From assembly GCA_029556545.1 (NCBI GenBank), contig JAKQEQ010000029.1, forward strand, positions 1 through 64,000: DNA of 64,000 nt. The letters run 5' to 3'. Source of the DNA: Candidatus Hydrogenedentota bacterium (lineage in GTDB: Bacteria; Hydrogenedentota; Hydrogenedentia; Hydrogenedentales; JAGMZX01). Shown here piece by piece: positions 1-64,000 of this stretch; position 1 is the first letter of the stretch, and each line of letters begins with the position of its first letter. Under the pieces are notes generated by a model, which saw nothing but the letters and a program-made list of their open reading frames with translations, was not told the DNA's origin and made no database searches. The position numbers were made by a program, and so were the translations under genes.

Positions 1-1982
1 CCTTCACCCTCGCCTTCGCCGCCGCAGGGGTCCGGATCGCCCGCATTCACTGTTACACCGCGGGCGCGTAGTTCGGCGACTTGGGCGCAGAGTTCAGGCG
101 TAAACGTGAGTCCCTCCGCGTAGATGATGTCCCCCGCGCCGATGCCCGAATTATTGACGAAGGGGGTGAAGTCCGTGACCTGCGTGGCAATGACGCGGAC
201 GATGTTGAGGTTTGTCAAACCTTGGAGAGGACCTATGTCGCTGATCGGGCAGACGGACAGGTCCAATTCTTCGAGGGCGGCAAGGGCAGCCAGCGGTCCG
301 ATGTCGCTGAGGCCGAAATTCAACGACAGATTCACGTAATCGAGCGCCGTGAGACATTCCATGCCGCCCAAGCTGGTAATCCCGGCCTCGCGTCCATTGA
401 ACCGATGATAGTCGACCACGTCTTCAGGCAGGATATCTCCTGCCGGCTTGCTGATATCAGCGCGGACAACCGCCTCGACCGCCGCGTCCGCGAAGGTGAG
501 CGGTCCGTCACATTCACCCTCGCCTTCACCTTCACCCTCGCCTTCACCTTCGGCCCCAACAAGCACGCCCACCACGTTGCTGTAAGTGAGCGCCTTCGTT
601 TCACAGGGGTCCTTGATTTCGCACACGTAGTAGGTTAGCCCCGCAAGCGTGCTCGGCGCGTTGTAGGTTCTATCCGTCGCGCCACCGACGGGATTGAACG
701 GTCCGCCGCTATCCGCGCCGGACATCCACTGATAACCGAACGGCTTCGCCAGGTCGCCGCTGTCAACGGCGACGCTCAGCGGCCACGGCGGCCCACCGTA
801 GGGCATCTCCACTTCCGGATCGGGAGCGACGTTGCCGACGGGTTGGAGGTCCAGCACGATCGGGTCGGGATAGGTCGCCCATTCGCGATGCAGAAACAGA
901 TCCCGGTCCCCGAGCGCCGCGGCATACGTGTCGAGGTTGGTCCCCGCGTTGCCGTTAAGGTCGCCGGCGGGGGCTTGCGCGGACAACAGCGCGCCCTGGC
1001 AGTCGTAGTTCGCGCACGTGAACGAATTCAGGTAATTGGTAATCGCGGTGCATATGTTCGTGTTCGAGACCCGGATGCGCACGTTGATGGTTCCGATCAC
1101 GTCGATCTCCACCGGCACGGTTACATCGAGACTTTGCAGGCCGTCACAGTTCCAGTTCGTCGCCGCGCCTTTCGCCGCCGCGCCCGAAAACGCCTGCGTT
1201 GCAAGCCCTTCCATGATGCCGCGCTGGACGCCGTCGCCGAACGCCTTCGGGATGGGTGCGCTCGTCTTGAGGTCCGCAAGCAGCCGCGGCAGTACGTCCA
1301 CGATGACCCGCTTGATAATCACCGCCTGCAAGTCCTGCCAGTAATTAATACCGTACTGGTCGCCGAGGGTCATAAATCCCGCGCCCAAATCAATGCTGTC
1401 CTGGAGAAAATACGGATACTCGTCGTCTTCGAGAAGCGAACCCTCCGCGTAGTCCGCGTTATACAGGCTGGGCACGTCAAAGCACGTAGTGCCCACAAGA
1501 GGCAGACTCGGCAGACAATTGGTGGCCCCGGTCGTAATGGTTACCGTCTGATCATAATCCCAGATAAGATAAGTGAAGGTGACCCGTACGCCGGGCAGTG
1601 TCAATTCCGTCGCCTTGATCGTCGCGCGGTTCGCGTCGTAGGCTGCTTGGACCGTGCCGGCCGGCACGCCCGGCGCCACGCACGAGGCGCCGTTCGCCAA
1701 CGCTTCGAGCAGCGCGAAATGGTCGTCGTCCTGGATGCTGTTCGCGTCGTTGTCGACGCCGACGAACTCCGGCGTAACCTGGGGCACCTGCTCGTATGCC
1801 GGTGGCGTGCCGTTCAGCCACAGGTTGGTGCCGCCCTGGTCCACGAGTAACGCGCCGATTTGCTCGTCATACCGGTCCAGCGACGTATCGAAGTCGACCG
1901 GCGGGGCGACTTGTGCATGCGCCAGACCCGCGCAACACAGAAGCACCGTTGTCAACATGATGATTCCCAAGCACTTGTTCAT
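1..1982 (-). CDS. Exported leucine-rich-repeat protein with (Gly-Glu)n linkers, 3' end outside the window
   Basis: One minus-strand frame stays open from the ATG at 1982 to the window edge (660 codons, no stop). It begins with a signal peptide (MNKCLGIIMLTTVLL, then AHA before QVAPP). The next ~350 residues have no family I recognise. An Ig-like stretch with a Cys pair follows (YYVCEIKDPC), then a (Gly-Glu)n linker at about residues 476-491. After that come internalin-type leucine-rich repeats (ALDYVNLSLNFGLSDI, ALEELDLSVCPISDIG, NLNIVRVIATQVTDF). A second (Gly-Glu)n tract begins at the window edge. The ribosome-binding site is AAAGGCGG. The likely role is adhesion or surface interaction, inferred from the repeats only. 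The C-terminus may carry the paired FYN module seen in two other window proteins, but it is not visible here. Confidence 0.85.
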   Translation of the reverse strand, partial: MNKCLGIIMLTTVLLCCAGLAHAQVAPPVDFDTSLDRYDEQIGALLVDQGGTNLWLNGTPPAYEQVPQVTPEFVGVDNDANSIQDDDHFALLEALANGASCVAPGVPAGTVQAAYDANRATIKATELTLPGVRVTFTYLIWDYDQTVTITTGATNCLPSLPLVGTTCFDVPSLYNADYAEGSLLEDDEYPYFLQDSIDLGAGFMTLGDQYGINYWQDLQAVIIKRVIVDVLPRLLADLKTSAPIPKAFGDGVQRGIMEGLATQAFSGAAAKGAATNWNCDGLQSLDVTVPVEIDVIGTINVRIRVSNTNICTAITNYLNSFTCANYDCQGALLSAQAPAGDLNGNAGTNLDTYAAALGDRDLFLHREWATYPDPIVLDLQPVGNVAPDPEVEMPYGGPPWPLSVAVDSGDLAKPFGYQWMSGADSGGPFNPVGGATDRTYNAPSTLAGLTYYVCEIKDPCETKALTYSNVVGVLVGAEGEGEGEGEGEGECDGPLTFADAAVEAVVRADISKPAGDILPEDVVDYHRFNGREAGITSLGGMECLTALDYVNLSLNFGLSDIGPLAALAALEELDLSVCPISDIGPLQGLTNLNIVRVIATQVTDFTPFVNNSGIGAGDIIYAEGLTFTPELCAQVAELRARGVTVNAGDPDPCGGEGEGE
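510..556 (-). repeat. GGNGAR hexamer repeat encoding a (Gly-Glu)n linker
   Basis: Tandem six-base units (GGTGAA, GGCGAG) on the minus strand encode alternating Gly and Glu between the Ig-like part and the leucine-rich repeats. Gain or loss of whole units keeps the frame. Confidence 0.85.
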
Positions 1983-2221
1983 GATTGCCGCCTTTCTGTT
2001 ACGAAACGATAAGACCTGTGTCAAACCACTGGATTCAACATGACACACCGCCGCCAATCGCGACAGCGCCATAACCCGCCGCAGTGTTTGCTCCCTCTCC
2101 ACGAGGCGAATATCGCCTGCCCCAGCCTCGTGGATAATACCCGCCGCTTCGGGCTCTCCATACGCCGCCTAATCCTGATTAGCCTGAACCATGAACACCA
2201 TACAAGATGGCCACTAATCTG
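1983..2221. other. Intergenic region upstream of the LRR gene
   Basis: These 239 bases separate two minus-strand genes. A TTGACA box lies on the minus strand about 30 bases upstream of the LRR start, but no good -10 follows at the right distance. I see no gene or terminator. Confidence 0.4.
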
Positions 2222-3334
2222 TCAAGATTCGGATGTTGATCCGAGCAGCCTGAGGTCCAGAGTCTCGATCTGTTCCGCGACAAGGTCCGGGCGATGTTCA
2301 GCGAGGATGGTTTCGCGCGCGTTGCGTCCCAGTTCCGCGCGCAGTTTCGGATTTGTGACCAATTCATGTAGCGCCTCCGCGAAAGCGGCCGCGTCGTTGT
2401 CGGGAACTATAAGCCCGCTCACGCGATCGAGTAGCGGATACGCCGCGCTCTCGCACGCTACAATGGCTTTTCCGGCCGCCATCGCATTGAGCAGCTTGAT
2501 TGGGTAGCCGGACCAGGACACCCGAGGTACGGCAAAGACCGAATCTTCCGCGAGCAAGGGCCTCAACGCGTCAAAATCGGGCGTATACACGAATTCCGCC
2601 CGCGGCGTTTGCGGCGCTTCCGCGCTCGCGATAAGGAGGCGCGCCTCCGGCAGCCGCGCGCGGAGCCGGTCCACAGCCTCATACAGCAGTCCGAGATTCT
2701 GGTAGGGGTCCAAGTTGCCGGCGTAGACCACGGGCGGTGTCGTCTTCCCGACGGCACACTGCTCGAAGGCCGCCACATCGAGCGGCGGCGGCACGATGGC
2801 CACCCGCGCGGGGTCGCAGCCGCGCACGATCAAGTGTCCGGCGAGCCGCCGATGCGGCGCGATAACGCAGTCCGCGCGCGACGGGAACCGGCGATCAAGC
2901 CAGCGGCCCGCGCGGGCGGCGGTCCGGCTGCCGTGGAAGTAGTAGGGCAGTTCGTCGGACATGGCGTTATGCGCATGATAGACTACCGGGCGCTTGCGGG
3001 CGCTCAACGCCACAAGCAGCGCCTCGTAGTTGTGCGCATGAACCACGTCAATCCGCTGCTCGCGCACGACCCGGCGCAGCACACGCACGAGATCAAGGTC
3101 CAGTAACGGCTTCATGGGAAACGGCCCAGCGGCCGTCCGTTGATCGCCGGGCAGACGCCTGCCGCGATGCACGGGCAACCCGGTGCCGTCGTCGCCCAAG
3201 CCGCTTCCATACACTACCAGGTGTACCTCGTGGCCCCGCGCGCGCAGCGCGAGCGCGGTGTCGCGCAGCAGCACCTGCGAGCCCTGCGGCACGGGGTAGG
3301 GGCATGCGCCCACCATGGCAATACGCAGCGTCAT
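2222..3334 (-). CDS. GT4-type glycosyltransferase
   Basis: A 370-residue GT-B fold glycosyltransferase, probably transferring an activated sugar to a lipid or polysaccharide at the cytoplasmic membrane. The N-terminal half has the GT4 opening (MTLRIAMVGACPYPVPQGSQ), where the Gly-rich loop follows the first strand, and the HAHN motif after the third strand. The C-terminal half has the donor-side fold (VVYAGNLDPYQNLGLLYEAV) and the helix KLLNAMAAGKAIV that normally carries the acidic EX7E region, here only partly conserved. The start codon overlaps the stop of the upstream phosphodiesterase-like gene by four bases (ATGA), so the two are translationally coupled. The acceptor cannot be told from sequence. 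Confidence 0.88.
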   Translation of the reverse strand: MTLRIAMVGACPYPVPQGSQVLLRDTALALRARGHEVHLVVYGSGLGDDGTGLPVHRGRRLPGDQRTAAGPFPMKPLLDLDLVRVLRRVVREQRIDVVHAHNYEALLVALSARKRPVVYHAHNAMSDELPYYFHGSRTAARAGRWLDRRFPSRADCVIAPHRRLAGHLIVRGCDPARVAIVPPPLDVAAFEQCAVGKTTPPVVYAGNLDPYQNLGLLYEAVDRLRARLPEARLLIASAEAPQTPRAEFVYTPDFDALRPLLAEDSVFAVPRVSWSGYPIKLLNAMAAGKAIVACESAAYPLLDRVSGLIVPDNDAAAFAEALHELVTNPKLRAELGRNARETILAEHRPDLVAEQIETLDLRLLGSTSES

Positions 3335-4917
3335 TCGTAGTATCCCAGCGCGCGCAGCCGCTTCTCGACGGTCCGCGCTTCGTCTTCGCTATACGGACAC
3401 ACCTCCCGCGCCACGCGAGTCCCCTCTCCCCGAGGAAGAACTTCGATGTGAGGGTGGAGCAGCGCCTGCCCCTCCATAGGAGGCGCCGGTACCCCCAGCG
3501 TCGCGAGCACCGTCGGGGCCACGTCTTCGAGGCGCGCCTCCGTCGCCGCACACGGCTCCGACAGGATCAGCATGCCCGTGGGACGGTGCGTCCCGTTCAT
3601 GCCGCGCTCCTTGCCGCCGAAGTATTCCTCATCCCGCAAGCGGCGGAAGCCGGGACCGCCCCGCGCCCGGAGGCATGAGTGGGCATAACCGTTTTCGAGC
3701 GCCAGTTCCAAGATGATGTCGGGCGCGCGGTCCACGTGCGGACCGTCATAGAGTTCCGCGCGAGGCCACGCCCGCGCAACCGGCCCCCAGTCCTCAAGCT
3801 CGTGGCAAAGGTCGCGCACAAAGGCGTCATAATCGCGCGCGCGCACCTGCCCCTTCGGCTCGCGGCCCTCGAGGTTCACCCGCACCGAAGGGAAGTAGTT
3901 CAATTCCTCGGACCACGCGGCGGTGGCCGACCAATCGATGCCCCCGAAACGGGAGCCGGACTCGGCCCGCGCCGCGACGCCCCGGAATCGCCGGAACAGG
4001 CCGCCGCGCCAGTGCTCCGGCACGCAGGCCATCGCCGCGCGCTTGATCAGGCCGCCGTTCGTGGGGCAAAAGCGCAGGTAGCCCCGCTCCGCGAGCCAGT
4101 TATTGAGGTGCACCACGCCCGTGCCCGCGCCGCCGAATCCATGATCGCTCACGACGCCCACGACGACGTCTTCGCCCGCCGCGCGCACCAACGCGCCCAC
4201 GGCGTCATCGAGCCGCTCGTAGACTTCGCGAATCGCGTGCTCGCGCCCGCGCCGGTAGCGTGGCGAACGCGGATCGTGGAACATCCAGAAATGGTGGGCG
4301 ACCGTGTCCGATTCGCCGAAGACGACCATAAAGAAGTCCCAAGGCTCCCGCGCGAGGAGCCGCACCGCAATCGCCGATTTTTCATCGACGGCGCGCAGCA
4401 GGAGCGGGATCGCCCGATCATGCCAGCCCGGACCGATATCGGATTCCTGGAAATCCGCGAATCGCCATTGCCGCACTTCGGGATATAACGCGGGCGGATG
4501 GACGAATGAGGCGTCGATGCGCGTGGCAACGGGCGAATCGAAACCGGAGACTATGAACCCGTTGACCGGCTCGGGCGGGTACGTGCCCGGCACGCCCAGC
4601 ACGCCGACCCGCTTCCCCGCGTCCGACAGCACGTTCCACAGCGCCGGGGCTTGGCGGAACGTGCCGTTCGTGAATCGGATCGCGTATTGCCCCCGGATCA
4701 TTTCCGTGAAATCGATGAGCCCGTGGCGGCCCGGTCCCACACCCGTGACACAGGTCGCCCACGCCGGGAACGTTGCGCACGGCACGGTGCTCGACGCGCG
4801 CAGAAACGTGCCCCGCTCGGCGAGCCGCGCCAGGTGCGGCAGGCGGCCCTCGGCCATCCAGGGCCCGATCAGCGACGGCTCCGCGCCGTCCAGACCTATC
4901 AGAAGAAAGCGTGGCAT
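3331..4917 (-). CDS. Alkaline-phosphatase-superfamily phosphodiesterase/nucleotide pyrophosphatase
   Basis: A 528-residue hydrolase of the type I phosphodiesterase/nucleotide pyrophosphatase family. It starts directly with the metal-binding strand (FLLIGLDGAEPS, Asp10) and has the nucleophile region CATFPAWATCVTG with Thr49 as likely catalytic residue. The second metal site is visible as GESDTVAHHFW and VSDHGFGG. No signal peptide is present, so it is probably cytoplasmic, unlike many relatives. It overlaps the downstream GT4 gene by four bases. Relatives paired with glycosyltransferases often act on nucleotide-sugar or lipid-linked phosphate substrates, but the substrate here is unknown. Metal ligands appear complete, so it should be active. 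Confidence 0.88.
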   Translation of the reverse strand: MPRFLLIGLDGAEPSLIGPWMAEGRLPHLARLAERGTFLRASSTVPCATFPAWATCVTGVGPGRHGLIDFTEMIRGQYAIRFTNGTFRQAPALWNVLSDAGKRVGVLGVPGTYPPEPVNGFIVSGFDSPVATRIDASFVHPPALYPEVRQWRFADFQESDIGPGWHDRAIPLLLRAVDEKSAIAVRLLAREPWDFFMVVFGESDTVAHHFWMFHDPRSPRYRRGREHAIREVYERLDDAVGALVRAAGEDVVVGVVSDHGFGGAGTGVVHLNNWLAERGYLRFCPTNGGLIKRAAMACVPEHWRGGLFRRFRGVAARAESGSRFGGIDWSATAAWSEELNYFPSVRVNLEGREPKGQVRARDYDAFVRDLCHELEDWGPVARAWPRAELYDGPHVDRAPDIILELALENGYAHSCLRARGGPGFRRLRDEEYFGGKERGMNGTHRPTGMLILSEPCAATEARLEDVAPTVLATLGVPAPPMEGQALLHPHIEVLPRGEGTRVAREVCPYSEDEARTVEKRLRALGYYE

Positions 4918-4944
4918 GGGCTGATTGTAGCAGAGCGGTCGCGT

Positions 4945-5916
4945 CTATGCTTCCGCGCGCACCCACTCCGCGCCGCGCAGGAACACCACTTCGCGGCGAA
5001 TCCCCGACGGCGTGACGTGCAGTACGACATAGTGGTGGACCCGTCCCGCCGCATCGATCCTGCCGCTGAGCGGCGCGCCGCCGCCGGCAGTCAGCGTGTA
5101 GCGCACGCCGTCGATCACCGTCGTGGCGTAGCCGTGAATGTGCGCCATGAACGCCTCGGTCACGCCGTGGCGCACGAACAGCGCGTGCAGCCGGTTCGCG
5201 TTCTCCTTGAATCCGCGCCGCCGTGCGTCTCTGGCGAAGGTGGTCTCGAAGAACGCCGGCGGGATATGGAAGAAGACGAACCGGTGCCGCGCGCCGGGTT
5301 TCGCGAGTTCGGTTTCGAGAAACGCGAGGTCCGCCTCGGTGACGCGCCGGCCCCGGCTGTTGTTGAACCCGACAAAGCGGCACGGGCCGAGGTCGAACGC
5401 GAACTTGTCGTCGCCGTACAGCGCCCTGAACGCCGCGAAATCGCGCCGCGCGCCGCGCTCGTGGTTGCCCGGCACGCAAAACATCGGTATCGGATCCACA
5501 ATCGTCTCGAGAAGCGCCACGTGGTTCTCGATGAACTCGCGGGCGGTCCCGTGCCGGACGATGTCGCCCGTGTGGAAGACCATGAGCGGCTGCTCCGCGG
5601 CCGCGCCCTTATAGACCTGCGCCGTGATTCGCTTGCGGTTGCGTGTATCGCCGAGGACCACGAACGAGAACGTCTCCGCGTCTCCCAGACGCGACCGCGC
5701 ATCAGAGACAAGCCGCGCAAGCCCGTATTTCGCGCGCAGCGCCGCGAGACGGTCGAAGCCGCGGTGCGCCCGCGCGTATTGCAGCAGGGACAGGCCGCCC
5801 AGCATGATCACAAGCAGCGCAAGCCCGCCCATCGCGAACCACACGCTGTAGGCAATGCCGACGTAGACGGCCGCAGCCAGAATGATCAGCATGGCGATAC
5901 GTTTCTTCTTGAACAT
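4945..5916 (-). CDS. Membrane-anchored metallophosphoesterase
   Basis: A calcineurin-like phosphoesterase of 323 residues. I chose the ATG at 5916 (MFKKKRIAML); the open frame extends to 6072 but would run into the neighbouring protease gene. Residues 8-48 form one or two membrane segments. The dinuclear metal motifs follow in order: GDTR (Asp90), GD (Asp118), GNHE (Asn151-His152), FFHIP, and AHIHG where relatives usually have GHxH. The catalytic domain presumably faces the periplasm or cytoplasm next to the membrane; topology is not decided. It is co-directional with the phosphodiesterase-like gene downstream, 27 bases away, so the two may share a transcript. The substrate is unknown. Confidence 0.85.
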   Translation of the reverse strand: MFKKKRIAMLIILAAAVYVGIAYSVWFAMGGLALLVIMLGGLSLLQYARAHRGFDRLAALRAKYGLARLVSDARSRLGDAETFSFVVLGDTRNRKRITAQVYKGAAAEQPLMVFHTGDIVRHGTAREFIENHVALLETIVDPIPMFCVPGNHERGARRDFAAFRALYGDDKFAFDLGPCRFVGFNNSRGRRVTEADLAFLETELAKPGARHRFVFFHIPPAFFETTFARDARRRGFKENANRLHALFVRHGVTEAFMAHIHGYATTVIDGVRYTLTAGGGAPLSGRIDAAGRVHHYVVLHVTPSGIRREVVFLRGAEWVRAEA

Positions 5917-6019
5917 GAGTAAGCACAATCCGAAGTCAGGGGTGTTGACGCCCGGTCGGGCGATGCGAAACGCTACCACGAACGCCGCGACAATGCAACA
6001 CGCGCGGCGGCGGCAATTC

Positions 6020-6508
6020 TCAAAGCGGTCTAGGGTTCTTCCGCTTCTTCTTTGCCTTGACCCGTTCCCCAAGCACCCGCCGCCGGCTCACGTCCACCAG
6101 GAAATCCCGCGCGAGCGCCCTGCGGCCCAGGAGCATCCGGTACAGCATGCGCTCCCGCGAGACGAGGGACAATTCGATCTCTTTTTCGACGGGTCCGAGC
6201 CGGATACGGGTCTTGACAAAACAGCGCACCGTGTAATGCCCGGTGCTCGAACGCACGCGCCCCCATTTCACGACCGGGGCGCATACCTCGATGTGGCGAA
6301 ACGGCGGCTTGCGCCCCGTGATGACCCGGAACCGCACGCGGCCATCCCCCAAGGATTCGATATCCTCGACGTGCAGCGCGCTCGTGCGCGCGCCCGTGTC
6401 CACCTTCGCCCGCATCCCCGTGATGCCCCACTCCGGGAAATCCACGTATTCCGACCAGCCGATCACGGTCCGGGACTCGGGATGTTCGCTCTCCGGCTTG
6501 GTGCTCAC
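6020..6508 (-). CDS. RimK-associated retropepsin-like zinc protease family protein
   Basis: A 162-residue member of the ATP-dependent zinc protease family (PF05618), which has a retropepsin-like fold. The core motif is AKVDTGARTSALH with Asp37-Thr38-Gly39-Ala40, followed by the conserved stretch RMLLGRRAL and the terminal FLVDV strand. I chose the GTG at 6508 because GGAGGAAG lies ten bases upstream and the length then fits the family; the frame is open further to an ATG at 6595. Relatives are often next to the RimK ligase or inactive-transglutaminase genes; neither is seen here. The gene precedes the metallophosphoesterase by about 100 bases on the same strand. Confidence 0.85.
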   Translation of the reverse strand: MSTKPESEHPESRTVIGWSEYVDFPEWGITGMRAKVDTGARTSALHVEDIESLGDGRVRFRVITGRKPPFRHIEVCAPVVKWGRVRSSTGHYTVRCFVKTRIRLGPVEKEIELSLVSRERMLYRMLLGRRALARDFLVDVSRRRVLGERVKAKKKRKNPRPL

Positions 6509-6637
6509 GTTCGTGGCGCTTCCTCCGCTCCGTCGCGTCCTTGCTCGATGCCGACGGTGTACCGCGTCGGGTTGCGAGCCTCGATGTATCGCCATTCACT
6601 CCAACAGTCTACCCGAGTGGCCCTGCCCGCACAAGGC

Positions 6638-6666
6638 TTGACGAGGTAGTTGCAATAATGCATAAT
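6638..6666 (+). promoter_or_regulatory. Sigma-70-type promoter of the AAA ATPase gene
   Basis: TTGACG at 6638-6643 and CATAAT at 6661-6666 are separated by exactly 17 bases. Each is one mismatch from consensus. Transcription should start near 6673, giving a leader of about 22 bases before the GTG at 6695. Confidence 0.7.
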
Positions 6667-6681
6667 GAATGCATAATTGCA
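6651..6681. promoter_or_regulatory. 31-base palindrome over the -10 box (likely operator)
   Basis: Arms TGCAATAATGCAT (6651-6663) and ATGCATAATTGCA (6669-6681) pair with one mismatch around a five-base centre. The palindrome covers the -10 box and the transcription start, the classical place for a repressor. It is AT-rich within GC-rich surroundings. Confidence 0.6.
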
Positions 6682-6694
6682 TGGAGTGTATCGC

Positions 6695-7933
6695 GTGGCG
6701 CCGTACAAGTACATCGCGCGTTCGCTGGAAGGCACGCTGAAGCGGGCGGCGCGGGAGTTTCCGGCGATCCTGTTGACGGGCCCGCGGCAGTCGGGGAAGA
6801 CAACGCTCCTCACACACCTGTTTGGGGCCAAGTATCGCTACGTCTCCCTCGATGCCCCGGATATCCGGCTGTCCGCCGCTTCCGACCCGAGGGGGTTCCT
6901 GGAAATGCATCCCCCGCCCGTCATCATCGACGAAATTCAATACGTTCCCGATCTGCTCCCGTACATCAAGGAGCGGATTGACGCTGAGCGCCGCAAGACC
7001 GGACGGTATCTGCTTACGGGGTCCCAGAACATCCTGCTTGCGGAGAAGGTGACCGAGTCGTTGGCGGGCCGGGCGGCGGTCTTGCGATTGTTGCCGCTTT
7101 CCCACCGCGAGTCCGCGGGGCGCCCCGCGGCTCCCCTGTGTTGGGAGCGGTCCGGCGCGAACCGATCGCCGAAGCCGGGCGTCGCCGCGTTATCGGGAAG
7201 GCGCCTGTGGAAAGCGTTCCTCCGGGGCAACTTCCCGGAACTGGTCGCGCGTCCCGGCAGGGATTTTTCGCTGTGGCACAGCGGTTACGTGCAGACCTAT
7301 CTCGAACGCGACGTGCGCTCGCTGCGACAGGTTGGCGATCTCACGCTTTTCCAGGGTTTCCTCAAGTTGCTTGCGGCGCGAAGCGGGCAATTGCTCAGCC
7401 TCGCCGATGTCGGACGCAACTTGGGCCTCGCGCTCAACACGACTAGAGCGTGGCTTTCGGTGCTCGAGGCGACTCACCAGGTCATCATTTTGCGCCCATA
7501 TCATGCAAATATCGGCAAACGCCTCGTGAAGACGCCGAAGGTGTATTTCACCGACGTCGGAACCTTGTGTTACCTGGTCGGCCTGAGGACGGCCGACCAC
7601 GCGGCTTCCGGCCCCATGGCCAGCGCCATCTTCGAGACCGCCGTGCTTTCCGAGATCGTGAAGACCTGCTTGCATCGCGGTGAAGAGCCCGCGGTGTACT
7701 TTTGGAGGACCGCCGCCGGCGCCGAGGTGGACTTTATCGTGGAAACACGGGGCAAGCTGGTCCCCGTCGAGGTGAAACTGTCCGGAACGCCCAACCCGAA
7801 CATGGCGAAGGGTGTCCAGACGTTTCGCGCGGACTTCGGGACTCGCGCCGGGCGGGGCTACGTGGTCCATCCCGGCAAGATGCGCCTGCCCTTGGCGCCG
7901 TCGGTGGAAGCCGTACCCTTCGGGGAACTGTGA
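6695..7933 (+). CDS. AAA+ ATPase with DUF4143 and C-terminal PD-(D/E)XK-like domain
   Basis: A 412-residue member of the widespread AAA_14/DUF4143 ATPase family. Residues 29-36 are the Walker A motif (GPRQSGKT) and PPVIIDEIQYVPDL carries Walker B. The middle contains a winged-helix stretch (LLSLADVGRNLGLALNTTRAWL) and the C-terminus has a PD-(D/E)XK-like core (AGAEVDFIV followed by VPVEVK). The GTG at 6695 is chosen because GGAG lies eight bases upstream; an in-frame ATG at 6677 lies inside the operator palindrome. The biological role of the family is not established. The promoter and palindrome upstream suggest tightly controlled, perhaps autoregulated, expression from a free-standing gene. 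Confidence 0.88.
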   Translation: MAPYKYIARSLEGTLKRAAREFPAILLTGPRQSGKTTLLTHLFGAKYRYVSLDAPDIRLSAASDPRGFLEMHPPPVIIDEIQYVPDLLPYIKERIDAERRKTGRYLLTGSQNILLAEKVTESLAGRAAVLRLLPLSHRESAGRPAAPLCWERSGANRSPKPGVAALSGRRLWKAFLRGNFPELVARPGRDFSLWHSGYVQTYLERDVRSLRQVGDLTLFQGFLKLLAARSGQLLSLADVGRNLGLALNTTRAWLSVLEATHQVIILRPYHANIGKRLVKTPKVYFTDVGTLCYLVGLRTADHAASGPMASAIFETAVLSEIVKTCLHRGEEPAVYFWRTAAGAEVDFIVETRGKLVPVEVKLSGTPNPNMAKGVQTFRADFGTRAGRGYVVHPGKMRLPLAPSVEAVPFGEL

Positions 7934-8114
7934 CGGGGAGCGGCGCATGCGACGGCGGGACGCGGCGACGCGCGCGTTTCGGAAGATGCGGCGCGCCCAC
8001 GGTGTTCCTTGACGAGGCGCCATCGCGCGTATCGACCTAATTGGCGACGCCTGCCCGGCGGCCACGAAGCAAGGACTCGGGAATCCCCGGGCGTGAACGA
8101 AAGAAACTTGTCTT

Positions 8115-9386
8115 GTGAACTACCTTCTCGACATCGTCATCGGCGGCTGGCGGGTCGCCGCGGAGATGGGGCCGTACCTCTTGTTCGGCTTCCTGGTCGC
8201 GGGCGTGCTCTCGGTGCTGGTGGCGCCGGCCTGGGTCGAGCGCCATCTGGGCGGCCGGGGCCTGCTGCCCGTCGTGAAGAGCGTCCTGTTCGGCGTGCCG
8301 CTGCCGCTGTGCTCCTGCGGCGTCATCGCCGTTAGCGCCTCGATCCGCAGTCACGGCGCGAGTCGCGGCGCGACGGCGGGCTTCCTTCTCGCCACACCGC
8401 AGACGGGTGTGGACTCGATTTTCGCCACGTGGGGCATGCTCGGGCCGGTGTTCGGCGTGTTTCGTCCCCTCGTGGCCATGATCACCGGGATCGCCGGCGG
8501 CGCGCTGGTGGATGCACTTGATCGCGAGGAACCCCGGAACGGGCAAGCGGCGCTCGCGGTGGTCCCCGACCCCGTCGAGGAATTTCCCTCCGGCGAGCCG
8601 ATTACGAGTACGTTGTGGCGCGCCTGGCATTACGGCTTCTTTACGCTGCCGCGCGATATTGCCCGCCCGCTGCTCGCGGGCATCCTGATTGCCGCGCTGA
8701 TCGGCGTGCTGCTGCCCGCGAATTTCCTCGACCGCTACGTGGGCGGCGGCATGCTTGCGATGCTTGTCATGATCGCCATCGGCATCCCGCTCTACGTGTG
8801 CTCGACGGCCTCGATACCGCTTGCGCTCGGGTTCATACACCTCGGCGCGTCGCCCGGCGCGGCCCTCGCCTTCTTGATCGCGGGACCCGCCACCAACGCC
8901 GCGACCATCGCCACCGTCTGGAAGGTCCTGGGGCGCCGCACTGGCATCATCTACCTCGGCACGGTCGCCGTCGGCGCGTTGTGCTCCGGCCTCGTGCTCG
9001 ATACCCTTTACGGCGCGCTCGACGTGCCCGCCGCGCACATGGGGCTCCACGATCACGAAATGGAGATCGGCTGGTTCAGTCATGCGAGCGCCCTCGTGCT
9101 CTTGGCCGTCCTCGCCAACAGCCTGATTCCACGCCGCCAAATTCTTGAAGAAGCCCCCACGACCGCACCCGCGACGGAGTCGCTGACGCTGCGGGTCTCC
9201 GGCATGACGTGCAGCCACTGCTCGAACACCGTCGAACGCGGCCTCAAGGAAGCGTCCGGCGTATCGAGCGCCCGCGTCGACCTTGACTCCGGGCGTGCGG
9301 TCGTGACGGGCGCGCGGCTCGACGGCGAAGCCCTATGCCGCATCGTGCGCGGCTTGGGCTACGAGGCGGAAGTATCCGCCGGCTGA
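8115..9386 (+). CDS. SO_0444-type Cu/Zn efflux permease with C-terminal HMA domain
   Basis: A 423-residue permease of the PF03773 family (predicted metal or metalloid efflux) with about eight membrane segments. Signature motifs are LCSCGVIAVSASIRSHGAS, FLLATPQTGVDSIFATWG and, in the second half, YVCSTASIPLALGFIHLGAS and AGPATNAATI. A heavy-metal-associated domain is fused at the C-terminus, with GMTCSHCSN at about residues 364-372 carrying the metal-binding CxxC. The start is a GTG preceded by a weak AAAGAAA site; an ATG 17 codons downstream would cut into the first helix. The fused HMA domain probably delivers Cu+ or Zn2+ to the pore. No regulator or sensor gene is adjacent. Confidence 0.88.
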   Translation: MNYLLDIVIGGWRVAAEMGPYLLFGFLVAGVLSVLVAPAWVERHLGGRGLLPVVKSVLFGVPLPLCSCGVIAVSASIRSHGASRGATAGFLLATPQTGVDSIFATWGMLGPVFGVFRPLVAMITGIAGGALVDALDREEPRNGQAALAVVPDPVEEFPSGEPITSTLWRAWHYGFFTLPRDIARPLLAGILIAALIGVLLPANFLDRYVGGGMLAMLVMIAIGIPLYVCSTASIPLALGFIHLGASPGAALAFLIAGPATNAATIATVWKVLGRRTGIIYLGTVAVGALCSGLVLDTLYGALDVPAAHMGLHDHEMEIGWFSHASALVLLAVLANSLIPRRQILEEAPTTAPATESLTLRVSGMTCSHCSNTVERGLKEASGVSSARVDLDSGRAVVTGARLDGEALCRIVRGLGYEAEVSAG

Positions 9387-9499
9387 GGCCCCCCGCGGAA
9401 GTCGCGCGCCGCGCAACCAGACCGGCTTGACTCCCTCGAAACGGCTATGTTAGTCAGGCAAGGGCGCGCTGGCGTCCACATGAGGAGCGATCCCGACCG

Positions 9500-10891
9500 A
9501 TGCGCGTATACTGGTGCGAATGCGGACAGAAAATGCGCGTGCCCGAGGACCGGCTCGGGCAGGTGGGGCTCTGTATTCGCTGCGGCAAGACGATCTCGGT
9601 AACCTATGGGAACACACGGAGCGCCGACGCTGCGCCTCCCCGCGCGCCAGGAGGTTCACCGCCCGGCACGTCATTTGAGGCGTTGGGCGGACCGGACCTC
9701 GTAAGACCGCCTCAGTATCCGCCGCCCATGCCCGGCTATGCGCCGTCCGGGCCGCCGAACCCATTCGGCGGGGCCTCCGCCGCGCTGCCGGGCGTTTCCG
9801 TCGCCATGCCGTCGCCTGCGCCGCAGCCCGTGGCGTGGATGCCCCGGACGGACGCGGAGGAGACACCCCTGCCCAAGGAAGACGGCGCTTTTCCTCTCGG
9901 CGCCTACTTCTGGCTCGCGACGCTGCTTTTTCTGGCGTGCCTGTTGCCGCGCGTATCCGCGGGTTTTCCCGCCGAGGGCGCGCGGGTTCACTTCGTGAAC
10001 TTCGAGGTCATGCTCGACGGCGCACAACCGATCACGGCGCGCCTCGCAAGCGGATTTCCGCTGCTTGCCGGCTTCCTCATCATCCTCGCCGCGGCCGCGC
10101 TGCCCGGCGTCGCGCGGTCCCTCGTGCTGCTCCTGCCGGGCGCCGCATACCTGCTCCTCATCGCTGTGGACCCCGAACTGCGCCAGGACACGGGCTCCTG
10201 GCTCCGCGAGACGTTCGCGCCGCTCATCCCCGCCCTTCTCGGAGTGACCGCGTCCTGGATAGGTATTGCGGGACTGTTCGTGGGGAGCCGCGCGCGGTAT
10301 GCCCGGCCGGCAGGCCGCGCCGCTGGCAGGATCAGTGCGGCGGCGGCGGGCGCGTACCTCGTCGGACTTGTCGTCCCAGTCGCGCGGCCCGCCATGCCGG
10401 GATTCGCCGGGTTTCTCGCGCACGGCACCGAAAACGGCGTGCTGTCACGGATTCCCTTCATTTCGCCGCTGATCATATTGAGCGACAGCGAGACGCCGTG
10501 GCAGTATCGGGCGACTGCGTTGACCGCGTTTCTTGCCATATTGCTCTTATTGTCTGCCTGCGTCCTCGCCTTCTTGAACGCCGGACCGCGACCCGGCGCC
10601 CGATCGCGCGCCCAAGGCGCATTCTGGCTCTGGATGTGTCACTTCGCACTGATATGCGTCGGCTGGACAGTACTTGCCGTCGCCATCATGCTTAAGATCA
10701 GCCCCACGCACCTGCCCGACGACCTCCTCTACGCGCCCACGCTGGATATCCCGCTCATGCTCCTGAAGGACTGCGCCTTCCGATACGGCATCGTCTTGCT
10801 CGCGCTGATGGGCGCAACGGACCTCGTGGTGACACTTCGGGACCGCGATCAGGAGCGACGACGCGTGGCGGCCTATGCCGCGACCTTATAA
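9500..10891 (+). CDS. Zinc-ribbon membrane protein of unknown function
   Basis: A 463-residue protein I cannot assign to a named family. The N-terminus is a zinc ribbon ([16 protein letters not shown], then CIRCGK), a style common in planctomycete-like genomes. A Pro/Gly/Ala-rich linker follows to about residue 115. The rest is eight or nine hydrophobic segments separated by short loops. The stop is only 13 bases before the ArfB-like gene, so the two are probably co-transcribed. GAGGAG lies 12 bases before the ATG. The zinc ribbon would be cytoplasmic if it follows the positive-inside rule. No catalytic motif is visible. Confidence 0.7.
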
Positions 10892-10904
10892 TGGTGAACG
10901 GCCT

Positions 10905-11252
10905 ATGACGACACCGGCTGAAGAACCTCCTCGAATTCCCGAGGGCGACGTCGAGTTTACCTTCTTCCGCAGCCGGGGACCAGGCGGCCAGAAGAAGAAC
11001 GTGACGGATTCCGCCGTGCGCGCGCGCCACCTTCCCACGGGAATCGTCGTGGTGGCGCAAAGAGGGCGTTCACAGCACCAGAACAAGCGTCTCGCGCTGA
11101 TGGAACTCGAACGGCGGTTGGCGGCGGTGCGGCGCAAGCCGAAGCGGCGCGTGCCTACCCGGCCTACAGGCGCGGCGCGCGAGCGGCGACTCGACGAAAA
11201 ACGCCGCGTGGCCCGAAAAAAGGTCGACCGGCGGCTGCGCGACGACGACTGA
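10905..11252 (+). CDS. ArfB-like peptide chain release factor family protein
   Basis: A 115-residue protein that is essentially the RF-1 catalytic domain (PF00472). [12 protein letters not shown] holds the universal GGQ that hydrolyses peptidyl-tRNA, followed by [18 protein letters not shown]. There is no codon-recognition domain. The tail is strongly basic ([17 protein letters not shown], ending RRLRDDD), as in ArfB/YaeJ, where it inserts into the empty mRNA channel of stalled ribosomes. The residues after GGQ are KKN rather than the VNK of canonical factors. The ATG at 10905 is preferred over one at 10875, which overlaps the upstream gene. Rescue of stalled ribosomes is the likely role, by family knowledge. 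Confidence 0.82.
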
Positions 11253-11565
11253 TGGCACGCAATGCAAAGCCTCCGTCACCCCGCGCCAACACGCCCGCCT
11301 CACAATCTGCCACTCGACCGGACATCATGCCACGCTTGCCCAAGGGTTTCTATTGGAACAGGCTGTGCCCGCTTCACCGCGACAGACAACGCAAGTTGGT
11401 CAACACGATACACAACACCACCCTCCTTTTGATTTCGCAATCATCGCTGTGATATCCTCATTCCATGACTGTTACGGGAAAGTCGCAGTCCATGACGGCG
11501 AATTGAACATCCCTCATAAGCCTGTCTGTGTAAACACCTGAAATTGAAGGGGTTATAGGTTCTTC
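11253..11565. other. Intergenic region before tRNA-Ala
   Basis: These 313 bases hold no convincing gene; short open frames lack a ribosome-binding site and family features. TTATAG at about 11553-11558 sits at the right distance to act as the -10 of the tRNA promoter, but no clear -35 accompanies it. Confidence 0.4.
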
Positions 11566-11641
11566 GGGGCTGTAGCTCAGTTGGGAGAGCGCATGACTGG
11601 CAGTCATGAGGCCAGGGGTTCGATCCCCCTCAGCTCCACCA
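11566..11641 (+). tRNA. tRNA-Ala (anticodon GGC)
   Basis: A complete 76-base cloverleaf. The acceptor stem GGGGCTG/CAGCTCC includes G3-U70, the identity element of tRNA-Ala. The D arm (GCTCAGTTGGGAGAGC), the anticodon stem CATGA/TCATG with loop CTGGCAG (anticodon GGC, reads GCC and GCU) and the T arm (AGGGGTTCGATCCCCCT) are intact. The 3' CCA is encoded. Confidence 0.97.
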
Positions 11642-11650
11642 TTGACGACA

Positions 11651-11684
11651 AAGGACTTACGGATATCCCGTAGGTCCTTCTTGT
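11651..11684 (+). terminator. Intrinsic terminator of tRNA-Ala
   Basis: Twelve-base arms AAGGACTTACGG (11651-11662) and CCGTAGGTCCTT (11668-11679) pair with one G-U around a five-base loop, followed by a T-rich run. It lies ten bases after the tRNA. Confidence 0.8.
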
Positions 11685-11748
11685 TTCTCGTGGATCCCTA
11701 TTTGATCATGGTCCAAACGGTGGACTCACTCAACGGGAACCGCTCACG

Positions 11749-13254
11749 ATGCGTTCGCGCGGAATAAGGGTGCAATCATCGTCAAACGCCGACGGGGCCC
11801 TGGAGGGCGCGGTTGTCGTCTGGTTCCGGCTGGACCTGCGCCTTGCGGACAATCCGGCGCTCGCTGCCGCTACGGCGCGGGGCGGCACTATAGTGCCTGT
11901 TTTCGTTTGGGCGCCCGATGAAGACGGCGGATGGCCGCCGGGCGCGGCCAGTCGGTGGTGGCTGCATCATTCGTTGCGCGGGCTCGATGAGAACCTGCGG
12001 GCTCGCGGCTCGCGGCTCATCCTTCGTAACGGACCCTCGTTACAGACATTGCGCGAGCTTATCCGAGAGACGGGCGCAATGGCGGTGTATTGGAATCGGC
12101 GCTATGAGCCGGCCGCGCGCGAGCGGGATGCTGCCGTCGAGGGAGCGCTGCGACAAGCAGGGATCGAGGTGCGCACGTTTAACAGCGCACTCCTGGTCGA
12201 ACCCGGCGACTTGGCGACGCGCGCGGGCCGCCCGTTCCAGGTGTTCACCCCTTTCTGGAAGGCCGCCGCAACGCTGGAACCGCATGCGCCTGTCGATGCA
12301 CCGAGTCGATTGCCGGCGCCGCGCCGTTGGCCTCCCGGGGTGCGGCTCGACCAGCTTGCGTTGCTTCCTGAAGTGGACTGGGCCGCGGGGCTGCGGGCGG
12401 CATGGACGCCCGGGGAGTCGGGGGCCCATGCGCAGGTGCGCATGTTCTTCGATGAGGCGGCGGGGTACACCGAGGCGCGAGACCGGCCCGGCGTAAGGGG
12501 CACATCGCGCGTTTCGCCCCACCTGCACTTCGGCGAGATCAGCCCGCATGCGGTATATCACGCCCTCCAGGAACAGGCCGCCGCGAAGACCTGGTCTGGC
12601 GTCGTGCGCGGCACGGAGGCCTTCCTGCGGCAACTCTACTGGCGGGAGTTCGCGCATCATCTGCTTTTTCACTTTCCCCACACGACCGACGCGCCGCTTA
12701 ACCCCGCGTTTCGGGAGTTCCCATGGCGATCCGACGCGAAGGCGTTCTGGCTCTGGAGCAAAGGCAAGACCGGCTACCCCATCGTGGACGCCGCGATGCG
12801 CGAACTATGGACCATCGGCTGGATGCACAACCGGGCGCGGATGATCGCAGCCTCGTTTCTCGTGAAAGACCTATTGCTACCATGGCAACAAGGCGCGCGC
12901 GGGTTCTGGGACACACTTGTTGACGCGGACCTGGCGAACAACACCCTCGGTTGGCAGTGGGTCGCGGGCTGCGGCGCGGACGCCGCGCCGTATTTCCGAG
13001 TCTTTAACCCGGAATTGCAGTCACGCAAGTTTGATAGCGACGGCGCATATATTTGCGCCTGGGCGCCGGAGCTTGCCCGATTGCCAGATGCCCGGCTGCA
13101 CGCGCCGTGGACCGCGGCGCCCGCGGAGCTGCACGCTGCGGGCATCATCCTGGGTCGAGACTATCCCCGCCGCATGGTTGACCATAGCGAAGCACGAGCG
13201 GACGCGCTGGCGGCCTACGAAGTGATGAAATCGCAACGCCGGTCGAAACGATAG
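11749..13254 (+). CDS. phrB: Deoxyribodipyrimidine photolyase
   Basis: A 501-residue DNA photolyase of the cryptochrome/photolyase family, which uses light and FADH- to split cyclobutane pyrimidine dimers. The N-terminal antenna domain opens with VVWFRLDLRLADNPAL, the usual start of the alpha/beta domain. The helical FAD domain shows TSRVSPHLHFGEISP, REFAHHLLFHFPH and the highly conserved stretch WMHNRARMIAASFLVKDLL. DADLANNTLGWQWVAGCGAD and PYFRVFNP complete the family signature. No residue essential to the family looks lost. The first ATG at 11749 adds about 17 residues before the fold and has only a weak ribosome-binding site, so the start is slightly uncertain. The gene follows the tRNA terminator and should have its own promoter. 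Confidence 0.93.
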   Translation: MRSRGIRVQSSSNADGALEGAVVVWFRLDLRLADNPALAAATARGGTIVPVFVWAPDEDGGWPPGAASRWWLHHSLRGLDENLRARGSRLILRNGPSLQTLRELIRETGAMAVYWNRRYEPAARERDAAVEGALRQAGIEVRTFNSALLVEPGDLATRAGRPFQVFTPFWKAAATLEPHAPVDAPSRLPAPRRWPPGVRLDQLALLPEVDWAAGLRAAWTPGESGAHAQVRMFFDEAAGYTEARDRPGVRGTSRVSPHLHFGEISPHAVYHALQEQAAAKTWSGVVRGTEAFLRQLYWREFAHHLLFHFPHTTDAPLNPAFREFPWRSDAKAFWLWSKGKTGYPIVDAAMRELWTIGWMHNRARMIAASFLVKDLLLPWQQGARGFWDTLVDADLANNTLGWQWVAGCGADAAPYFRVFNPELQSRKFDSDGAYICAWAPELARLPDARLHAPWTAAPAELHAAGIILGRDYPRRMVDHSEARADALAAYEVMKSQRRSKR

Positions 13255-13354
13255 CACGTCTGATCTCGCCGGGCCGCGACGGATGAGACATCGGACTCTC
13301 TGCCCGGCAATGGCGCCGCCACGCCCGTCCCACGTGTTCGAGGAACGCCGTCAA

Positions 13355-16336
<2,982 letters not shown>

Positions 16337-16587
16337 AGTGTGACCCTCCGCTCTGCCGTTCAATCAATATCGCCGTATAGTCATCGAGAAGCCAGAAGTT
16401 GCCGGCCACATGCCGCAAACGCACGACGATCTCCGCCTTATTGCCGGCAGACTTGACTTCGCGAACCGATCGGACACTATATCACCCCGTAGTCTTACCC
16501 ATTGGGAAAATCTGCGGGAAAACCGCCGAACCGGGATGTCCCATTCATTGTTGAAGCCGCCGACGGCGTCCACAGCATCGTTACTCC
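16337..16587 (-). other. Long leader with coding-like remnant
   Basis: The ~245-base leader between the predicted promoter and the start of the InlB-repeat gene has no known riboswitch that I recognise. One minus-strand frame in its proximal part reads KAEIVVRLRHVAG then NFWLLDDYTAILIE, which resembles the end of a jelly-roll (MAM-type) domain. It follows a TGA near 16479 and runs on out of frame into the InlB gene. It is probably a decayed gene end. Confidence 0.35.
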
Positions 16588-16616
16588 AATGTAGGCGACG
16601 CTGAACCGCTTGTCAA
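16588..16616 (-). promoter_or_regulatory. Sigma-70-type promoter of the InlB-repeat gene
   Basis: On the minus strand TTGACA (16616-16611) is followed after 17 bases by TACATT (16593-16588). The -35 is perfect and the -10 has two mismatches. Transcription should start near 16581. Confidence 0.65.
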
Positions 16617-16734
16617 GCTGTTCTTGTTACATTTCCGTTGTATCCAGCCTATGCGCGGTGCTGTTCGCCAAGAGGATAGGTCAATACGGAGACACGACCT
16701 GAGCGCCGAGGCGGACGCCAAGACGGATGGACCA

Positions 16735-16831
16735 CTACTCGCGGGGCGGCCCTTCTAGTTCCTCACGCCACCGGGCAGCCTCAGACCTCCTGGGTCCTGT
16801 CCACTGCGGCGGAGAGGATGTTGATCCTCAT
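16735..16831 (-). pseudogene. Remnant of a RelE/ParE-type toxin gene
   Basis: An ATG overlaps the antitoxin stop in an ATGA arrangement, as in intact modules, but reads only MRINILSAAVDRTQEV before a TGA at 16781. In another frame the sequence continues AARWREELEGPPRE to a TAG at 16735. Partners of this antitoxin family normally encode ~95-residue toxins, so only the 5' end and a short frameshifted piece survive. The assignment to RelE/ParE rests on position and the short N-terminus. Confidence 0.5.
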
Positions 16832-17046
16832 TCGAACCGGTTCCTGAGTTCCCGCTTGGCCTCTTCCCATTCGGCAATAAGCGCCTTGCCGTCAGCGACC
16901 CTGGCTGCCGTCTCCTTGAGAGCTTCCTCATGCCATGGAGGCGATTCCACCTCCGCGGCGTTTCTTGAAAGGTCGGCCCATAGCGCCTCCATGGCCTGAA
17001 GCTTCTCTTCTCGAGACATCTGCGCAATCTGCTCTGTGGTTATCAT
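16828..17046 (-). CDS. Addiction-module antitoxin (PF09720/TIGR02574 type)
   Basis: A 72-residue protein with the typical features of the family: the helix QMSREEKLQAMEALWADL, the PPWHEEALKE motif in the middle and the C-terminal WEEAKRELRNR. Members neutralise RelE/ParE-like toxins encoded immediately downstream and usually repress their own operon. GGTGGAG lies eight bases before the ATG. The gene itself looks intact, but its toxin partner survives only as a fragment starting at the overlapping ATGA. Without a toxin it may be an orphan antitoxin or a relic. It is transcribed away from the hybrid kinase gene. Confidence 0.8.
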   Translation of the reverse strand: MITTEQIAQMSREEKLQAMEALWADLSRNAAEVESPPWHEEALKETAARVADGKALIAEWEEAKRELRNRFE

Positions 17047-17335
17047 GATGATTCACTCCACCCTTTCTGGAGCGCGGACTCAATTCCTGCCAATGCTCGT
17101 CGAAATGATGACCATTCTTTCGGCCTTCTGTTGAACGTTCGTGCAACCATCATATAGGCTTCCCCTTGTCTCTACAAACCCATGAGACGGGGGGGGTCCC
17201 GGGATGGAGACGTGGGGGCGCGCGACGCAGCCGAGTGTCTCTTGCGTTGGGGCGTTAGGTTGGTGTTTTGCCGGCGCGGATTCCGCACAGCGTCGGGAGA
17301 CAGTGGACGGGACCAACGGGTCAGAGGGGCGACAT

Positions 17336-19786
17336 ATGCCGTCAGCGTTACGGGATGACACGGCGGGTCCGGCGCCGGGCGCGCCAAGAACGGAGGCGCA
17401 AGCAGCCGGTTTCGACGATGCTTTCGTGAAGCGGCTTGTCACGTCGCGCCGCATAATTATGCTTGCGGGGGCGTGGTTCGCCCTATTCGTCATCGTGTCC
17501 GACGTATTGCCTTTGGCGTTCGGGCTCTATTACCAGCATGTGCTCTCGGCCATGGAGGCGGTCTCCCTCGTTATCCTGGCAAGCATCACGGTGTTCTTCG
17601 CCCGACAAGTCCGGGGTTTTTCCACGGTCATACGACCGATGCTCCTTGGCCTGGTCCTGTTCGCCGTGGGCAACGGCCTGCTGATCATCGCAAGTTACCC
17701 TCCTCTTGTCTCGCCCCTAAACTCCGCGACCGTCCATGCCCTCTACGTCGCCGTCGCGCACTTGCTCCGCGGTTGCGGCGGCGTCGCCCTCGCGGCGGGT
17801 TTGCTGCTCGGCATCGTTCAACTCGTCGTCGAGCGGCAGCGGGCGGAGCAGGAGAGACGCCGGCTGTCGCACGAGGTAAACGAGCGCGTTCGCATCGAGC
17901 ATGAGCTGCGCGCGGGTGAGGAGAGGTACCGGTTCCTCGTCGAAATGCTGAGTGAGGGAATCTGGACCATCGACAAGGACGAAAAGACGACATTCGTGAA
18001 CGCCCGTATGGCCGAGATGTTGGGCTACACGGTGGCCGCGATGATGGGCAGGCGCCTCTTTGATTTCCTGGACGCTTCGGGGATCGCGCGGGCCAAACAG
18101 TACTTGGCGCGGCGGAGGGAGGGTATCCGGGAGCAACACGATTTCGAATTCGTGAGAAGCGACGGATCACGCATGGTTGCCATGATCGACACCGCGCCGA
18201 TTCTCGACGCGGACGGACGATACAACGGGGCCATAGCGGGGGTGGTGGACATCACGGACCGCAAACGCGCCGAACTCGAGCGTGTGCTCCTGGCCGCGGG
18301 CATCGAGCAGGCCGCCGAAGCGGTCATCATTACGGACGTTTCCGGCAAGATCGAATACGTTAATCCCGCGTTCATGCGCATCTCCGGATACACGCGCGAA
18401 GAGGCGATCGGACGAACGCCGATGTTGTTGAGTAGCGGCACACACGACGAAGCTTTCTACGAGGCTATGTGGCGGGACCTGGATGCCGGCAAGGTGTGGC
18501 AGGGCCGCGTAACGAACAAACGGAAGAACGGCGAACTTTACGAGGAGGATGTGACCATTTCGCCCGTTCGGAACGAAGCCGGCGAGACGAGCCATTACGT
18601 CTCCCTCCAGCGCGACGTCACGAAAGAGGTCACGCTCGAACGGCAATTTCGGCAGGCGCAGAAGATGGAGGCCATCGGCACGCTCGCCGGGGGCATCGCG
18701 CACGACATGAACAACGTCCTGTCATTAATTCTCTGCCACTGCGAATTGGGTCTCGAACAGGCGCCGAAAGAGGACGTCTCGCGGGCTCACCTCGTGGGCA
18801 TCGAGCGCGCCGCGCGCCGCGCATCGGACCTGGTGGCGCATATATTGACCTTCAGCCGCCGAGATGAACCGTACCTGCGCCCGGTGGCCGTCGCCCCGAT
18901 GATCGGGGAAACGCTGCGTTTTCTCCGGCTCTCGCTCCCGCCCAACATCCGCATTCGCCAGCACATTGAGTGCGAAGACGCCTGGGTCCTTGCCGAGCCG
19001 ACCCAGCTCCACCAGATCGTCATGAATCTCTGCACGAACGCCTATCACGCCATGCGCCAGGAAGGCGGCCTGATCGAAGTCACCGTCGATGCCCCACGAA
19101 TCGAGACGCCTTTCGTAGGCGACGTGGGTGTACTGGATCTCGGCGACTACGTCCGCCTGCGTGTCCACGACACGGGTCACGGCATGGATACCGACGCCGT
19201 CCAGCACATTTTTGAGCCCTTCTACACCACCAAGCAACCCGGAGAGGGTACCGGTCTTGGCCTGCCCACCGTTCACGGCATCGTCATGAACTGCAGGGGC
19301 GCCATCACCGTGCAGACGGCGCCCGGCATGGGCGCCGAGTTCTCCGTTTACTTGCCGCGCGTCGAAGGCGAATTCTCGAAGCGCGGGGAGCGAACCGCCC
19401 CGCCCGAAGGGCAGTACGAAAGCGTTCTCGTGGTGGACGATGACCAGCGGCTCGCCGAGGTTGCCGCCGAGGTGCTTCGGTCGCTGCACTATCGCGTCGA
19501 GGTCGAGACCCACAGCCCGCGGGCGCTCGAGCGTTTTCTTGCGGCTCCCGAGGTCTTTGATTTGATCCTCCTCGACAATACGATGCCACATATGGATGGG
19601 CTGCAACTGGCCGTCAGAATACACACCGTACGGCCCGACCTGCCCGTCGTTATCATGACCGGCTTCACAGACAGCCTGTCGCAGGAACTGGTGCGGGAAT
19701 TGGGGGCCACCGATCTGATGATGAAGCCGATCGACAAGGACAAGCTCGCCCGGACGGTACGCCACGCGCTCGACGGCGTCGCATAG
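17336..19786 (+). CDS. Membrane hybrid histidine kinase with two PAS domains and a receiver
   Basis: An 816-residue sensor kinase. The ATG at 17336 is chosen because GAGGGG lies seven bases upstream; the frame is open further to 17204. Residues ~38-165 contain four membrane segments, followed by a coiled coil (VVERQRAEQERRRLSHEV). Two PAS domains follow (ERYRFLVEMLSEGIWTID; VIITDVSGKIEYVNPAF). The phosphoacceptor helix is GTLAGGIAHDMNNVLS. The ATPase has its N-box (NLCTNAYHAM), HDTGHGMD and GEGTGLGL. A receiver domain at the C-terminus has DDDQRL, LILLDNTMPHMDG (phosphoacceptor Asp) and the MMKPID lysine. All key residues are present. No response regulator is adjacent, so its output target is unknown. 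Confidence 0.92.
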   Translation: MPSALRDDTAGPAPGAPRTEAQAAGFDDAFVKRLVTSRRIIMLAGAWFALFVIVSDVLPLAFGLYYQHVLSAMEAVSLVILASITVFFARQVRGFSTVIRPMLLGLVLFAVGNGLLIIASYPPLVSPLNSATVHALYVAVAHLLRGCGGVALAAGLLLGIVQLVVERQRAEQERRRLSHEVNERVRIEHELRAGEERYRFLVEMLSEGIWTIDKDEKTTFVNARMAEMLGYTVAAMMGRRLFDFLDASGIARAKQYLARRREGIREQHDFEFVRSDGSRMVAMIDTAPILDADGRYNGAIAGVVDITDRKRAELERVLLAAGIEQAAEAVIITDVSGKIEYVNPAFMRISGYTREEAIGRTPMLLSSGTHDEAFYEAMWRDLDAGKVWQGRVTNKRKNGELYEEDVTISPVRNEAGETSHYVSLQRDVTKEVTLERQFRQAQKMEAIGTLAGGIAHDMNNVLSLILCHCELGLEQAPKEDVSRAHLVGIERAARRASDLVAHILTFSRRDEPYLRPVAVAPMIGETLRFLRLSLPPNIRIRQHIECEDAWVLAEPTQLHQIVMNLCTNAYHAMRQEGGLIEVTVDAPRIETPFVGDVGVLDLGDYVRLRVHDTGHGMDTDAVQHIFEPFYTTKQPGEGTGLGLPTVHGIVMNCRGAITVQTAPGMGAEFSVYLPRVEGEFSKRGERTAPPEGQYESVLVVDDDQRLAEVAAEVLRSLHYRVEVETHSPRALERFLAAPEVFDLILLDNTMPHMDGLQLAVRIHTVRPDLPVVIMTGFTDSLSQELVRELGATDLMMKPIDKDKLARTVRHALDGVA

Positions 19787-20486
<700 letters not shown>

Positions 20487-20567
20487 GCGTCGGCGCGCAT
20501 CCACCATACCGAATCAAGTCAAGAACCGATCGTTTTTGGACAATCCTGAAAGAGGAGGACGCTGGGC

Positions 20568-22169
20568 ATGAAAAAGTTGCTTTCTACAACGCGCAACGAT
20601 GGGATTCGGGTCGGGCTGTTGCTCGCCACGTTGCTGTTCGCGTGGACCCTGGACGGCGCGGCCCTGCCGACACCGGAAGACGCCGTCGCGGCGCTAAAGG
20701 AGGGCTTGGTCGCGGGCGCGGACGTGGCCGCGCTGGTCGAGGCGGCAAAGGCGAAGGCGGAGGAGATTATCGCCTCCGTGGGTGAAGAGGCGGCGGCGGC
20801 GGCCTTGGCCGCGCGGCTTTCCGCGAGTGAACAGGCGGCCCTGGTCGTGGGCAATCTGGCCGACGACGCGATGGGCGCGCCGCAGTTCGCGCTCGACACG
20901 ATCTGGGTCATGATTGCGGGCTTTCTGGTCTTCTGGATGAATGCCGGGTTTGCCCTGGTCGAGTCGGGCTTCGCGCGCGCGAAGAACTGCGTGAACATCC
21001 TGGCGAAGAACTTCATCGTGTTCGCAATCTCCGCGATCACGTTCTGGATCAGCGGCTTCGCCCTGATGTTCGGCGACGGCAACCTGGTGGTCGGCCTGCG
21101 CGGCTTCTTCCTGAACGGCGTCGACTTCAGCCCGCTCATGGACGACTTGTACATCGGCGTCTACTCGTCGATAAGTTGGGCGGGCGTGCCGCTCGAGGCC
21201 AAGTTTTTCTTCCAGCTCGTGTTCGCCTGCACCGCGGCAACGATTGTCTCGGGCGCGGTAGCCGAGCGGATCAAATTTCAGGCATATCTTATTTTCGCGG
21301 CCATCCTGGTTGCGGTCATGTACCCGATTACCGGCCACTGGATTTGGGGCGGTGGCTGGCTGGGCGACATCCTGGGCACCAATTTCATGGACTTCGCGGG
21401 CTCGACGGTCGTCCACAGCGTCGGCGGCTGGGCCGCCCTGGTCGGCGTCCTGTTTCTCGGGCCGCGCCTCGGCAAGTACCGCCCGGACGGCGGCATCAAC
21501 GCGATCCCTGGCCACAACATCACCTCAGCCACGCTGGGCGGGCTAATCCTCTGGCTCGGCTGGTTCGGATTCAACCCCGGCAGCACGATGGCCGCCGACG
21601 GCGGCGCCATCGCGCATATCGCGACGACCACGGCGATGGCGGCGTCCGCCGGGGCCGCGGCGGCGGCGTTCTACGCCTGGGCGCGCCTGGGCACGCCGGA
21701 CCTCAGCATGATCATCAACGGATCGCTGGCGGGACTGGTGGCGATCACGGCCCCCTGCGACGGCGTCAGCATCTTCGGCAGCCTCGTTATCGGACTGATC
21801 GCGGGCGTGCTTGTCGTCGAGTCCGTGCTCACCTTCGACAAACTGCACGTGGACGACCCCGTCGGGGCCACGTCCGTGCACCTCGTGAACGGCGTCTGGG
21901 GCACGCTGGCCGTCGGTCTCTTCAATACCGAAGTCGGGCTGTTTTACGGCGGCGGCGCGACGCAACTGATCGTGCAGGCCATCGGCGTGGCGGCGGTCGG
22001 CGCATTCACGGTGATTGCGTCGGTCATCTTCTGGGGCGCCGTGAAGGCGAGCGTCGGGATGCGCGTCACGCCCGAGGAGGAATACATGGGTCTCGACCAG
22101 AGCGAAATGGGCCTCGAGGCTTACCCGGAAGACGCGACAACCTCCGAGTACCGCATGGCCCAGGCCTGA
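20568..22169 (+). CDS. amt: Ammonium transporter with an extended N-terminal region
   Basis: A 533-residue Amt/Rh channel. The ATG follows AGGAGG by about ten bases. Residues 1-32 look like a signal peptide ([18 protein letters not shown]). About 75 residues of Ala/Glu-rich, probably helical sequence follow ([19 protein letters not shown]) before the first Amt helix at about residue 106. The eleven-helix core shows [51 protein letters not shown] and [12 protein letters not shown]; the two His residues correspond to the pore histidines. The C-terminus is short and cytoplasmic, where GlnK contacts the trimer. It forms a two-gene operon with glnK. The N-terminal extension would lie in the periplasm and its role is unknown. 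Confidence 0.95.
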
Positions 22170-22193
22170 TCCAATTTCCCGCTCCCCTGTCTG

Positions 22194-22228
22194 GTCGCGC
22201 CGCCGAACTCCTCCATCGGCGGCGCGAC
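22194..22228 (+). terminator. Terminator of the glnK-amt operon
   Basis: Perfect 13-base arms GTCGCGCCGCCGA and TCGGCGGCGCGAC enclose a nine-base loop, 24 bases after the amt stop. The T-run after it is weak, so it may be a stable hairpin rather than a strong intrinsic terminator. Confidence 0.65.
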
Positions 22229-22377
22229 GGCTTTGGGGAGGGGACCAAAAGGACCCAGAGGACGAAAACGGCCCAAGGGGCGAAGAAGCCCCAATGCCCT
22301 ACCGGACCCATGTGACCCATAGGACCCAAACAAGAAGACGGCACGCGCGCGTGACCGGCCCCGGCTCTTCCGCCCGC
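22229..22377. other. Low-complexity spacer
   Basis: The 149 bases between convergent genes consist largely of variations on GGACC and GACCCAT (for example ACCCATGTGACCCATAGGAC). It has no coding potential and looks like an interspersed intergenic repeat. Confidence 0.45.
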
Positions 22378-23226
22378 CTACCGGCTTGCGGAGTCCGCGG
22401 CGGCGATCCAGTCTCGGAATACGGCGAGGTCTTCTTCGCTCAGCGGGTCGTCGCGATACGGCATCCGCGGCTGCCGCGTCCCTTCAAGGTACTGGATAAG
22501 CACGCTACTGTCCGGGTCTCCGAGGACAACCGTGGGGCCGCCCTTATTGCCGCCGCGCAGCAGGCCCTCGAGGGTCGAGAGGTCCAGCCGCGATTTCGCC
22601 TTCTCGCCCGCGTGACAATCCAGGCACCGCGCCTCGATGATGGGCCACACCCGCTCCTGGAAGACGACTTGCGAGAGCACGGCCGCGGTTTCCGCCGCCG
22701 GCGCATCGGAGGCGTTCGCCGGAGGCGCGGTCTGGCCCTCCGCCGCGGCTTGGGTCACCACCAACGCCGTACCTACGCCGTGTTCATAAACCAGCATGGC
22801 GCCGCGATGGGCGGTCATGCCGACCAGTCCCACCGTGGCCAGACCGGCTACGCACGTGATCAGGCGCATGATCAGGCCGGTTCGCGCGTGTGGGATAAAC
22901 GCCAACAGGGCAAACACCGCCGCAACGGCCGCGGCGATCCAAACCGTTCCTGCGGCCGATTCATGCGCCTCGATATGCGCCCACACCTCCTCCGGCAAGG
23001 TCTCCGGGGCGGCGCTCATGGCGCGTTCGCCCGTCCAGACAGTAATCAAAGCAACCGCGACCAACGCCGCGTAGGCGATTGCGGTCAACCATAACAGGGA
23101 CTTCCGCTTCGCGAAAACCGCCGCGCACAGCGACAATGCCGCGCCCGCGACGGCGAGGACGATGGGGAAATGCACCGCCATTGCATGGAGCAACGGGGGA
23201 TGCCGAAGGGCCTCAATGAAACTCAT
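22378..23226 (-). CDS. DUF2231 membrane domain fused to planctomycete-type cytochrome c
   Basis: A 282-residue protein. The N-terminal part has four or five membrane segments starting HPPLLHAMAVHFPIVLAVAG, a DUF2231 signature with conserved histidines. After a Pro/Ala-rich linker, the C-terminal ~100 residues are a planctomycete-type cytochrome c: ARCLDCHAGEKAKSRLDL has the CxxCH haem site at about residues 200-204, followed by GDPDSSVLIQYLEG and RMPYRDDPLSEEDLAVF. The haem domain would face the periplasm. Electron transfer to or from the membrane domain is inferred from the fusion. It stands alone between convergent amt and the TIM-barrel run. Confidence 0.85.
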   Translation of the reverse strand: MSFIEALRHPPLLHAMAVHFPIVLAVAGAALSLCAAVFAKRKSLLWLTAIAYAALVAVALITVWTGERAMSAAPETLPEEVWAHIEAHESAAGTVWIAAAVAAVFALLAFIPHARTGLIMRLITCVAGLATVGLVGMTAHRGAMLVYEHGVGTALVVTQAAAEGQTAPPANASDAPAAETAAVLSQVVFQERVWPIIEARCLDCHAGEKAKSRLDLSTLEGLLRGGNKGGPTVVLGDPDSSVLIQYLEGTRQPRMPYRDDPLSEEDLAVFRDWIAAADSASR

Positions 23227-23300
23227 GGGAAGTTCCTCCGCTCTCGATTCAATCGCCCGGTCCTGCCGGATAGACTGGCGTTACCAGGAAATTCATCGCA

Positions 23301-24182
23301 TTACGTTGCGCTTAACGCACCTTCTTGGCGAGAAAAGGCGCGCCACGCGCCCATCGAACGCGTAAGGTGTTCGCGCGCATCGCCCGGAATGCCGTAACAC
23401 TGCAACCCCACCGGGCCGTCAAACCCGTGCTTCTCGAGCACCGACAGGAACCGCCGCACGTCGAACGAGCCGCTGTCGAGCGGCTGAATCCAGTTGCCGG
23501 TTCCCGCGTGAATCTCGGAGGCGCGGTCCGCGCCGTGGATGCTCACGGCGTAGAGAAACGGCGCGGCCTCGGACGCGACGCGCTCCAGATTCTCCTCGTC
23601 GTCCACCTTGAGCCAGTGGCAGAGGTTGAACATGACGCCCACGTTCGGCCGCTCGGCTTTGCGCGCGAGGCGGACGCAGTCCTCGACCCGTTCGAGCCAG
23701 TCGTTCGCGTGGGGGTACAGCACGACGCGCACGCCGAAGGGCCGGGCCTTGTCCGCAATCTCGCGGATAAGCGCGACGCCGCGTTCGTCGCCCGCCGGGT
23801 CCGACGGCGGCGCGCCGGTCATGAGCAACGCCAGCATAACGTCGCGTCCGGCGAGGATCGGCAGCGAGCTATCGAGCCGCGCGTCGTAAGGCGTGTCCTG
23901 TGCGCCGATATCGACGCGCAGGTACACCTGAAAGAGTTTCAACCCCGCCGCGTCAAGCGTCGCGAGGCGTTCATCGAGATGGTCGAGCCAGAGATGTCCC
24001 GCGCCGTCGAAGCCCAGTTCTTTGAGCAAAGCCGCCTGCTGTTCGAGCGTTCGTTGCGCGCTGTCGTGGGTATCCATGCAGAAAGCGAAGAAGGGATGGC
24101 GCGGCGGTTCCGCCGCGCAAACCGAGACGCACGCGATAATCGTGACCGCGACGCCGGAAGACCGCCCAAGCCGTGAACGCAT
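23301..24182 (-). CDS. Exported xylose-isomerase-like TIM-barrel protein
   Basis: A 293-residue protein of the sugar phosphate isomerase/AP-endonuclease-2 superfamily. The ATG at 24182, nine bases after the upstream gene, opens a signal peptide (GVAVTIIACVSVCAAEPP). The barrel follows: ELGFDGAGHLWLDHLDERLA, VVLYPHANDWLERVEDC, NVGVMFNLCHWLKVD and SIHGADRA. The NLCHWLK stretch corresponds to the metal-binding strand seen in relatives that act on keto sugars. The end is GFDGPVGLQCYGIPGD. Being exported, it probably acts on extracellular or periplasmic sugars. It is the last gene of a four-gene minus-strand run of exported enzymes. The reaction is not known. Confidence 0.8.
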   Translation of the reverse strand: MRSRLGRSSGVAVTIIACVSVCAAEPPRHPFFAFCMDTHDSAQRTLEQQAALLKELGFDGAGHLWLDHLDERLATLDAAGLKLFQVYLRVDIGAQDTPYDARLDSSLPILAGRDVMLALLMTGAPPSDPAGDERGVALIREIADKARPFGVRVVLYPHANDWLERVEDCVRLARKAERPNVGVMFNLCHWLKVDDEENLERVASEAAPFLYAVSIHGADRASEIHAGTGNWIQPLDSGSFDVRRFLSVLEKHGFDGPVGLQCYGIPGDAREHLTRSMGAWRAFSRQEGALSAT

Positions 24183-24190
24183 GTCGAGGC

Positions 24191-25147
24191 TCAGCTTCGC
24201 CACGGGCGCGTCCGTTGCACCCCCAACAGCGCCTCGCGAATCAGCGCCGCGTCCTCCTCGATCTCGAAATCGAACATGCCCGCGAGCACGTGGTCCGCGC
24301 CGTTCTCGAAAGCGTGTGCGAACGCCTCCTTCGGCGGAATCGCGCCCGCCGCCATCACCTTGAAGGCGATCCACGGCTTCTCGACGCCCTTCATCGCCTC
24401 GATGGTGTCTTCCGGGTCGCGACACCAATAGCCGGGAATCTCGCGAATCGGATCCGTAAGTTCCTCGGGCCGCGGCGCGGTCGGATAATGATGATGGTGA
24501 TACGTCTTGATATAGAAATCCGCCGGGACGCCGCGCGCCTCGCATTCCTTGATCACGCGCAGGTCGTGCCCGCCCACGCCCGACGGCAGGCCGTGCCCCT
24601 TCACCAGCTCGACGGCCTTCACGATCGCGTCGTACTTCTCCTCCTTCACCAAACGGTCGGCGCTGACGCCCCAGACGTAGATCGCCTCGATGCCGTTCTC
24701 GACCAAGCCCTCGACCTGCTGCACGTAGGCGTCCCACTGCGCGTCCGGCGCGGCGGTCGGGCAGATGATCCATTGCATCCCGCCGCCGCGCTCGCGGTGA
24801 TGCCGCACAATGCGATCGACCGACGGCACGGTGTGGATGACCGTCGTATTGACGCCGTTCCGCACGGCGAGATCGAGCGTATCGAGTATCTTCTCATGCG
24901 TGTTGTAGTGCGCCGCGAGGTCGTACACATACATAAGGTCGCGGCTGTGCGTGAAATGGGTAAGCAGGTTCCCGCCCAGCAACAGGCGGCTTACGGACAT
25001 CCCCGCAATGTTCCCTCGCGGCATCGCCGCCGCCGACTCCGTCACGACGCCCTCCTGCGTGGCAGCGACGCGAGCGCCCAGCGCGGCCACAGCCGACAAG
25101 CCCAACGTCTGCTTCATGAACCCTCTGCGACTGGTTCCCTGTTCCAT
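24191..25147 (-). CDS. Tat-exported TIM-barrel protein of unknown function
   Basis: A 318-residue protein with a twin-arginine signal (TSRRGFMKQTLGLSAVAALG), so it is probably folded with a cofactor in the cytoplasm and exported through Tat. The ATG at 25147 follows GGAAGGAAA. The mature part is a TIM barrel resembling aldo/keto-reductase-like proteins (MSVSRLLLGGN at the first strand, GIEAIYVWGVSADRL, WIAFKVMAAGAIPP, ADHVLAGMFDFEIEED), but the catalytic Tyr/Lys pattern of true reductases is not clear. The stop is eight bases before the xylose-isomerase-like gene, so the two are surely co-transcribed. The substrate is unknown; a role in sugar oxidation or isomerisation is inferred from its neighbours. 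Confidence 0.75.
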   Translation of the reverse strand: MEQGTSRRGFMKQTLGLSAVAALGARVAATQEGVVTESAAAMPRGNIAGMSVSRLLLGGNLLTHFTHSRDLMYVYDLAAHYNTHEKILDTLDLAVRNGVNTTVIHTVPSVDRIVRHHRERGGGMQWIICPTAAPDAQWDAYVQQVEGLVENGIEAIYVWGVSADRLVKEEKYDAIVKAVELVKGHGLPSGVGGHDLRVIKECEARGVPADFYIKTYHHHHYPTAPRPEELTDPIREIPGYWCRDPEDTIEAMKGVEKPWIAFKVMAAGAIPPKEAFAHAFENGADHVLAGMFDFEIEEDAALIREALLGVQRTRPWRS

Positions 25148-25230
25148 CGTGCGATTTCCTTCCATTGCCCGCCGTTGTGTCTCTTGCGACCCGGTTGGCT
25201 GCCGCCACCGCTTCGATCACGATTATACGC

Positions 25231-27234
25231 CTATTCGACCTCGACGACGAACGAGGCCGTCACGGACTCTTTCCGCGCGCCGGTGGCGGTCAGCGTGGCG
25301 GTGTACCGGCCAGGCGCGTCATAGGCGAACGATACGGCGTTGCCCTTGACACGCTTGCCGTTTCCGAAGTCCCACTCCGCCTTGCTCAGGACCGCCGCCG
25401 CGTCGAACGAAACCCCGGCGCCGAGGGGGAACGCCTCCGAGACCGCCACAGGCAGCCGCCCCGACGGGCAGCGCAAGACCGCCCCCGCGTCGAAGGCGCT
25501 TGCCGCGCCCGCGCGCAGCCGCACCGGCTCAGGTGGGACCGAAGCGCCCAGCGGCGCATCGCCAAAAAGGACATCGGCAACGGCGCGGATGCTTTGGTCG
25601 CAATGCTGGGGGTCGCAGTACGCGATCAGCACGGCGTCGGCCTGGGCAAAGCGAGGCAGTCCGTGCGGATAGCCGATCAGCACGACCACGACGCGCCCGC
25701 CGGTGGCGCGCAGTTCGCTCACCAGTTTCGCCTGGCCCTCGGTAAGCAGGCTGCTCGATAACAGGCATACGATGGTGCGCACCCCCCGATTGCGGTCCGT
25801 AATCCGCTTGATCTCGAAGTCCTGCACCTCGCCGAGGTGCAGCGCCGTGGCGATCCGCTGCTGCGCCAGCGGCTTCATCTGCTTCTTGAGCAGTTCGTAC
25901 AACTCGTCTACGCCCGCCACCCCGGTCACCAGCAGCGGCCCCGAAGTCTTCTTGTTCAGCGGCAACACGCCCCCCTCGTTCTTCACGAGGGTCACGCTCT
26001 TGCGCTCCGCCGCGTAACACAGTTCCACGAAATCGCGCCGCGAGGCGACCTTCTCCGCGTCGCGCTCCTTGATCGGCGCGACCGTCGGCTGCCGATGCGC
26101 GCGCTTCGCCTCGATCACGCGCCGAAGCGATCCGTCCAGCGCCTCCTGCGACAAGCGGCCCGATTGCAGCGCGTCGCCGATGCGCCGCACGGCCTTGAGC
26201 ATCATCGGGCCGGACTGCTCGAAATACAGCATGTCCGCCCCCGCCTCAAACCCGAGCACGGCCGCCTCGGCGGCGTCCGCCACCTGCGTCACCTGACGGC
26301 TGTCCATCGGCCCTGCCACGATCACGCCCTGGAACCCGAGCCGCTCGCGGATCAGTCCGCGAATCACCTGTTCCGACAGGCACGCGGGACGTCCCAGCGG
26401 GTCAATGGTCGGCACGAGCGTATCGCCCACGTGGATAAGCAATACCCCGCTCTCGACGGCGCGGCGATAGGGCAGCAGGTCCTGCTCGCCCAGCAGCGCC
26501 TCGGGCGTCAACAGCACCGCCGCCGACCCCGCTTTGCGGTTCGCGCCGCCGCCCGGGAAGCCCATCGGCATCGCCAGGACACCCGCCTCCCGCGCCGCGC
26601 CTGTGAACACGGCGGCGGCCTCCCCGGCGAACACCGGATCCGCGCCGAAGCAGTGGATGGTCCCCGTTGCGCCGGGCAACTCCGGCGCGAGTTCAAGCGA
26701 CGGCCCGAGGTACAGGTCGAAGCCCATGCCGCGCATGTGCTCCGCGATGACCCCCGCCACGTCGCGCACGGCGGCCATGTCGCGCGCCGCGCCCAGTGCG
26801 AGCATCGAGGGAACCTGCATGAAAGTACTGACGGCCCCGCGTTCCCGCTGCGCCAGCCAGTGCAGGTTGCCGCCGATCCAGAGGGGCAAGCCCGTGCGCA
26901 ATTCGAGTCCGCGCAGCCGCGCCGTGTAAGACGCCGCCGCCCCGGGACTGTTGATCTGTTGAATGATTACGCCGCCCGGCGAGCATTGTTCGAGGTAGGC
27001 GAAGTCGCTCGTCGAGGGCCGCGTGCGCCCCTCGGCGGTTACGATCATGAGTTGGCCGATGCGCTGCGGCGGCGTGAGCTTCTCGACGGCGACGGCCAGC
27101 GCGTCTGACGGCGGATTGGAAACGACCCCCGACACATCCTGCGCGGGAAGGGACGGGGCCGCCACGGCGATAAGCAGGAAGACGCGAATCGCGCACCGCG
27201 CCGCCCGCATGCGTATTCGGCCCGCGCCAGTCAT
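25231..27234 (-). CDS. Exported GH3-like protein with altered active site and PKD-like end
   Basis: A 667-residue protein resembling beta-N-acetylhexosaminidase-type GH3 enzymes. The ATG at 27234, ten bases after the upstream gene, gives a signal peptide (CAIRVFLLIAVAAPSLPAQD). The barrel starts LTPPQRIGQLMIVTAEG with the GGVIIQQ strand. Where active enzymes have the KHFPGHG motif this protein has PMGFPGGGANRK, and where they have the nucleophile in GVVxSDD it has GVIVAGPMDSRQV. Both catalytic regions therefore look lost. The second domain has VTLVKNEGGVLPL (GH3 C-terminal type). The last ~90 residues form a PKD-like fold (AEWDFGNGKRVKGNAVSFAY). It may bind rather than hydrolyse glycans. Confidence 0.78.
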   Translation of the reverse strand: MTGAGRIRMRAARCAIRVFLLIAVAAPSLPAQDVSGVVSNPPSDALAVAVEKLTPPQRIGQLMIVTAEGRTRPSTSDFAYLEQCSPGGVIIQQINSPGAAASYTARLRGLELRTGLPLWIGGNLHWLAQRERGAVSTFMQVPSMLALGAARDMAAVRDVAGVIAEHMRGMGFDLYLGPSLELAPELPGATGTIHCFGADPVFAGEAAAVFTGAAREAGVLAMPMGFPGGGANRKAGSAAVLLTPEALLGEQDLLPYRRAVESGVLLIHVGDTLVPTIDPLGRPACLSEQVIRGLIRERLGFQGVIVAGPMDSRQVTQVADAAEAAVLGFEAGADMLYFEQSGPMMLKAVRRIGDALQSGRLSQEALDGSLRRVIEAKRAHRQPTVAPIKERDAEKVASRRDFVELCYAAERKSVTLVKNEGGVLPLNKKTSGPLLVTGVAGVDELYELLKKQMKPLAQQRIATALHLGEVQDFEIKRITDRNRGVRTIVCLLSSSLLTEGQAKLVSELRATGGRVVVVLIGYPHGLPRFAQADAVLIAYCDPQHCDQSIRAVADVLFGDAPLGASVPPEPVRLRAGAASAFDAGAVLRCPSGRLPVAVSEAFPLGAGVSFDAAAVLSKAEWDFGNGKRVKGNAVSFAYDAPGRYTATLTATGARKESVTASFVVEVE

Positions 27235-27244
27235 GGCGGCGTGC

Positions 27245-28132
27245 TCACACCTGTTCGAGGCACGCCAGCGTGGCGCGCAGCGTGTCCTCATAGTTGCCGC
27301 TCGAGTGGCCGCATTCGAGGGCCACGAAGCCCTTGTAACGGGTCCGCGCAATCGCCTTGAAAATATTCACGTAATTCAGTTCGCCGGTGCCGGGTTCCTT
27401 GCGGCCGGGATTGTCCGCCACGTGGAAATGGCCGATGTTCCTGATGTTTCCGGTAAAATTGCGGATGACGTTGCCCTCGGTGATCTGCTGGTGATAGATA
27501 TCGAAGAGCATCTTCAGCCGGGGGCTGTCCACCGCCTCGACGATCTGTATGGCGTGGTCCGTGCGGCACACAAAATAGCCGGCGTGATCGACAAGCGGGT
27601 TTAATGCCTCGAGCACCAGCGTAACGTCGTTGTCCTCGGCGATGGGCACAAGCCGCTTGAGACACGCGATCACGTGTTCGGTCTGTTGCTCGCGCGGGAT
27701 GTCGTCGCGCTCGTTGCCGCTCAGCGCCACGAGCCGCTTGCAGTTCAGGCGCTTTGCCAGCGCGACCCGTTCCTTGAACTGCGCGACTACCTTTTCGTGG
27801 TCGTCCGGGTTGACCATGCCGCCCGGTGCAATCGCGCCCGCGCCCCCGATACAGCTCAATTCGAGGCCGAGCGCGTCCGCCCGCGCGCGAATCGCGTCGA
27901 AATCGCCGTCAGGCCCGAGCCACTCGTACGCGGGCAGCCCCCACGCCGCCACGTGATCCAGCCGGTCCTCCGGCTTCTCGCCCGGGAACCAGTCCAAGGG
28001 CGCGGACATGCGGAGTTTTGCATTCGAGAAAGGCTTATCCTCCGGTGCGGCGGCGAGCATGGGCGCGCCCTTCAAGAACCCGGCCCCGAATGTGGCCGCG
28101 GCGCACGCGCCGACAAATGTGCGACGATTCAT
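27245..28132 (-). CDS. Exported hydroxypyruvate-isomerase-like TIM-barrel protein
   Basis: A 295-residue sugar isomerase-family protein. The N-terminus is a Tat-like signal (MNRRTFVGACAAATFGAGFL). The barrel matches the hydroxypyruvate isomerase/tagatose epimerase group: LVLEALNPLVDHAGYF (metal-binding Glu), LKMLFDIYHQQITEGNV (Asp, His, Gln), GHFHVADNPGRKEPGTGELN (His) and FVALECGHS at the end. All expected metal ligands are present, so it should be an active isomerase or epimerase, but outside the cytoplasm. It is first in a four-gene minus-strand run leading through the GH3-like protein to two more exported barrels. Confidence 0.87.
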   Translation of the reverse strand: MNRRTFVGACAAATFGAGFLKGAPMLAAAPEDKPFSNAKLRMSAPLDWFPGEKPEDRLDHVAAWGLPAYEWLGPDGDFDAIRARADALGLELSCIGGAGAIAPGGMVNPDDHEKVVAQFKERVALAKRLNCKRLVALSGNERDDIPREQQTEHVIACLKRLVPIAEDNDVTLVLEALNPLVDHAGYFVCRTDHAIQIVEAVDSPRLKMLFDIYHQQITEGNVIRNFTGNIRNIGHFHVADNPGRKEPGTGELNYVNIFKAIARTRYKGFVALECGHSSGNYEDTLRATLACLEQV

Positions 28133-28247
28133 GGTCGTGGACTCCCTCGTTGGCCGCGCGAGCGGCTGCTTTCGTGATGTAGGCAGTCTATCCGCACCCG
28201 TCGCGTCCTTTCCAGTTGACGATTACGCGGCGCACGGCGAGGGCCGG

Positions 28248-29060
28248 TCATTTTGTGCAGCGGAAGATCACCTGGCTCCGCGGGATGCGGTAACGGTCGA
28301 TTTCCTCGGGACTGAGGAAGTCTTTGGGATCGATTCGTTCATAGGAAAAGACTTCAAGCCGCTCCTCGAAGTCGAGGGGAGAATAGCCGCGGTAATGGTC
28401 GTAAATCTCCGGGTCGGGCGCGCCGAACTCGACCGACTTCTCCCAGCCCATCATGAACGGCACCATGATATACGCGGCGCCGCCGGGCCGCAGCACGCGG
28501 CGCAACTCCGCGAGGCCGCGCCGGTCGTCCGGCACGTGTTCGAGCACGTGCAGGCAGAAGATCACGCTGACGGAATCGTCGGCCAGCGCGAGGTGCTGCA
28601 TGTCGCTTTGAAACGCCGTGCCGCGGTGGTGGCGGATCATCTCAATTGCATAGTCCGTGTGAATAGCGCGCAGCCCGGGACGATCCCGTAAGATCGCGGA
28701 TACATGCTCTTCCGGCGCGAAGTGCAGCGCCGCGCCCGTGATGTGCCGGAAGACGGGGCAGTGCCGCGTGAGATAAATGTGTAGCATGCGATGGCGTTCA
28801 TGGCCGCGGCAATGGGGACATTCCGCCCCCGGCACCGTGAAGGTACCGCAGTCGATGGTGCGGAACTCGTAGCCGCGCCAGCCGCAACACGGGCACGCGA
28901 CGCGCGGCCGCCGCGCCAGACGACTGCGCACGCGCAGATACGCATTCGCGACAACGTACCGGGCATAGGCGCGCGCGGAAACGACGCCGCTCCGCCGCAA
29001 CCGATGAAGAAGTATCTTTCCCGCCCGCGCCATGCCGCGGGCGACGTCCGCTACGCGCAA
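28248..29060 (-). CDS. Zinc-ribbon SAM-dependent methyltransferase
   Basis: A 270-residue class I methyltransferase. An N-terminal zinc ribbon (ACPCCGWRG and ECPHCRGHERHR) precedes a Rossmann fold with LHFAPEE, HTDYAI and VIFCLHVLEHVPDDRRGLAE, the usual motif IV of Methyltransf_11. The end of the fold is RVLRPGGAAYIMVPF. The TTG at 29060 follows AGGAG by nine bases; an in-frame ATG at 29033 is the alternative. The substrate is unknown. Similar proteins with zinc ribbons lie in polysaccharide or secondary-metabolite loci and often modify sugars, but nothing here settles it. It lies upstream of the exported-barrel run, 115 bases before it, and may be transcribed with it. Confidence 0.83.
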   Translation of the reverse strand: MRVADVARGMARAGKILLHRLRRSGVVSARAYARYVVANAYLRVRSRLARRPRVACPCCGWRGYEFRTIDCGTFTVPGAECPHCRGHERHRMLHIYLTRHCPVFRHITGAALHFAPEEHVSAILRDRPGLRAIHTDYAIEMIRHHRGTAFQSDMQHLALADDSVSVIFCLHVLEHVPDDRRGLAELRRVLRPGGAAYIMVPFMMGWEKSVEFGAPDPEIYDHYRGYSPLDFEERLEVFSYERIDPKDFLSPEEIDRYRIPRSQVIFRCTK

Positions 29061-29139
29061 TCCCTGCGTCTCCTCTCATCGCCCCGTGAGAACCCGCGAC
29101 ACGATACTAATTCCCCGAGAACGAAGGCAACGCCGCGCG

Positions 29140-29865
29140 TCAGGGTCCCGTCAGCGCGGGAGGCGCCGGCAGCAGTACGCCGCTCAACGCGAGCCACGCC
29201 ACCAGCAAGGTCAGCGCAAGATTGAAACTTTGCCCCACGCCGTACAGCGCCACGGCCCGCCCGCCCGCCGCCCGCGCCTGTACGCGCGTGGCATGCAGGC
29301 GCTCGGTGAACCCGCCCCGAGCGAGGAAGTCGCGCGCCTGCCGCTCGATCTGCCGCCGCAACAAATAGGCCGCCTGATGGACCGCGCAGAGCATGGCATT
29401 GGCCGCCACCTCGGGCGGCGCTTACGCCACGAAATCCGGCAACCCCGCAAGGCCTGACAGCCGCACCTTGCCGTCCGGCCCGCACGCGCGCCCCGGCGCG
29501 CCCTCCTGTTGCAGGCGCTCGCGCATCGCCCGCGCCTCCCGCGACTCCTTCGGCCACACCCGCAAGCCGCGCTGGACAAGGAAGCTCTCGTAGTCCTTGA
29601 TCAATTCGTTCGACAGGCTCGCGCGCGCCGTATTCGTCAGCTTCATTTCGGACTTGCGCGAGGTTGCCGACGCGCCGCTGCCTTCACTGATATTGCGGAC
29701 GCCGCTCCGGGCCGCCTGCACCATCTGATCATGCGTGCGCGACCGCTTGTCAATGAACCGATCGCAAAAGACGACCGTCGCATCATACACCGCCGCCGCC
29801 ACCTTGTAGCTGCGCAGCTTCTTGTAACCGCCGTGCGGCAACAGCGGCCCCTTGTCATCGCTCAT
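29140..29865 (-). pseudogene. Four-helix-bundle protein (S23/IVP-like, long form) interrupted by an in-frame TAA
   Basis: The first frame (29865-29422) encodes 147 residues opening with the family helices (YKKLRSYKVAAAVYDATVVF, RNISEGSGASATSRKSEMKL). A TAA at 29424-29422 ends it after GLAGLPDFVA. In the same frame, without shift, the sequence goes on as APPEVAANAMLCAVHQAAYL, then RQIERQARDFLARGGFTERL. That is the normal C-terminal half of the long form of this family. A single stop in the variable linker therefore splits an otherwise intact ~240-residue gene. Whether the downstream half is made by readthrough, by restart at GTG or ATG (29409), or not at all cannot be decided. The function of the family is not firmly known. 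Confidence 0.75.
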
Positions 29866-30140
29866 CCCGCGTCCTCCCGAACCCGGCTCCGCGTCCTCTC
29901 GATCGCCCTCCGGAAACTCCGATCCCTCCGATACTACCCGTTACGAATACGGCCGCGCCACCGGCCCGACGCGCGGCGCAGGCGCTTACGTCGCGTGCCG
30001 ACGGTTTCCAACAAAAACGTTGTGTTTCCGGCGGTCCTTGCATCGCACGGTTATGCTGCCTGCAAGGGAGATCGCAGTCGAAACACCCGCAAGGGCGGAA
30101 GATGCGGTGTGTCGCACCGCGGCAGAACGCACCGTTGTAG

Positions 30141-30170
30141 TTGACGGACGGCCATTTATACGTGTATTAT
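30141..30170 (+). promoter_or_regulatory. Promoter of the RHH/MazF module
   Basis: TTGACG (30141-30146) and TATTAT (30165-30170) are separated by 18 bases, just upstream of the antitoxin gene. The -10 box overlaps the operator repeats. Confidence 0.6.
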
Positions 30171-30177
30171 ACGTGTA
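30157..30177 (+). promoter_or_regulatory. Tandem operator repeats of the toxin-antitoxin module
   Basis: Two copies of TATACGTGTA start at 30157 and 30168, 11 bases apart (one helical turn). Each is nearly palindromic. Ribbon-helix-helix antitoxins bind such repeats cooperatively on one face of DNA. The repeats cover the -10 region. Confidence 0.65.
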
Positions 30178-30198
30178 AGACTTAGGAGGCGTGAAATC

Positions 30199-30429
30199 AT
30201 GCAGAAAAAACTCACGCTGACGATAGACGCGGAGGTATACCGGGGCTTGCGCACGGTCATCGGGCCACGGCGGGTCAGTCGATTCATCGAGGACCTGGTG
30301 CGGCCACACGTGCTGCGGCAGGACATGTACGCTGCCTACCGGGAGATGGCCGCGGACGAGGCGCGCGAGGCCGAGGCGCGAGAATGGGCCGAAGGCACCT
30401 ATGGGGACGCGGCGGATGAAACGCGGTGA
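30199..30429 (+). CDS. Ribbon-helix-helix antitoxin
   Basis: A 76-residue protein. The first ~45 residues ([20 protein letters not shown], then [15 protein letters not shown]) form a MetJ/Arc-type DNA-binding domain with its N-terminal beta strand. The acidic C-terminal tail ([20 protein letters not shown]) is typical of the segment that wraps around MazF. AGGAGG lies nine bases before the ATG. The gene overlaps mazF by 14 bases. It should repress its own promoter through the two TATACGTGTA sites and neutralise the toxin. Confidence 0.85.
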
Positions 30430-30736
30430 GGTCTGGTGGGTGGGCTTTGCAGGCGCGCGTGGCGGAGAGATTCGCAAGGAGCGGCCCGCGGTCATCGTAA
30501 GCAACGATGCGTCTAATGCGTTTCTAAATCGGGTGCAAGTGGTGCCGCTCACGTCAAATGTCGAACGTTTGTACCCGAGCGAGGCCTATGTCACCTTTCG
30601 GGGAAAACAGTCCAAAGCGATGGCGGACCAACTGACGACCGTGACGAAGGAGCGGCTATTACGGCGGGCCGGCAACCTGTCCGTGGCCGATATGGAGACG
30701 GTTGCGCGCGCGATCCGGGTGCAGCTCGACCTTTAG
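30416..30736 (+). CDS. mazF: MazF/PemK-type endoribonuclease toxin
   Basis: A 106-residue toxin of the MazF/PemK family, which cuts single-stranded mRNA at short sites. Family motifs are intact: [11 protein letters not shown] at the start, [15 protein letters not shown] (conserved Arg-Pro), VQVVPLTSN and [13 protein letters not shown] take the ATG at 30416 as start, within the antitoxin gene, where the overlap allows translational coupling. No damage is visible, so unlike the antitoxin at 16828 this module appears complete. Its stop overlaps the stop of the convergent SDR gene. Confidence 0.9.
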
Positions 30737-31587
30737 CGCGCAGGTGGTTCAGGCGCGTCCCGGCGGCGGGCGCGTTCGGCGCGGCGGCGGATGCGCCCGC
30801 GGCTCGCGATGCGCACAGCGAAGCGCAGGGTGCGGGGGAAATGGCGGTTCATGAACAGGGCCAGGCGGGCCGCGTTCGTCAGGACCAGTTCCGGCCGGCG
30901 GCGGTATAAGGCGCGCGCGATCCGGCGCGCGGCCTTGTCCGCGGGCATGACGAAACGGGCCGGCGCGGGGTCCGGCTTGCCGGTGTAGACGCCCTGGTTA
31001 TTGACGCTGCGGATTTCGCTGGCGACGAGCCCCGGATTGATGATCGTCACGGATACGCCCTTGATCGCGAGGTCGTAGTAGACGGCCTCGGTGAACCCGA
31101 CCACGGCGAATTTGCTCGCGCAATAGGCCGATGCCGCGGGCATGGCCATGCGGCCCATGACGCTCCCGATGATCCCCAGCCGCCCTTTGCTCGCTTCGAG
31201 GTGCGGCAGCACGGCGTACACCGTGTCGATCACGCCGAAGACGTTCGTCTCGAACTGCCGCCGGTAGTCGTCCGTCGCGAGCGCGTTCACCACGCCGTCG
31301 ACGTAGAACCCTGCGTTCGCCAGCGCCACGTCGATGCCGCCGAAGGTCTCGACGGTCCGCGCAACGGCGGCATCGAGGCTCGCGCGATCGCGCACGTCGC
31401 ACACCACGGCCAGCGCGACGCCGCCTTCGGCCTCGATGGCGACCTTCACCGCTTCGAGCCGGTCCGCGCGGCGCGCCGCGATCGCGACTTGCGCCCCTTG
31501 CCGCGCCAGTTCGCGGGCGACCGCCGCGCCGATGCCCGAGGACGCGCCGGTGATAAACGCCGTCATGCCGTCAAAGGACCGCGCCAT
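30733..31587 (-). CDS. Short-chain dehydrogenase/reductase
   Basis: A 284-residue classical SDR oxidoreductase. The cofactor loop is [18 protein letters not shown] (TGxxxGIG), with basic residues after the second strand ([12 protein letters not shown]), suggesting NADP(H). The NAG motif is [11 protein letters not shown], and the catalytic set is visible as Ser in [11 protein letters not shown] and Tyr/Lys in [17 protein letters not shown]. The Arg-rich tail ([12 protein letters not shown]) is unusual but outside the fold. The DHRS7-like layout suggests a lipid or steroid-like alcohol substrate; this is a guess. The gene converges on mazF with overlapping stop codons. Confidence 0.88.
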
Positions 31588-31750
31588 GTGCCTGCTCTCC
31601 CGCCTCGTTCAACGTTTCCGGGCGACTTTACCACAGGCGCGCCGAGGGCACAAAGCCGCGCAATGAAGAATTGACCGGTCGCCGCAGGCGCATATAAGAT
31701 GGGGCCGTATCGAGCCATTGGAGCCTTCACGGACCTGGGGAATCTACAGG

Positions 31751-33220
31751 ATGGACATGCAGCGGTATCGGGAATTGCTTGCGAATTTCCAGAACGTGCG
31801 CGTTCTGGTCGTCGGCGACATCTACCTCGACGAGATGGTCGAGGGCGCGGTGACCGAGGTGAGCCTCGAAGCGCCCATCCCGGTCTTCGAGGTGCGCGAG
31901 CGCCGCCACAACCCCGGCGCGGCGGGCAACGCCGCCTGCAACGCCGCCGCGCTCGGCGCGACAACCTACATGGTGGGCGTCATCGGCGACGACACGAACG
32001 GCGAGATCGTGCGCCGAGAGTTCGCGCTGCGGCGGGTGGATACCTCGGGGATCGTCATCGACCCGCATCGCCCCACGAGCACCTACGGCAAGCTGCGGGC
32101 GGGCGGCCACAACATCCCGATGCAGGAAATCCTGCGCATGGACACGCCGCGCCCGACGCTGATCTCCGGCGCGGTCGAGGATCAGGTCTGCGAGAACATC
32201 CGCGGCCTTGCCCCGAAGGTAGACGCCGTCATGATCGGCGATCAGGTGGCCTCGACCATCACCGAGCGCGTGCTCGACACGATTCGCGACTGCGCGAAGG
32301 ATCACGGCCTCTTCACGCTCGCCGATTCGCGTGCCCGCGCCGACATGTTCCGCGGCATCGACGTCATCAAGCCGAACGACAAGGAGGCCGCACTGGCCTC
32401 GGGCGTGAGCATTGTGGACGACATCACCCTGTGCGCGGCGGGCAAGAAGCTCCTCGAAATCGCCCGAAACGTGCTAATCACCCTCGGACCGAAGGGTATT
32501 ATGGTCTTCGGCGCGGACGGCACGGTCGAGAACGTCCCCGTGCTGCCGTGCGCCGTCGTCGATGTCACCGGCGCGGGCGACACGGTGGCGGCGGCGGTCA
32601 CGCTGACGATGTGCAGCGGCGGTGCCCTGCTCGAAGCCGCGTTTCTGGGCAACGCGGCGGCGGGCGTCGCCGTGGGCCGCGAGGGCGCGGTAACAGTGTC
32701 CCTGGCGGAACTCGAATCGGTCGTGTTCAGTGAGCGGCGCTCGTTGAAAGTAAAGACGGCGGTGCAACTCGCGCCGATCCTCGATGAACTGCGCCGGAAG
32801 GGCAAGCGCATCGTCTGGACCAATGGTTGCTTCGACCTCCTCCACGTCGGCCACATCACCTACCTCATGCACGCGAAACAGAAGGGCGACGTCCTCGTCG
32901 TCGGCCTCAACAGCGACGCTTCCGTGCGCGAGAACAAGGGTCCGAGCCGGCCCGTCATCAACGAGCAGGACCGGGCGCTCGTGTTGTCCGCCCTCGAATG
33001 CGTCGACTTCGTGGTCATCTTCGACGGCAAGACGCCGATGCCGCTGCTCGAAGCGCTCAAGCCGGACGTCTACGCCAAGGGCGGCGACTACACGCTCGAC
33101 ACCATTGTGCAGGAGGAGCGCCGCCTCGTCGAGGGCTACGGCGGCGAGATTGCGATCATCCCCGGTGTCGAGGGCCATTCCACCACCGCGATCATCAACC
33201 GCCTGACCCAAGACGCATAG
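31751..33220 (+). CDS. hldE: Bifunctional heptose kinase/adenylyltransferase HldE
   Basis: A 489-residue cytoplasmic enzyme of ADP-heptose synthesis for the lipopolysaccharide inner core. The N-terminal PfkB-type kinase phosphorylates heptose 7-phosphate at O-1. Its motifs are VLVVGDIYLDEMVEG, NPGAAGNAACNAAALG and VTGAGDTVAAAV with the catalytic Asp. The C-terminal nucleotidyltransferase (from ~residue 340) has VWTNGCFDLLHVGHITYL with the HxGH motif and INEQDRALVLSALECVDFVV. I prefer the ATG at 31751 over one at 31718. Its presence implies a Gram-negative outer membrane with heptose. No other LPS gene is in the window. Confidence 0.94.
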   Translation: MDMQRYRELLANFQNVRVLVVGDIYLDEMVEGAVTEVSLEAPIPVFEVRERRHNPGAAGNAACNAAALGATTYMVGVIGDDTNGEIVRREFALRRVDTSGIVIDPHRPTSTYGKLRAGGHNIPMQEILRMDTPRPTLISGAVEDQVCENIRGLAPKVDAVMIGDQVASTITERVLDTIRDCAKDHGLFTLADSRARADMFRGIDVIKPNDKEAALASGVSIVDDITLCAAGKKLLEIARNVLITLGPKGIMVFGADGTVENVPVLPCAVVDVTGAGDTVAAAVTLTMCSGGALLEAAFLGNAAAGVAVGREGAVTVSLAELESVVFSERRSLKVKTAVQLAPILDELRRKGKRIVWTNGCFDLLHVGHITYLMHAKQKGDVLVVGLNSDASVRENKGPSRPVINEQDRALVLSALECVDFVVIFDGKTPMPLLEALKPDVYAKGGDYTLDTIVQEERRLVEGYGGEIAIIPGVEGHSTTAIINRLTQDA

Positions 33221-33241
33221 CGATCGGGTCCGACGGCGCGG

Positions 33242-34201
33242 TTATCGGCGAACGGGCGAGGGGCCGTTCAAGGCGCGGAATGCGGCGGCGCACGCCCGGT
33301 AGTTCTCCTCGGACATGCCCATGCACCCGTACTCCTCGACGTAACCAATAAAGCCGCCGTCAGCCGCGCCCAGCGTGTCGTGGAGACGGCGGGCCTCCGC
33401 GAGAATCTCGGCGCGTGTGCCCGAGATCGAGACGGTCTGGTAACTGATGGGCGCAAGAAAGCATTGCGCGCCGCGCAGCCGCGCGCCGATGGCTTCGATG
33501 GGGTTCACGTTCGGCTGCGACACGTTCATTACATCGACGCCGATCTCGTGGAAGTCGTCGAGGATGTCGTCCACGTGGCCGCAACTGTGAAACCAGACGT
33601 GCAGACCGAGCCGGTGCGCGTGCTCGAACTGCCGCCGGTAACGCGGCTTGAACCACTCGCGCCAGAGCGCGGGCGCGATAAGCAGACTCTCCTGACCGCC
33701 CCAGTCGTCCGCGAAATGGACCCCGTCGAAGCCGGCCTCGGCGGCCAGCGACGTCAGCCCCATCTCGAAGTCCATGATGCGGTCCATGAGCGCCATGGCC
33801 CGCTCCGGCTCGGCAATGAAATCGAGCATGGCCTCGCCGAATCCGCGCAGAAACGTGTAGAGATTGAAGCCGGTGATGCCCAACCCCGCAAGCAGGTAAT
33901 ACCCTTCGCCTCCCCGCACGAAGTCCGCCGCGCCCGCCATGCGGCGCTCCGGCTCAATCCGCGGAAACCTGAAAGTATCGAGCGCCTCCCACGTCGGGAT
34001 CACCGCCGCCTCGGGCTGGCCCATCGTCCCGTTGCCGAGGCTGCGCATCCGGTAACCCCATTCACTCGCGCCGTCCGCGTCCAACGTCAGGCTGTGGATG
34101 AGGACGTCGCCCTCGCGCTGGTCCCGGTTCCAGAAGAACAAGGGCACGCGGTCCGGGCGCTGAAACAAGATCGCCCGTCGCACTCGTTCGTTGCGGGTCA
34201 T
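33242..34201 (-). CDS. Uroporphyrinogen decarboxylase (URO-D)-like protein
   Basis: A 319-residue URO-D fold protein. It opens MTRNERVRRAILFQRPDRVP, has ADDWGGQESLLIAPALWREW and LHVWFHSCGHVDDILDDF, then GVDVMNVSQPN. These features are shared by the large URO-D-like group common in Planctomycetes and related phyla. Some members (MtaA/MtbA) transfer methyl groups from corrinoid proteins and bind zinc through HxC; HSCG here may do so. True haem-pathway enzymes have different arginine-rich substrate sites, which I do not see. No corrinoid protein gene is next to it. The substrate remains unknown. Confidence 0.8.
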   Translation of the reverse strand: MTRNERVRRAILFQRPDRVPLFFWNRDQREGDVLIHSLTLDADGASEWGYRMRSLGNGTMGQPEAAVIPTWEALDTFRFPRIEPERRMAGAADFVRGGEGYYLLAGLGITGFNLYTFLRGFGEAMLDFIAEPERAMALMDRIMDFEMGLTSLAAEAGFDGVHFADDWGGQESLLIAPALWREWFKPRYRRQFEHAHRLGLHVWFHSCGHVDDILDDFHEIGVDVMNVSQPNVNPIEAIGARLRGAQCFLAPISYQTVSISGTRAEILAEARRLHDTLGAADGGFIGYVEEYGCMGMSEENYRACAAAFRALNGPSPVRR

Positions 34202-34238
34202 GGCCGCCTTCCGTAGTGACTTAGCGACAAACTGCGCG

Positions 34239-36026
34239 TTACCGGCACGCGCTGCCGCTGTCTCCGCCGAGCCCCCAAGGCCGTCGCGCCCCTTCCCTCC
34301 GTCTCGCGGCCAACAGCATCAGGCCGAAAATGAGGCAAAGCACCGCCAGCCGGTCCGCGGGCGCGCGGCGGTCCGGGGCGATGCTGCCGCAGCCCCCGCC
34401 GTTGCTCGGAGGCGGTGTCGCGCTCTTTCCCGTGCCGGCCAACGAGAACGTTACCGGGCCCTCCGATCCGCCGGTAAAGGTAACGGAGCCCGAAAAACCG
34501 GCCTCATTCGGCGGCGCGAAGCGAAGCGTCACTTTCGTCTGGCCGCCCTGCGCCAACACGTAGCTCGGGTTGCTTGCTACCTGGAATCCGGTTCCGGAGA
34601 CGCTGGCGACGCCTGAGATCTGCCCGCCGCCCGTGTTCGCGACGGCGAAATCCGCGTCAATGACCGCCCCGACCGTCGCCGTGCCGAAGTCATACGTGGC
34701 CGCGGGTGTGGGCGTAACGCCGATCTTCGCCGCCGGGAACGGCTCCATCTGCAACGGAATCGTGACCTGCGTCGTAACGTTGGTGACGCTGAAGTTGCCG
34801 GACTGCGCGGCCTTGTAGCCCGTGGCGGTCGCGGCCACCTTGTAAGTGCCCGTCTGCGTCACCGTTCGCGTGTAGTTCCCGTTCCCGTTGTTGGCAAATG
34901 TCTCGTTGGTCGGGTCCAGACGGACCACGCCGTTCTTGATTGTGAGCGCGGATACGGAATCGCGCAGTTCCACCCGCACCGTTGTGCTCGCTTCGCCTTC
35001 ACCTTCACCCTCGCCCTCGCCTTCGCCCTCGCCGGCCGGATCGGCCTGGACAGCGTTCGTGTACCCGAGGTCGCGTATTGCGCCCAGGTCCACCGGCGCA
35101 TACTGCCGCCGCATCAATCCGGTTGGAAACGCGTGCTCCATGATGGCGCCGCCGACGATGTTCCCCGTATTCCAGTGGGCCAGGCTGCTACCCAGGCTGA
35201 ACGGATTCGGCGCATAGATGCCCGGCAACAAACCCTGGTTGTACAACGCGGTCGCGTTCACGGCGTTCAACGCCAGATCGTTGCTGCGTAAGTCGGAGGC
35301 CGTCCCCTTGAAGGAGGGCGGCGTGCCTGAAAACATGACTTTCATGCCGGTCAGTCGCACTATCATGCTGTCGAGCTTCGAGTAGACACCGGAGGCGGCC
35401 AGGCTTGCGCCCGAGTCGTTCGACAAACTGAGAAAGCCGAGCCCGTGGGTCAATTCGTGGACCAGCACGGTCAGGAAATCAAACTGATTCGACGCCGGCG
35501 CCGCCGTGCTGATGTTCCAGTTATACCCGAAATTCGCGACCATGCGGATTTCGGGGAAGCTCACGAACGGTTTCGTGCCCGTCGACAGGCGCGTGAAGGC
35601 CGTTCCGTTCGTGAAGCCGGGGGCCGCGCTGAAGAACGTCCCCGCCGAGGCGAGCGTGCCGCTCGCCACGTTCAGCGACGGCTCGACGCGCACCTCGAGT
35701 TGGCCGGTCAGGTTGACCACATTGCTGACGTAGAGAAGCGCATCCTCGAGTCGGGCCTGGCGCTGCGCGCCGAGCGTAGTGTGGAAGAATCCTTGACCTA
35801 CATTGTCTTCGTAGACGATATCGAACGTGATGTTCGGCGTCGTAAGCACCTTGTACAGGCCCGGCGTGCCCGTGCGAAATTTCAGCGCGCCGACCTCGAA
35901 CCGCTCGACGGTCCAATGCGGCCCGACGAAGACAACCGATTCCGCCGCCGCCGGCTGCGCCCAGGAAAAGACCGCCACGGCCACAAGCAGGATCGTCACT
36001 ATCGCTGTCCGCGCTTTGTGTGCCAT
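34239..36026 (-). CDS. Exported zincin-type metalloprotease with (Gly-Glu)n linker and C-terminal sorting tail
   Basis: A 595-residue exported protein. It has a signal peptide (TILLVAVAVFSWAQPAAAES). His190, Glu191 and His194 in VLVHELTHGLGFLS form an HExxH zinc site; the third ligand is probably further on. A short (Gly-Glu)n linker at about residues 332-345 separates the protease from a carboxypeptidase-regulatory-like domain (NGNYTRTVTQTGTYKVAATA) and an ASPM/SPD2-type domain (YDFGTATVGAVIDADFAVAN). The end has CGS, a hydrophobic helix (LAVLCLIFGLMLLAARRRE) and a basic tail, the shape of CTERM sorting signals. It is probably cell-surface anchored or processed. The likely role is protein degradation outside the cell. 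Confidence 0.78.
   Translation of the reverse strand: MAHKARTAIVTILLVAVAVFSWAQPAAAESVVFVGPHWTVERFEVGALKFRTGTPGLYKVLTTPNITFDIVYEDNVGQGFFHTTLGAQRQARLEDALLYVSNVVNLTGQLEVRVEPSLNVASGTLASAGTFFSAAPGFTNGTAFTRLSTGTKPFVSFPEIRMVANFGYNWNISTAAPASNQFDFLTVLVHELTHGLGFLSLSNDSGASLAASGVYSKLDSMIVRLTGMKVMFSGTPPSFKGTASDLRSNDLALNAVNATALYNQGLLPGIYAPNPFSLGSSLAHWNTGNIVGGAIMEHAFPTGLMRRQYAPVDLGAIRDLGYTNAVQADPAGEGEGEGEGEGEGEASTTVRVELRDSVSALTIKNGVVRLDPTNETFANNGNGNYTRTVTQTGTYKVAATATGYKAAQSGNFSVTNVTTQVTIPLQMEPFPAAKIGVTPTPAATYDFGTATVGAVIDADFAVANTGGGQISGVASVSGTGFQVASNPSYVLAQGGQTKVTLRFAPPNEAGFSGSVTFTGGSEGPVTFSLAGTGKSATPPPSNGGGCGSIAPDRRAPADRLAVLCLIFGLMLLAARRREGARRPWGLGGDSGSACR
34991..35033 (-). repeat. GGNGAR hexamer repeat encoding a short (Gly-Glu)n linker
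   Basis: Seven or so six-base units encode alternating Gly and Glu between the zincin and the beta-sandwich domains. Confidence 0.8.
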
Positions 36027-36148
36027 CTCTCTCTACCATAACGGCCCGCTCGAATCCCGGGCCGTAACCACGCCTTCCCGCCCGGGACGTCGCCCCCTCT
36101 CAGACGCGCCCATACCCGATTCGCGGACTACGAAGGCTGCCACGTTCA

Positions 36149-36177
36149 ATTATACACAAGTTGCTCGAACCTGGAAA
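36149..36177 (-). promoter_or_regulatory. Probable promoter of the zincin gene
   Basis: On the minus strand TTTCCA (36177-36172) and a perfect TATAAT (36154-36149) are separated by 17 bases. The start site would be near 36142, giving a ~116-base leader. Confidence 0.5.
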
Positions 36178-36246
36178 AGTCCGAAAACCCCGCGAACGGG
36201 CTGCGTCGCTCACGATGTCCCGCTTCCCGAAACGACGGACCGCCGA

Positions 36247-39108
36247 TTACTCGGGATCGGGCGCAACGGCGGCGGGCAGCAGCCGTACCGGACCCAGCAG
36301 GCCCGAGTCCAGGAGCGGCCAGTCGGAAGCGTCGAACGGTTTGTACCGGATGTTCACGAAATTCGCGTCGTGGAACTTCTTCCATGCAACGTTGCGCCGG
36401 TCCATGTCGCGAATACGGTTCGCCGCAAGGTTGGTAACCTCGACAGCGAGCGAATTCTTCCCCGGACGCGCGAATTCGCCGATGAACAAGCGGAATGGCA
36501 GACTGAAAAGCGTTCCGACGTGTGCGCCGTTCACGTAGACGCGCGCGCTTTCGCACACCCGCCCGAAGTCGAGCAGCCAGTCGGCCGCGCCGTCCTCGGG
36601 AAGCTCAAACGTCGTCTCATACCGGGCTGTCCCGGCGAAAGTCTCGGCCGCGCCGCCGCGCGTGGTCCACGACGCAAGCCGGTTTGTCTCGAAACCGGGC
36701 GGAAGATCGGGCCCGCCCTCGATGAATGTGACGCGCCACGGCGTGGCCGGCGCCACAGCGGGCCGGTCCTCGAGGACGCGCCGATACGGCCAGGCTCGCC
36801 CGGCAACCTCCCGTTCCGTGAACGTGCGCAATACGAGCGACTCGCCGGGCGCAAGCTGAAGATAACATGCCGTGCCGCCGTCGGGCAGCGTGCGCACCGC
36901 CGCGACCCCGGCGCGGTCCACGAAGCACGGATCGAGGAGGACGGCGGACCGCGCCTGCACGCCAAGCGGGACCCAGCCGTCCAGCGTGTGATCGCCGAGA
37001 TTGGTGAGGAAATAGTGGCAGCCCGCATCATGCCTGCGCCGGATGAACCGCACGCCGGCGTCCGCGACCACCTCGCGCCGCACGCCCGCCGCCGTCAGCA
37101 ACGCTTCGCAATCCGCGCCTACGAGGATGCGGCCCGCGCCGAGGCGCGCCTCGCGGACACCGGGCGTGTTTGTATCGGCGAAGGCAAGGTCGCCGACGAG
37201 GCGGTCGTATTCCGCCTGGCGTCGCTCGAAATCGGCATAGCCCGGCGCGGAGGACGGTAACGCTTCGAGGGCGATCACCGTCGCGCCGCTCCGCGCGAGT
37301 TCGAACACCTTGCGCAGGGTCTCGAGCGGCAGGAACCGGCACGGGGGCAGGACGAGCACTCGGTACGCGCCGCCCGGCGCGCGCAAGCCCTCCCCGTCCG
37401 CCGTCACCGACGCGAGCAGGCGGTCCGAGACGTAGTCGAACCCGTAGCCCCGCTCCCAGAACAGCCGCGCGACGACCCCGAGTCCGCCGCACGCCAGCCA
37501 GCCCGAGATGTTGTGCACTTGAAGCGGGCGCAGCGTCGCGCCGGCGGCGGCGTCATGCCAGATGTCGTACATAGGGAAGTAGAGCAGCACGTCGTTGTCG
37601 GGCGCGCCCGACTGGAGCACCGACTGGCACCGGGCGATATAGGCGTTCAACGCGGGCAGATCGCGCCAGATCGTGTTCGACGGCCCGAAATGCGTCGAGG
37701 CGTAGAACAACCAACCGGGCCAAGGATCGTCCGGCGGCGAATAGGCGATGCCGTGATAGAAGACGTGATTCACGCCCGCGGCAAAGAGTTGGTCGATCTC
37801 GGGCTTGGCCTGCGCCAGCGACTCGCGGAAATGTTCCGCGAGCCACGTGCACGACTCGGACGCGATGAGCGGCTTCCCCGCCACGTGCGCCGCCGAAGAC
37901 GCAAACTTGATCATCAACGGCGATGGCCGGTCGCCCTGGAAATCCGGGTCCGTGCGCAGCCCCGGAATCTCGAACCCGCTCGCCCCGAAAATCTCCGTCT
38001 CCGGGATCGTCGCGGCGGCGTACAAATCGAGGATATTCCCCGGAGAGCCGTGGGCCTGATTGCGCGTCTCGCAGCCGAGCCGCGCTGACCAATCCGCCCA
38101 TGCCGTGATGTAATCGAGCAGCAACTCCGCCACCGTCTCGCGATAGTCGCTCGTGATCCGCGCCGCAGTGTCATCCGGCGCGTCATCGAGCAGCGCGGGT
38201 AAATGAGGCAAGAGGTCGTAACCGCGCCGATCTCGGAACGCGGCGAGGAAATCATCCGTCCAATTTGTGTGGTAGTACTCGAATGAATCGTGATACTGCG
38301 CGCGCGGCTTCGGTGCCCCATAGCCCGCGAACGCGGCGTCGAACCGTTCCAGATACCGCCGCAACGACGCCGTCGAATACGGATCGAGCACGTTCCCCTG
38401 ACCGCCCGGCGCCGCACGCTTCACCTGCTGTCCCGTCGGCAATTGCCGCACGATGTATACAAACCCGGGGACTGGCACAAGCGAGCGAGTCTTCGAGCGA
38501 GACGTGCCTGTCCCCGATCCTAGACGTGCCCAAGCACTGGTAAGGTCCACAAACTCACCCGCGCCCGAAACCGCCACGACCGCCTGCGGCATGGGACCCT
38601 CCGCCGGCAAGTCAATCTGCTCTCCCGGCGCGGTCTCGATCACCTGCACATCGAGTTTCGCCGCGGCCTCGTCCGGGCCGACCTGCGGCCCGCCGAAAGG
38701 CCAGCCCGTGCCGGTGCTCATGTCCACGCCCAAATCGAGCCGGTCCGCCGTAGCGACCGTGAATTCGAGCATCGTCATCCATTCCGGGCTGAGATACGCG
38801 AGGTAGGCGTCCTCCCGGCCCTTCACGCCGTAAATCGGGACAATCGTCATGCCGCCCATGCCCGCCTCGCGATACAGTTCGAGCACCCGCGCCATGTTCT
38901 CCCGGTCCACCGCGTTGCCCATCCACCACCAATACGTCCACGGCCGACACACCCGCGTCGCAACCGGCCACCCGAACGGCTCCGAGTTCACGTCCCCTTG
39001 CGCGACCTCACGCCCCGGCGGACGCTCCGCCGGCTCCGCCCCCGCCCCCTGCGCCGTAACCAGCACGACCATGACGCACCCCACGATTCCAACCACATAA
39101 GGCGGCAT
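36247..39108 (-). CDS. Exported GH106-like glycoside hydrolase (alpha-L-rhamnosidase type)
   Basis: A 953-residue exported enzyme. I chose the ATG at 39108, preceded by GAGGAG, giving the signal peptide VGIVGCVMVVLVTAQGAGAE. The catalytic domain opens CRPWTYWWWMGNAVDRENMA, GMGGMTIVPIYGVKG and FGVDMST-type strands (LGVDMSTGTGWPFGGP), characteristic of GH106. The middle contains YHDSFEYYHTNWTDDFLAAF with likely catalytic acids, and IASESCTWLAEHF. The C-terminal jelly-roll domains include DFGRVCESARVYVNGAHVGT. It should release rhamnose from plant or algal polysaccharides. Its ribosome-binding site directly abuts the mobile element at 39119, so transcription must begin inside or beyond that element. 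Confidence 0.82.
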   Translation of the reverse strand: MPPYVVGIVGCVMVVLVTAQGAGAEPAERPPGREVAQGDVNSEPFGWPVATRVCRPWTYWWWMGNAVDRENMARVLELYREAGMGGMTIVPIYGVKGREDAYLAYLSPEWMTMLEFTVATADRLDLGVDMSTGTGWPFGGPQVGPDEAAAKLDVQVIETAPGEQIDLPAEGPMPQAVVAVSGAGEFVDLTSAWARLGSGTGTSRSKTRSLVPVPGFVYIVRQLPTGQQVKRAAPGGQGNVLDPYSTASLRRYLERFDAAFAGYGAPKPRAQYHDSFEYYHTNWTDDFLAAFRDRRGYDLLPHLPALLDDAPDDTAARITSDYRETVAELLLDYITAWADWSARLGCETRNQAHGSPGNILDLYAAATIPETEIFGASGFEIPGLRTDPDFQGDRPSPLMIKFASSAAHVAGKPLIASESCTWLAEHFRESLAQAKPEIDQLFAAGVNHVFYHGIAYSPPDDPWPGWLFYASTHFGPSNTIWRDLPALNAYIARCQSVLQSGAPDNDVLLYFPMYDIWHDAAAGATLRPLQVHNISGWLACGGLGVVARLFWERGYGFDYVSDRLLASVTADGEGLRAPGGAYRVLVLPPCRFLPLETLRKVFELARSGATVIALEALPSSAPGYADFERRQAEYDRLVGDLAFADTNTPGVREARLGAGRILVGADCEALLTAAGVRREVVADAGVRFIRRRHDAGCHYFLTNLGDHTLDGWVPLGVQARSAVLLDPCFVDRAGVAAVRTLPDGGTACYLQLAPGESLVLRTFTEREVAGRAWPYRRVLEDRPAVAPATPWRVTFIEGGPDLPPGFETNRLASWTTRGGAAETFAGTARYETTFELPEDGAADWLLDFGRVCESARVYVNGAHVGTLFSLPFRLFIGEFARPGKNSLAVEVTNLAANRIRDMDRRNVAWKKFHDANFVNIRYKPFDASDWPLLDSGLLGPVRLLPAAVAPDPE

Positions 39109-39120
39109 GTCACGTCTCCT

Positions 39121-39145
39121 CGTTCCCAAGTTGTACTTGGGAACG
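39121..39145. repeat. REP palindrome, left copy
   Basis: CGTTCCCAAG and CTTGGGAACG form a perfect ten-base stem around TTGTA. It is the reverse complement of the right copy. Confidence 0.85.
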
Positions 39146-39168
39146 CGTTTTTCCACCGAAGCTGTGCT

Positions 39169-39709
39169 TCACCTCCCATCAATTGCATCCACCTCCAGCA
39201 CCGAATGATCACCCAGCAAGTAGTTCCGCGCCGACGAATACCGCCAATGTTCCGGCGCATCCACCCACCCCCGCCGCACGGGGTTATAATGAATGTAATC
39301 GATCTTCTGCTCGCGCATCGCGTCGCTCTGGATCAGTTGCGGATGCACCCCTTCCTGCCAGACCTGATGCCCGCTTTCCCGCTTATAGCGCTTCCGCCAG
39401 TACGAGAACTGGTTCAAGAGCCAAGTCTTATTCTCAACCTCCGCCAGCCGAATCAATTCCTTGGCCGTGTGCCGCTTGAAGTCCCGCACGACTTGGCCAA
39501 GGTCCGGGGCCTCGGCCACAAGGTGAATGTGGTTTTCCATGACGACGTAGGCGTAGAGACGCAGCCCCTTGTGCGCCCGGCAGAACCGCAGCGCGTCGAT
39601 CACGATATCGCAAGCGTCTTGACCGATGAAGACCGGTATCCATTCTATGATGGTGGCCGTGAGAAACATAGACGCCTTCGGCTTCTACAACGGTGTACCG
39701 CGAACGCAT
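39169..39709 (-). pseudogene. REP-associated tyrosine transposase (RAYT, Y1_Tnp), frameshifted near its 5' end
   Basis: A Y1_Tnp-family single-strand transposase. From the ATG at 39669 an open frame of 166 residues has TIIEWIPVF, the HUH-type site VMENHIHLVAEA and the catalytic Tyr in DYIHYNPVRRGW. Family members start with a strand like that found one frame away at 39709-39668 (MRSRYTVVEAEGVY). One extra base in GTCTATGTTTCTC breaks the frame exactly there and creates the ATG. The product may still be made without its first ~12 residues. Flanking inverted REP palindromes support its identity. Confidence 0.75.
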
Positions 39710-39751
39710 GGGGCGTAGGATACCGCAAAGCGCAGCTTTTTGTGAAAAACG

Positions 39752-39776
39752 CGTTCCCAAGTACAACTTGGGAACG
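39752..39776. repeat. REP palindrome, right copy
   Basis: CGTTCCCAAG and CTTGGGAACG pair around TACAA, in inverted orientation to the left copy. Confidence 0.85.
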
Positions 39777-39821
39777 AGCGCGCGGGGGGACAACTCGGGA
39801 ACGAGCGCGCCTTCCCGCGCC

Positions 39822-40598
39822 TCAGCCGACGGCTTGGCGGCCCCAGACTTGGCTGCCGATGCGCAGGGCGTCCCCCTCGTGCCAGAAGAAATCCACGTCG
39901 CGCGAGTGGTACATGTCGGGCCGCTTATAGATGCGCAGCGCGGGGAAGTCGCGTTTCACGGCGTCGGCGGCGTCATGGTAGGCCGCGTCGGTGATGGCGA
40001 AGCGGTCGGCACTGCGGCTCCCGCCGCGGCCTTCGGGGATGAACTTGTAGAGGTGCCAGGCGTGGACCGCCGCGCCCGCGCGCCGGTACGCCTCGATATG
40101 GCGCGCGATGGGCGGCAGGTCGTCGATGTTCTCCGCCGTGACCAGCGTCGAAACCGTGACGGACTTGCCCGCCGCGCGGAGCGTTTCGAGGCGCTCGAGG
40201 ATCAGCGCGTGGTGGCTGCCTTGCCTGCCCCGGGCGAAGGGACGCATGCCGTCGTGGATGCGCGGGTCCATGCTCTCGAGCGGCAGCACGTAGCGGTCGA
40301 TACAGGCGACGCGCGCGAAGTCGCGCGGCAGCGCGACGCCGTTCGTGCCGACCTGAACGAAGAATCCCGTCGCTTTCGCGGCCTCGCTCAGCGCGAGCAC
40401 GCCCGGTCCCCACAGGAACGGCTCGCCGCCGCCCAGCACGACGTTCTCGAAGCCTTTGGCCTGGAGACGGACGAGCAAACCCCGTGCCTGCGATTCCGTC
40501 ATCGACGAGACCGCCGTGCCGGTCACGCAGAAACGACAACTCATGTTGCAGCCCGGCAACAGCATGATAACCGCGATGCGGCGACGGGAACGTGTCAT
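39822..40598 (-). CDS. Radical SAM protein
   Basis: A 258-residue radical SAM enzyme. MLLPGCNMSCRFCVTG carries the CxxxCxxC motif for the [4Fe-4S] cluster, and FENVVLGGGEPFLWG has the GGE motif that binds SAM. TLVTAENIDDLPPIARHIEA and the end of the barrel are typical of small enzymes without an extra SPASM cluster domain, and no further Cys cluster is visible. The product and substrate are unknown. It is similar in size to 7-carboxy-7-deazaguanine synthase or activase-like proteins but does not match either clearly. It lies ~17 kb from the glycyl radical enzyme and is probably not its activase, though this cannot be excluded. It is co-directional with rtcB but separated by two hairpins. Confidence 0.85.
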   Translation of the reverse strand: MTRSRRRIAVIMLLPGCNMSCRFCVTGTAVSSMTESQARGLLVRLQAKGFENVVLGGGEPFLWGPGVLALSEAAKATGFFVQVGTNGVALPRDFARVACIDRYVLPLESMDPRIHDGMRPFARGRQGSHHALILERLETLRAAGKSVTVSTLVTAENIDDLPPIARHIEAYRRAGAAVHAWHLYKFIPEGRGGSRSADRFAITDAAYHDAADAVKRDFPALRIYKRPDMYHSRDVDFFWHEGDALRIGSQVWGRQAVG

Positions 40599-40629
40599 TC
40601 GATGCTGCTTTCCGTGGACGTTCGAGAAA

Positions 40630-40673
40630 GACTCGCCGCGCGGGCGAGTCGTGGAAGACGCCGGGCGTCTTCC
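40630..40673 (-). terminator. Two hairpins downstream of rtcB
   Basis: GACTCGCC/GGCGAGTC (40630-40650) and GGAAGACGC/GCGTCTTCC (40653-40673) form perfect eight- and nine-base stems in the 143 bases between rtcB and the radical SAM gene. No T-run follows on the minus strand, so they may attenuate transcription or protect RNA ends. Confidence 0.45.
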
Positions 40674-40741
40674 GGCGTGCGCGGCGTAAGATACCGGAGC
40701 GCGGCAGGGCAGTCAAGGCGCTGCCCCGTCCCGCGCGCCGA

Positions 40742-42139
40742 TCAGTCTTCCGGGCGTTCGCCGGCGGGGGCCATCTTGACGATACGCGGCTGGAACCGGG
40801 CGAGAACCTCGACGAGGTCCGCCTGCGCGGCCATGACTTCGTCGATGTCCTTGTAGACCATCGGGACCTCGTCGAGGCCCGCGGACAGCAGCGTGACCTT
40901 GCGCGCGTCGAGCAGCCGGCGCGCCTCGTCCCACGTGAACCGTTTCTTCGCCTCGGTGCGGCTCATGACGCGGCCCGCGCCGTGGGAGGCGCTGTTGAGC
41001 GAGGCGGCGCTGCCCCGGCCGCGCACGATGTACGCGGGCGTGGCCATCGATCCGGGGATAATCCCGAGTTGGCCCGCGTCCGCGGGCGTGGCGCCTTTGC
41101 GATGGACCACGACGTCCATGCCGTCGTGCGTCTCCTTCCAGGCGAAATTGTGGTGGTTCTCGATGTCGAGCAGCGCCGCGACGCCGAGGTTGCGCGCGAT
41201 GTGGCGGTGGATGCACTCGTGGTTCGCGGCGGCATACGCGCCCATGAGTTCCATTGCCGCCCAGTACTCCTGCCCGGTGTGCGAATCGAGGTCGAGCCAG
41301 GCGAGGTGGCGGCTTTCCCGGGGCAGGTCGCGCCGCTTGTCCATGGCGATGCGGCTGTAGTAGCCGCAGACCTCCGCGCCCGTGCCGCGGCTGCCGCTGT
41401 GCGTGAGCAGCGCGAGGTAGCGCCCGCGCGGGATCGCCAAGCCGTCGGCGAGAACCTCCAGTTCGCCGAACTCGACGAAATGATTGCCGCTGCCGCTCGT
41501 GCCCAATTGCGCCCACGCCCGGTCCTTCATGCGCAGCGTAATCGGCGACACCGTCCAGTCGCGGTCCATGACGCCGTGGTCGCGCCGGTCCTTGAAGCAC
41601 GCGCCCACGCCGAACTTCGTTTCCTGCTCGATGGCCTTCCTGAGCCGGTCCGGCGCGTCGTCGATCGTTGCCGCCGGCAGATCGAGGGCGGTCAGTTTCA
41701 TCCGGCACGCGATATCCACGCCGACCGCGTAAGGGATCACCGCCTTGTGCGTGGCGAGCACGCCGCCGATGGGCAGGCCGTAGCCCACGTGCGCGTCCGG
41801 CATCAACGCGCCGCGCACCGACACCGGCAGCGCGCAGGCGTTGTTCATCTGCTCGATGGATTTCGGGTCCAGGTTCTCGCCCCACTGCCGGAACGGCGCG
41901 CGCCCCTTGCGATGCGTCACCGCCGCCTCCGCCGCCTGGTCCGCCTGCAACGCCCGGGCGAGTTCCGCGAAATGCGGGTCGCTTACGTGCGCGGCGGGGT
42001 CGCGCGCCACCTCCTTCAGAATCTTGCGCACCTGCTTCTTGCTCAGCCCGCCGCGCACGGCGCGCTGCACCGCGCGCCGCGCATGCTCGATGCCGCCGCC
42101 GCGTTTCAATCCCAGTTCGGTGAGTTCCTTGTCCCGCAC
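40742..42139 (-). CDS. rtcB: RtcB-type RNA-splicing ligase
   Basis: A 465-residue RtcB ligase, which joins 2',3'-cyclic phosphate or 3'-phosphate RNA ends to 5'-OH ends with GTP and Mn2+. Motifs: LMPDAHVGYGLPIGG, GVDIACRMKLT with the metal-binding Cys, GTSGSGNHFVEFG, LTHSGSRGTG, ENHHNFAWKE, VHRKGATPAD and the guanylylated His in SASHGAGRVMSR. The N-terminus carries a short extra stretch of ~60 helical residues compared with E. coli RtcB. The GTG start follows GGAG by about eight bases. No RtcA, RtcR or archease gene is adjacent, so its regulation is not apparent. Confidence 0.93.
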   Translation of the reverse strand: MRDKELTELGLKRGGGIEHARRAVQRAVRGGLSKKQVRKILKEVARDPAAHVSDPHFAELARALQADQAAEAAVTHRKGRAPFRQWGENLDPKSIEQMNNACALPVSVRGALMPDAHVGYGLPIGGVLATHKAVIPYAVGVDIACRMKLTALDLPAATIDDAPDRLRKAIEQETKFGVGACFKDRRDHGVMDRDWTVSPITLRMKDRAWAQLGTSGSGNHFVEFGELEVLADGLAIPRGRYLALLTHSGSRGTGAEVCGYYSRIAMDKRRDLPRESRHLAWLDLDSHTGQEYWAAMELMGAYAAANHECIHRHIARNLGVAALLDIENHHNFAWKETHDGMDVVVHRKGATPADAGQLGIIPGSMATPAYIVRGRGSAASLNSASHGAGRVMSRTEAKKRFTWDEARRLLDARKVTLLSAGLDEVPMVYKDIDEVMAAQADLVEVLARFQPRIVKMAPAGERPED

Positions 42140-42338
42140 GCGCGTCGCTCCAGCCGGGGTTGTCCCGAATTGCGTGGAGGGACGGATCGCTCCGTCCCTG
42201 CCGTAGGTAGTGTACCCGTTCGTGTGCGCGCCGCGCAGGCCCGGACGGGATCGCGGAGACGGGATTCAAGGAGTGCGGCGAGAGACCGAGTCACCAAGTG
42301 GACCCGGCCATGCAAACAGGGACCGTTGGGCGCTGAGC

Positions 42339-43079
42339 TTATGGCGCGGGCGCGGGCGGCAGCGATTCGACCCGCATCTTCGCGGGAATGATTATCCGCA
42401 GAAGACTCTCCGCCTGCGCCTCGTCTGCGGGGCTATTGTCCGGTCGGGCAAGCCGCTCGTGAACAGCGGCCTCGGCGAGGGTTAGGTGTTCGCGCGCGCG
42501 TGCCTGTAGTTCCCGCGCGTCGTGCCTCCCCTGGTAACCGAGCAGCGCGAGGCAGAAATCGAGGCGGGCCTTGATCACGCGCCAATCCAGCGCGTCATGA
42601 TTCGAGAAGACGGACTCGTAGACCGATTCGAGGTCGGCGAAAGACGGCTGAAACTCGGGATTACGGCGATGACTTACAATCTTCGCCATTTCGAGACGGA
42701 TATCGAGGGCCTTCGAGTCCTCCGGGTGCTCCGCGAGCCAATCCCCGCCCACGCTGATGGCTTCCCAGCCGCGCCCGGTCATGCCGTAGACCTCGATCAG
42801 TCGGCACGCCGCCCAACGCCGCAATTCCAGAGGCGCCGTGGCGTCGGCAAGCAGCTTCCGGCTCGCCGTTAGCACCGCTTCCTCGACGCCGTCGCCCGCA
42901 AGTTCTTCCGCAGCCGCGACCCAGGCGTCCTGCTCAAGCGTCGTCGCGTCGTAAGGAAGCTTCGGCTTCGGATTGAACTTCTCCGGCCCTTGCGCCGACG
43001 TCGATAGCGTTGTCAGGAGTAGTACTGCGAAGGATACCGCGGCGGTCACCGCCTTCTTGCCTATCAAACGTGTAATCAT
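42339..43079 (-). CDS. Exported helical protein of unknown function
   Basis: A 246-residue protein without a recognised family. The signal peptide is TAAVSFAVLLLTTLSTSAQG. The mature part is predicted to be mostly helical, with TPR-like spacing (LEQDAWVAAAEELAGDGVEE, APLELRRWAACRLIEVYG, LEMAKIVSHRRNPEFQ), and ends in a Pro/Ala tail (ESLPPAPAP). It is the last of three co-directional genes (spacings 24 and 61 bases) headed by a zincin lipoprotein. I infer a periplasmic or secreted accessory role; no catalytic motif is visible. Confidence 0.7.
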   Translation of the reverse strand: MITRLIGKKAVTAAVSFAVLLLTTLSTSAQGPEKFNPKPKLPYDATTLEQDAWVAAAEELAGDGVEEAVLTASRKLLADATAPLELRRWAACRLIEVYGMTGRGWEAISVGGDWLAEHPEDSKALDIRLEMAKIVSHRRNPEFQPSFADLESVYESVFSNHDALDWRVIKARLDFCLALLGYQGRHDARELQARAREHLTLAEAAVHERLARPDNSPADEAQAESLLRIIIPAKMRVESLPPAPAP

Positions 43080-43140
43080 GTTCTTTCACCCCGTGTCTCT
43101 TAATCTCACGAGCCACCGGAATTTCCACCTCTTCTCAAAT

Positions 43141-44160
43141 TCACTCTCCGGGTGGCGTAATCCCGAGTTCGCGAAAGATTTCCCGCGTTCGCTCCTCGCC
43201 GAAGTTCTCAACCCCGAATTTCCACTCCGCCTGTCGCGCCTTTTCCTCGCCGTATTCGGCTCTGTGCATGTCATAGCCTGTTCTGATAACCCGCATGTCG
43301 AGGGGCATTCCTGTTGCCTTCATTACCTGTTCCGCCGCATCGCGCTGCCACTGCGGCGGCTCGCCCACGGGGAGCCCTTCACGCCGTCGCACCTCGTACA
43401 ACTTCGCAGCGATGTGGAAGCCCGCGCCCATTTCAAAACGATACTCCTCCGTCGGCGCGGACTGGGGCGGCGCGTCGGGATATTGTTCCTGCAGCCGTTC
43501 AAGGACGGGCAGCGAGATCGCCCCCGGCGCCATGGCTATCCCGTCCACGGCCCGCGAACGCAGCTTCGCCAGTGACGCCTCTGTGTGCCGGGCGAGCGTC
43601 GCGGACCGCATCGGGTCGTTGCCCCAGAACTCGCGGCTCACGCCCGCTTCGAGCAATGCCACGGCTTCGGCGGTCCTGTGTTGTCCAAGCATGGCCATTG
43701 TATCTTCGAGCGCACGCCCGTGGTCGTCGCTGATCTTTTCCCCGCGCGGGGCCGTCAGCGCCCGCCGCGCCAGCGGGACCATCCGTGGGTCCTGCTGCAT
43801 TCCCGCCTTCATTGCCCAGATCGCCACGCGATAGAGATTCCAGTCCGGCGGCGTGCTGTCGAGCGCGCCGTTGGCCGCCGCGATGAGGTAGTCGCGGTCC
43901 TCCGACGATTTCGGGGTGCTGACAAACCGTTCACGCGCGTGGACTTGCTCGGCCCTCCCCAGCGTGGCGTCGACCTCGCGAAGCCGGAGAACCGTGTCTT
44001 CGTAGAGTTGTCTTAGTCGTTCATCCGCCACGGTGTCCAGCGTCGGGTCCGTAGCGAAGAGCGCCTCCGAAGCATCCCCTCTCCGGGCAGCATGCGCCAG
44101 CGGAACCGAAGTCGTCAGCGCGACCATCGTTCCAACAAGAACCAAACACCAGCATCGCAT
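43141..44160 (-). CDS. Exported helical protein of unknown function
   Basis: A 339-residue protein with a signal peptide (LVLVGTMVALTTSVPLAHAA) and AAGGAG seven bases before the ATG. The mature part is mainly helical, with repeated short helices (RLRQLYEDTVLRLREVDATL, GRALEDTMAMLGQHRTAEAV, ALLEAGVSREFWG). It contains no zinc-binding or catalytic motif I can name. Helical-repeat style resembles its downstream neighbour, and the two may be distant duplicates or partners. The gene starts 24 bases after the zincin lipoprotein gene, so the three are likely one transcript. Confidence 0.7.
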   Translation of the reverse strand: MRCWCLVLVGTMVALTTSVPLAHAARRGDASEALFATDPTLDTVADERLRQLYEDTVLRLREVDATLGRAEQVHARERFVSTPKSSEDRDYLIAAANGALDSTPPDWNLYRVAIWAMKAGMQQDPRMVPLARRALTAPRGEKISDDHGRALEDTMAMLGQHRTAEAVALLEAGVSREFWGNDPMRSATLARHTEASLAKLRSRAVDGIAMAPGAISLPVLERLQEQYPDAPPQSAPTEEYRFEMGAGFHIAAKLYEVRRREGLPVGEPPQWQRDAAEQVMKATGMPLDMRVIRTGYDMHRAEYGEEKARQAEWKFGVENFGEERTREIFRELGITPPGE

Positions 44161-44184
44161 CGTGTTTCTCCTTGATTCGTATCC

Positions 44185-45465
44185 TCAATCGTTCCAGTTT
44201 GATGAGCCATCGGCCATTTTTGCGGATTGATCGAACATGATATTCACATCCATGCCCATATTTGCATAGATACTACGCATCAAGTTCTTAGGGAAAACAG
44301 GAGGACCGGTTCCCTCATTGACCTCATTGTGCCTGAGCCCAACACAGTGACCGATTTCGTGAAAGAAGACTTGTTTCGTGTCAACGCCATCATAGGCGAT
44401 TTCCCTGGCGGCCATAATGATAAAGTCGATGCTGTCTATCCCCACGGCGTATACGCCATTATATTCCGGCCCATCCGGCGGAGGGCGATCCTCGACATCA
44501 TAGATGTGATCGACTATAAAAATATCGTAACCGAGACCATTAAAGTACTCAAGCATAACGCGATGCCAAAAGCTCATGAAGTCCAAGTTTATTGGAACTA
44601 AAGTGTTTTCTGTTTGCGAGACAACTCGATAGTCGACGCATACGGAATTATCACTGGTTTCCGAGACTATCTCATGAAGATAGGTCTGCGGCCCAGCCTG
44701 CGGATTCTCGGCCATATCTCGACGCAAGTCCTCCGATCCGTCGCTGTCTGGTCCCGAGAGCAGGAGATCTGCTGCATCTGGATGCTTTGCGATGGACATG
44801 GTATAGCGTGGCGGCGGCAGTACCAAGCCATCAAAGCGGCGCTCTGCGAAGTTCTCGCCGTATAACTCAGACTGAGAGGCGCCGGTCCGACTTGCGATTA
44901 CGTGGAACGGCGTGTTGACGCCGACGTATTGATAGGGTGCCCGCATTAGCCAGGTGTGAAAGAGGGGCGCCGTGTTCAAGTGAGGTTCCACCGCATCGAG
45001 GTAACCGCCCCATTCAAGAAACACGTACGGCGTATCCAGATTGCCCACAAGCACCGAGCAGGCGCGAGCCCCGTTGCCCCAGAGATTAAAGCACTCCTGG
45101 CTGGGCGCGCAGCCGCCTCCGCAGCCATCAAGCGGTGGCACCACATCATTGTAAACAACGTCCTGATCGTTTCCACCCTCGACTTGGATGCCACCTATTC
45201 TTCCCGAACACATGAGAAAGGACCAGAGCCCCACCGGCTCAATGGCGGTGATGTCTGTGCCCCATGTAGGCCACCCTATTTGATTCAGTGCCTCAACGCA
45301 GACACATGACTGCGAGATCCCCACATCCGGACACCCCGGCAGTAGCGCCACGACAAGCGGCAGCAACAGCCGGAAACCCGGAGGGAATCCCCGATTGACG
45401 GCTGGTGTGACGTTGATCTTGCGGACGCAGGAATTCCCCTGCTTCTTCGACACAACGTTTGGCAT
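44185..45465 (-). CDS. Exported zincin lipoprotein
   Basis: A 426-residue protein. The N-terminus is a lipoprotein-type signal after a ~27-residue lead: RLLLPLVVALLPGCPDVG, with LPGC as lipobox. The C-terminal part has FFHEIGHCVGLRHN (residues 368-380), the HExxHxxGxxH zinc motif of metzincins, followed by LMRS as a probable Met-turn. Eight or more Cys residues in the N-terminal half (CSGRIGG, CGGGCAPSQEC) suggest disulfide bonds. The likely role is a cell-envelope protease. The DNA is noticeably less GC-rich than its neighbours, so it may have been acquired. A strong promoter with an adjacent palindrome lies about 100 bases upstream. Confidence 0.75.
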   Translation of the reverse strand: MPNVVSKKQGNSCVRKINVTPAVNRGFPPGFRLLLPLVVALLPGCPDVGISQSCVCVEALNQIGWPTWGTDITAIEPVGLWSFLMCSGRIGGIQVEGGNDQDVVYNDVVPPLDGCGGGCAPSQECFNLWGNGARACSVLVGNLDTPYVFLEWGGYLDAVEPHLNTAPLFHTWLMRAPYQYVGVNTPFHVIASRTGASQSELYGENFAERRFDGLVLPPPRYTMSIAKHPDAADLLLSGPDSDGSEDLRRDMAENPQAGPQTYLHEIVSETSDNSVCVDYRVVSQTENTLVPINLDFMSFWHRVMLEYFNGLGYDIFIVDHIYDVEDRPPPDGPEYNGVYAVGIDSIDFIIMAAREIAYDGVDTKQVFFHEIGHCVGLRHNEVNEGTGPPVFPKNLMRSIYANMGMDVNIMFDQSAKMADGSSNWND

Positions 45466-45564
45466 GACTCTTGTCCCCCGAGTTATCGCCGTTTCTTACC
45501 CTACCAGACATTTCCATTGGTTGGTGGCGTGCAGACCGCCCCTATACAAATCAAACCATGGTAT

Positions 45565-45593
45565 TTTCTACCATTCTTGCTGGAGAATGTCAA
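45565..45593 (-). promoter_or_regulatory. Sigma-70-type promoter of the zincin lipoprotein gene
   Basis: On the minus strand TTGACA (45593-45588) is followed after 17 bases by TAGAAA (45570-45565). Transcription should start near 45558, ~93 bases before the ATG. Confidence 0.7.
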
Positions 45594-45614
45594 TACTGAA
45601 ATTATATTCAGTAT
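45593..45614. promoter_or_regulatory. Palindrome touching the -35 box
   Basis: ATACTGAA and TTCAGTAT form a perfect eight-base inverted repeat around ATTATA. It lies immediately upstream of, and touches, the -35 box. Such a position suits an activator, or a repressor that blocks sigma. Confidence 0.55.
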
Positions 45615-45837
45615 ATTGCTTCCGGCTTGATCAATAAGGCGCGGGGGTATGTGTTGACTTGCTTCTTGTCTCGTCCGCCCTCGCGGAATGCCGACTCACG
45701 CGCGGTAAGTCTGCGAATAGGTCCAAATGACTGGGCGCGGCGTGGAGCACTACCGCGCCGGGCCGGGTATTCGGTAGAATAGCCGTCCGCCGTCGCGTGC
45801 GGCGGCTTCACACGCTTGGCGATTACGGGAGCGGACT

Positions 45838-47787
45838 ATGAGTACGGGAGTGGAAACGTTCGAGTTCCAGACGGAGGCGCGGCAGCTTCTGGACCTCATG
45901 ATTCACTCGATTTACTCGAACAAGGAGATTTTCCTCCGCGAGTTGATCTCGAACAGTTCGGACGCGCTGGACAAGCGCCGCTTCGCGGCCATCCACGCGC
46001 CCGAGTTGCTGCAGGCGGACACGCAATTGGCCATTCGCGTCGACGTGGACAAGGCACGGCGCACGATCGCGGTGGCGGACAACGGGATCGGCATGACGCG
46101 GCAGGAAGTCATCGACCTCATCGGCACGATCGCGAAATCGGGGACCCAGGAGTTTCTGAAAGCGCTCAAGGCCGCCAAGGCCGAGGACGTGCCGCCCGAA
46201 CTTATCGGCCAGTTCGGCGTCGGCTTCTACTCGTGCTTCATGGTGGCGGAGAAGGTCGAGTTGCTGACCCGCCACGTCGGCGAGGAGACGGCCACGCGCT
46301 GGGAGTCGCGCGGCGAGGGCACCTACGCGATCGAGGCCGCGGAACGGCCCGAACCGGGCACGACGGTCACGGTGCATCTCAAAGCGGCGGACGAAGAGGA
46401 GGGGGTCGGCGATTTCACGGACGAGTGGGTGATCAAGCGCATCGTGAAACGGTACTCGGATTTCGTGGCGTACCCGATCCGCATGGACGTCGAGCGCACG
46501 CGGTCCGATCATGACGACGCGGGCAAGCCCGTCCCCGGCACGGAAAAGAAGGTCGTCGAAACCGAGGCGCTGAACTCGATGAAGGCCATCTGGCTGCGCG
46601 ACAAGGACGCGGTCGGCGAGGAGGAGCATAACGAGTTCTACAAGCACGTCTCGCACGACTGGAATGATCCGCTCACGCGCATCCAGGCGAAGATCGAGGG
46701 GACGCTCGAATATCGGATGCTCCTGTACGTGCCGTCGAGGGCGCCGTTCGACCTGTATTACATCGGCGGGTCGCGCCATGGCGTGCATCTGTACGTGAAG
46801 CGAGTCTTCATTATGGACGACTGCAAGGAACTGCTCCCGGAGTACCTGCGCTTTCTCCGGGGCGTCGTCGATTCGGAGGACCTCCCCCTCAACATCTCGC
46901 GCGAAATGCTCCAGAAGGACCGCCAGACCGAGCGCATGCGCCGCGGCATCACGGCGAAGGTGCTCGATGCGCTCGGGCGCATGCGCGACGCCGAACCGGA
47001 GAAGTTCCAGACCTTCTGGCGCGAGTTCGGGCGCACCCTCAAGGAGGGCCTCTTCCAGGACGCGGAAAACCGCGAGAAACTGCTCGACCTGTGCCAGTTC
47101 GCGTCGACCGCCGACCCGACGAACCTGACGCGGCTCGACGCTTACGTGGACCGCATGCCGCCGGATCAGGACGCCGTCTACTACCTCACGGGCACGACGC
47201 GCGCAAAGGCCGAGCAGTCGCCGCATATCGAGGCGTTCCGCGAGAAGGGCTTCGAGGTCCTCCTGCTCACGGACCCCGTGGACGAGGTCTGGACCCAGGC
47301 CGTCTTCGAGTACCGGGACAAGCCGTTCCGATCGATCACCAAGGGCGCGGTCGAACTCGGCTCAGAGGAGGACAGGAAACAGGCGGAGGACGCGCGCAAG
47401 GAGAAGGAACAGTCCTATGCGTCGTTGCTCGAATTCCTTAAGGATAAACTGGCGGACGAAGTAAAGGACGTGCGGCTTTCGAGCCGATTGACCCAGTCGC
47501 CCGCGTGCCTCGTCGGCGACCCGAGCGACCTGAGCCCCCAACTCGAACAAATGATGCGCGCCCTCGGGCATGACGCGCCGAAGGTCAAGCGCATTCTCGA
47601 ACTGAACCCGAGTCACCCCGTACTCGAACGGCTGCACGCGCGCTTCGAACGGGACCGGAACGACCCCGCCATCGCCGAGTGCGCGGAACTCCTCTACGGG
47701 CAGGCGCTGCTCGCCGAGGGCAACGCCCCGTCGGACCCCGCGCGCTTCGGCAAACTCGTGGCGGAATGGATGGCGAAATCGTTGTAA
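45838..47787 (+). CDS. htpG: Hsp90-family chaperone HtpG
   Basis: A 649-residue cytoplasmic Hsp90 chaperone. The GHKL ATPase domain is complete: KEIFLRELISNSSDALDKR, VADNGIGMTRQEVIDLIGTI, GQFGVGFYSCFMVAEKVEL and the C-terminal catalytic Arg loop. The middle domain has LYVKRVFIMDDCKELLPEYL and VDSEDLPLNISREMLQKDR, and the C-terminal dimerisation domain ends LVAEWMAKSL. Length fits the family. The ATG follows GGGAGCGG. No heat-shock operator is visible upstream. The DUF3748 gene lies 42 bases downstream and may be co-transcribed. Confidence 0.96.
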   Translation: MSTGVETFEFQTEARQLLDLMIHSIYSNKEIFLRELISNSSDALDKRRFAAIHAPELLQADTQLAIRVDVDKARRTIAVADNGIGMTRQEVIDLIGTIAKSGTQEFLKALKAAKAEDVPPELIGQFGVGFYSCFMVAEKVELLTRHVGEETATRWESRGEGTYAIEAAERPEPGTTVTVHLKAADEEEGVGDFTDEWVIKRIVKRYSDFVAYPIRMDVERTRSDHDDAGKPVPGTEKKVVETEALNSMKAIWLRDKDAVGEEEHNEFYKHVSHDWNDPLTRIQAKIEGTLEYRMLLYVPSRAPFDLYYIGGSRHGVHLYVKRVFIMDDCKELLPEYLRFLRGVVDSEDLPLNISREMLQKDRQTERMRRGITAKVLDALGRMRDAEPEKFQTFWREFGRTLKEGLFQDAENREKLLDLCQFASTADPTNLTRLDAYVDRMPPDQDAVYYLTGTTRAKAEQSPHIEAFREKGFEVLLLTDPVDEVWTQAVFEYRDKPFRSITKGAVELGSEEDRKQAEDARKEKEQSYASLLEFLKDKLADEVKDVRLSSRLTQSPACLVGDPSDLSPQLEQMMRALGHDAPKVKRILELNPSHPVLERLHARFERDRNDPAIAECAELLYGQALLAEGNAPSDPARFGKLVAEWMAKSL

Positions 47788-47829
47788 CCGCGGTGGCGGG
47801 CACGAGTACGAAATTGGTGGGAGACACGG

Positions 47830-49200
47830 ATGATCATGTTATGTGTACTTGCATTTTCGCTGGGGGCGTCTCCGGCCTTGCCGGAAGAGGTCCAGATAAC
47901 CTCGACGCCGAAGAACCACAATCTAGACAGCAATGACAACTTCTCCGCGGATGGGCGGTTGCTTTGCTATGACACGCGCGAGGGTGTCGGGCCGGGCATC
48001 GGTAATAGCCAAAGCATCGAGATGGTCGAGATCGCCACGGGCCGCGAGACGGTGCTCTACGCGCCGCGCGAGACGCGCACCTCGCCGGATGAAACCCGCT
48101 CCGCGCCCGGCGTGGGCGCGGTGTCGTTCTCGCCCACGGCGCACAAGGTCGCGTTCATCCACGGACCGCTTGTCCAGGAAGTTGCCGCCCTCGGCTACTA
48201 CGGCAAACCGAACCGGCGCGGCGCGGAGGTCGTCGCCGACGGGAGCGGCGCGTTGACGTGGCTCGATTGCCGCGATACGGCCACCGACCGCGACACGCTC
48301 CCGGGCGCGCACCGCGGCGGCACGCACCGCCACGAATACAGCCTCGACGGCAAGCGCGTCGGGTTCACCTATGACGACGCCCTGCTCCCGCAATACGGGC
48401 GCACCATCGGTTACATGGAGGCGCACCCGGACGCGCCCGGCGACGCCTCGCACTACTTCGCCGTCCTCGTCCCGGTCGCGCCCGCGGGCGCGGCGAAGCC
48501 CGGTGACATCGAGACTGCCCTCGGCGATTCGTGGGTCGGGCGCGAGGGCCGCGTGCGCGCCTTCATCGGCAAGGTCCGCGAGGACGACGGCGAAACCTAC
48601 ACCGAATCACTGTTCACCGTAACGATCCCGCCCGACGTCGATATCACGACGGCGGACGCCGGCAGCCCCGCGCGATATCCCGCGCCGCCCAAGGGCGTCA
48701 GCGTCCGGCGGATCACCCACACATGGGCCGGCGGCATCGTGCGCGGCTCTTACGCGGGCGACCGCATCGCGTATTACGGCAAAGACGCCGAGGGCCGCAC
48801 CCAAATCTTTGTCGTCCCCACGGACGGGTCCGACCGCGACCCGGACCCCGCAAAGCGGCCCGTCCAGGCGACGTTGCTGCCCGAGGGCGCGGCGGCGGGG
48901 CTGCGATGGCATCCCTCGGGCAACACGCTCTTCTGCGCCAGCAACAGCGCCATCGCGGCCGTATGCGTCGCGCCCGGCCCGCGCTTCGGCGAAGTTGTGT
49001 TTCTCACGCCGGAGGACGGCGTGCCGCGCACGAACATCGTCGCATCGCCGGACGGCAAACGCCTCGCCTACAACAAGCCCGTGCCCGCGTGCGACCCCGA
49101 CGGCAAACGCCTCTTCAACTACAAGGGAGAGGACTTCCTCCAGATTTTCGTGGTCGATTTTCCGGACGACGACGGCGACGGCATCGCCGACGCCAAGTAG
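47830..49200 (+). CDS. Exported DUF3748 (YidR-like) beta-propeller protein
   Basis: A 456-residue protein. The N-terminal ~18 residues form a signal peptide (IMLCVLAFSLGASPALPEE). The rest is a WD40/TolB-like propeller with repeated DNFSADGRLLCYDTREG, GAVSFSPTAHKVAFIHG, EYSLDGKRVGFTYDDALLPQ and IVASPDGKRLAYNKPVPA segments, matching the DUF3748 group. The end, DFPDDDGDGIADAK, looks like a Ca2+-binding Dx-D repeat. Function in this family is not established; carbohydrate or oligopeptide binding has been suggested by fold only. It follows htpG by 42 bases, and the TauE-like gene starts 13 bases after its stop. Confidence 0.82.
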   Translation: MIMLCVLAFSLGASPALPEEVQITSTPKNHNLDSNDNFSADGRLLCYDTREGVGPGIGNSQSIEMVEIATGRETVLYAPRETRTSPDETRSAPGVGAVSFSPTAHKVAFIHGPLVQEVAALGYYGKPNRRGAEVVADGSGALTWLDCRDTATDRDTLPGAHRGGTHRHEYSLDGKRVGFTYDDALLPQYGRTIGYMEAHPDAPGDASHYFAVLVPVAPAGAAKPGDIETALGDSWVGREGRVRAFIGKVREDDGETYTESLFTVTIPPDVDITTADAGSPARYPAPPKGVSVRRITHTWAGGIVRGSYAGDRIAYYGKDAEGRTQIFVVPTDGSDRDPDPAKRPVQATLLPEGAAAGLRWHPSGNTLFCASNSAIAAVCVAPGPRFGEVVFLTPEDGVPRTNIVASPDGKRLAYNKPVPACDPDGKRLFNYKGEDFLQIFVVDFPDDDGDGIADAK

Positions 49201-49213
49201 CCGGAGCACGCGT

Positions 49214-50041
49214 GTGTTTTCCGAATTCATCGAGCCGGGCGTCCCGCACGTCGTCTTCTGGCTCTTCGTCGGGCTCGCGATCATCATTCAGGGCATCAGC
49301 AAGTCCGGCTTCGCCGGCGGCGCGGGCATACTTTCGCTGCCGCTGATGATGCTCGTCATGCCCGTCAACCTCGTCGCCGCCACATTGTTGCCGCTGCTGA
49401 TCCTCTGCGACTTCAACGCCATCTACCATCACCGCCGGAACAAGGACTGGGAGAAGATTCTGCGCATCTACATCCCGGCTATTGTCGGCATCGTGCTCGG
49501 CGCGCTCGTGTGGTGGTGGGTCGGGCGACAGGGCGTCGAGCGCTACAGCCTGCCCATCAAGCGATTTGTCGGCGTCATCGCGATCCTCTTCGCGTTCTAC
49601 ATCGTCGCGAGAGAGGCGTCCATGGCCTGGGTCGAGCGACACCGCCCCGGCCCGGTCGCGGCCTGGATCTCCGGCGTGTCCGCCGGGTTCACCTCGACCA
49701 TCGCCCACGCTGCCGGGCCGATAGTGAGCCTCTACATGTTCGCGCAGGGCATGGGCAAGTCCCTTTTCGTCGGCACCGTCGCCTGGACCTTCACGCTGAT
49801 CAACCTCACCAAGCTCCCCTTCTACATCAGCGTCGGCCTCGTCGATTTCCACGTCCTCGCCTTCGACGCCCTCCTCGTCCCCCTGATCCCCATCGGGTCC
49901 TACCTCGGCCACTGGATGCACTTCCGCGTCTCCGAAAGCGCCTTCAACCGCGTCATCATGGCCCTGACCCTCATCGCCGGAATCCAACTCGTGCTCAACG
50001 TCAATCTGATTCACCTGCTGCTCGTCCGGCTCTTCGGATAG
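49214..50041 (+). CDS. TauE/SafE (TSUP) family permease
   Basis: A 275-residue membrane protein with eight hydrophobic segments, typical of the TSUP family. SKSGFAGGAGILSLPLMM is the conserved first half motif (G-x-GGG type), and VSAGFTSTIAHAAGPIVSL repeats it in the second half. The GTG at 49214 follows GGAG by seven bases. Members transport sulfite, sulfonates or organic anions; which here cannot be told. The gene follows the DUF3748 gene closely and probably shares its transcript. Confidence 0.85.
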   Translation: MFSEFIEPGVPHVVFWLFVGLAIIIQGISKSGFAGGAGILSLPLMMLVMPVNLVAATLLPLLILCDFNAIYHHRRNKDWEKILRIYIPAIVGIVLGALVWWWVGRQGVERYSLPIKRFVGVIAILFAFYIVAREASMAWVERHRPGPVAAWISGVSAGFTSTIAHAAGPIVSLYMFAQGMGKSLFVGTVAWTFTLINLTKLPFYISVGLVDFHVLAFDALLVPLIPIGSYLGHWMHFRVSESAFNRVIMALTLIAGIQLVLNVNLIHLLLVRLFG

Positions 50042-50147
50042 CGCGCGCGGAAGTTCGTAGTCCAGGCTTCAGCCTGCAAGTCAGCCTTAAGGCCGCACTC
50101 TGGACGGGGCCGCGCGCAATCGCGGACACAAAGCACGAGAACACAGA

Positions 50148-50168
50148 GACGGCAGCACTGCTGCCGTC
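50148..50168. terminator. Hairpin between convergent genes
   Basis: GACGGCAG and CTGCCGTC enclose CACTG in the 170-base gap between the TSUP gene and the CHRD protein gene. It could stop transcription from both sides. The gap also holds a CACAGAG-type simple repeat and the phrase AGTCCAGGCTTCAGCCTG, both typical of interspersed repeats. Confidence 0.5.
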
Positions 50169-50211
50169 CCTATGAGTCATCTCCGTGTTCTTCGTTCCTC
50201 TGCGGTAATCC

Positions 50212-53172
50212 TTACGCCGCCAGACCGGGGCAGAAGCCGTCTTCCGTCCCTTCGCCGGGGCAGGGATAGTACCCGCCGATGTTGTAGAACTGAATGATTC
50301 GCAGCAACTCCGTCAGCGTAATGGTCCAACTCGGCCCGCCGCCGTCATAGTCCGAGGCGTGGGGCGGACAACTCTGATTCGCGCCGGGGCCCGGCACAAA
50401 ACCGTCTTCCGTGCTCGACGGGTCGTCCGCGCAGTGGAACCCGCCCGAGTTATAGAACTGGATCACCCGAAGCAACTCGGTCAGGTTGATCTGGAAATCG
50501 CCGTCCTGGTCGCCCGTATGCACGCCGGACTCGCCCTCACCCTCGCCTTCGCCTTCACCCTCGCCTTCGCCTTCGCCCTCTCCTTCGCCCTCTCCTTCGC
50601 CTTCGCCTTCACCTTCGCCTTCGCCTTCGCCCTCGCCCTCACCCTCGCCTTCGCCCTCACCCTCGCCTTCGCCTTCACCCTCGCCTTCGCCTTCACCTTC
50701 GCCTTCACCTTCGCCCTCGCCGCCGATGACCGGGCAGTCGATGTCCGCGCGAATCTGACCCGCCGGGTTCGCCGCGCTGTGGACGTTGATGTAGTGGCCG
50801 AAGGTCACGCTGTTATACTGCTCGATGGTCAGCACGAACTCGATCGGGCTCGTCGCGTCGCCCAGATTGATGACGATGGGGCCCGGCGCGCCCGGCGGGG
50901 CCTGGTGGATATGCGCCGAGATCGGACTCACCACGTCGTGAACGACCCGCAGCAGCACCGTATCATTCGGCAGCAGCGTAAAGGTGGCCGTGCCCGTCGC
51001 GCCCGTCATCGGGCTGGGCGTGGGCACTTCCTGGCTCTCATCCAGGAATTCCGTGCAGACGACGATGCCCTCGCCTTCGCCCTCGCCTTCGCCTTCACCT
51101 TCACCCTCGCCTTCACCTTCGCCCTCGCCTTCGCCCTCGCCTTCGCCCTCGCCCTCGCCTTCGCCTTCGCCTTCGCCTTCGCCCTCGCCTTCACCGCCCA
51201 TGCAGGAAATCTGCCCGCGGATGTCGCCGTTGGGCGTCGTGTCGCCCGACGTCAACTCAACGTAAAGCCGTCCCTCGATCATGGCCTCGATGATTTCGAG
51301 ATTTACCACTACCGTCTTGACGATCGGACTGATGCAGTCCACGAGGTCGATAACGACTGGCCCATTCTCTCCCGGCAAACCTTCATGCACGCGACAGGTC
51401 CAAGGATCCGGGATGTCGTGCGTGATTTCAAAGGTAGCGTCGAAGGTCGTCGGGTCGACGGTGACCATGCCGACGCCGGAATTTGAGGTCCCGGACGGCG
51501 GCACGACCATATCCGCCCCGAGCGCGAAGTCGCAGCTCAGGGTCTCGTCCGGCAGGAACTGCCCGGCAACGCCGTACAGGCCCGGCTCGCCGATCTCGAT
51601 CGAGACGGTCGGATCCGCCGTGGGCAACGAGTAGGGGGTAACCGGGACCCAATGCCCCATGTCGGGGTCGTATTTCACCGGGGTGATACAGCCGGGCGCG
51701 AACAGTTCCCCGAGCGCCGCCGGCGCGGCCGGTAGTTCGAGCAGCGCCTTCGGGTCCACGGGCCCGGGAGGAGTCAACACATCCACCGCGTAATACACCT
51801 TGTTGATGGTCGGGCACGCGCCGGTTTCCGCCTTCACCATCATGATGGCGCCGTTATTCGGAATGACGGACACGTCCGTCAGTATCGGCGCCAGCAAGAT
51901 CGGGTCCGGCGTGGAGAGGTTGACGTAGGATGTGATGCTCGCGCCGCCGGGGCTCTGCGTCTGGATGGGCACGTTCACGTCGAACGGCAGGGGCGCATCA
52001 TCGAAAACGATTTCTTCGAGGCCCGACAGATCAAGGGCCTTGCCGCCGCCGCTGTCCGGGCACTCGACCTCCGGCTTGTATTGCGCCTTGCGGCCCGTGC
52101 CCGGCTCCGCCCAGAAGACCTGGAAGCAAAGCCAGATACACTTGCCCGCGGGTATGGTCGCCGGATTGGGTTGTTGCTGGACAATCGCCGTATCGCCGAA
52201 GACCTTGCTCCAGTTCACGTGTACGGCCACGTCGTGCTTGTTGTAATTGCATATCTTGATGCAGAATCGCGCGCCTTCGTTGCCCACGATCACCCGGTCC
52301 GGCATCCACTTGATCTCGATCTTATCGCACGGGTCCTCACCTTCGCCTTCGCCCTCGCCTTCGCCCTCACCCTCACCCTCGCCCTCGCCTTCGCCTTCAC
52401 CACCACCGCCGCCACCACCGCCCTTCTTCACGCCAAGCCCCCAACCTTGCCAGAAGTAGTCCTCCGTTTCGCCCGTGGCAAACCCGCCCCCAGGGCCGCT
52501 GCCGTCCCAGCCGCTCACGCCGAACTCCCCGGCGCTCAAGGAAGACTGGGTCAAGGTCAACCGGAACCACGTGGGATAGGCGAACAGCAGCCCGCTGCCC
52601 CACCCGAACGCCGGCAATACGAAATCCTTGGTTTCTCCGGGCGCGATATCGGTCGGCACGCTGAATTGAAAGTTCTTGACGACCCATTCATCCACCGGGT
52701 TACCCAGGCCGTCGATATATCGCTCCCATTCCCCGTCCTGGTTCAGGTCCGCCGCCATATTGATGTGCCGCGTCCCCGAGGGAGCCCCCGCCGGGATGGT
52801 CACCCGCACGCGCGTGAAGCAGGGCACGGGAATCTGGACCACCAGGAAGAAGAACCCGACAAAACCATCGTCGAAGAAGTCGCGATTGATTACCTTCGCC
52901 GCCGATTCGCCGTCCACCAGGGTTCCCAGCGCTTCCTGGGTCAAGTTCAGGTGATACGGTCCCGTTCTGCCGGGAAATACTGTATTGCCTGTCGGGTTCT
53001 TCGTCGGGTAGTGCCCCTTGGTGAACCCGAACTGCCCCGACCCCGTCTGGTCCGGCGCGTCCCCATAATCCGCGTCCTGCGCCCAGACGACACCGCTCAG
53101 CCCAAGCACGCAGGCCACGACCATGGCGAATGCACTCAGACTCCGCGAATGATGATTAAACTTATCAGTCAT
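50212..53172 (-). CDS. Exported protein with two CHRD domains, (Gly-Glu)n linkers and paired FYN module
   Basis: A 986-residue exported protein. The ATG at 53172 follows GAGGAGG; the signal peptide ends GLSGVVWAQD. The first ~240 residues are beta-rich, including DFFDDGFVGFFFL and the Ca2+-type NQDGEWERYIDG, and end in a Gly-run and (Gly-Glu)n linker (~256-278). A second region contains Cys-rich and Ig-like parts. Two CHRD domains follow, each with the 'H-x-G-x-x-G-x-x-G-P-V' core: CRVHEGLPGENGPVVIDL and AHIHQAPPGAPGPIVINL, separated by a (Gly-Glu)n linker (~658-702). A third linker (~817-881) leads to the paired LLRVIQFYN/LLRIIQFYN module. The role is unknown; CHRD domains are found in many exported bacterial proteins. 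Confidence 0.83.
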   Translation of the reverse strand: MTDKFNHHSRSLSAFAMVVACVLGLSGVVWAQDADYGDAPDQTGSGQFGFTKGHYPTKNPTGNTVFPGRTGPYHLNLTQEALGTLVDGESAAKVINRDFFDDGFVGFFFLVVQIPVPCFTRVRVTIPAGAPSGTRHINMAADLNQDGEWERYIDGLGNPVDEWVVKNFQFSVPTDIAPGETKDFVLPAFGWGSGLLFAYPTWFRLTLTQSSLSAGEFGVSGWDGSGPGGGFATGETEDYFWQGWGLGVKKGGGGGGGGEGEGEGEGEGEGEGEGEGEGEDPCDKIEIKWMPDRVIVGNEGARFCIKICNYNKHDVAVHVNWSKVFGDTAIVQQQPNPATIPAGKCIWLCFQVFWAEPGTGRKAQYKPEVECPDSGGGKALDLSGLEEIVFDDAPLPFDVNVPIQTQSPGGASITSYVNLSTPDPILLAPILTDVSVIPNNGAIMMVKAETGACPTINKVYYAVDVLTPPGPVDPKALLELPAAPAALGELFAPGCITPVKYDPDMGHWVPVTPYSLPTADPTVSIEIGEPGLYGVAGQFLPDETLSCDFALGADMVVPPSGTSNSGVGMVTVDPTTFDATFEITHDIPDPWTCRVHEGLPGENGPVVIDLVDCISPIVKTVVVNLEIIEAMIEGRLYVELTSGDTTPNGDIRGQISCMGGEGEGEGEGEGEGEGEGEGEGEGEGEGEGEGEGEGEGEGEGEGIVVCTEFLDESQEVPTPSPMTGATGTATFTLLPNDTVLLRVVHDVVSPISAHIHQAPPGAPGPIVINLGDATSPIEFVLTIEQYNSVTFGHYINVHSAANPAGQIRADIDCPVIGGEGEGEGEGEGEGEGEGEGEGEGEGEGEGEGEGEGEGEGEGEGEGEGEGEGEGEGEGEGEGEGESGVHTGDQDGDFQINLTELLRVIQFYNSGGFHCADDPSSTEDGFVPGPGANQSCPPHASDYDGGGPSWTITLTELLRIIQFYNIGGYYPCPGEGTEDGFCPGLAA
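50527..50723 (-). repeat. GGNGAR hexamer repeat, longest tract
   Basis: Over thirty six-base units encode (Gly-Glu)n between the second CHRD domain and the FYN module. The + strand reads as a Ser-Pro repeat with no gene features. Confidence 0.9.
51064..51197 (-). repeat. GGNGAR hexamer repeat between the CHRD domains
   Basis: About 22 six-base units encode the (Gly-Glu)n linker joining the two CHRD domains. Confidence 0.9.
52336..52406 (-). repeat. GGNGAR hexamer repeat near the N-terminal domain
   Basis: About eleven units encode a (Gly-Glu)n linker that directly follows a run of Gly codons. Confidence 0.85.
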
Positions 53173-53595
53173 GACACGTCCTCCTCGTGGGAAAATAGTT
53201 TTTTCCCTACCCTTGCAACCAGTGCCTCTCCAACCTGTCAGCCAACGTAACCCCACACTTGCAAAGGAGTTACAACTATATCAGGAACGAAAAACAAATG
53301 CGCACTTCCCGTTGGTACCGCCTTCCATCACCGTCATACTGCAACTTAAATGTACCCGATGCCGCATCGCTTTGTCAACATGTTTTAGCCTTATTTCCAG
53401 ATCGGGGCCTGCCACAGACCTTACTCCGGACCGGCGACGCGTGCCTGCTTGGCTCCCCACAGCTACGCCAACCCACCTCGCCGCGTCGCTCCGTATCGGT
53501 GGCGCTTCGCCGCGGGATGCAACGCGACGGTGTGATATCCTAGAATGGCGGGGGAGGAGGGGACCACGATATGGGTTGTGTGAGGGAAGCGGCTC
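53173..53595. other. Intergenic region between divergent genes
   Basis: These 423 bases contain the CHRD gene promoter on the minus strand (53349-53378) and its leader. No promoter for the + strand kinase stands out, and no gene is visible. Confidence 0.5.
53349..53378 (-). promoter_or_regulatory. Sigma-70-type promoter of the CHRD protein gene
   Basis: TTGACA (53378-53373) and TACATT (53354-53349) on the minus strand are separated by 18 bases. The leader to the ATG is ~170 bases. Both boxes are the same as those upstream of the InlB-repeat gene. Confidence 0.65.
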
Positions 53596-55809
53596 ATGGC
53601 GGAACGAGAGACAGCGCGCGCGCTAGGGGAGGTCATCGAGGCAAACGCACCCGAGTTTGCCCGGGCCATCCTCGGGCATCTCACTGCGGAGCAGGCACGC
53701 GCCACAGAGCCGGACTTGATCGAGTGGATCAAGAGCGTCGCTGCGCTCCTTCAGGGCCAGTCGGGCCGGACCTACGAGTGGGTGGCCCGCATTGTCACCT
53801 GGGCGCGCGCCCACGGCCTCACCGCCGAAGCGCTGCTGGTGGAAGTGCACCGTCACCGTCACTGGTTCCTGGACTTCTGCCGCGCCCACCTTGAGAACGC
53901 GCCCGTCGTCAAAGTCTACGACGCGGTGCTGGACGTCGAGCGCGAGTACGTGCAGCACTTGACGGGCTTTTGGGCCGAAGCGGAGCGCGAGGTGCTCGCG
54001 GCCGAGCGACGCCGCCAGGCGACCATCGTCGAGGCGCTCGGCCGCCCCTGCTTCGTGCTTGACGCCGATGGCCAAGTAACGCTGTCGAACACCGAATGCG
54101 CCCACTTCATAGGCGCGCGCGCCGAAACCCTCATGGGTGGGACTATCGAACACTGGTGTATTCCCGAGACCGCCCGCGAATTTCGCCGCCTCCTCCGGCA
54201 GCGCCGCGGCGCGGCGACACACACCTTCGCCGGGGCTCTGCGGTCGCCGCAGAATACGGCGATCCCCTGCCGCTTCACGGTCCATCCCCTCTTCGACGCC
54301 CAGGGGCTGCGCTGCGGGCTGGCCGTGGCCGTCGGCGACCTCGCGGAGATTTCCTCGATTCCGCTTGAAGAACGGCTTAGACTCTTCGACGATCTGGCGG
54401 AGTCGCTCGGCATCGGATTCCAGTTGGTTGATTTGAACGGACAAGTTCTATTTACTAGTAGTGTGGCACGTGACATCATAGGCGACCAAGGCGATTCATC
54501 CGTGCCGTACTGCTCTCAACTGTTCCATGCCGGCCAGGACGCCGTCGCCGAACCGGTCTGGGCGGAAGTGTCGCGCACCGGCCAAATGCGCCGCGACGTG
54601 ATCCCGCACACGCGCGGCGGCGAAGATCGCTGGATCGAGGTGATTGTCGCGCCGCAGCGCACGCCGATGAGTATCACCAGCCGCATCATCTGCGTCCTGC
54701 GCGACGTTACCCAACTCCGCGCCCTCGAACGCTCGCTCATCGAGCAACAGCGCACCTCGCTCGCCTCCCAGCTCGCCGTCACCGTCGCCCACCAGTTGCG
54801 GAACCCGCTGAGCGTCGTCATCGGTTTCGCCGAGATGCTGGAAATGGGTATGCCCATGGAAAAAGTCCACGATGCCGTGACACGCCTGCTGAGAAGCGGC
54901 CTCCGCTGCAAGCAAATCGTCGAGGACCTGCTGAACTTTGGCCAAGGACTCCCCAGCGACCGTGTTCACGTCGACCTCGGGGCCCTCCTGCGCGATACCG
55001 TGCAGCCCTTGTATCCGGAGACGGACCGCCATCACATCACATGGCACCCGCCCGACTCCCCCTGCGTCGTACACGCCGTAGCCGAACAACTGGCCCAGGT
55101 CTTCGACAATCTCATCAAGGGCGCCTTTGGCGCCGGCGCTACCGAGGTCGCTGTCACCGTCGAGCCCGGCGCCGAAGACGTGCGCGTCGCGGTCTGCGAC
55201 AACGGCCCCGAGATTCCCGAGGCGGCGCGGGGCCGTCTCTTCGAGCCCTTCGCGCCCGTGCGCGGCGGCGGTGCCGCCACCGAACTCGGCCTGAGCCTCG
55301 CCCGCTATCTCGTTCAGGACCACGGCGGTCGGCTGTTTCTCGATACCGCCGCGGGGCCGCGAACGTGTCTCGTCTTCGAACTGCCGCTGGCGCAGAAGGA
55401 TCACGCCGCGACCGCGCCGCGATCCGCCGAGGCGCCGCCGGACTCGAAACGACGCTTGCTCGTCGTGGACGACGAACTGGACCTCCTCGAGATGCTCCGC
55501 ACCGCCCTCGAACCGCACGACTTCAAAGTGGACACGGCGGCCACCGCGGCCGAAGCCATCGCATTGATCGAACAAGACAACCACGACGCCGTCGTCATCG
55601 ATGTCCAATTGCCCGGCGAGCTGAGCGGCCAGCACCTCTATCAATTCCTGCGGGGGGCGCACCCGGAACTCACTGAACGCGTGCTGATGATCACGGCCGA
55701 CACCATGAGCTACGAGACCCGCAGGTTTCTCCAGGAATCCGGACGTCCTTTTCTTGAAAAACCGTTTCTCGTGTCCGACTTGCTCGAAAAGATCGAGCGC
55801 TTCTTCTAA
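53596..55809 (+). CDS. Soluble hybrid histidine kinase with RsbR-like N-terminus and degraded ATP-binding boxes
   Basis: A 737-residue protein without membrane segments. The first ~130 residues are helical (AREIVTWARAHGL-like region, VLDVEREYVQHLTGFW), resembling RsbRD-type globin-like sensors. Two PAS-like parts follow (GRPCFVLDADGQVTLSNTEC; SLGIGFQLVDLNGQVLF). The phosphoacceptor helix is intact: SQLAVTVAHQLRNPLSVVIG. In the ATPase the N-box reads FDNLIKGAF, with Gly where the Mg2+-binding Asn is expected, and the G-box reads GGAATELGLSLA in place of GTGLGL. The D-box (VAVCDNGPEIPE) is normal. A receiver domain ends the protein (LLVVDDELDLLEML, AVVIDVQLPGE, LEKPF). It may have reduced kinase activity or act as a phosphatase. 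Confidence 0.88.
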   Translation: MAERETARALGEVIEANAPEFARAILGHLTAEQARATEPDLIEWIKSVAALLQGQSGRTYEWVARIVTWARAHGLTAEALLVEVHRHRHWFLDFCRAHLENAPVVKVYDAVLDVEREYVQHLTGFWAEAEREVLAAERRRQATIVEALGRPCFVLDADGQVTLSNTECAHFIGARAETLMGGTIEHWCIPETAREFRRLLRQRRGAATHTFAGALRSPQNTAIPCRFTVHPLFDAQGLRCGLAVAVGDLAEISSIPLEERLRLFDDLAESLGIGFQLVDLNGQVLFTSSVARDIIGDQGDSSVPYCSQLFHAGQDAVAEPVWAEVSRTGQMRRDVIPHTRGGEDRWIEVIVAPQRTPMSITSRIICVLRDVTQLRALERSLIEQQRTSLASQLAVTVAHQLRNPLSVVIGFAEMLEMGMPMEKVHDAVTRLLRSGLRCKQIVEDLLNFGQGLPSDRVHVDLGALLRDTVQPLYPETDRHHITWHPPDSPCVVHAVAEQLAQVFDNLIKGAFGAGATEVAVTVEPGAEDVRVAVCDNGPEIPEAARGRLFEPFAPVRGGGAATELGLSLARYLVQDHGGRLFLDTAAGPRTCLVFELPLAQKDHAATAPRSAEAPPDSKRRLLVVDDELDLLEMLRTALEPHDFKVDTAATAAEAIALIEQDNHDAVVIDVQLPGELSGQHLYQFLRGAHPELTERVLMITADTMSYETRRFLQESGRPFLEKPFLVSDLLEKIERFF

Positions 55810-55846
55810 AGGCGACGGCGTGGTCTCCCATATGCGACAAGGGGGC

Positions 55847-55874
55847 TTGCGGCGGCCCCGTGAAATGTTATAAT
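55847..55874 (+). promoter_or_regulatory. Promoter with extended -10 upstream of the small GspF-like gene
   Basis: TTGCGG (55847-55852), a 16-base spacer and a perfect TATAAT (55869-55874) preceded by TG, an extended -10. The leader to the ATG at 56050 is about 170 bases and contains two imperfect GC-rich hairpins. Confidence 0.6.
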
Positions 55875-56049
55875 TGCGAGAAACTGGGTGGGCCGCTCCC
55901 GTCAGGCGGTCCTACCCGCGCGACAATGACACGGCAAGGGACTACACAGGTCCAGGATTCTCGTGATTAGGGTTCGGGCACGGCGCATGAGGGCGTGAGG
56001 GGGCCCGAAATACGCCGAGAGGCCGCATGGGATTGCGGCGGAGGCAAAC

Positions 56050-56244
56050 ATGGCTACGTATGAGTATCACGCGATTCGGGCCGAGGGCAACGAGGAGAAA
56101 TCGTTCGTCGGCGGCGTAGTCATCGCCAAGGACCGCCATGACGCCAAGGCCAAACTGCGCGAGCACGGGCTCAAGGCCACCATGCTCAAGCAGGCCAAGG
56201 GGATGATGGCCGTCCTCAAGTGGTTCGAGGCCGATATCCGCTGA
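56050..56244 (+). CDS. Small protein resembling the N-terminus of GspF/PilC
   Basis: A 64-residue protein with a good ribosome-binding site (GGAGG, six bases before the ATG). MATYEYHAIRAEGNEEK and the following DAKAKLREHGLKATML match the opening strand-helix pattern of GspF/PilC platform proteins, where the N-terminus begins with a similar MxxYxYKAxDxxG and A-x-x-x-L-x-x-x-G-L pattern. Here the remainder of the protein is missing and the end is LKWFEADIR. No type II secretion or pilus gene is in the window. It could be a stand-alone copy of that cytoplasmic fold. It has its own promoter and lies 158 bases before the GT2 gene. Confidence 0.6.
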   Translation: MATYEYHAIRAEGNEEKSFVGGVVIAKDRHDAKAKLREHGLKATMLKQAKGMMAVLKWFEADIR

Positions 56245-56402
56245 TTGCCCCCCGCGCGACGCAGTGGACCTTTCCTCAAGGCCTGTAGTACATTCCCCGT
56301 CATGGAAGTACGCACGCGCGGCATGTCGAGGGGGATACACCATTTCCGGGCCGTCATCCGGCGCGGGCGCCCGTACCGGGCGGGTCGAAGGCGCGCCGGG
56401 CC

Positions 56403-57299
56403 ATGAGGCTGGTCTTCTTGGTCCCCGTCTTCAACGAGCGCGAGACCCTCGAGGCGCTGGCAGACGGCATTGCGCGACACACGCCGCAGCCGGACTACCG
56501 CGTCTTGTTCGTGGACGACGGAAGCACCGACGGCTCTTATGAGGTAATGCGCGCCCTCCACCAGCGCGACTCACGCATCGGCGTCCTCAAACTTCGGGGG
56601 AACCACGGGAAAACCCGCGCCCTCGCCGCGGGAATCGCGCGCGCCGAAGGCGACGTGCTCCTCACCATGGACGCGGACCTCCAGGACGACCCGCGGGAAA
56701 TCCCGAAACTTCTCGCCAAGCTCGAAGAAGGCTACGACATGGTCTGCGGTTGGAAGGCGGACCGGCGCGACCCCTGGCACAAGGTCATCCCCTCGCGCGT
56801 GTATAACGCCGTCGTTGGCCGCCTCTTCGGTCTGCCGCTGCGCGACTTGAACTCCGGCTTCAAGGCTATGCGCATGGAACTCGCCAAGCGCCTCCCCCTT
56901 TACGGCGACATGCACCGAATGATGGTCGTCTTCGCCGCCAACATGGGCGGCAAGATCGCCGAGGTCCCCGTCCTCCATCATCCCCGCCGTTATGGCCGCT
57001 CGAAATACGGCTTCCGCCGCTTCTATGAAGGAATACGCGACGCCCTCGCCGTCTGGGTCATCACGCGACTGTCGCGCGAGACCGAACACCTCCTCGAAAG
57101 AGCGTGTATGGCCGCCGCCGTCGTCGCTTTCACGCTCGCGCCGTTCTTGCTGCGAGGCGGGAGCATCCTGAGCGCGAGTCTGCTTGTGGCGCTGGCGTTG
57201 TGCGCCATTTTCGCATGGCGGATATTCCACGTCGCCGGGCAGAGTCTCGATGCGGCGCATGCGGACCCGACGCGGTTCATCGAGCACGAACTCATGTAA
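56403..57299 (+). CDS. DPM1-like GT2 glycosyltransferase with membrane segment
   Basis: A 298-residue GT2 enzyme. VFLVPVFNERETLEALADGI is the GT-A nucleotide-sugar strand, VLFVDDGSTDGSYEV the DDGS loop, and LLTMDADLQDDPREIPKLL the DxD-type metal site. The conserved LNSGFKAMRMELAKRLPLYG and HHPRRYGRSKYGFRRFYEGI stretches match polyprenyl-phosphate sugar transferases (dolichol-phosphate mannose synthase group). Two hydrophobic helices at the end (~residues 235-280) anchor it. It probably loads a sugar onto a polyprenyl phosphate for export; the sugar is unknown. No typical partner glycosyltransferase lies next to it. Confidence 0.88.
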   Translation: MRLVFLVPVFNERETLEALADGIARHTPQPDYRVLFVDDGSTDGSYEVMRALHQRDSRIGVLKLRGNHGKTRALAAGIARAEGDVLLTMDADLQDDPREIPKLLAKLEEGYDMVCGWKADRRDPWHKVIPSRVYNAVVGRLFGLPLRDLNSGFKAMRMELAKRLPLYGDMHRMMVVFAANMGGKIAEVPVLHHPRRYGRSKYGFRRFYEGIRDALAVWVITRLSRETEHLLERACMAAAVVAFTLAPFLLRGGSILSASLLVALALCAIFAWRIFHVAGQSLDAAHADPTRFIEHELM

Positions 57300-57333
57300 C
57301 GCGCGCAAGGGAAAGACGACCGCCCCCGAACAC

Positions 57334-59739
57334 TCAGAGCCGGTGCGACTCCCGCGCGATGATCTCGTCCTGCATTTCCCGCCCCAGATTTACAAAGTAG
57401 GCGTTGTACCCCGTCACGCGCACAAGAAGATTGCGAAATTCCTCCGGCTGTTGCTGCGCCTGCCGCAGTGTGTCGGCATCGATCAGGTTAACTTGCAGGG
57501 CCGTGCCGCCCTCGCGCACGTAGCCCCGCAGGAACGCCGCCAGCTTGCCGACCCGTTCGGAATCGCGCAGCAGCGACGGAGACAGCGACAGCGTGTGCGA
57601 CGCGCCGTTCGGCACAACCTCCAGCCCGAGGTGGCCGACCGATCGCGCCGCCGCCGTCGGGCCCTCCCGGTCCATGCCGCTCACCGCCGCGACCCCATTC
57701 GAGAGATACGTGCCGCGCTTGCGTCCGTCCGGCGTGGCGGCGGTCAGCGGCGCGTAGGCGACGCCGTAGTTCCATGAGAGATAGCCCGCGCGGTAGCGTT
57801 TTCCCGTGAGCGGCGTCTCAAGTGTCGCGGCTTCCTCGGCCCACCAGCGCGTCACGTCGCGCGCCATCGTGTCCGCCGCCGGGTCGTCGTTCCCGTACTT
57901 CGGCTGCATGTGGAGCAACTGCTGCCGCAGCGGCTCGTCGCCCTCGAAGTTCCGCTCAAGCGCGCGGACCAGCGCGTCCATCGCGACCTTGCCCCGATCG
58001 AACACAAGGTGCTTCACCGCAAGCAGCGCATCGGCCGCGGTGCCCAGCGCGATGCCCTCCACGGTAATGAAATTGAATCGCGGGCCGCCCGCCGTCACTT
58101 CCTTCCGCCGCTCGATGCAGCCGCCGACAATCGCGCTGAGATACGGCGTCGGCTCGTAGACGGCGCGGATGGAATCCGCGACGTTGTTCGCCTCAACAAG
58201 CCGCCGCAGGCACGCGGACAATTGCGCGCGGAACGCCACCGCAAAGTCTCCCCACGTTCGCATCTTGCGTGGGTCGGGCGTCCGCGGGCCGACCTGCTCG
58301 CCCGTCGCGAGATCGCGCCCCTGGAATAACGCCAATTCGACGGGCTTGGCGAGATTCAGGTTCACGTCCACCGTGCCCGACCGGTCGTCGCCCTGCCGCG
58401 TATTCTCCAGACAGCCGACCGGCGCATAATCCCAAAGCTCGCCCTCGGGCAATCCCTGGCGGCGCAGCCCCGCCATTGAGTGCTCGTCGAAATTGATCAG
58501 GAAGGGCGATCCCTGCGCCTTTGACAGCATCTCGCAGATACGCCGCACCAGCCGCTCCGGCGAACGCTGATGCAATCGGATATTCGGCTTCGGTTCGAGC
58601 AGGTTCATCTCCTCGATCACATCAAGGCAGAGGTAGGTGAGGTCGTTCGACAGGTCCTCGCCGTCGGGGCCGCACCCCGCCAGCGTCACCAGTTGCCCGA
58701 ACGACGACGTGATGCCCTGGTTCCGCCCGACACGCCCCTGGAAATCGTAGGCGTAGTTCGGCTTAATCCAGAAGCACCGCAGGAGTTCCCGCGCCCCTTC
58801 GACCGTGGTCCGCCCCGCTTCGATATCCGCGCGCAGGTACCGATACAGGTACTGGTCGAAGCGACCGAACGAAACGCCCGCGCCCGGATAGGACTCCGCA
58901 GTGAGCACGAGCATGTGTGTGATCCACAGCGACTGCAGCGCTTCATGGAAGGTCTCGGCGGGTTCCCACGGGACTTTGCGGCAGATGCGCGCGATCTCCC
59001 GCAGTTCCGTCGCGCGCGCGGGCCCGGCCTCGACCGCCAGCCGCTCCGCTTCGTTGGCGTAGCGCGCGGCCAGGTCGCGCGCGGCCCGACACGTGATCGC
59101 GAACGCCTCGAGCGTCGCCCGGCAATCCGTGCCCTCCTCGTCCGCCAATGCCGTCTCGATCTCTTTCACGATGCCCCGGAACCCCACACGCAGCACCTTC
59201 GGATAGTCCGGGATCAGGTGCCCCGGTATTGCGCCGCAGTTCCCGACGCCGAGCGCGGAAAGATGCGTAACCTCGCGAAGGAACCGCGCGGCCAGCCGCG
59301 CGCGCCGCCGCTCTTCCTTGCGCGTGAGGCACAACGACAGCGCCGCGTTGAAATGACCGCCCACGATTAACTCGCCGTCGAGGATTACGACCGGGAGATG
59401 CTTCCGCAGCACTTCCCCGAAGAACAGCGCCGCCCGCTTGATGAGCGGTTCCCGCCAGAAACCCTCGGGCAAGGGCACGATGCGCGCCGCGGCGGCCAGC
59501 GAGTCCTCGTAGGCGTTCAGGAACGGCATCAACTCCGGCACGTTCGTCCACCGCGCCCGGGAGAAGACCACGTCCCACGGCGTGCCCGTCCCGAAAGGCA
59601 GCACCTCGTTATGAAACGCGCGTGACGCGCCCTCTCCCGGCCCGCCGCCGTGCGAGAAATACTCGTTGCGCAGCCGCTTTACGCGCTCCGACAGCCCGTC
59701 CGAAGCGGCCCACAGTCGCTGAGACGCCGTTTGCGCCAT
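57334..59739 (-). CDS. Glycyl radical enzyme (PFL/diol dehydratase family)
   Basis: An 801-residue glycyl radical enzyme. The ATG at 59739 gives the normal length; AAGGAA lies upstream. The radical loop near the end is LVRVTGYNAYFVNLGREMQ, with the glycyl radical at about Gly777. The active site is YAPVGCLENTR, with a single Cys (~443) followed after one residue by Glu, as in the eliminase/dehydratase class (diol and glycerol dehydratases, CutC), not the Cys-Cys of pyruvate formate-lyase. It should abstract H from an alcohol substrate and eliminate water or an amine. The partner radical SAM activase is not adjacent. It is oxygen-sensitive, so the host must have anaerobic phases. An aldo/keto reductase gene lies 22 bases upstream. 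Confidence 0.9.
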   Translation of the reverse strand: MAQTASQRLWAASDGLSERVKRLRNEYFSHGGGPGEGASRAFHNEVLPFGTGTPWDVVFSRARWTNVPELMPFLNAYEDSLAAAARIVPLPEGFWREPLIKRAALFFGEVLRKHLPVVILDGELIVGGHFNAALSLCLTRKEERRRARLAARFLREVTHLSALGVGNCGAIPGHLIPDYPKVLRVGFRGIVKEIETALADEEGTDCRATLEAFAITCRAARDLAARYANEAERLAVEAGPARATELREIARICRKVPWEPAETFHEALQSLWITHMLVLTAESYPGAGVSFGRFDQYLYRYLRADIEAGRTTVEGARELLRCFWIKPNYAYDFQGRVGRNQGITSSFGQLVTLAGCGPDGEDLSNDLTYLCLDVIEEMNLLEPKPNIRLHQRSPERLVRRICEMLSKAQGSPFLINFDEHSMAGLRRQGLPEGELWDYAPVGCLENTRQGDDRSGTVDVNLNLAKPVELALFQGRDLATGEQVGPRTPDPRKMRTWGDFAVAFRAQLSACLRRLVEANNVADSIRAVYEPTPYLSAIVGGCIERRKEVTAGGPRFNFITVEGIALGTAADALLAVKHLVFDRGKVAMDALVRALERNFEGDEPLRQQLLHMQPKYGNDDPAADTMARDVTRWWAEEAATLETPLTGKRYRAGYLSWNYGVAYAPLTAATPDGRKRGTYLSNGVAAVSGMDREGPTAAARSVGHLGLEVVPNGASHTLSLSPSLLRDSERVGKLAAFLRGYVREGGTALQVNLIDADTLRQAQQQPEEFRNLLVRVTGYNAYFVNLGREMQDEIIARESHRL

Positions 59740-59761
59740 ACACGCTATTCCTTGCCCGCCC

Positions 59762-60763
59762 TTACGCCGGGTCCCCGAGCGCCTCGACGTCGTCGCGCAT
59801 GCGCACAACGTCCGCCGGTTCGAGGTCGAGGTCGCCCGCCTCCGCCGTCTGCATGATTTGATCGGCCGTGCGCGCGCCGCAGAGCACGTGCGTCACCCCG
59901 GCCTGCGCCGCGGTCCACGCCACCATCAGTTGCGCGAAGCTACAATGATACTCCTCCGTGAGGTCGTTCCAGCCCGAGAGCAAATCGAGCACCCGTTGCC
60001 GGTTCTCGATCTTGAACCACGGGTTCCAGTCCGCATTGCTCCGCCATTCGCCTTGGGCGAACTCGCGGTCCATGCCCACCTTGCCCGTCAGCAATCCCTG
60101 TTCGAGCGACATGTAGGTCAGCGTCGCGATATTGTTCTTGAGGCAGAAGGGCAGAATGTCCGCCTCGGGCTCGCGGTACAACATGCTGTAGCGGAACTGA
60201 TTGCTGGCCACCGGCCCGCACGCCGCGTTCTCCTGCAACTCCTCGAGCGACACATTCGAGACGCCGATCGCGCGGATTTTCCCCTCGTCGCGCAGTTCAA
60301 GCAGGCACGCCATCGTGTCCGCAATCGGCGTCTTGTCCGGCGGCACGGCGGGCCAGTGCGTCTGGTAGAGATCGATCACGTCCGTCCCGATCCGTTGCAG
60401 GCTCCGCTCGACCTCGATACGGATCGTATCAGGCCGCAGACTCCGCATGACGCGCACCCCCTCGTAGTCCGTGAAGAATGAACCGCGATCATCCTCCGTC
60501 CATAGCCCGCATTTCGTCGCCAGCACTACTTGGTCCCGTTTGCCCTGGATCGCCTTGCCGACGACCGTCTCGCTGCGCCCGAACCCATACAATGGCGCTG
60601 TATCGATCAGATTCACGCCCATGTCGATAGCCGCATGAATCGCTCGGACCGACTCCCGGTCGTCGGGCTCCGCGCCCCACGTCGGCCCCCCGCCCGTGAC
60701 CCACGTGCCCATGCCGACCACCGACGCGCTGATCCCCGAACTGCCGAGATTGCGATACTTCAT
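59762..60763 (-). CDS. Aldo/keto reductase
   Basis: A 333-residue NAD(P)H-dependent aldo/keto reductase. GGGAGG lies eight bases before the ATG at 60763. MKYRNLGSSGISASVVGMGT opens the barrel; the catalytic Asp, Tyr and Lys are visible in NLIDTAPLYGFGRSE and VVLATKCG, with the His region in VIDLYQTHWP. AIGVSNVSLEEL and GARTADQI are cofactor-side motifs. The gene is followed after 22 bases by the glycyl radical enzyme, so the two form one operon. If that enzyme is a diol dehydratase, its aldehyde product is the natural substrate here. That link is inferred from order. Confidence 0.92.
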   Translation of the reverse strand: MKYRNLGSSGISASVVGMGTWVTGGGPTWGAEPDDRESVRAIHAAIDMGVNLIDTAPLYGFGRSETVVGKAIQGKRDQVVLATKCGLWTEDDRGSFFTDYEGVRVMRSLRPDTIRIEVERSLQRIGTDVIDLYQTHWPAVPPDKTPIADTMACLLELRDEGKIRAIGVSNVSLEELQENAACGPVASNQFRYSMLYREPEADILPFCLKNNIATLTYMSLEQGLLTGKVGMDREFAQGEWRSNADWNPWFKIENRQRVLDLLSGWNDLTEEYHCSFAQLMVAWTAAQAGVTHVLCGARTADQIMQTAEAGDLDLEPADVVRMRDDVEALGDPA

Positions 60764-60869
60764 GGCTTTTCCCTCCCGGACAAAAAGTTCACCTCTCGCG
60801 CGCCGCGCGCGCGCAGCATCCCTACACGGTACGAACTTCCCGCCCCGAAAGCAAGGGCACACCCCTTCG

Positions 60870-60907
60870 TTGTGGCCGGTCTCCCGACCGCGCCACCGCC
60901 CCGACCG
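60870..60907 (+). repeat. Interspersed repeat, copy 1
   Basis: Begins TTGTGGCCGGTCTCC and ends GACCGCGCCACCGCCCCGAC. Repeated at 60916-60972; its first part recurs at 62973-62986. Confidence 0.7.
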
Positions 60908-60915
60908 CTCCTTTG

Positions 60916-60972
60916 TTGTGGCCGGTCTCCTGCTCGCCCGCCGCAGGCGGGACCGCGCCACCGCCCCGACCG
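60916..60972 (+). repeat. Interspersed repeat, copy 2, with hairpin insert
   Basis: Same two ends as copy 1, but 20 extra bases (CCCGCCGCAGGCGGG inside) sit in the middle. Confidence 0.7.
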
Positions 60973-61028
60973 AAGGTCTCCAAGGCCCTCACCACAGAGG
61001 CACAGAGACCACAGAGTCCCACAGAGTT

Positions 61029-61056
61029 CCGCAATCCGCAATCCGCAATCCGCAAT
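61029..61056 (+). repeat. Four tandem CCGCAAT heptamers
   Basis: Perfect seven-base units at 61029, 61036, 61043 and 61050. Such heptamers occur as intergenic short tandem repeats in several phyla. Confidence 0.85.
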
Positions 61057-61082
61057 CTGAAATCCCCCGCCGTCCCCACGCC

Positions 61083-62903
61083 TCATCCCAGGCGACGCCG
61101 CGTCATCACCCCGAAGAGTCCAACGAGCATCGCCAGCGCCGCAAACGAGATCATAGCGTTCCCGCCAAGGTCGCCAAAGGAGAATTGCAGCACCGCTGGC
61201 ACGGCAAGCGCGATGCCCATCAACGCCTCCCCGGCGATGAGACCGGACCCGAAGAGCACGCCCGGACCGTGCGTCGCAGTATCGTCCCGCCGATCGGCGC
61301 GTCGGTCGACCCAGATGCGCACCATCGCGCCCGCCAGCATGGTCGTGGCCAACGCAAACGGCAAGTACATCCCCACGGCCACCGGCATCACATGCGCCCG
61401 CCACGCGACGCCGCGCCACGCGATCACGGTGTTCAGAACAAGCAGCCCGACGCCGACCCCCGCGCCCGCGATCACCATGTCCCACCGTACCGCGCCGTCG
61501 CCGAAGAGGCCCCTGGTCAGACTGGCGAAGAGCATGGCCTGCGGCGCAAGCAGGTTGCCGCTTCCGATAGTGTACGCCTTATGGAGCAATGTAAGCACCG
61601 GGGCAATGATGAACGCGGGGACCACCACCGCGACGGTCTGGGTCCACTGCTGCGCCGCGGGCGTCGCGCCGACGATGTGGCCCGTCTTCAGGTCCTGGGC
61701 GATGTCGCCCGCCGTCGAGACCGCGCAGCAGACGACGCCCGCCACGCCAAGCACACCAAGCGCCGCGCCCGGGCCGCTGATGCCGAGCAAGAGGAACACG
61801 CTGGCGGAAACCAGGAGCGCGCAAATGGTCATGCCGGAAACGGGCGAGTTCGACGATCCCACCAGGCCCACGATGTAGGTGGCCACCGCCACGAGCACGA
61901 ACCCCGCAAGCAACATGATCGCGGTCGTCAGCAGCGCCAGCGGCAGCGTCCCCGTGAGGCTCCAATAGAGCAGGAACATGCCGCCGCTGACGACGGCGAA
62001 TAACGCGGCAAGTGTCTTGAACGGCAGGTCCCGTTCGATGCGTTCGGTCACGCCCGCCCCGGTTCCGCCCCCTTGCGACATCCCCCCTCCGCGCCGCAGC
62101 AGGGCCAGCCCCTCGACAAGCCCGCGGCGCACGCTCCAGACCGCGTGAAGCCCGCCCACCAGCATGGCGCCCACGCCAAGGTACCGCACCTGCGCGGACC
62201 ACACGCTCCAGGCCTGTTCGATCGGTGTCTCCGTTCCCCCGCGCGCCATCAACGGCAGCGCCACGCCCCAAGCCATGAATCCCCCCAGAAACACAAGCGA
62301 CGCAACGCGAATCCCCACGATGTAACCGACGCCCAGGAGCGCCGGACTGACATCCGCGCCGACGTAAACGATGCCCCGCCCGACCGCCCACGCGGCCTCG
62401 ATCGCGCCGCGCAGGAGGTGGACCCCGGTCACGAGGAACTTCACCGCCGCGCCGGCCGCCAGCCCGAACCCGATGAGGCGCACGCCCGCGCCGCCGCGTT
62501 GTCCCGTCGCCAGCACGTGCGCGCAGGCCACGCCCTCCGGGTACGGCAGGTCCGGCCGATTCACGATGAGCGCCCGCCGCAACGGGACCATCAGGACGAC
62601 GCCGAGCAGGCCGCCGAGCATGGCGATCAACGTCGTCGGCCAGAATCGAAAGTCCTGCCATGCCCCGATGAGCACCAGCGCCGGAACCGTGAAGATGACG
62701 CCCGCCGCGAGACTTTCCCCCGTCGACGCCATCGTCTGCACAATGTTGTTCTCCAGCACCGTGCCCCGCCGCAACACCCCGCGCAGAATAGCCATACTCA
62801 CCACCGCGGCGGGTATCGACGCGCTCACCGTCATCCCGACCCGCAGCCCGAGATACATGTTGGCCGCCAGCATAACCACGCTCAGCGTCACGCCCAGAAT
62901 CAC
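61083..62903 (-). CDS. OPT-family oligopeptide transporter, start uncertain
   Basis: A 606-residue (minimum) transporter of the OPT family with about 14 membrane segments. MYLGLRVGMTVSASIPAAVV and LENNIVQTMASTGESLAAG are the family signatures in the first part; NRPDLPYPEGVACAHVLATG follows. A typical second half ends EALMGIALAVPAVL. It should take up oligopeptides or metal chelates with protons. The GTG at 62903 is the only canonical start. Before it the frame stays open to 63063 and still reads EATPRAVILG, which fits the family N-terminus (TLRAV). No ATG, GTG or TTG precedes it, and the repeat at 62973 lies in this stretch, so the true 5' end may be lost. Confidence 0.85.
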   Translation of the reverse strand: MILGVTLSVVMLAANMYLGLRVGMTVSASIPAAVVSMAILRGVLRRGTVLENNIVQTMASTGESLAAGVIFTVPALVLIGAWQDFRFWPTTLIAMLGGLLGVVLMVPLRRALIVNRPDLPYPEGVACAHVLATGQRGGAGVRLIGFGLAAGAAVKFLVTGVHLLRGAIEAAWAVGRGIVYVGADVSPALLGVGYIVGIRVASLVFLGGFMAWGVALPLMARGGTETPIEQAWSVWSAQVRYLGVGAMLVGGLHAVWSVRRGLVEGLALLRRGGGMSQGGGTGAGVTERIERDLPFKTLAALFAVVSGGMFLLYWSLTGTLPLALLTTAIMLLAGFVLVAVATYIVGLVGSSNSPVSGMTICALLVSASVFLLLGISGPGAALGVLGVAGVVCCAVSTAGDIAQDLKTGHIVGATPAAQQWTQTVAVVVPAFIIAPVLTLLHKAYTIGSGNLLAPQAMLFASLTRGLFGDGAVRWDMVIAGAGVGVGLLVLNTVIAWRGVAWRAHVMPVAVGMYLPFALATTMLAGAMVRIWVDRRADRRDDTATHGPGVLFGSGLIAGEALMGIALAVPAVLQFSFGDLGGNAMISFAALAMLVGLFGVMTRRRLG

Positions 62904-62972
62904 CGCCCGCGGTGTCGCCTCCGCTGGCGGCCCATCTCCCGCGTTAGATTGGGGCTCGATTCCCGTCTTGAT

Positions 62973-62986
62973 TATGGCCGGTCTCC
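62973..62986 (+). repeat. Partial copy of the interspersed repeat
   Basis: TATGGCCGGTCTCC matches the first part of the elements at 60870 and 60916. Confidence 0.6.
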
Positions 62987-63150
62987 TCTGTGACGCGGGC
63001 GTCCCTCCCGCGATTGAATCCGCCCGCGACGGACACGAGCAAGACGCCCACGCCGCAACTACCTACGACCTTGCCGCTCCGAACGCAAGGGCCGCCCCCG
63101 ATGCGTCCTACCCTACCGGAGCACAATCCCTCGCACTGCTCGTAATCGAC

Positions 63151-63187
63151 TCCCTCTCCCTGCGGGAGAGGGTTGGGGGTGAGGGCA
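63151..63187. repeat. ERIC-like intergenic palindrome
   Basis: CCCTCTCCC and GGGAGAGGG enclose TGC, followed by TTGGGGGTGAGGGC. This is a known type of interspersed palindrome in several GC-rich genomes; its + strand reads Leu-Arg-Glu-Arg-Val, a common spurious peptide. Confidence 0.75.
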
Positions 63188-63270
63188 TGCCCTTCTCAAA
63201 GAGCTTTGAGTCTTCATCTATTCCCTTCCCCAAGGCCTTGCCCCGGGGCGCGCATGTTGCGCGTGGTCCC

Positions 63271-64000
63271 TCACGGGCGCGACGCCCGCGCCACGGACGC
63301 CGCCGTCTCCAGGATTCCCGCCCAGCGCTCCCGCAGCGCGATCAATTCCGCCTCCTGTTCCGCGCTGAACGACCCAAGTCGTTGCGCATATACATCGATC
63401 CACGTGATGAATCGGGCCAGTTCCCCGCCCGAAAGCGCCACCTCGTGATGCCCGCCGGGCGCGGTCAGCATCGCCAGCAGCGCGCTGTTCGCGGCGAGTC
63501 CCTCGCCTTCCTTTGACGATCCCTCGCGATATTGCGCCAGGACCTGCTGCGCCAGCGACGGCTCCCCGAACTGCGTCAATGTCTCATACGCGACGGCGGC
63601 GGTCAGGTTGACCCGCGCCGCATCCGGTCGGTCCGAGTCGGGTCGATGACACGTCACGCAATGCCGGTCGAGCACGGGCTGCACCAGCGCGTCGAAACGG
63701 AACGGCCACGAACCGTTGGGCCCGGGCGTGATGCGCGAGGGAGCCCTGCGCGCCGCCAACGAACGCCGCGCGGGCGGGGCCATGTGACGCGACTCGTGGC
63801 AGCCGACACAGGCAAGCGTCTGCCCCGGCTGGAGGTACGTCGCGCTGCGCATGGTCCGAATCGCCATGCCCCGTTCGTCGAGCGCCTGGAAGAACAGCGT
63901 GACCCCCGCCGGCGCGTGAAAGTGCGCGGAACCGTCCGGCTCGACCGGCACGACGCCCAACACGCACTTGCCCGGGTCGTCGCCGATAAGCCCGAGATTC
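63271..64000 (-). CDS. Exported multi-domain cytochrome c protein (HzsA-like C-terminal part), 5' end outside the window
   Basis: The minus-strand frame continues past the right window edge, upstream of residue NLGLIGDD, for at least 243 residues in view. VPVEPDGSAHFHAPAG and RTMRSATYLQPGQTLACVGCHESR match the C-terminal domain seen in hydrazine-synthase-alpha-like and related planctomycete cytochrome proteins. Two CxxCH haem sites are visible (CVGCHE and CVTCHRPDS). Between and after them lies a PSCyt2-like helical region (ALLAMLTAPGGHHEVALSGG, LARFITWIDVYAQRL). The N-terminal part, probably a beta-propeller, is not visible. Such proteins occur widely outside anammox bacteria, so hydrazine synthesis should not be inferred. 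Its role is probably periplasmic electron transfer or oxidation. Confidence 0.82.
   Translation of the reverse strand, partial: NLGLIGDDPGKCVLGVVPVEPDGSAHFHAPAGVTLFFQALDERGMAIRTMRSATYLQPGQTLACVGCHESRHMAPPARRSLAARRAPSRITPGPNGSWPFRFDALVQPVLDRHCVTCHRPDSDRPDAARVNLTAAVAYETLTQFGEPSLAQQVLAQYREGSSKEGEGLAANSALLAMLTAPGGHHEVALSGGELARFITWIDVYAQRLGSFSAEQEAELIALRERWAGILETAASVARASRP

Follow-up and report, generated by a model that had tools for sequence, protein, structure and literature searches.

BT2158 of Bacteroides thetaiotaomicron belongs to the Gfo/Idh/MocA family. It is described as a periplasmic glycoside 3-dehydrogenase (PMC11300592), and a putative 3'-ketolactose hydrolase of the PF06439 family is described as periplasmic (PMC9007349). 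BT2156-BT2160 and the Caulobacter LacABC system with PF06439 both combine an exported dehydrogenase with a PF06439 enzyme acting on 3-keto-glycosides outside the cytoplasm (PMC11300592, PMC9007349). Barrels of the sugar-phosphate-isomerase type act on 3-keto sugars in the LgdA-LgdB1-LgdB2-LgdC levoglucosan pathway, where LgdB1 performs a beta-elimination unaffected by Mn2+ and LgdB2 a hydration helped by Mn2+; LgdB1 of Bacillus smithii is a Mn-independent eliminase annotated as a sugar phosphate isomerase (PMC7676230). The Mn2+ 3-keto-glycoside beta-eliminases AtOGE and PuCGE are TIM barrels whose catalytic His follows the strand-5 ligand by two residues (PMC10628242). A preliminary description of the locus studied here had proposed an uncharacterised saccharide pathway. 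Since extracytoplasmic 3-keto-glycoside metabolism has already been described (PMC9007349 and PMC11300592), the pathway would not be wholly uncharacterised.

We analyzed a stretch of 64,000 nucleotides (the window) from a Candidatus Hydrogenedentota MAG, in which four genes, here called p1 to p4, follow each other on one strand (Table 1). The open reading frames, their order and the spacings of 10, 83 and 8 bases given in the preliminary description held up. Of the two possible starts of p3, the ATG at 25147 has a better ribosome site than the one at 25165 and leaves a p2/p3 gap of 83 bases; with the latter the gap is 65 bases. In contrast to BT2156-BT2160 and LacABC, p1 and p4 were not found to have a dehydrogenase or PF06439 gene as neighbour in the window, and Pfam scans of 13 other window proteins (33 other ORFs were listed) identified no PF06439, Gfo/Idh/MocA or GMC domain. 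The link of these genes to keto-sugars therefore rests on relatives and paralogues.

Table 1. Features of the four-gene run in the window
Feature	Position	Strand	Description
p1 ORF	28132-27245	-	Tat-exported hydroxypyruvate-isomerase/ketose-epimerase-like barrel, PF01261
p2 ORF	27234-25231	-	GH3-fold protein with export signal and a PKD domain at the C-terminus; GH3 catalytic residues replaced by alignment
p3 ORF	25147 (or 25165)-24191	-	Tat-exported barrel without Pfam family; predicted aldo-keto-reductase-like fold
p4 ORF	24182-23301	-	Sec-exported xylose-isomerase-like barrel; metal site rewritten by alignment
TATAAT	25222..25227	-	Putative -10 element for p3-p4 transcribed on its own, ~75 bases before p3 ATG

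Two of the four proteins had been credited with Tat signals, and the alignments agreed: the twin arginine was present at residues 3-4 of p1 in 22 of 22 aligned sequences and in p3 in 21 of 21. The N-termini of p4 and p2 looked Sec-like by eye, and the genome has one TatC gene. An automatic export-signal filter missed p1 and was replaced by inspection by eye, which covered 30 of the 34 PF01261 loci of the genome; 10 of these N-termini looked Tat and 2 Sec, with p1 and p4 among the 12. Exported xylose-isomerase-like barrels are thus routine in this organism.

To assess the linkage of the four genes, we used orthologue-grade best hits only (p1 in 33, p2 in 60, p3 in 31 and p4 in 23 genomes), with weaker paralogues omitted. 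The grouping that had been proposed as a set was found in none of the 67 further genomes examined from the phylum, an outcome that the preliminary description had itself named as speaking against the proposal, and a four-gene operon was rejected on this ground. In a genome of the same genus (G040), p1-p2 lay on contig C1 and p3-p4 on contig C31. Sharing of a contig, counted on draft contigs that may hide some linkage, was found for p1 and p3 in 1 of the 24 genomes having both (the present one only), for p2 and p3 in 1 of 30 and for p1 and p2 in 2 of 31; the p1-p2 arrangement is restricted to the genus and was rejected as a conserved pair. On the other hand, p3 and p4 adjoined with order and strand kept in 21 of the 23 genomes with both orthologues. 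These counts indicate that p3-p4 is a conserved pair and that p1-p2 and p3-p4 are separate units, juxtaposed in one genome only.

p1 matched PF01261 with an E-value of 9.6e-39. By the ligand positions of the PF01261 family, its metal ligands are Glu175, Asp211, His237 and Glu273, and the ligand motifs were kept in all 22 aligned sequences. A Tat-exported Gfo/Idh/MocA gene lay directly upstream of p1 in 8 of 20 loci of relatives, this order occurring in all 8 loci of one family (f11) and in 0 of 12 elsewhere, and in one further locus the gene directly upstream was a PF06439 gene (9 of 20 with either). The preliminary description had pointed to Gfo/Idh/MocA or GMC dehydrogenases near these genes in relatives; that was the case for p1, with Gfo/Idh/MocA, but not among the 13 scanned proteins of the window. 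p1 may be a Tat-exported, metal-dependent isomerase of a keto-sugar (or keto-acid).

p4 matched PF01261 with an E-value of 2.1e-19, and a profile alignment with p1 indicated that its metal site has been rewritten: the Asp at strand 6 is Asn186, in 30 of 30 sequences, and the Glu at strand 8 is Gln261, in 28 of 30 (the rest being one gap and one Met). Tyr156, His158 and His189 were invariant in the same 30 sequences. A structural model of p4, built from an MSA of 4 sequences (pLDDT 77), resembled 3cny with a Z-score of 24.7 and has His158 where strand 5 ends. In this invariant His, p4 would resemble AtOGE and PuCGE, whereas the Asp and Glu ligands of those enzymes are missing from it. Of 10 long paralogues, 9 have the p4-type barrel fused to PF06439, the 3-keto-disaccharide hydrolase domain. 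Either domain may come first, and one of the fusions is in the present genome; the fused barrels are 35-44% identical to p4. Such fusions give a substrate class to unassigned exported barrels annotated as sugar phosphate isomerase/epimerase. p4 could be a metal-independent (or metal-altered) barrel for 3-keto-glycosides or their 3-keto-glycal products, working together with PF06439 lyases/hydrolases encoded elsewhere in the genome. The resemblance to LgdB1 is one of description, and p4 is exported, whereas export is not mentioned in the accessible text on the Lgd pathway. p1 and p4 have in common with BT2156-BT2160 and LacABC that their relatives adjoin, or are fused to, PF06439; the rewritten metal site of p4 and the p3 family set the present genes apart, the latter being absent from the available portions of those descriptions. 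Because of the Gfo/Idh/MocA neighbours of p1 and the PF06439 fusions of the p4 type, these two proteins are likely to take part in extracytoplasmic conversion of keto-sugars along lines already known.

p3 had no Pfam match at an E-value of 0.1, PF00248 included, and the 10 PF00248 matches counted in the present genome do not include it. A structural model (AF2, pLDDT 76.0, MSA of 9 sequences) was a barrel whose best match among solved folds was 4exa, with a VIA Z-score of 21.7 and an rmsd of 2.9 over 226 aligned; the 50 entries listed were all either aldo-keto reductases (AKRs) or the potassium-channel beta subunit, which has the AKR fold. By prediction, p3 has an aldo-keto-reductase-like barrel fold, similar to 4exa, AKR11C1 and L-galactose dehydrogenase. 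It differs from aldo-keto reductases in the missing PF00248 match, in its Tat signal, in the DoxX fusions of its paralogues and in a polar set of its own: among 63 sequences, from two phyla and including distant paralogues, N66, H73, R75, Y87, H200, K220 and Y227 were invariant and H223, K269 and D299 nearly so (numbered from the longer start, ATG at 25165). Lys220 was located at the end of strand 6 in the model. In profile comparisons, p3 also matched an oxaloacetate decarboxylase subunit (E 0.06) and, at E 0.26 or worse, dihydrodipicolinate synthases; we regard these matches as fortuitous. A DoxX-like membrane domain preceded the barrel in all 11 long paralogues read, out of 22 long p3-like frames listed. 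p3, a Tat-exported barrel, may represent an undescribed family and provide a linked step of redox or lyase type, perhaps redox. The family, which has no Pfam entry and is tied to DoxX domains and p4, offers fixed polar residues for mutation. Exported keto-sugar conversion as originally proposed for the whole run is likely for p1 and p4 and is dropped for p2, while p3 is a Tat-exported (predicted) barrel so far tied to a DoxX membrane domain and not to a sugar.

p2 carries GH3_N (PF00933, E 6.3e-33), GH3_C (PF01915, E 7.9e-9) and PKD domains, and its closest solved structures were NagZ-type (6k5j, E 1.8e-32). It shares the GH3 fold with the NagZ-type beta-N-acetylglucosaminidases (6k5j, YbbD, LpqI) but differs from them in the C-terminal PKD domain and in the replacement of the nucleophile, the Asp-His dyad and the Lys-His pair, whose roles are those given in PMC6987092. 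Gly308 aligned with the nucleophile Asp of 6k5j (strand g) and was Gly in 61 of 61 orthologues, an alignment that leaves out the fragments of two genomes (G017 and G063). AGPxD stands in place of the nucleophile motif and xGFPGG in place of KHFPGH; the Lys-His columns hold Met224-Gly225 here and neither Lys nor His in the 60 rows with letters, and no D-x-H followed the PGG motif in 21 aligned rows. With these residues replaced, p2 as aligned cannot work by the retaining glycosidase mechanism. On the strength of this active site, we rejected p2 as a functional beta-glucosidase or NagZ, and the part in sugar conversion once assigned to p2 lapsed. Annotation by domain only would count a glycosidase in nearly every genome of the phylum, where p2 occurs in 63 of 68 genomes. 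The p2 tree was congruent with the families (10 family-label changes, the minimum). L202, another GH3 of the present genome, keeps KHFPG and the Asp; among the GH3 comparison loci of the phylum (10 of 11 fetched loci shown), one had the Asp one place off the column (L208) and one lacked KH (L204). Outside the phylum, the search covered the phyla of a Phycisphaerae record (G068, 199 genomes) and a Kiritimatiellae record (G069, 194 genomes), and no p2 orthologues were seen in either. The best matches there (17 genomes of the first phylum and 19 of the second, at E 1e-20) shared 24-38% identity, and the loci inspected, 10 from the first and 8 from the second, were ordinary GH3 that kept KHFPG and the Asp in every case. 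In the literature searched, mostly without subscription papers, we found no description of such a pseudoenzyme, whether from Hydrogenedentota or of the GH3 type, and the accessible portions of the Hydrogenedentota papers PMC11406978 and PMC10866078 mention neither. By its sequence, p2 is an ancestral, vertically inherited, phylum-wide GH3 pseudoenzyme or repurposed enzyme, and it may serve as a carbohydrate- or murein-binding protein of the envelope. It is doubtful that p2 instead has a new active site made of AGPxD and GFPGGxN(R), e.g. for non-hydrolytic glycan transfer or a lyase reaction. Hardly any variation is seen in the motifs (Gly308 and Pro309 in 61/61, Asp311 in 60/61, Asn232 in 55/61) or in Glu474 (59/61) and Arg477 (60/61) of domain 2, but p2 drifts faster than its neighbours within the genus (64% identity between its two genomes, versus 85, 81 and 79 for the other three genes), which suits a binding role better.

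Taken together, we favor, with a probability of about 0.6, two independent units side by side: p1-p2, a putative isomerase with an ancestral GH3-fold protein, and p3-p4, a conserved pair that would act on 3-keto-glycosides. Against it, the gaps are short enough for one transcript, the window proteins scanned offered no keto-sugar partner, the fused barrels are only distantly identical to p4, both structural models come from thin alignments, 8 of the 31 genomes with p3 lack a close p4, and draft contigs may conceal some linkage. The common strand and short gaps, the export signals on all four proteins and the keto-sugar links of p1 and p4 would also fit one operon for one exported pathway, in which p2 cuts a glycoside, p1 and p4 convert the freed sugars and p3 reduces or oxidises. 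We consider this very improbable, given that the arrangement is missing from the other genomes and split within the genus, that the GH3 catalytic residues looked at are missing from p2 and that p3 may have a -10 box of its own. An exact TATAAT stood at equal distance before p3 in G040 and within 180 bases upstream of p3 in 5 of 20 relatives; its reading as the -10 box of a p3-p4 transcript is weak because a consensus scan gave no full sigma-70 match. Neither terminators nor upstream sigma-70 promoters scored above shuffled sequence.

The two-unit arrangement leaves room for different chemistries. That the extracytoplasmic substrates of p1 and p4 are common ketoses or keto-sugar acids (hydroxypyruvate, 2-oxotetronate, 5-keto-gluconate) and not 3-keto-glycosides appears unlikely: the best-scoring models for p1 were indeed TIGR03234, the hydroxypyruvate isomerase equivalog, and the 2-oxo-tetronate isomerase model, but it missed both cut-offs by far (142.6 bits versus 353.45, and 122.4 versus 325), and the PF06439 and Gfo/Idh/MocA neighbours and fusions speak otherwise. 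Still less probable is a lack of catalysis in p3 and p4, which would make them pseudoenzymes or binding proteins. Metal ligands of the superfamily are lost in p4, and a weak hhalign alignment of p3 with AKRs of its own genome (0.9% probability, one of five rows being a wrong-strand ORF) shows no Asp-Tyr-Lys-His tetrad but is too weak to speak for or against an active AKR; however, the very strong polar conservation over 63 p3 and 30 p4 sequences is unlike that of decaying sites, and barrels of the p4 type occur joined to an enzyme domain. Only tentatively, and with the odds against it, can p3-p4 be seen as an undescribed extracytoplasmic 3-keto-glycoside pair, in which p4 would be a metal-independent lyase/hydratase and p3 a new family whose membrane-bound form passes electrons via the fused DoxX, next to an ancestral GH3 (p2) that has abandoned hydrolysis for a new role in the envelope.

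Clustering of the barrels was considered as a signal in itself and rejected, chance being sufficient: random placement of 34 genes, the number of PF01261 genes in the present genome, gave 0.71 neighbour pairs within 3.9 kb, with at least one pair in 52% of trials.

We analyzed four consecutive ORFs, p1 to p4, in the window and found them on one strand, as the preliminary description had it; the gaps of 10, 83 and 8 bases hold with the p3 start at 25147. The same description took the four genes as one set, which was not borne out. Across the 68 Hydrogenedentota genomes of our phylum search, the order p1-p2-p3-p4 was unique to the genome holding the window, and a genome of the same genus (G040) carried the p1-p2 and p3-p4 genes on separate contigs, C1 and C31 respectively. 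Counting orthologue-grade matches, the genomes with both genes on one contig numbered 2 of 31 for p1 and p2, 1 of 30 for p2 and p3, and 1 of 24 for p1 and p3. The genes around p3, p2 and p1 also differed from locus to locus (20 loci each, flanks up to several kb). The run is therefore a juxtaposition and not a set. The genome has 34 genes with the PF01261 sugar isomerase/epimerase barrel, and random placement of these gave 0.71 expected neighbours within 3.9 kb and at least one in 52% of placements. N-termini read by eye for 30 of the 34 were twin-arginine in 10 and Sec-like in 2, p1 and p4 included; TatC was present in one copy.

Positions of the four ORFs and of other genes in the window
Feature	Position	Strand	Content
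p1	28132-27245	-	PF01261, Tat signal
p2	27234-25231	-	GH3_N, GH3_C and PKD domain
p3	25147 (or 25165)-24191	-	without Pfam family
p4	24182-23301	-	PF01261, more divergent
Gene after p4	22378-23226		DUF2231 and Planctomycete cytochrome C (PSCyt1)
GH106 gene	36247-39156		alpha-L-rhamnosidase-like, 969 residues
Repeat protein	13355-16363		three InlB-type B repeats and three PASTA domains

The p3 and p4 genes are a true pair. In 21 of the 23 genomes having both orthologues p4 followed p3 on the same strand, at 12 to 201 bases between match ends, and in one of the two exceptions (G052) the p3 match stops 19 bases from the contig end. Eight further genomes had p3 without a close p4. An exact TATAAT lies directly 3' of the p2 stop, ~75 bases upstream of p3, and occurs equally far upstream of p3 in G040, where p2 does not precede it. 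This fits a candidate promoter of their own that moved along with p3-p4; however, a consensus scan found no complete sigma-70 site. A relative of the DUF2231/PSCyt1 gene was noted near p3-p4 on the opposite strand in three other genomes (G032, G046 and G064).

The idea of exported keto-sugar chemistry was likely of the right kind for two proteins, p1 and p4, but the four genes do not form a set. Nor would such a pathway be wholly uncharacterized, because two reports already describe periplasmic 3-keto-glycoside metabolism, with BT2158 (PMC11300592) and with LacABC together with PF06439 (PMC9007349). What is new lies in the parts: a phylum-wide GH3 look-alike (p2), fusions of p4-like barrels to PF06439, and a p3 family with DoxX. 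p1 retains its metal ligands and had the twin arginine in all 22 sequences. Its matches to hydroxypyruvate isomerase and 2-oxo-tetronate isomerase models were far below the cut-offs, and among solved structures it matched 3-keto-D-glucoside 4-epimerase (E 8.5e-10). The search for Gfo/Idh/MocA genes nearby in relatives, also proposed earlier, had a positive outcome: in 8 of 20 loci a gene of one cluster, identified as Gfo/Idh/MocA with a twin-arginine signal from the single member scanned, lay 10 to 110 bases upstream of p1 on the same strand. All eight loci belonged to one family, f11, which contributed 8 of the 20. In G015 the position directly upstream of p1 held a gene for PF06439, the 3-keto-disaccharide hydrolase family. 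The p1 tree had 6 family-label changes against a minimum of 5.

The predicted fold of p4 (pLDDT 77.2) was of the IolE / ketose 3-epimerase type, and the model aligned with 3cny over 261 residues (Z 24.7, rmsd 2.9). Column counts and profile alignments to p1 and to IolI indicate that its metal site has been rewritten: among 30 sequences the strand-6 Asp was Asn in 30, the strand-8 Glu was Gln in 28, and the strand-7 His was replaced by Asn in 20 and kept in 9. Tyr156, His158, Phe185, Leu187 and His189 were invariant in these sequences. We scanned the 10 long p4-like ORFs, that is, all frames of at least 500 listed by the p4 search excluding p4 itself, and found PF06439 before or behind the barrel in nine; the tenth had a beta-propeller-like stretch. 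In PMC9007349, PF06439 proteins include a 3-keto-trehalose hydrolase by name and a proposed periplasmic 3'-keto-lactose hydrolase. In the levoglucosan pathway, as PMC7676230 describes it, elimination and hydration of 3-keto sugars are performed by two barrels that carry the annotation sugar phosphate isomerase, and the first is insensitive to Mn2+. From these fusions and barrels we infer that a 3-keto-glycoside or 3-keto-glycal is the likeliest p4 substrate and that a metal-independent mechanism is possible. One of the fused ORFs (L214:1764-5264, contig C150) belongs to the genome of the window and encodes, in 1166 residues, one exported protein with a p4-like barrel, PF06439 and HEAT repeats; its relative in G040 (L274), clipped by the contig end, has an identical layout.

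A model of p3 from nine sequences (pLDDT 76.0) had an aldo-keto reductase (AKR)-like fold, and each of the 50 entries shown by the model search was either an AKR or a channel beta subunit with the AKR fold, the best at Z 21.7 over 226 aligned residues. PF00248, the AKR family, had no match in p3, and no tetrad was visible in a weak profile alignment with AKRs. Over 63 p3-type sequences, of which the phylum of a Kiritimatiellae record contributed 20, Arg60, Asn66, His73, Arg75, Tyr87, His200, Lys220, Thr221 and Tyr227 were unchanged, and Lys269 and Asp299 were present in all 62 with letters at those columns. Close orthologues occurred in 31 of the 68 Hydrogenedentota genomes. In the phylum of the Kiritimatiellae record, 8 genomes out of 194 had relatives at E 1e-30, and one relative was in a Phycisphaerae record. 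Named relatives at 57% identity or more were mostly Candidatus Hydrogenedentota, the phylum to which the window's genome belongs. The p3 tree had 8 family-label changes against a minimum of 6. Of 22 long paralogues listed, 11 were read (L264-L273 and L278), and in all of them the p3-like barrel was fused behind a DoxX-like membrane domain (PF07681; 7 above the cut-off and 4 just below). The two fusions printed in full have an RR or RRAW motif between the domains.

The closest solved relatives of p2 were NagZ-type GH3 enzymes (6k5j, E 1.8e-32). The columns that read KHFPGHGDTGEDSH and VVVTD, the nucleophile motif, in 6k5j read MGFPGGGANRKAGS and VIVAG in p2. Gly occupied the nucleophile column, and Pro the one after it, in every one of the 61 orthologues aligned, and an Asp stood three places after the nucleophile column in 60. 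KHFPG and the Asp were kept by control GH3s from the phyla of the Phycisphaerae (10/10 loci) and Kiritimatiellae (8/8 loci) records and by the other GH3 of the same genome (L202). Orthologues at E 1e-40 were found in 63 of the 68 genomes; of the 38 genomes with completeness of at least 90% and contamination of at most 5%, 37 had one. The p2 tree (61 sequences) had 10 family-label changes, the minimum for 11 families, and the PKD region was present in 58 of the 61. This residue loss, together with the near-universal presence and a tree congruent with the families, shows p2 to be a GH3-fold protein of ancestral origin, maintained by vertical inheritance, and not a standard GH3 hydrolase. Between the window's genome and G040, p2 was 64% identical and the other three proteins 79 to 85%, and the lower value agrees with binding more than with catalysis. 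Given the NagZ kinship, export and near-universality, an envelope role might be guessed. Two more GH3-like proteins of the phylum (L204 and L208, from G057 and G059) had partly altered KHF or nucleophile regions.
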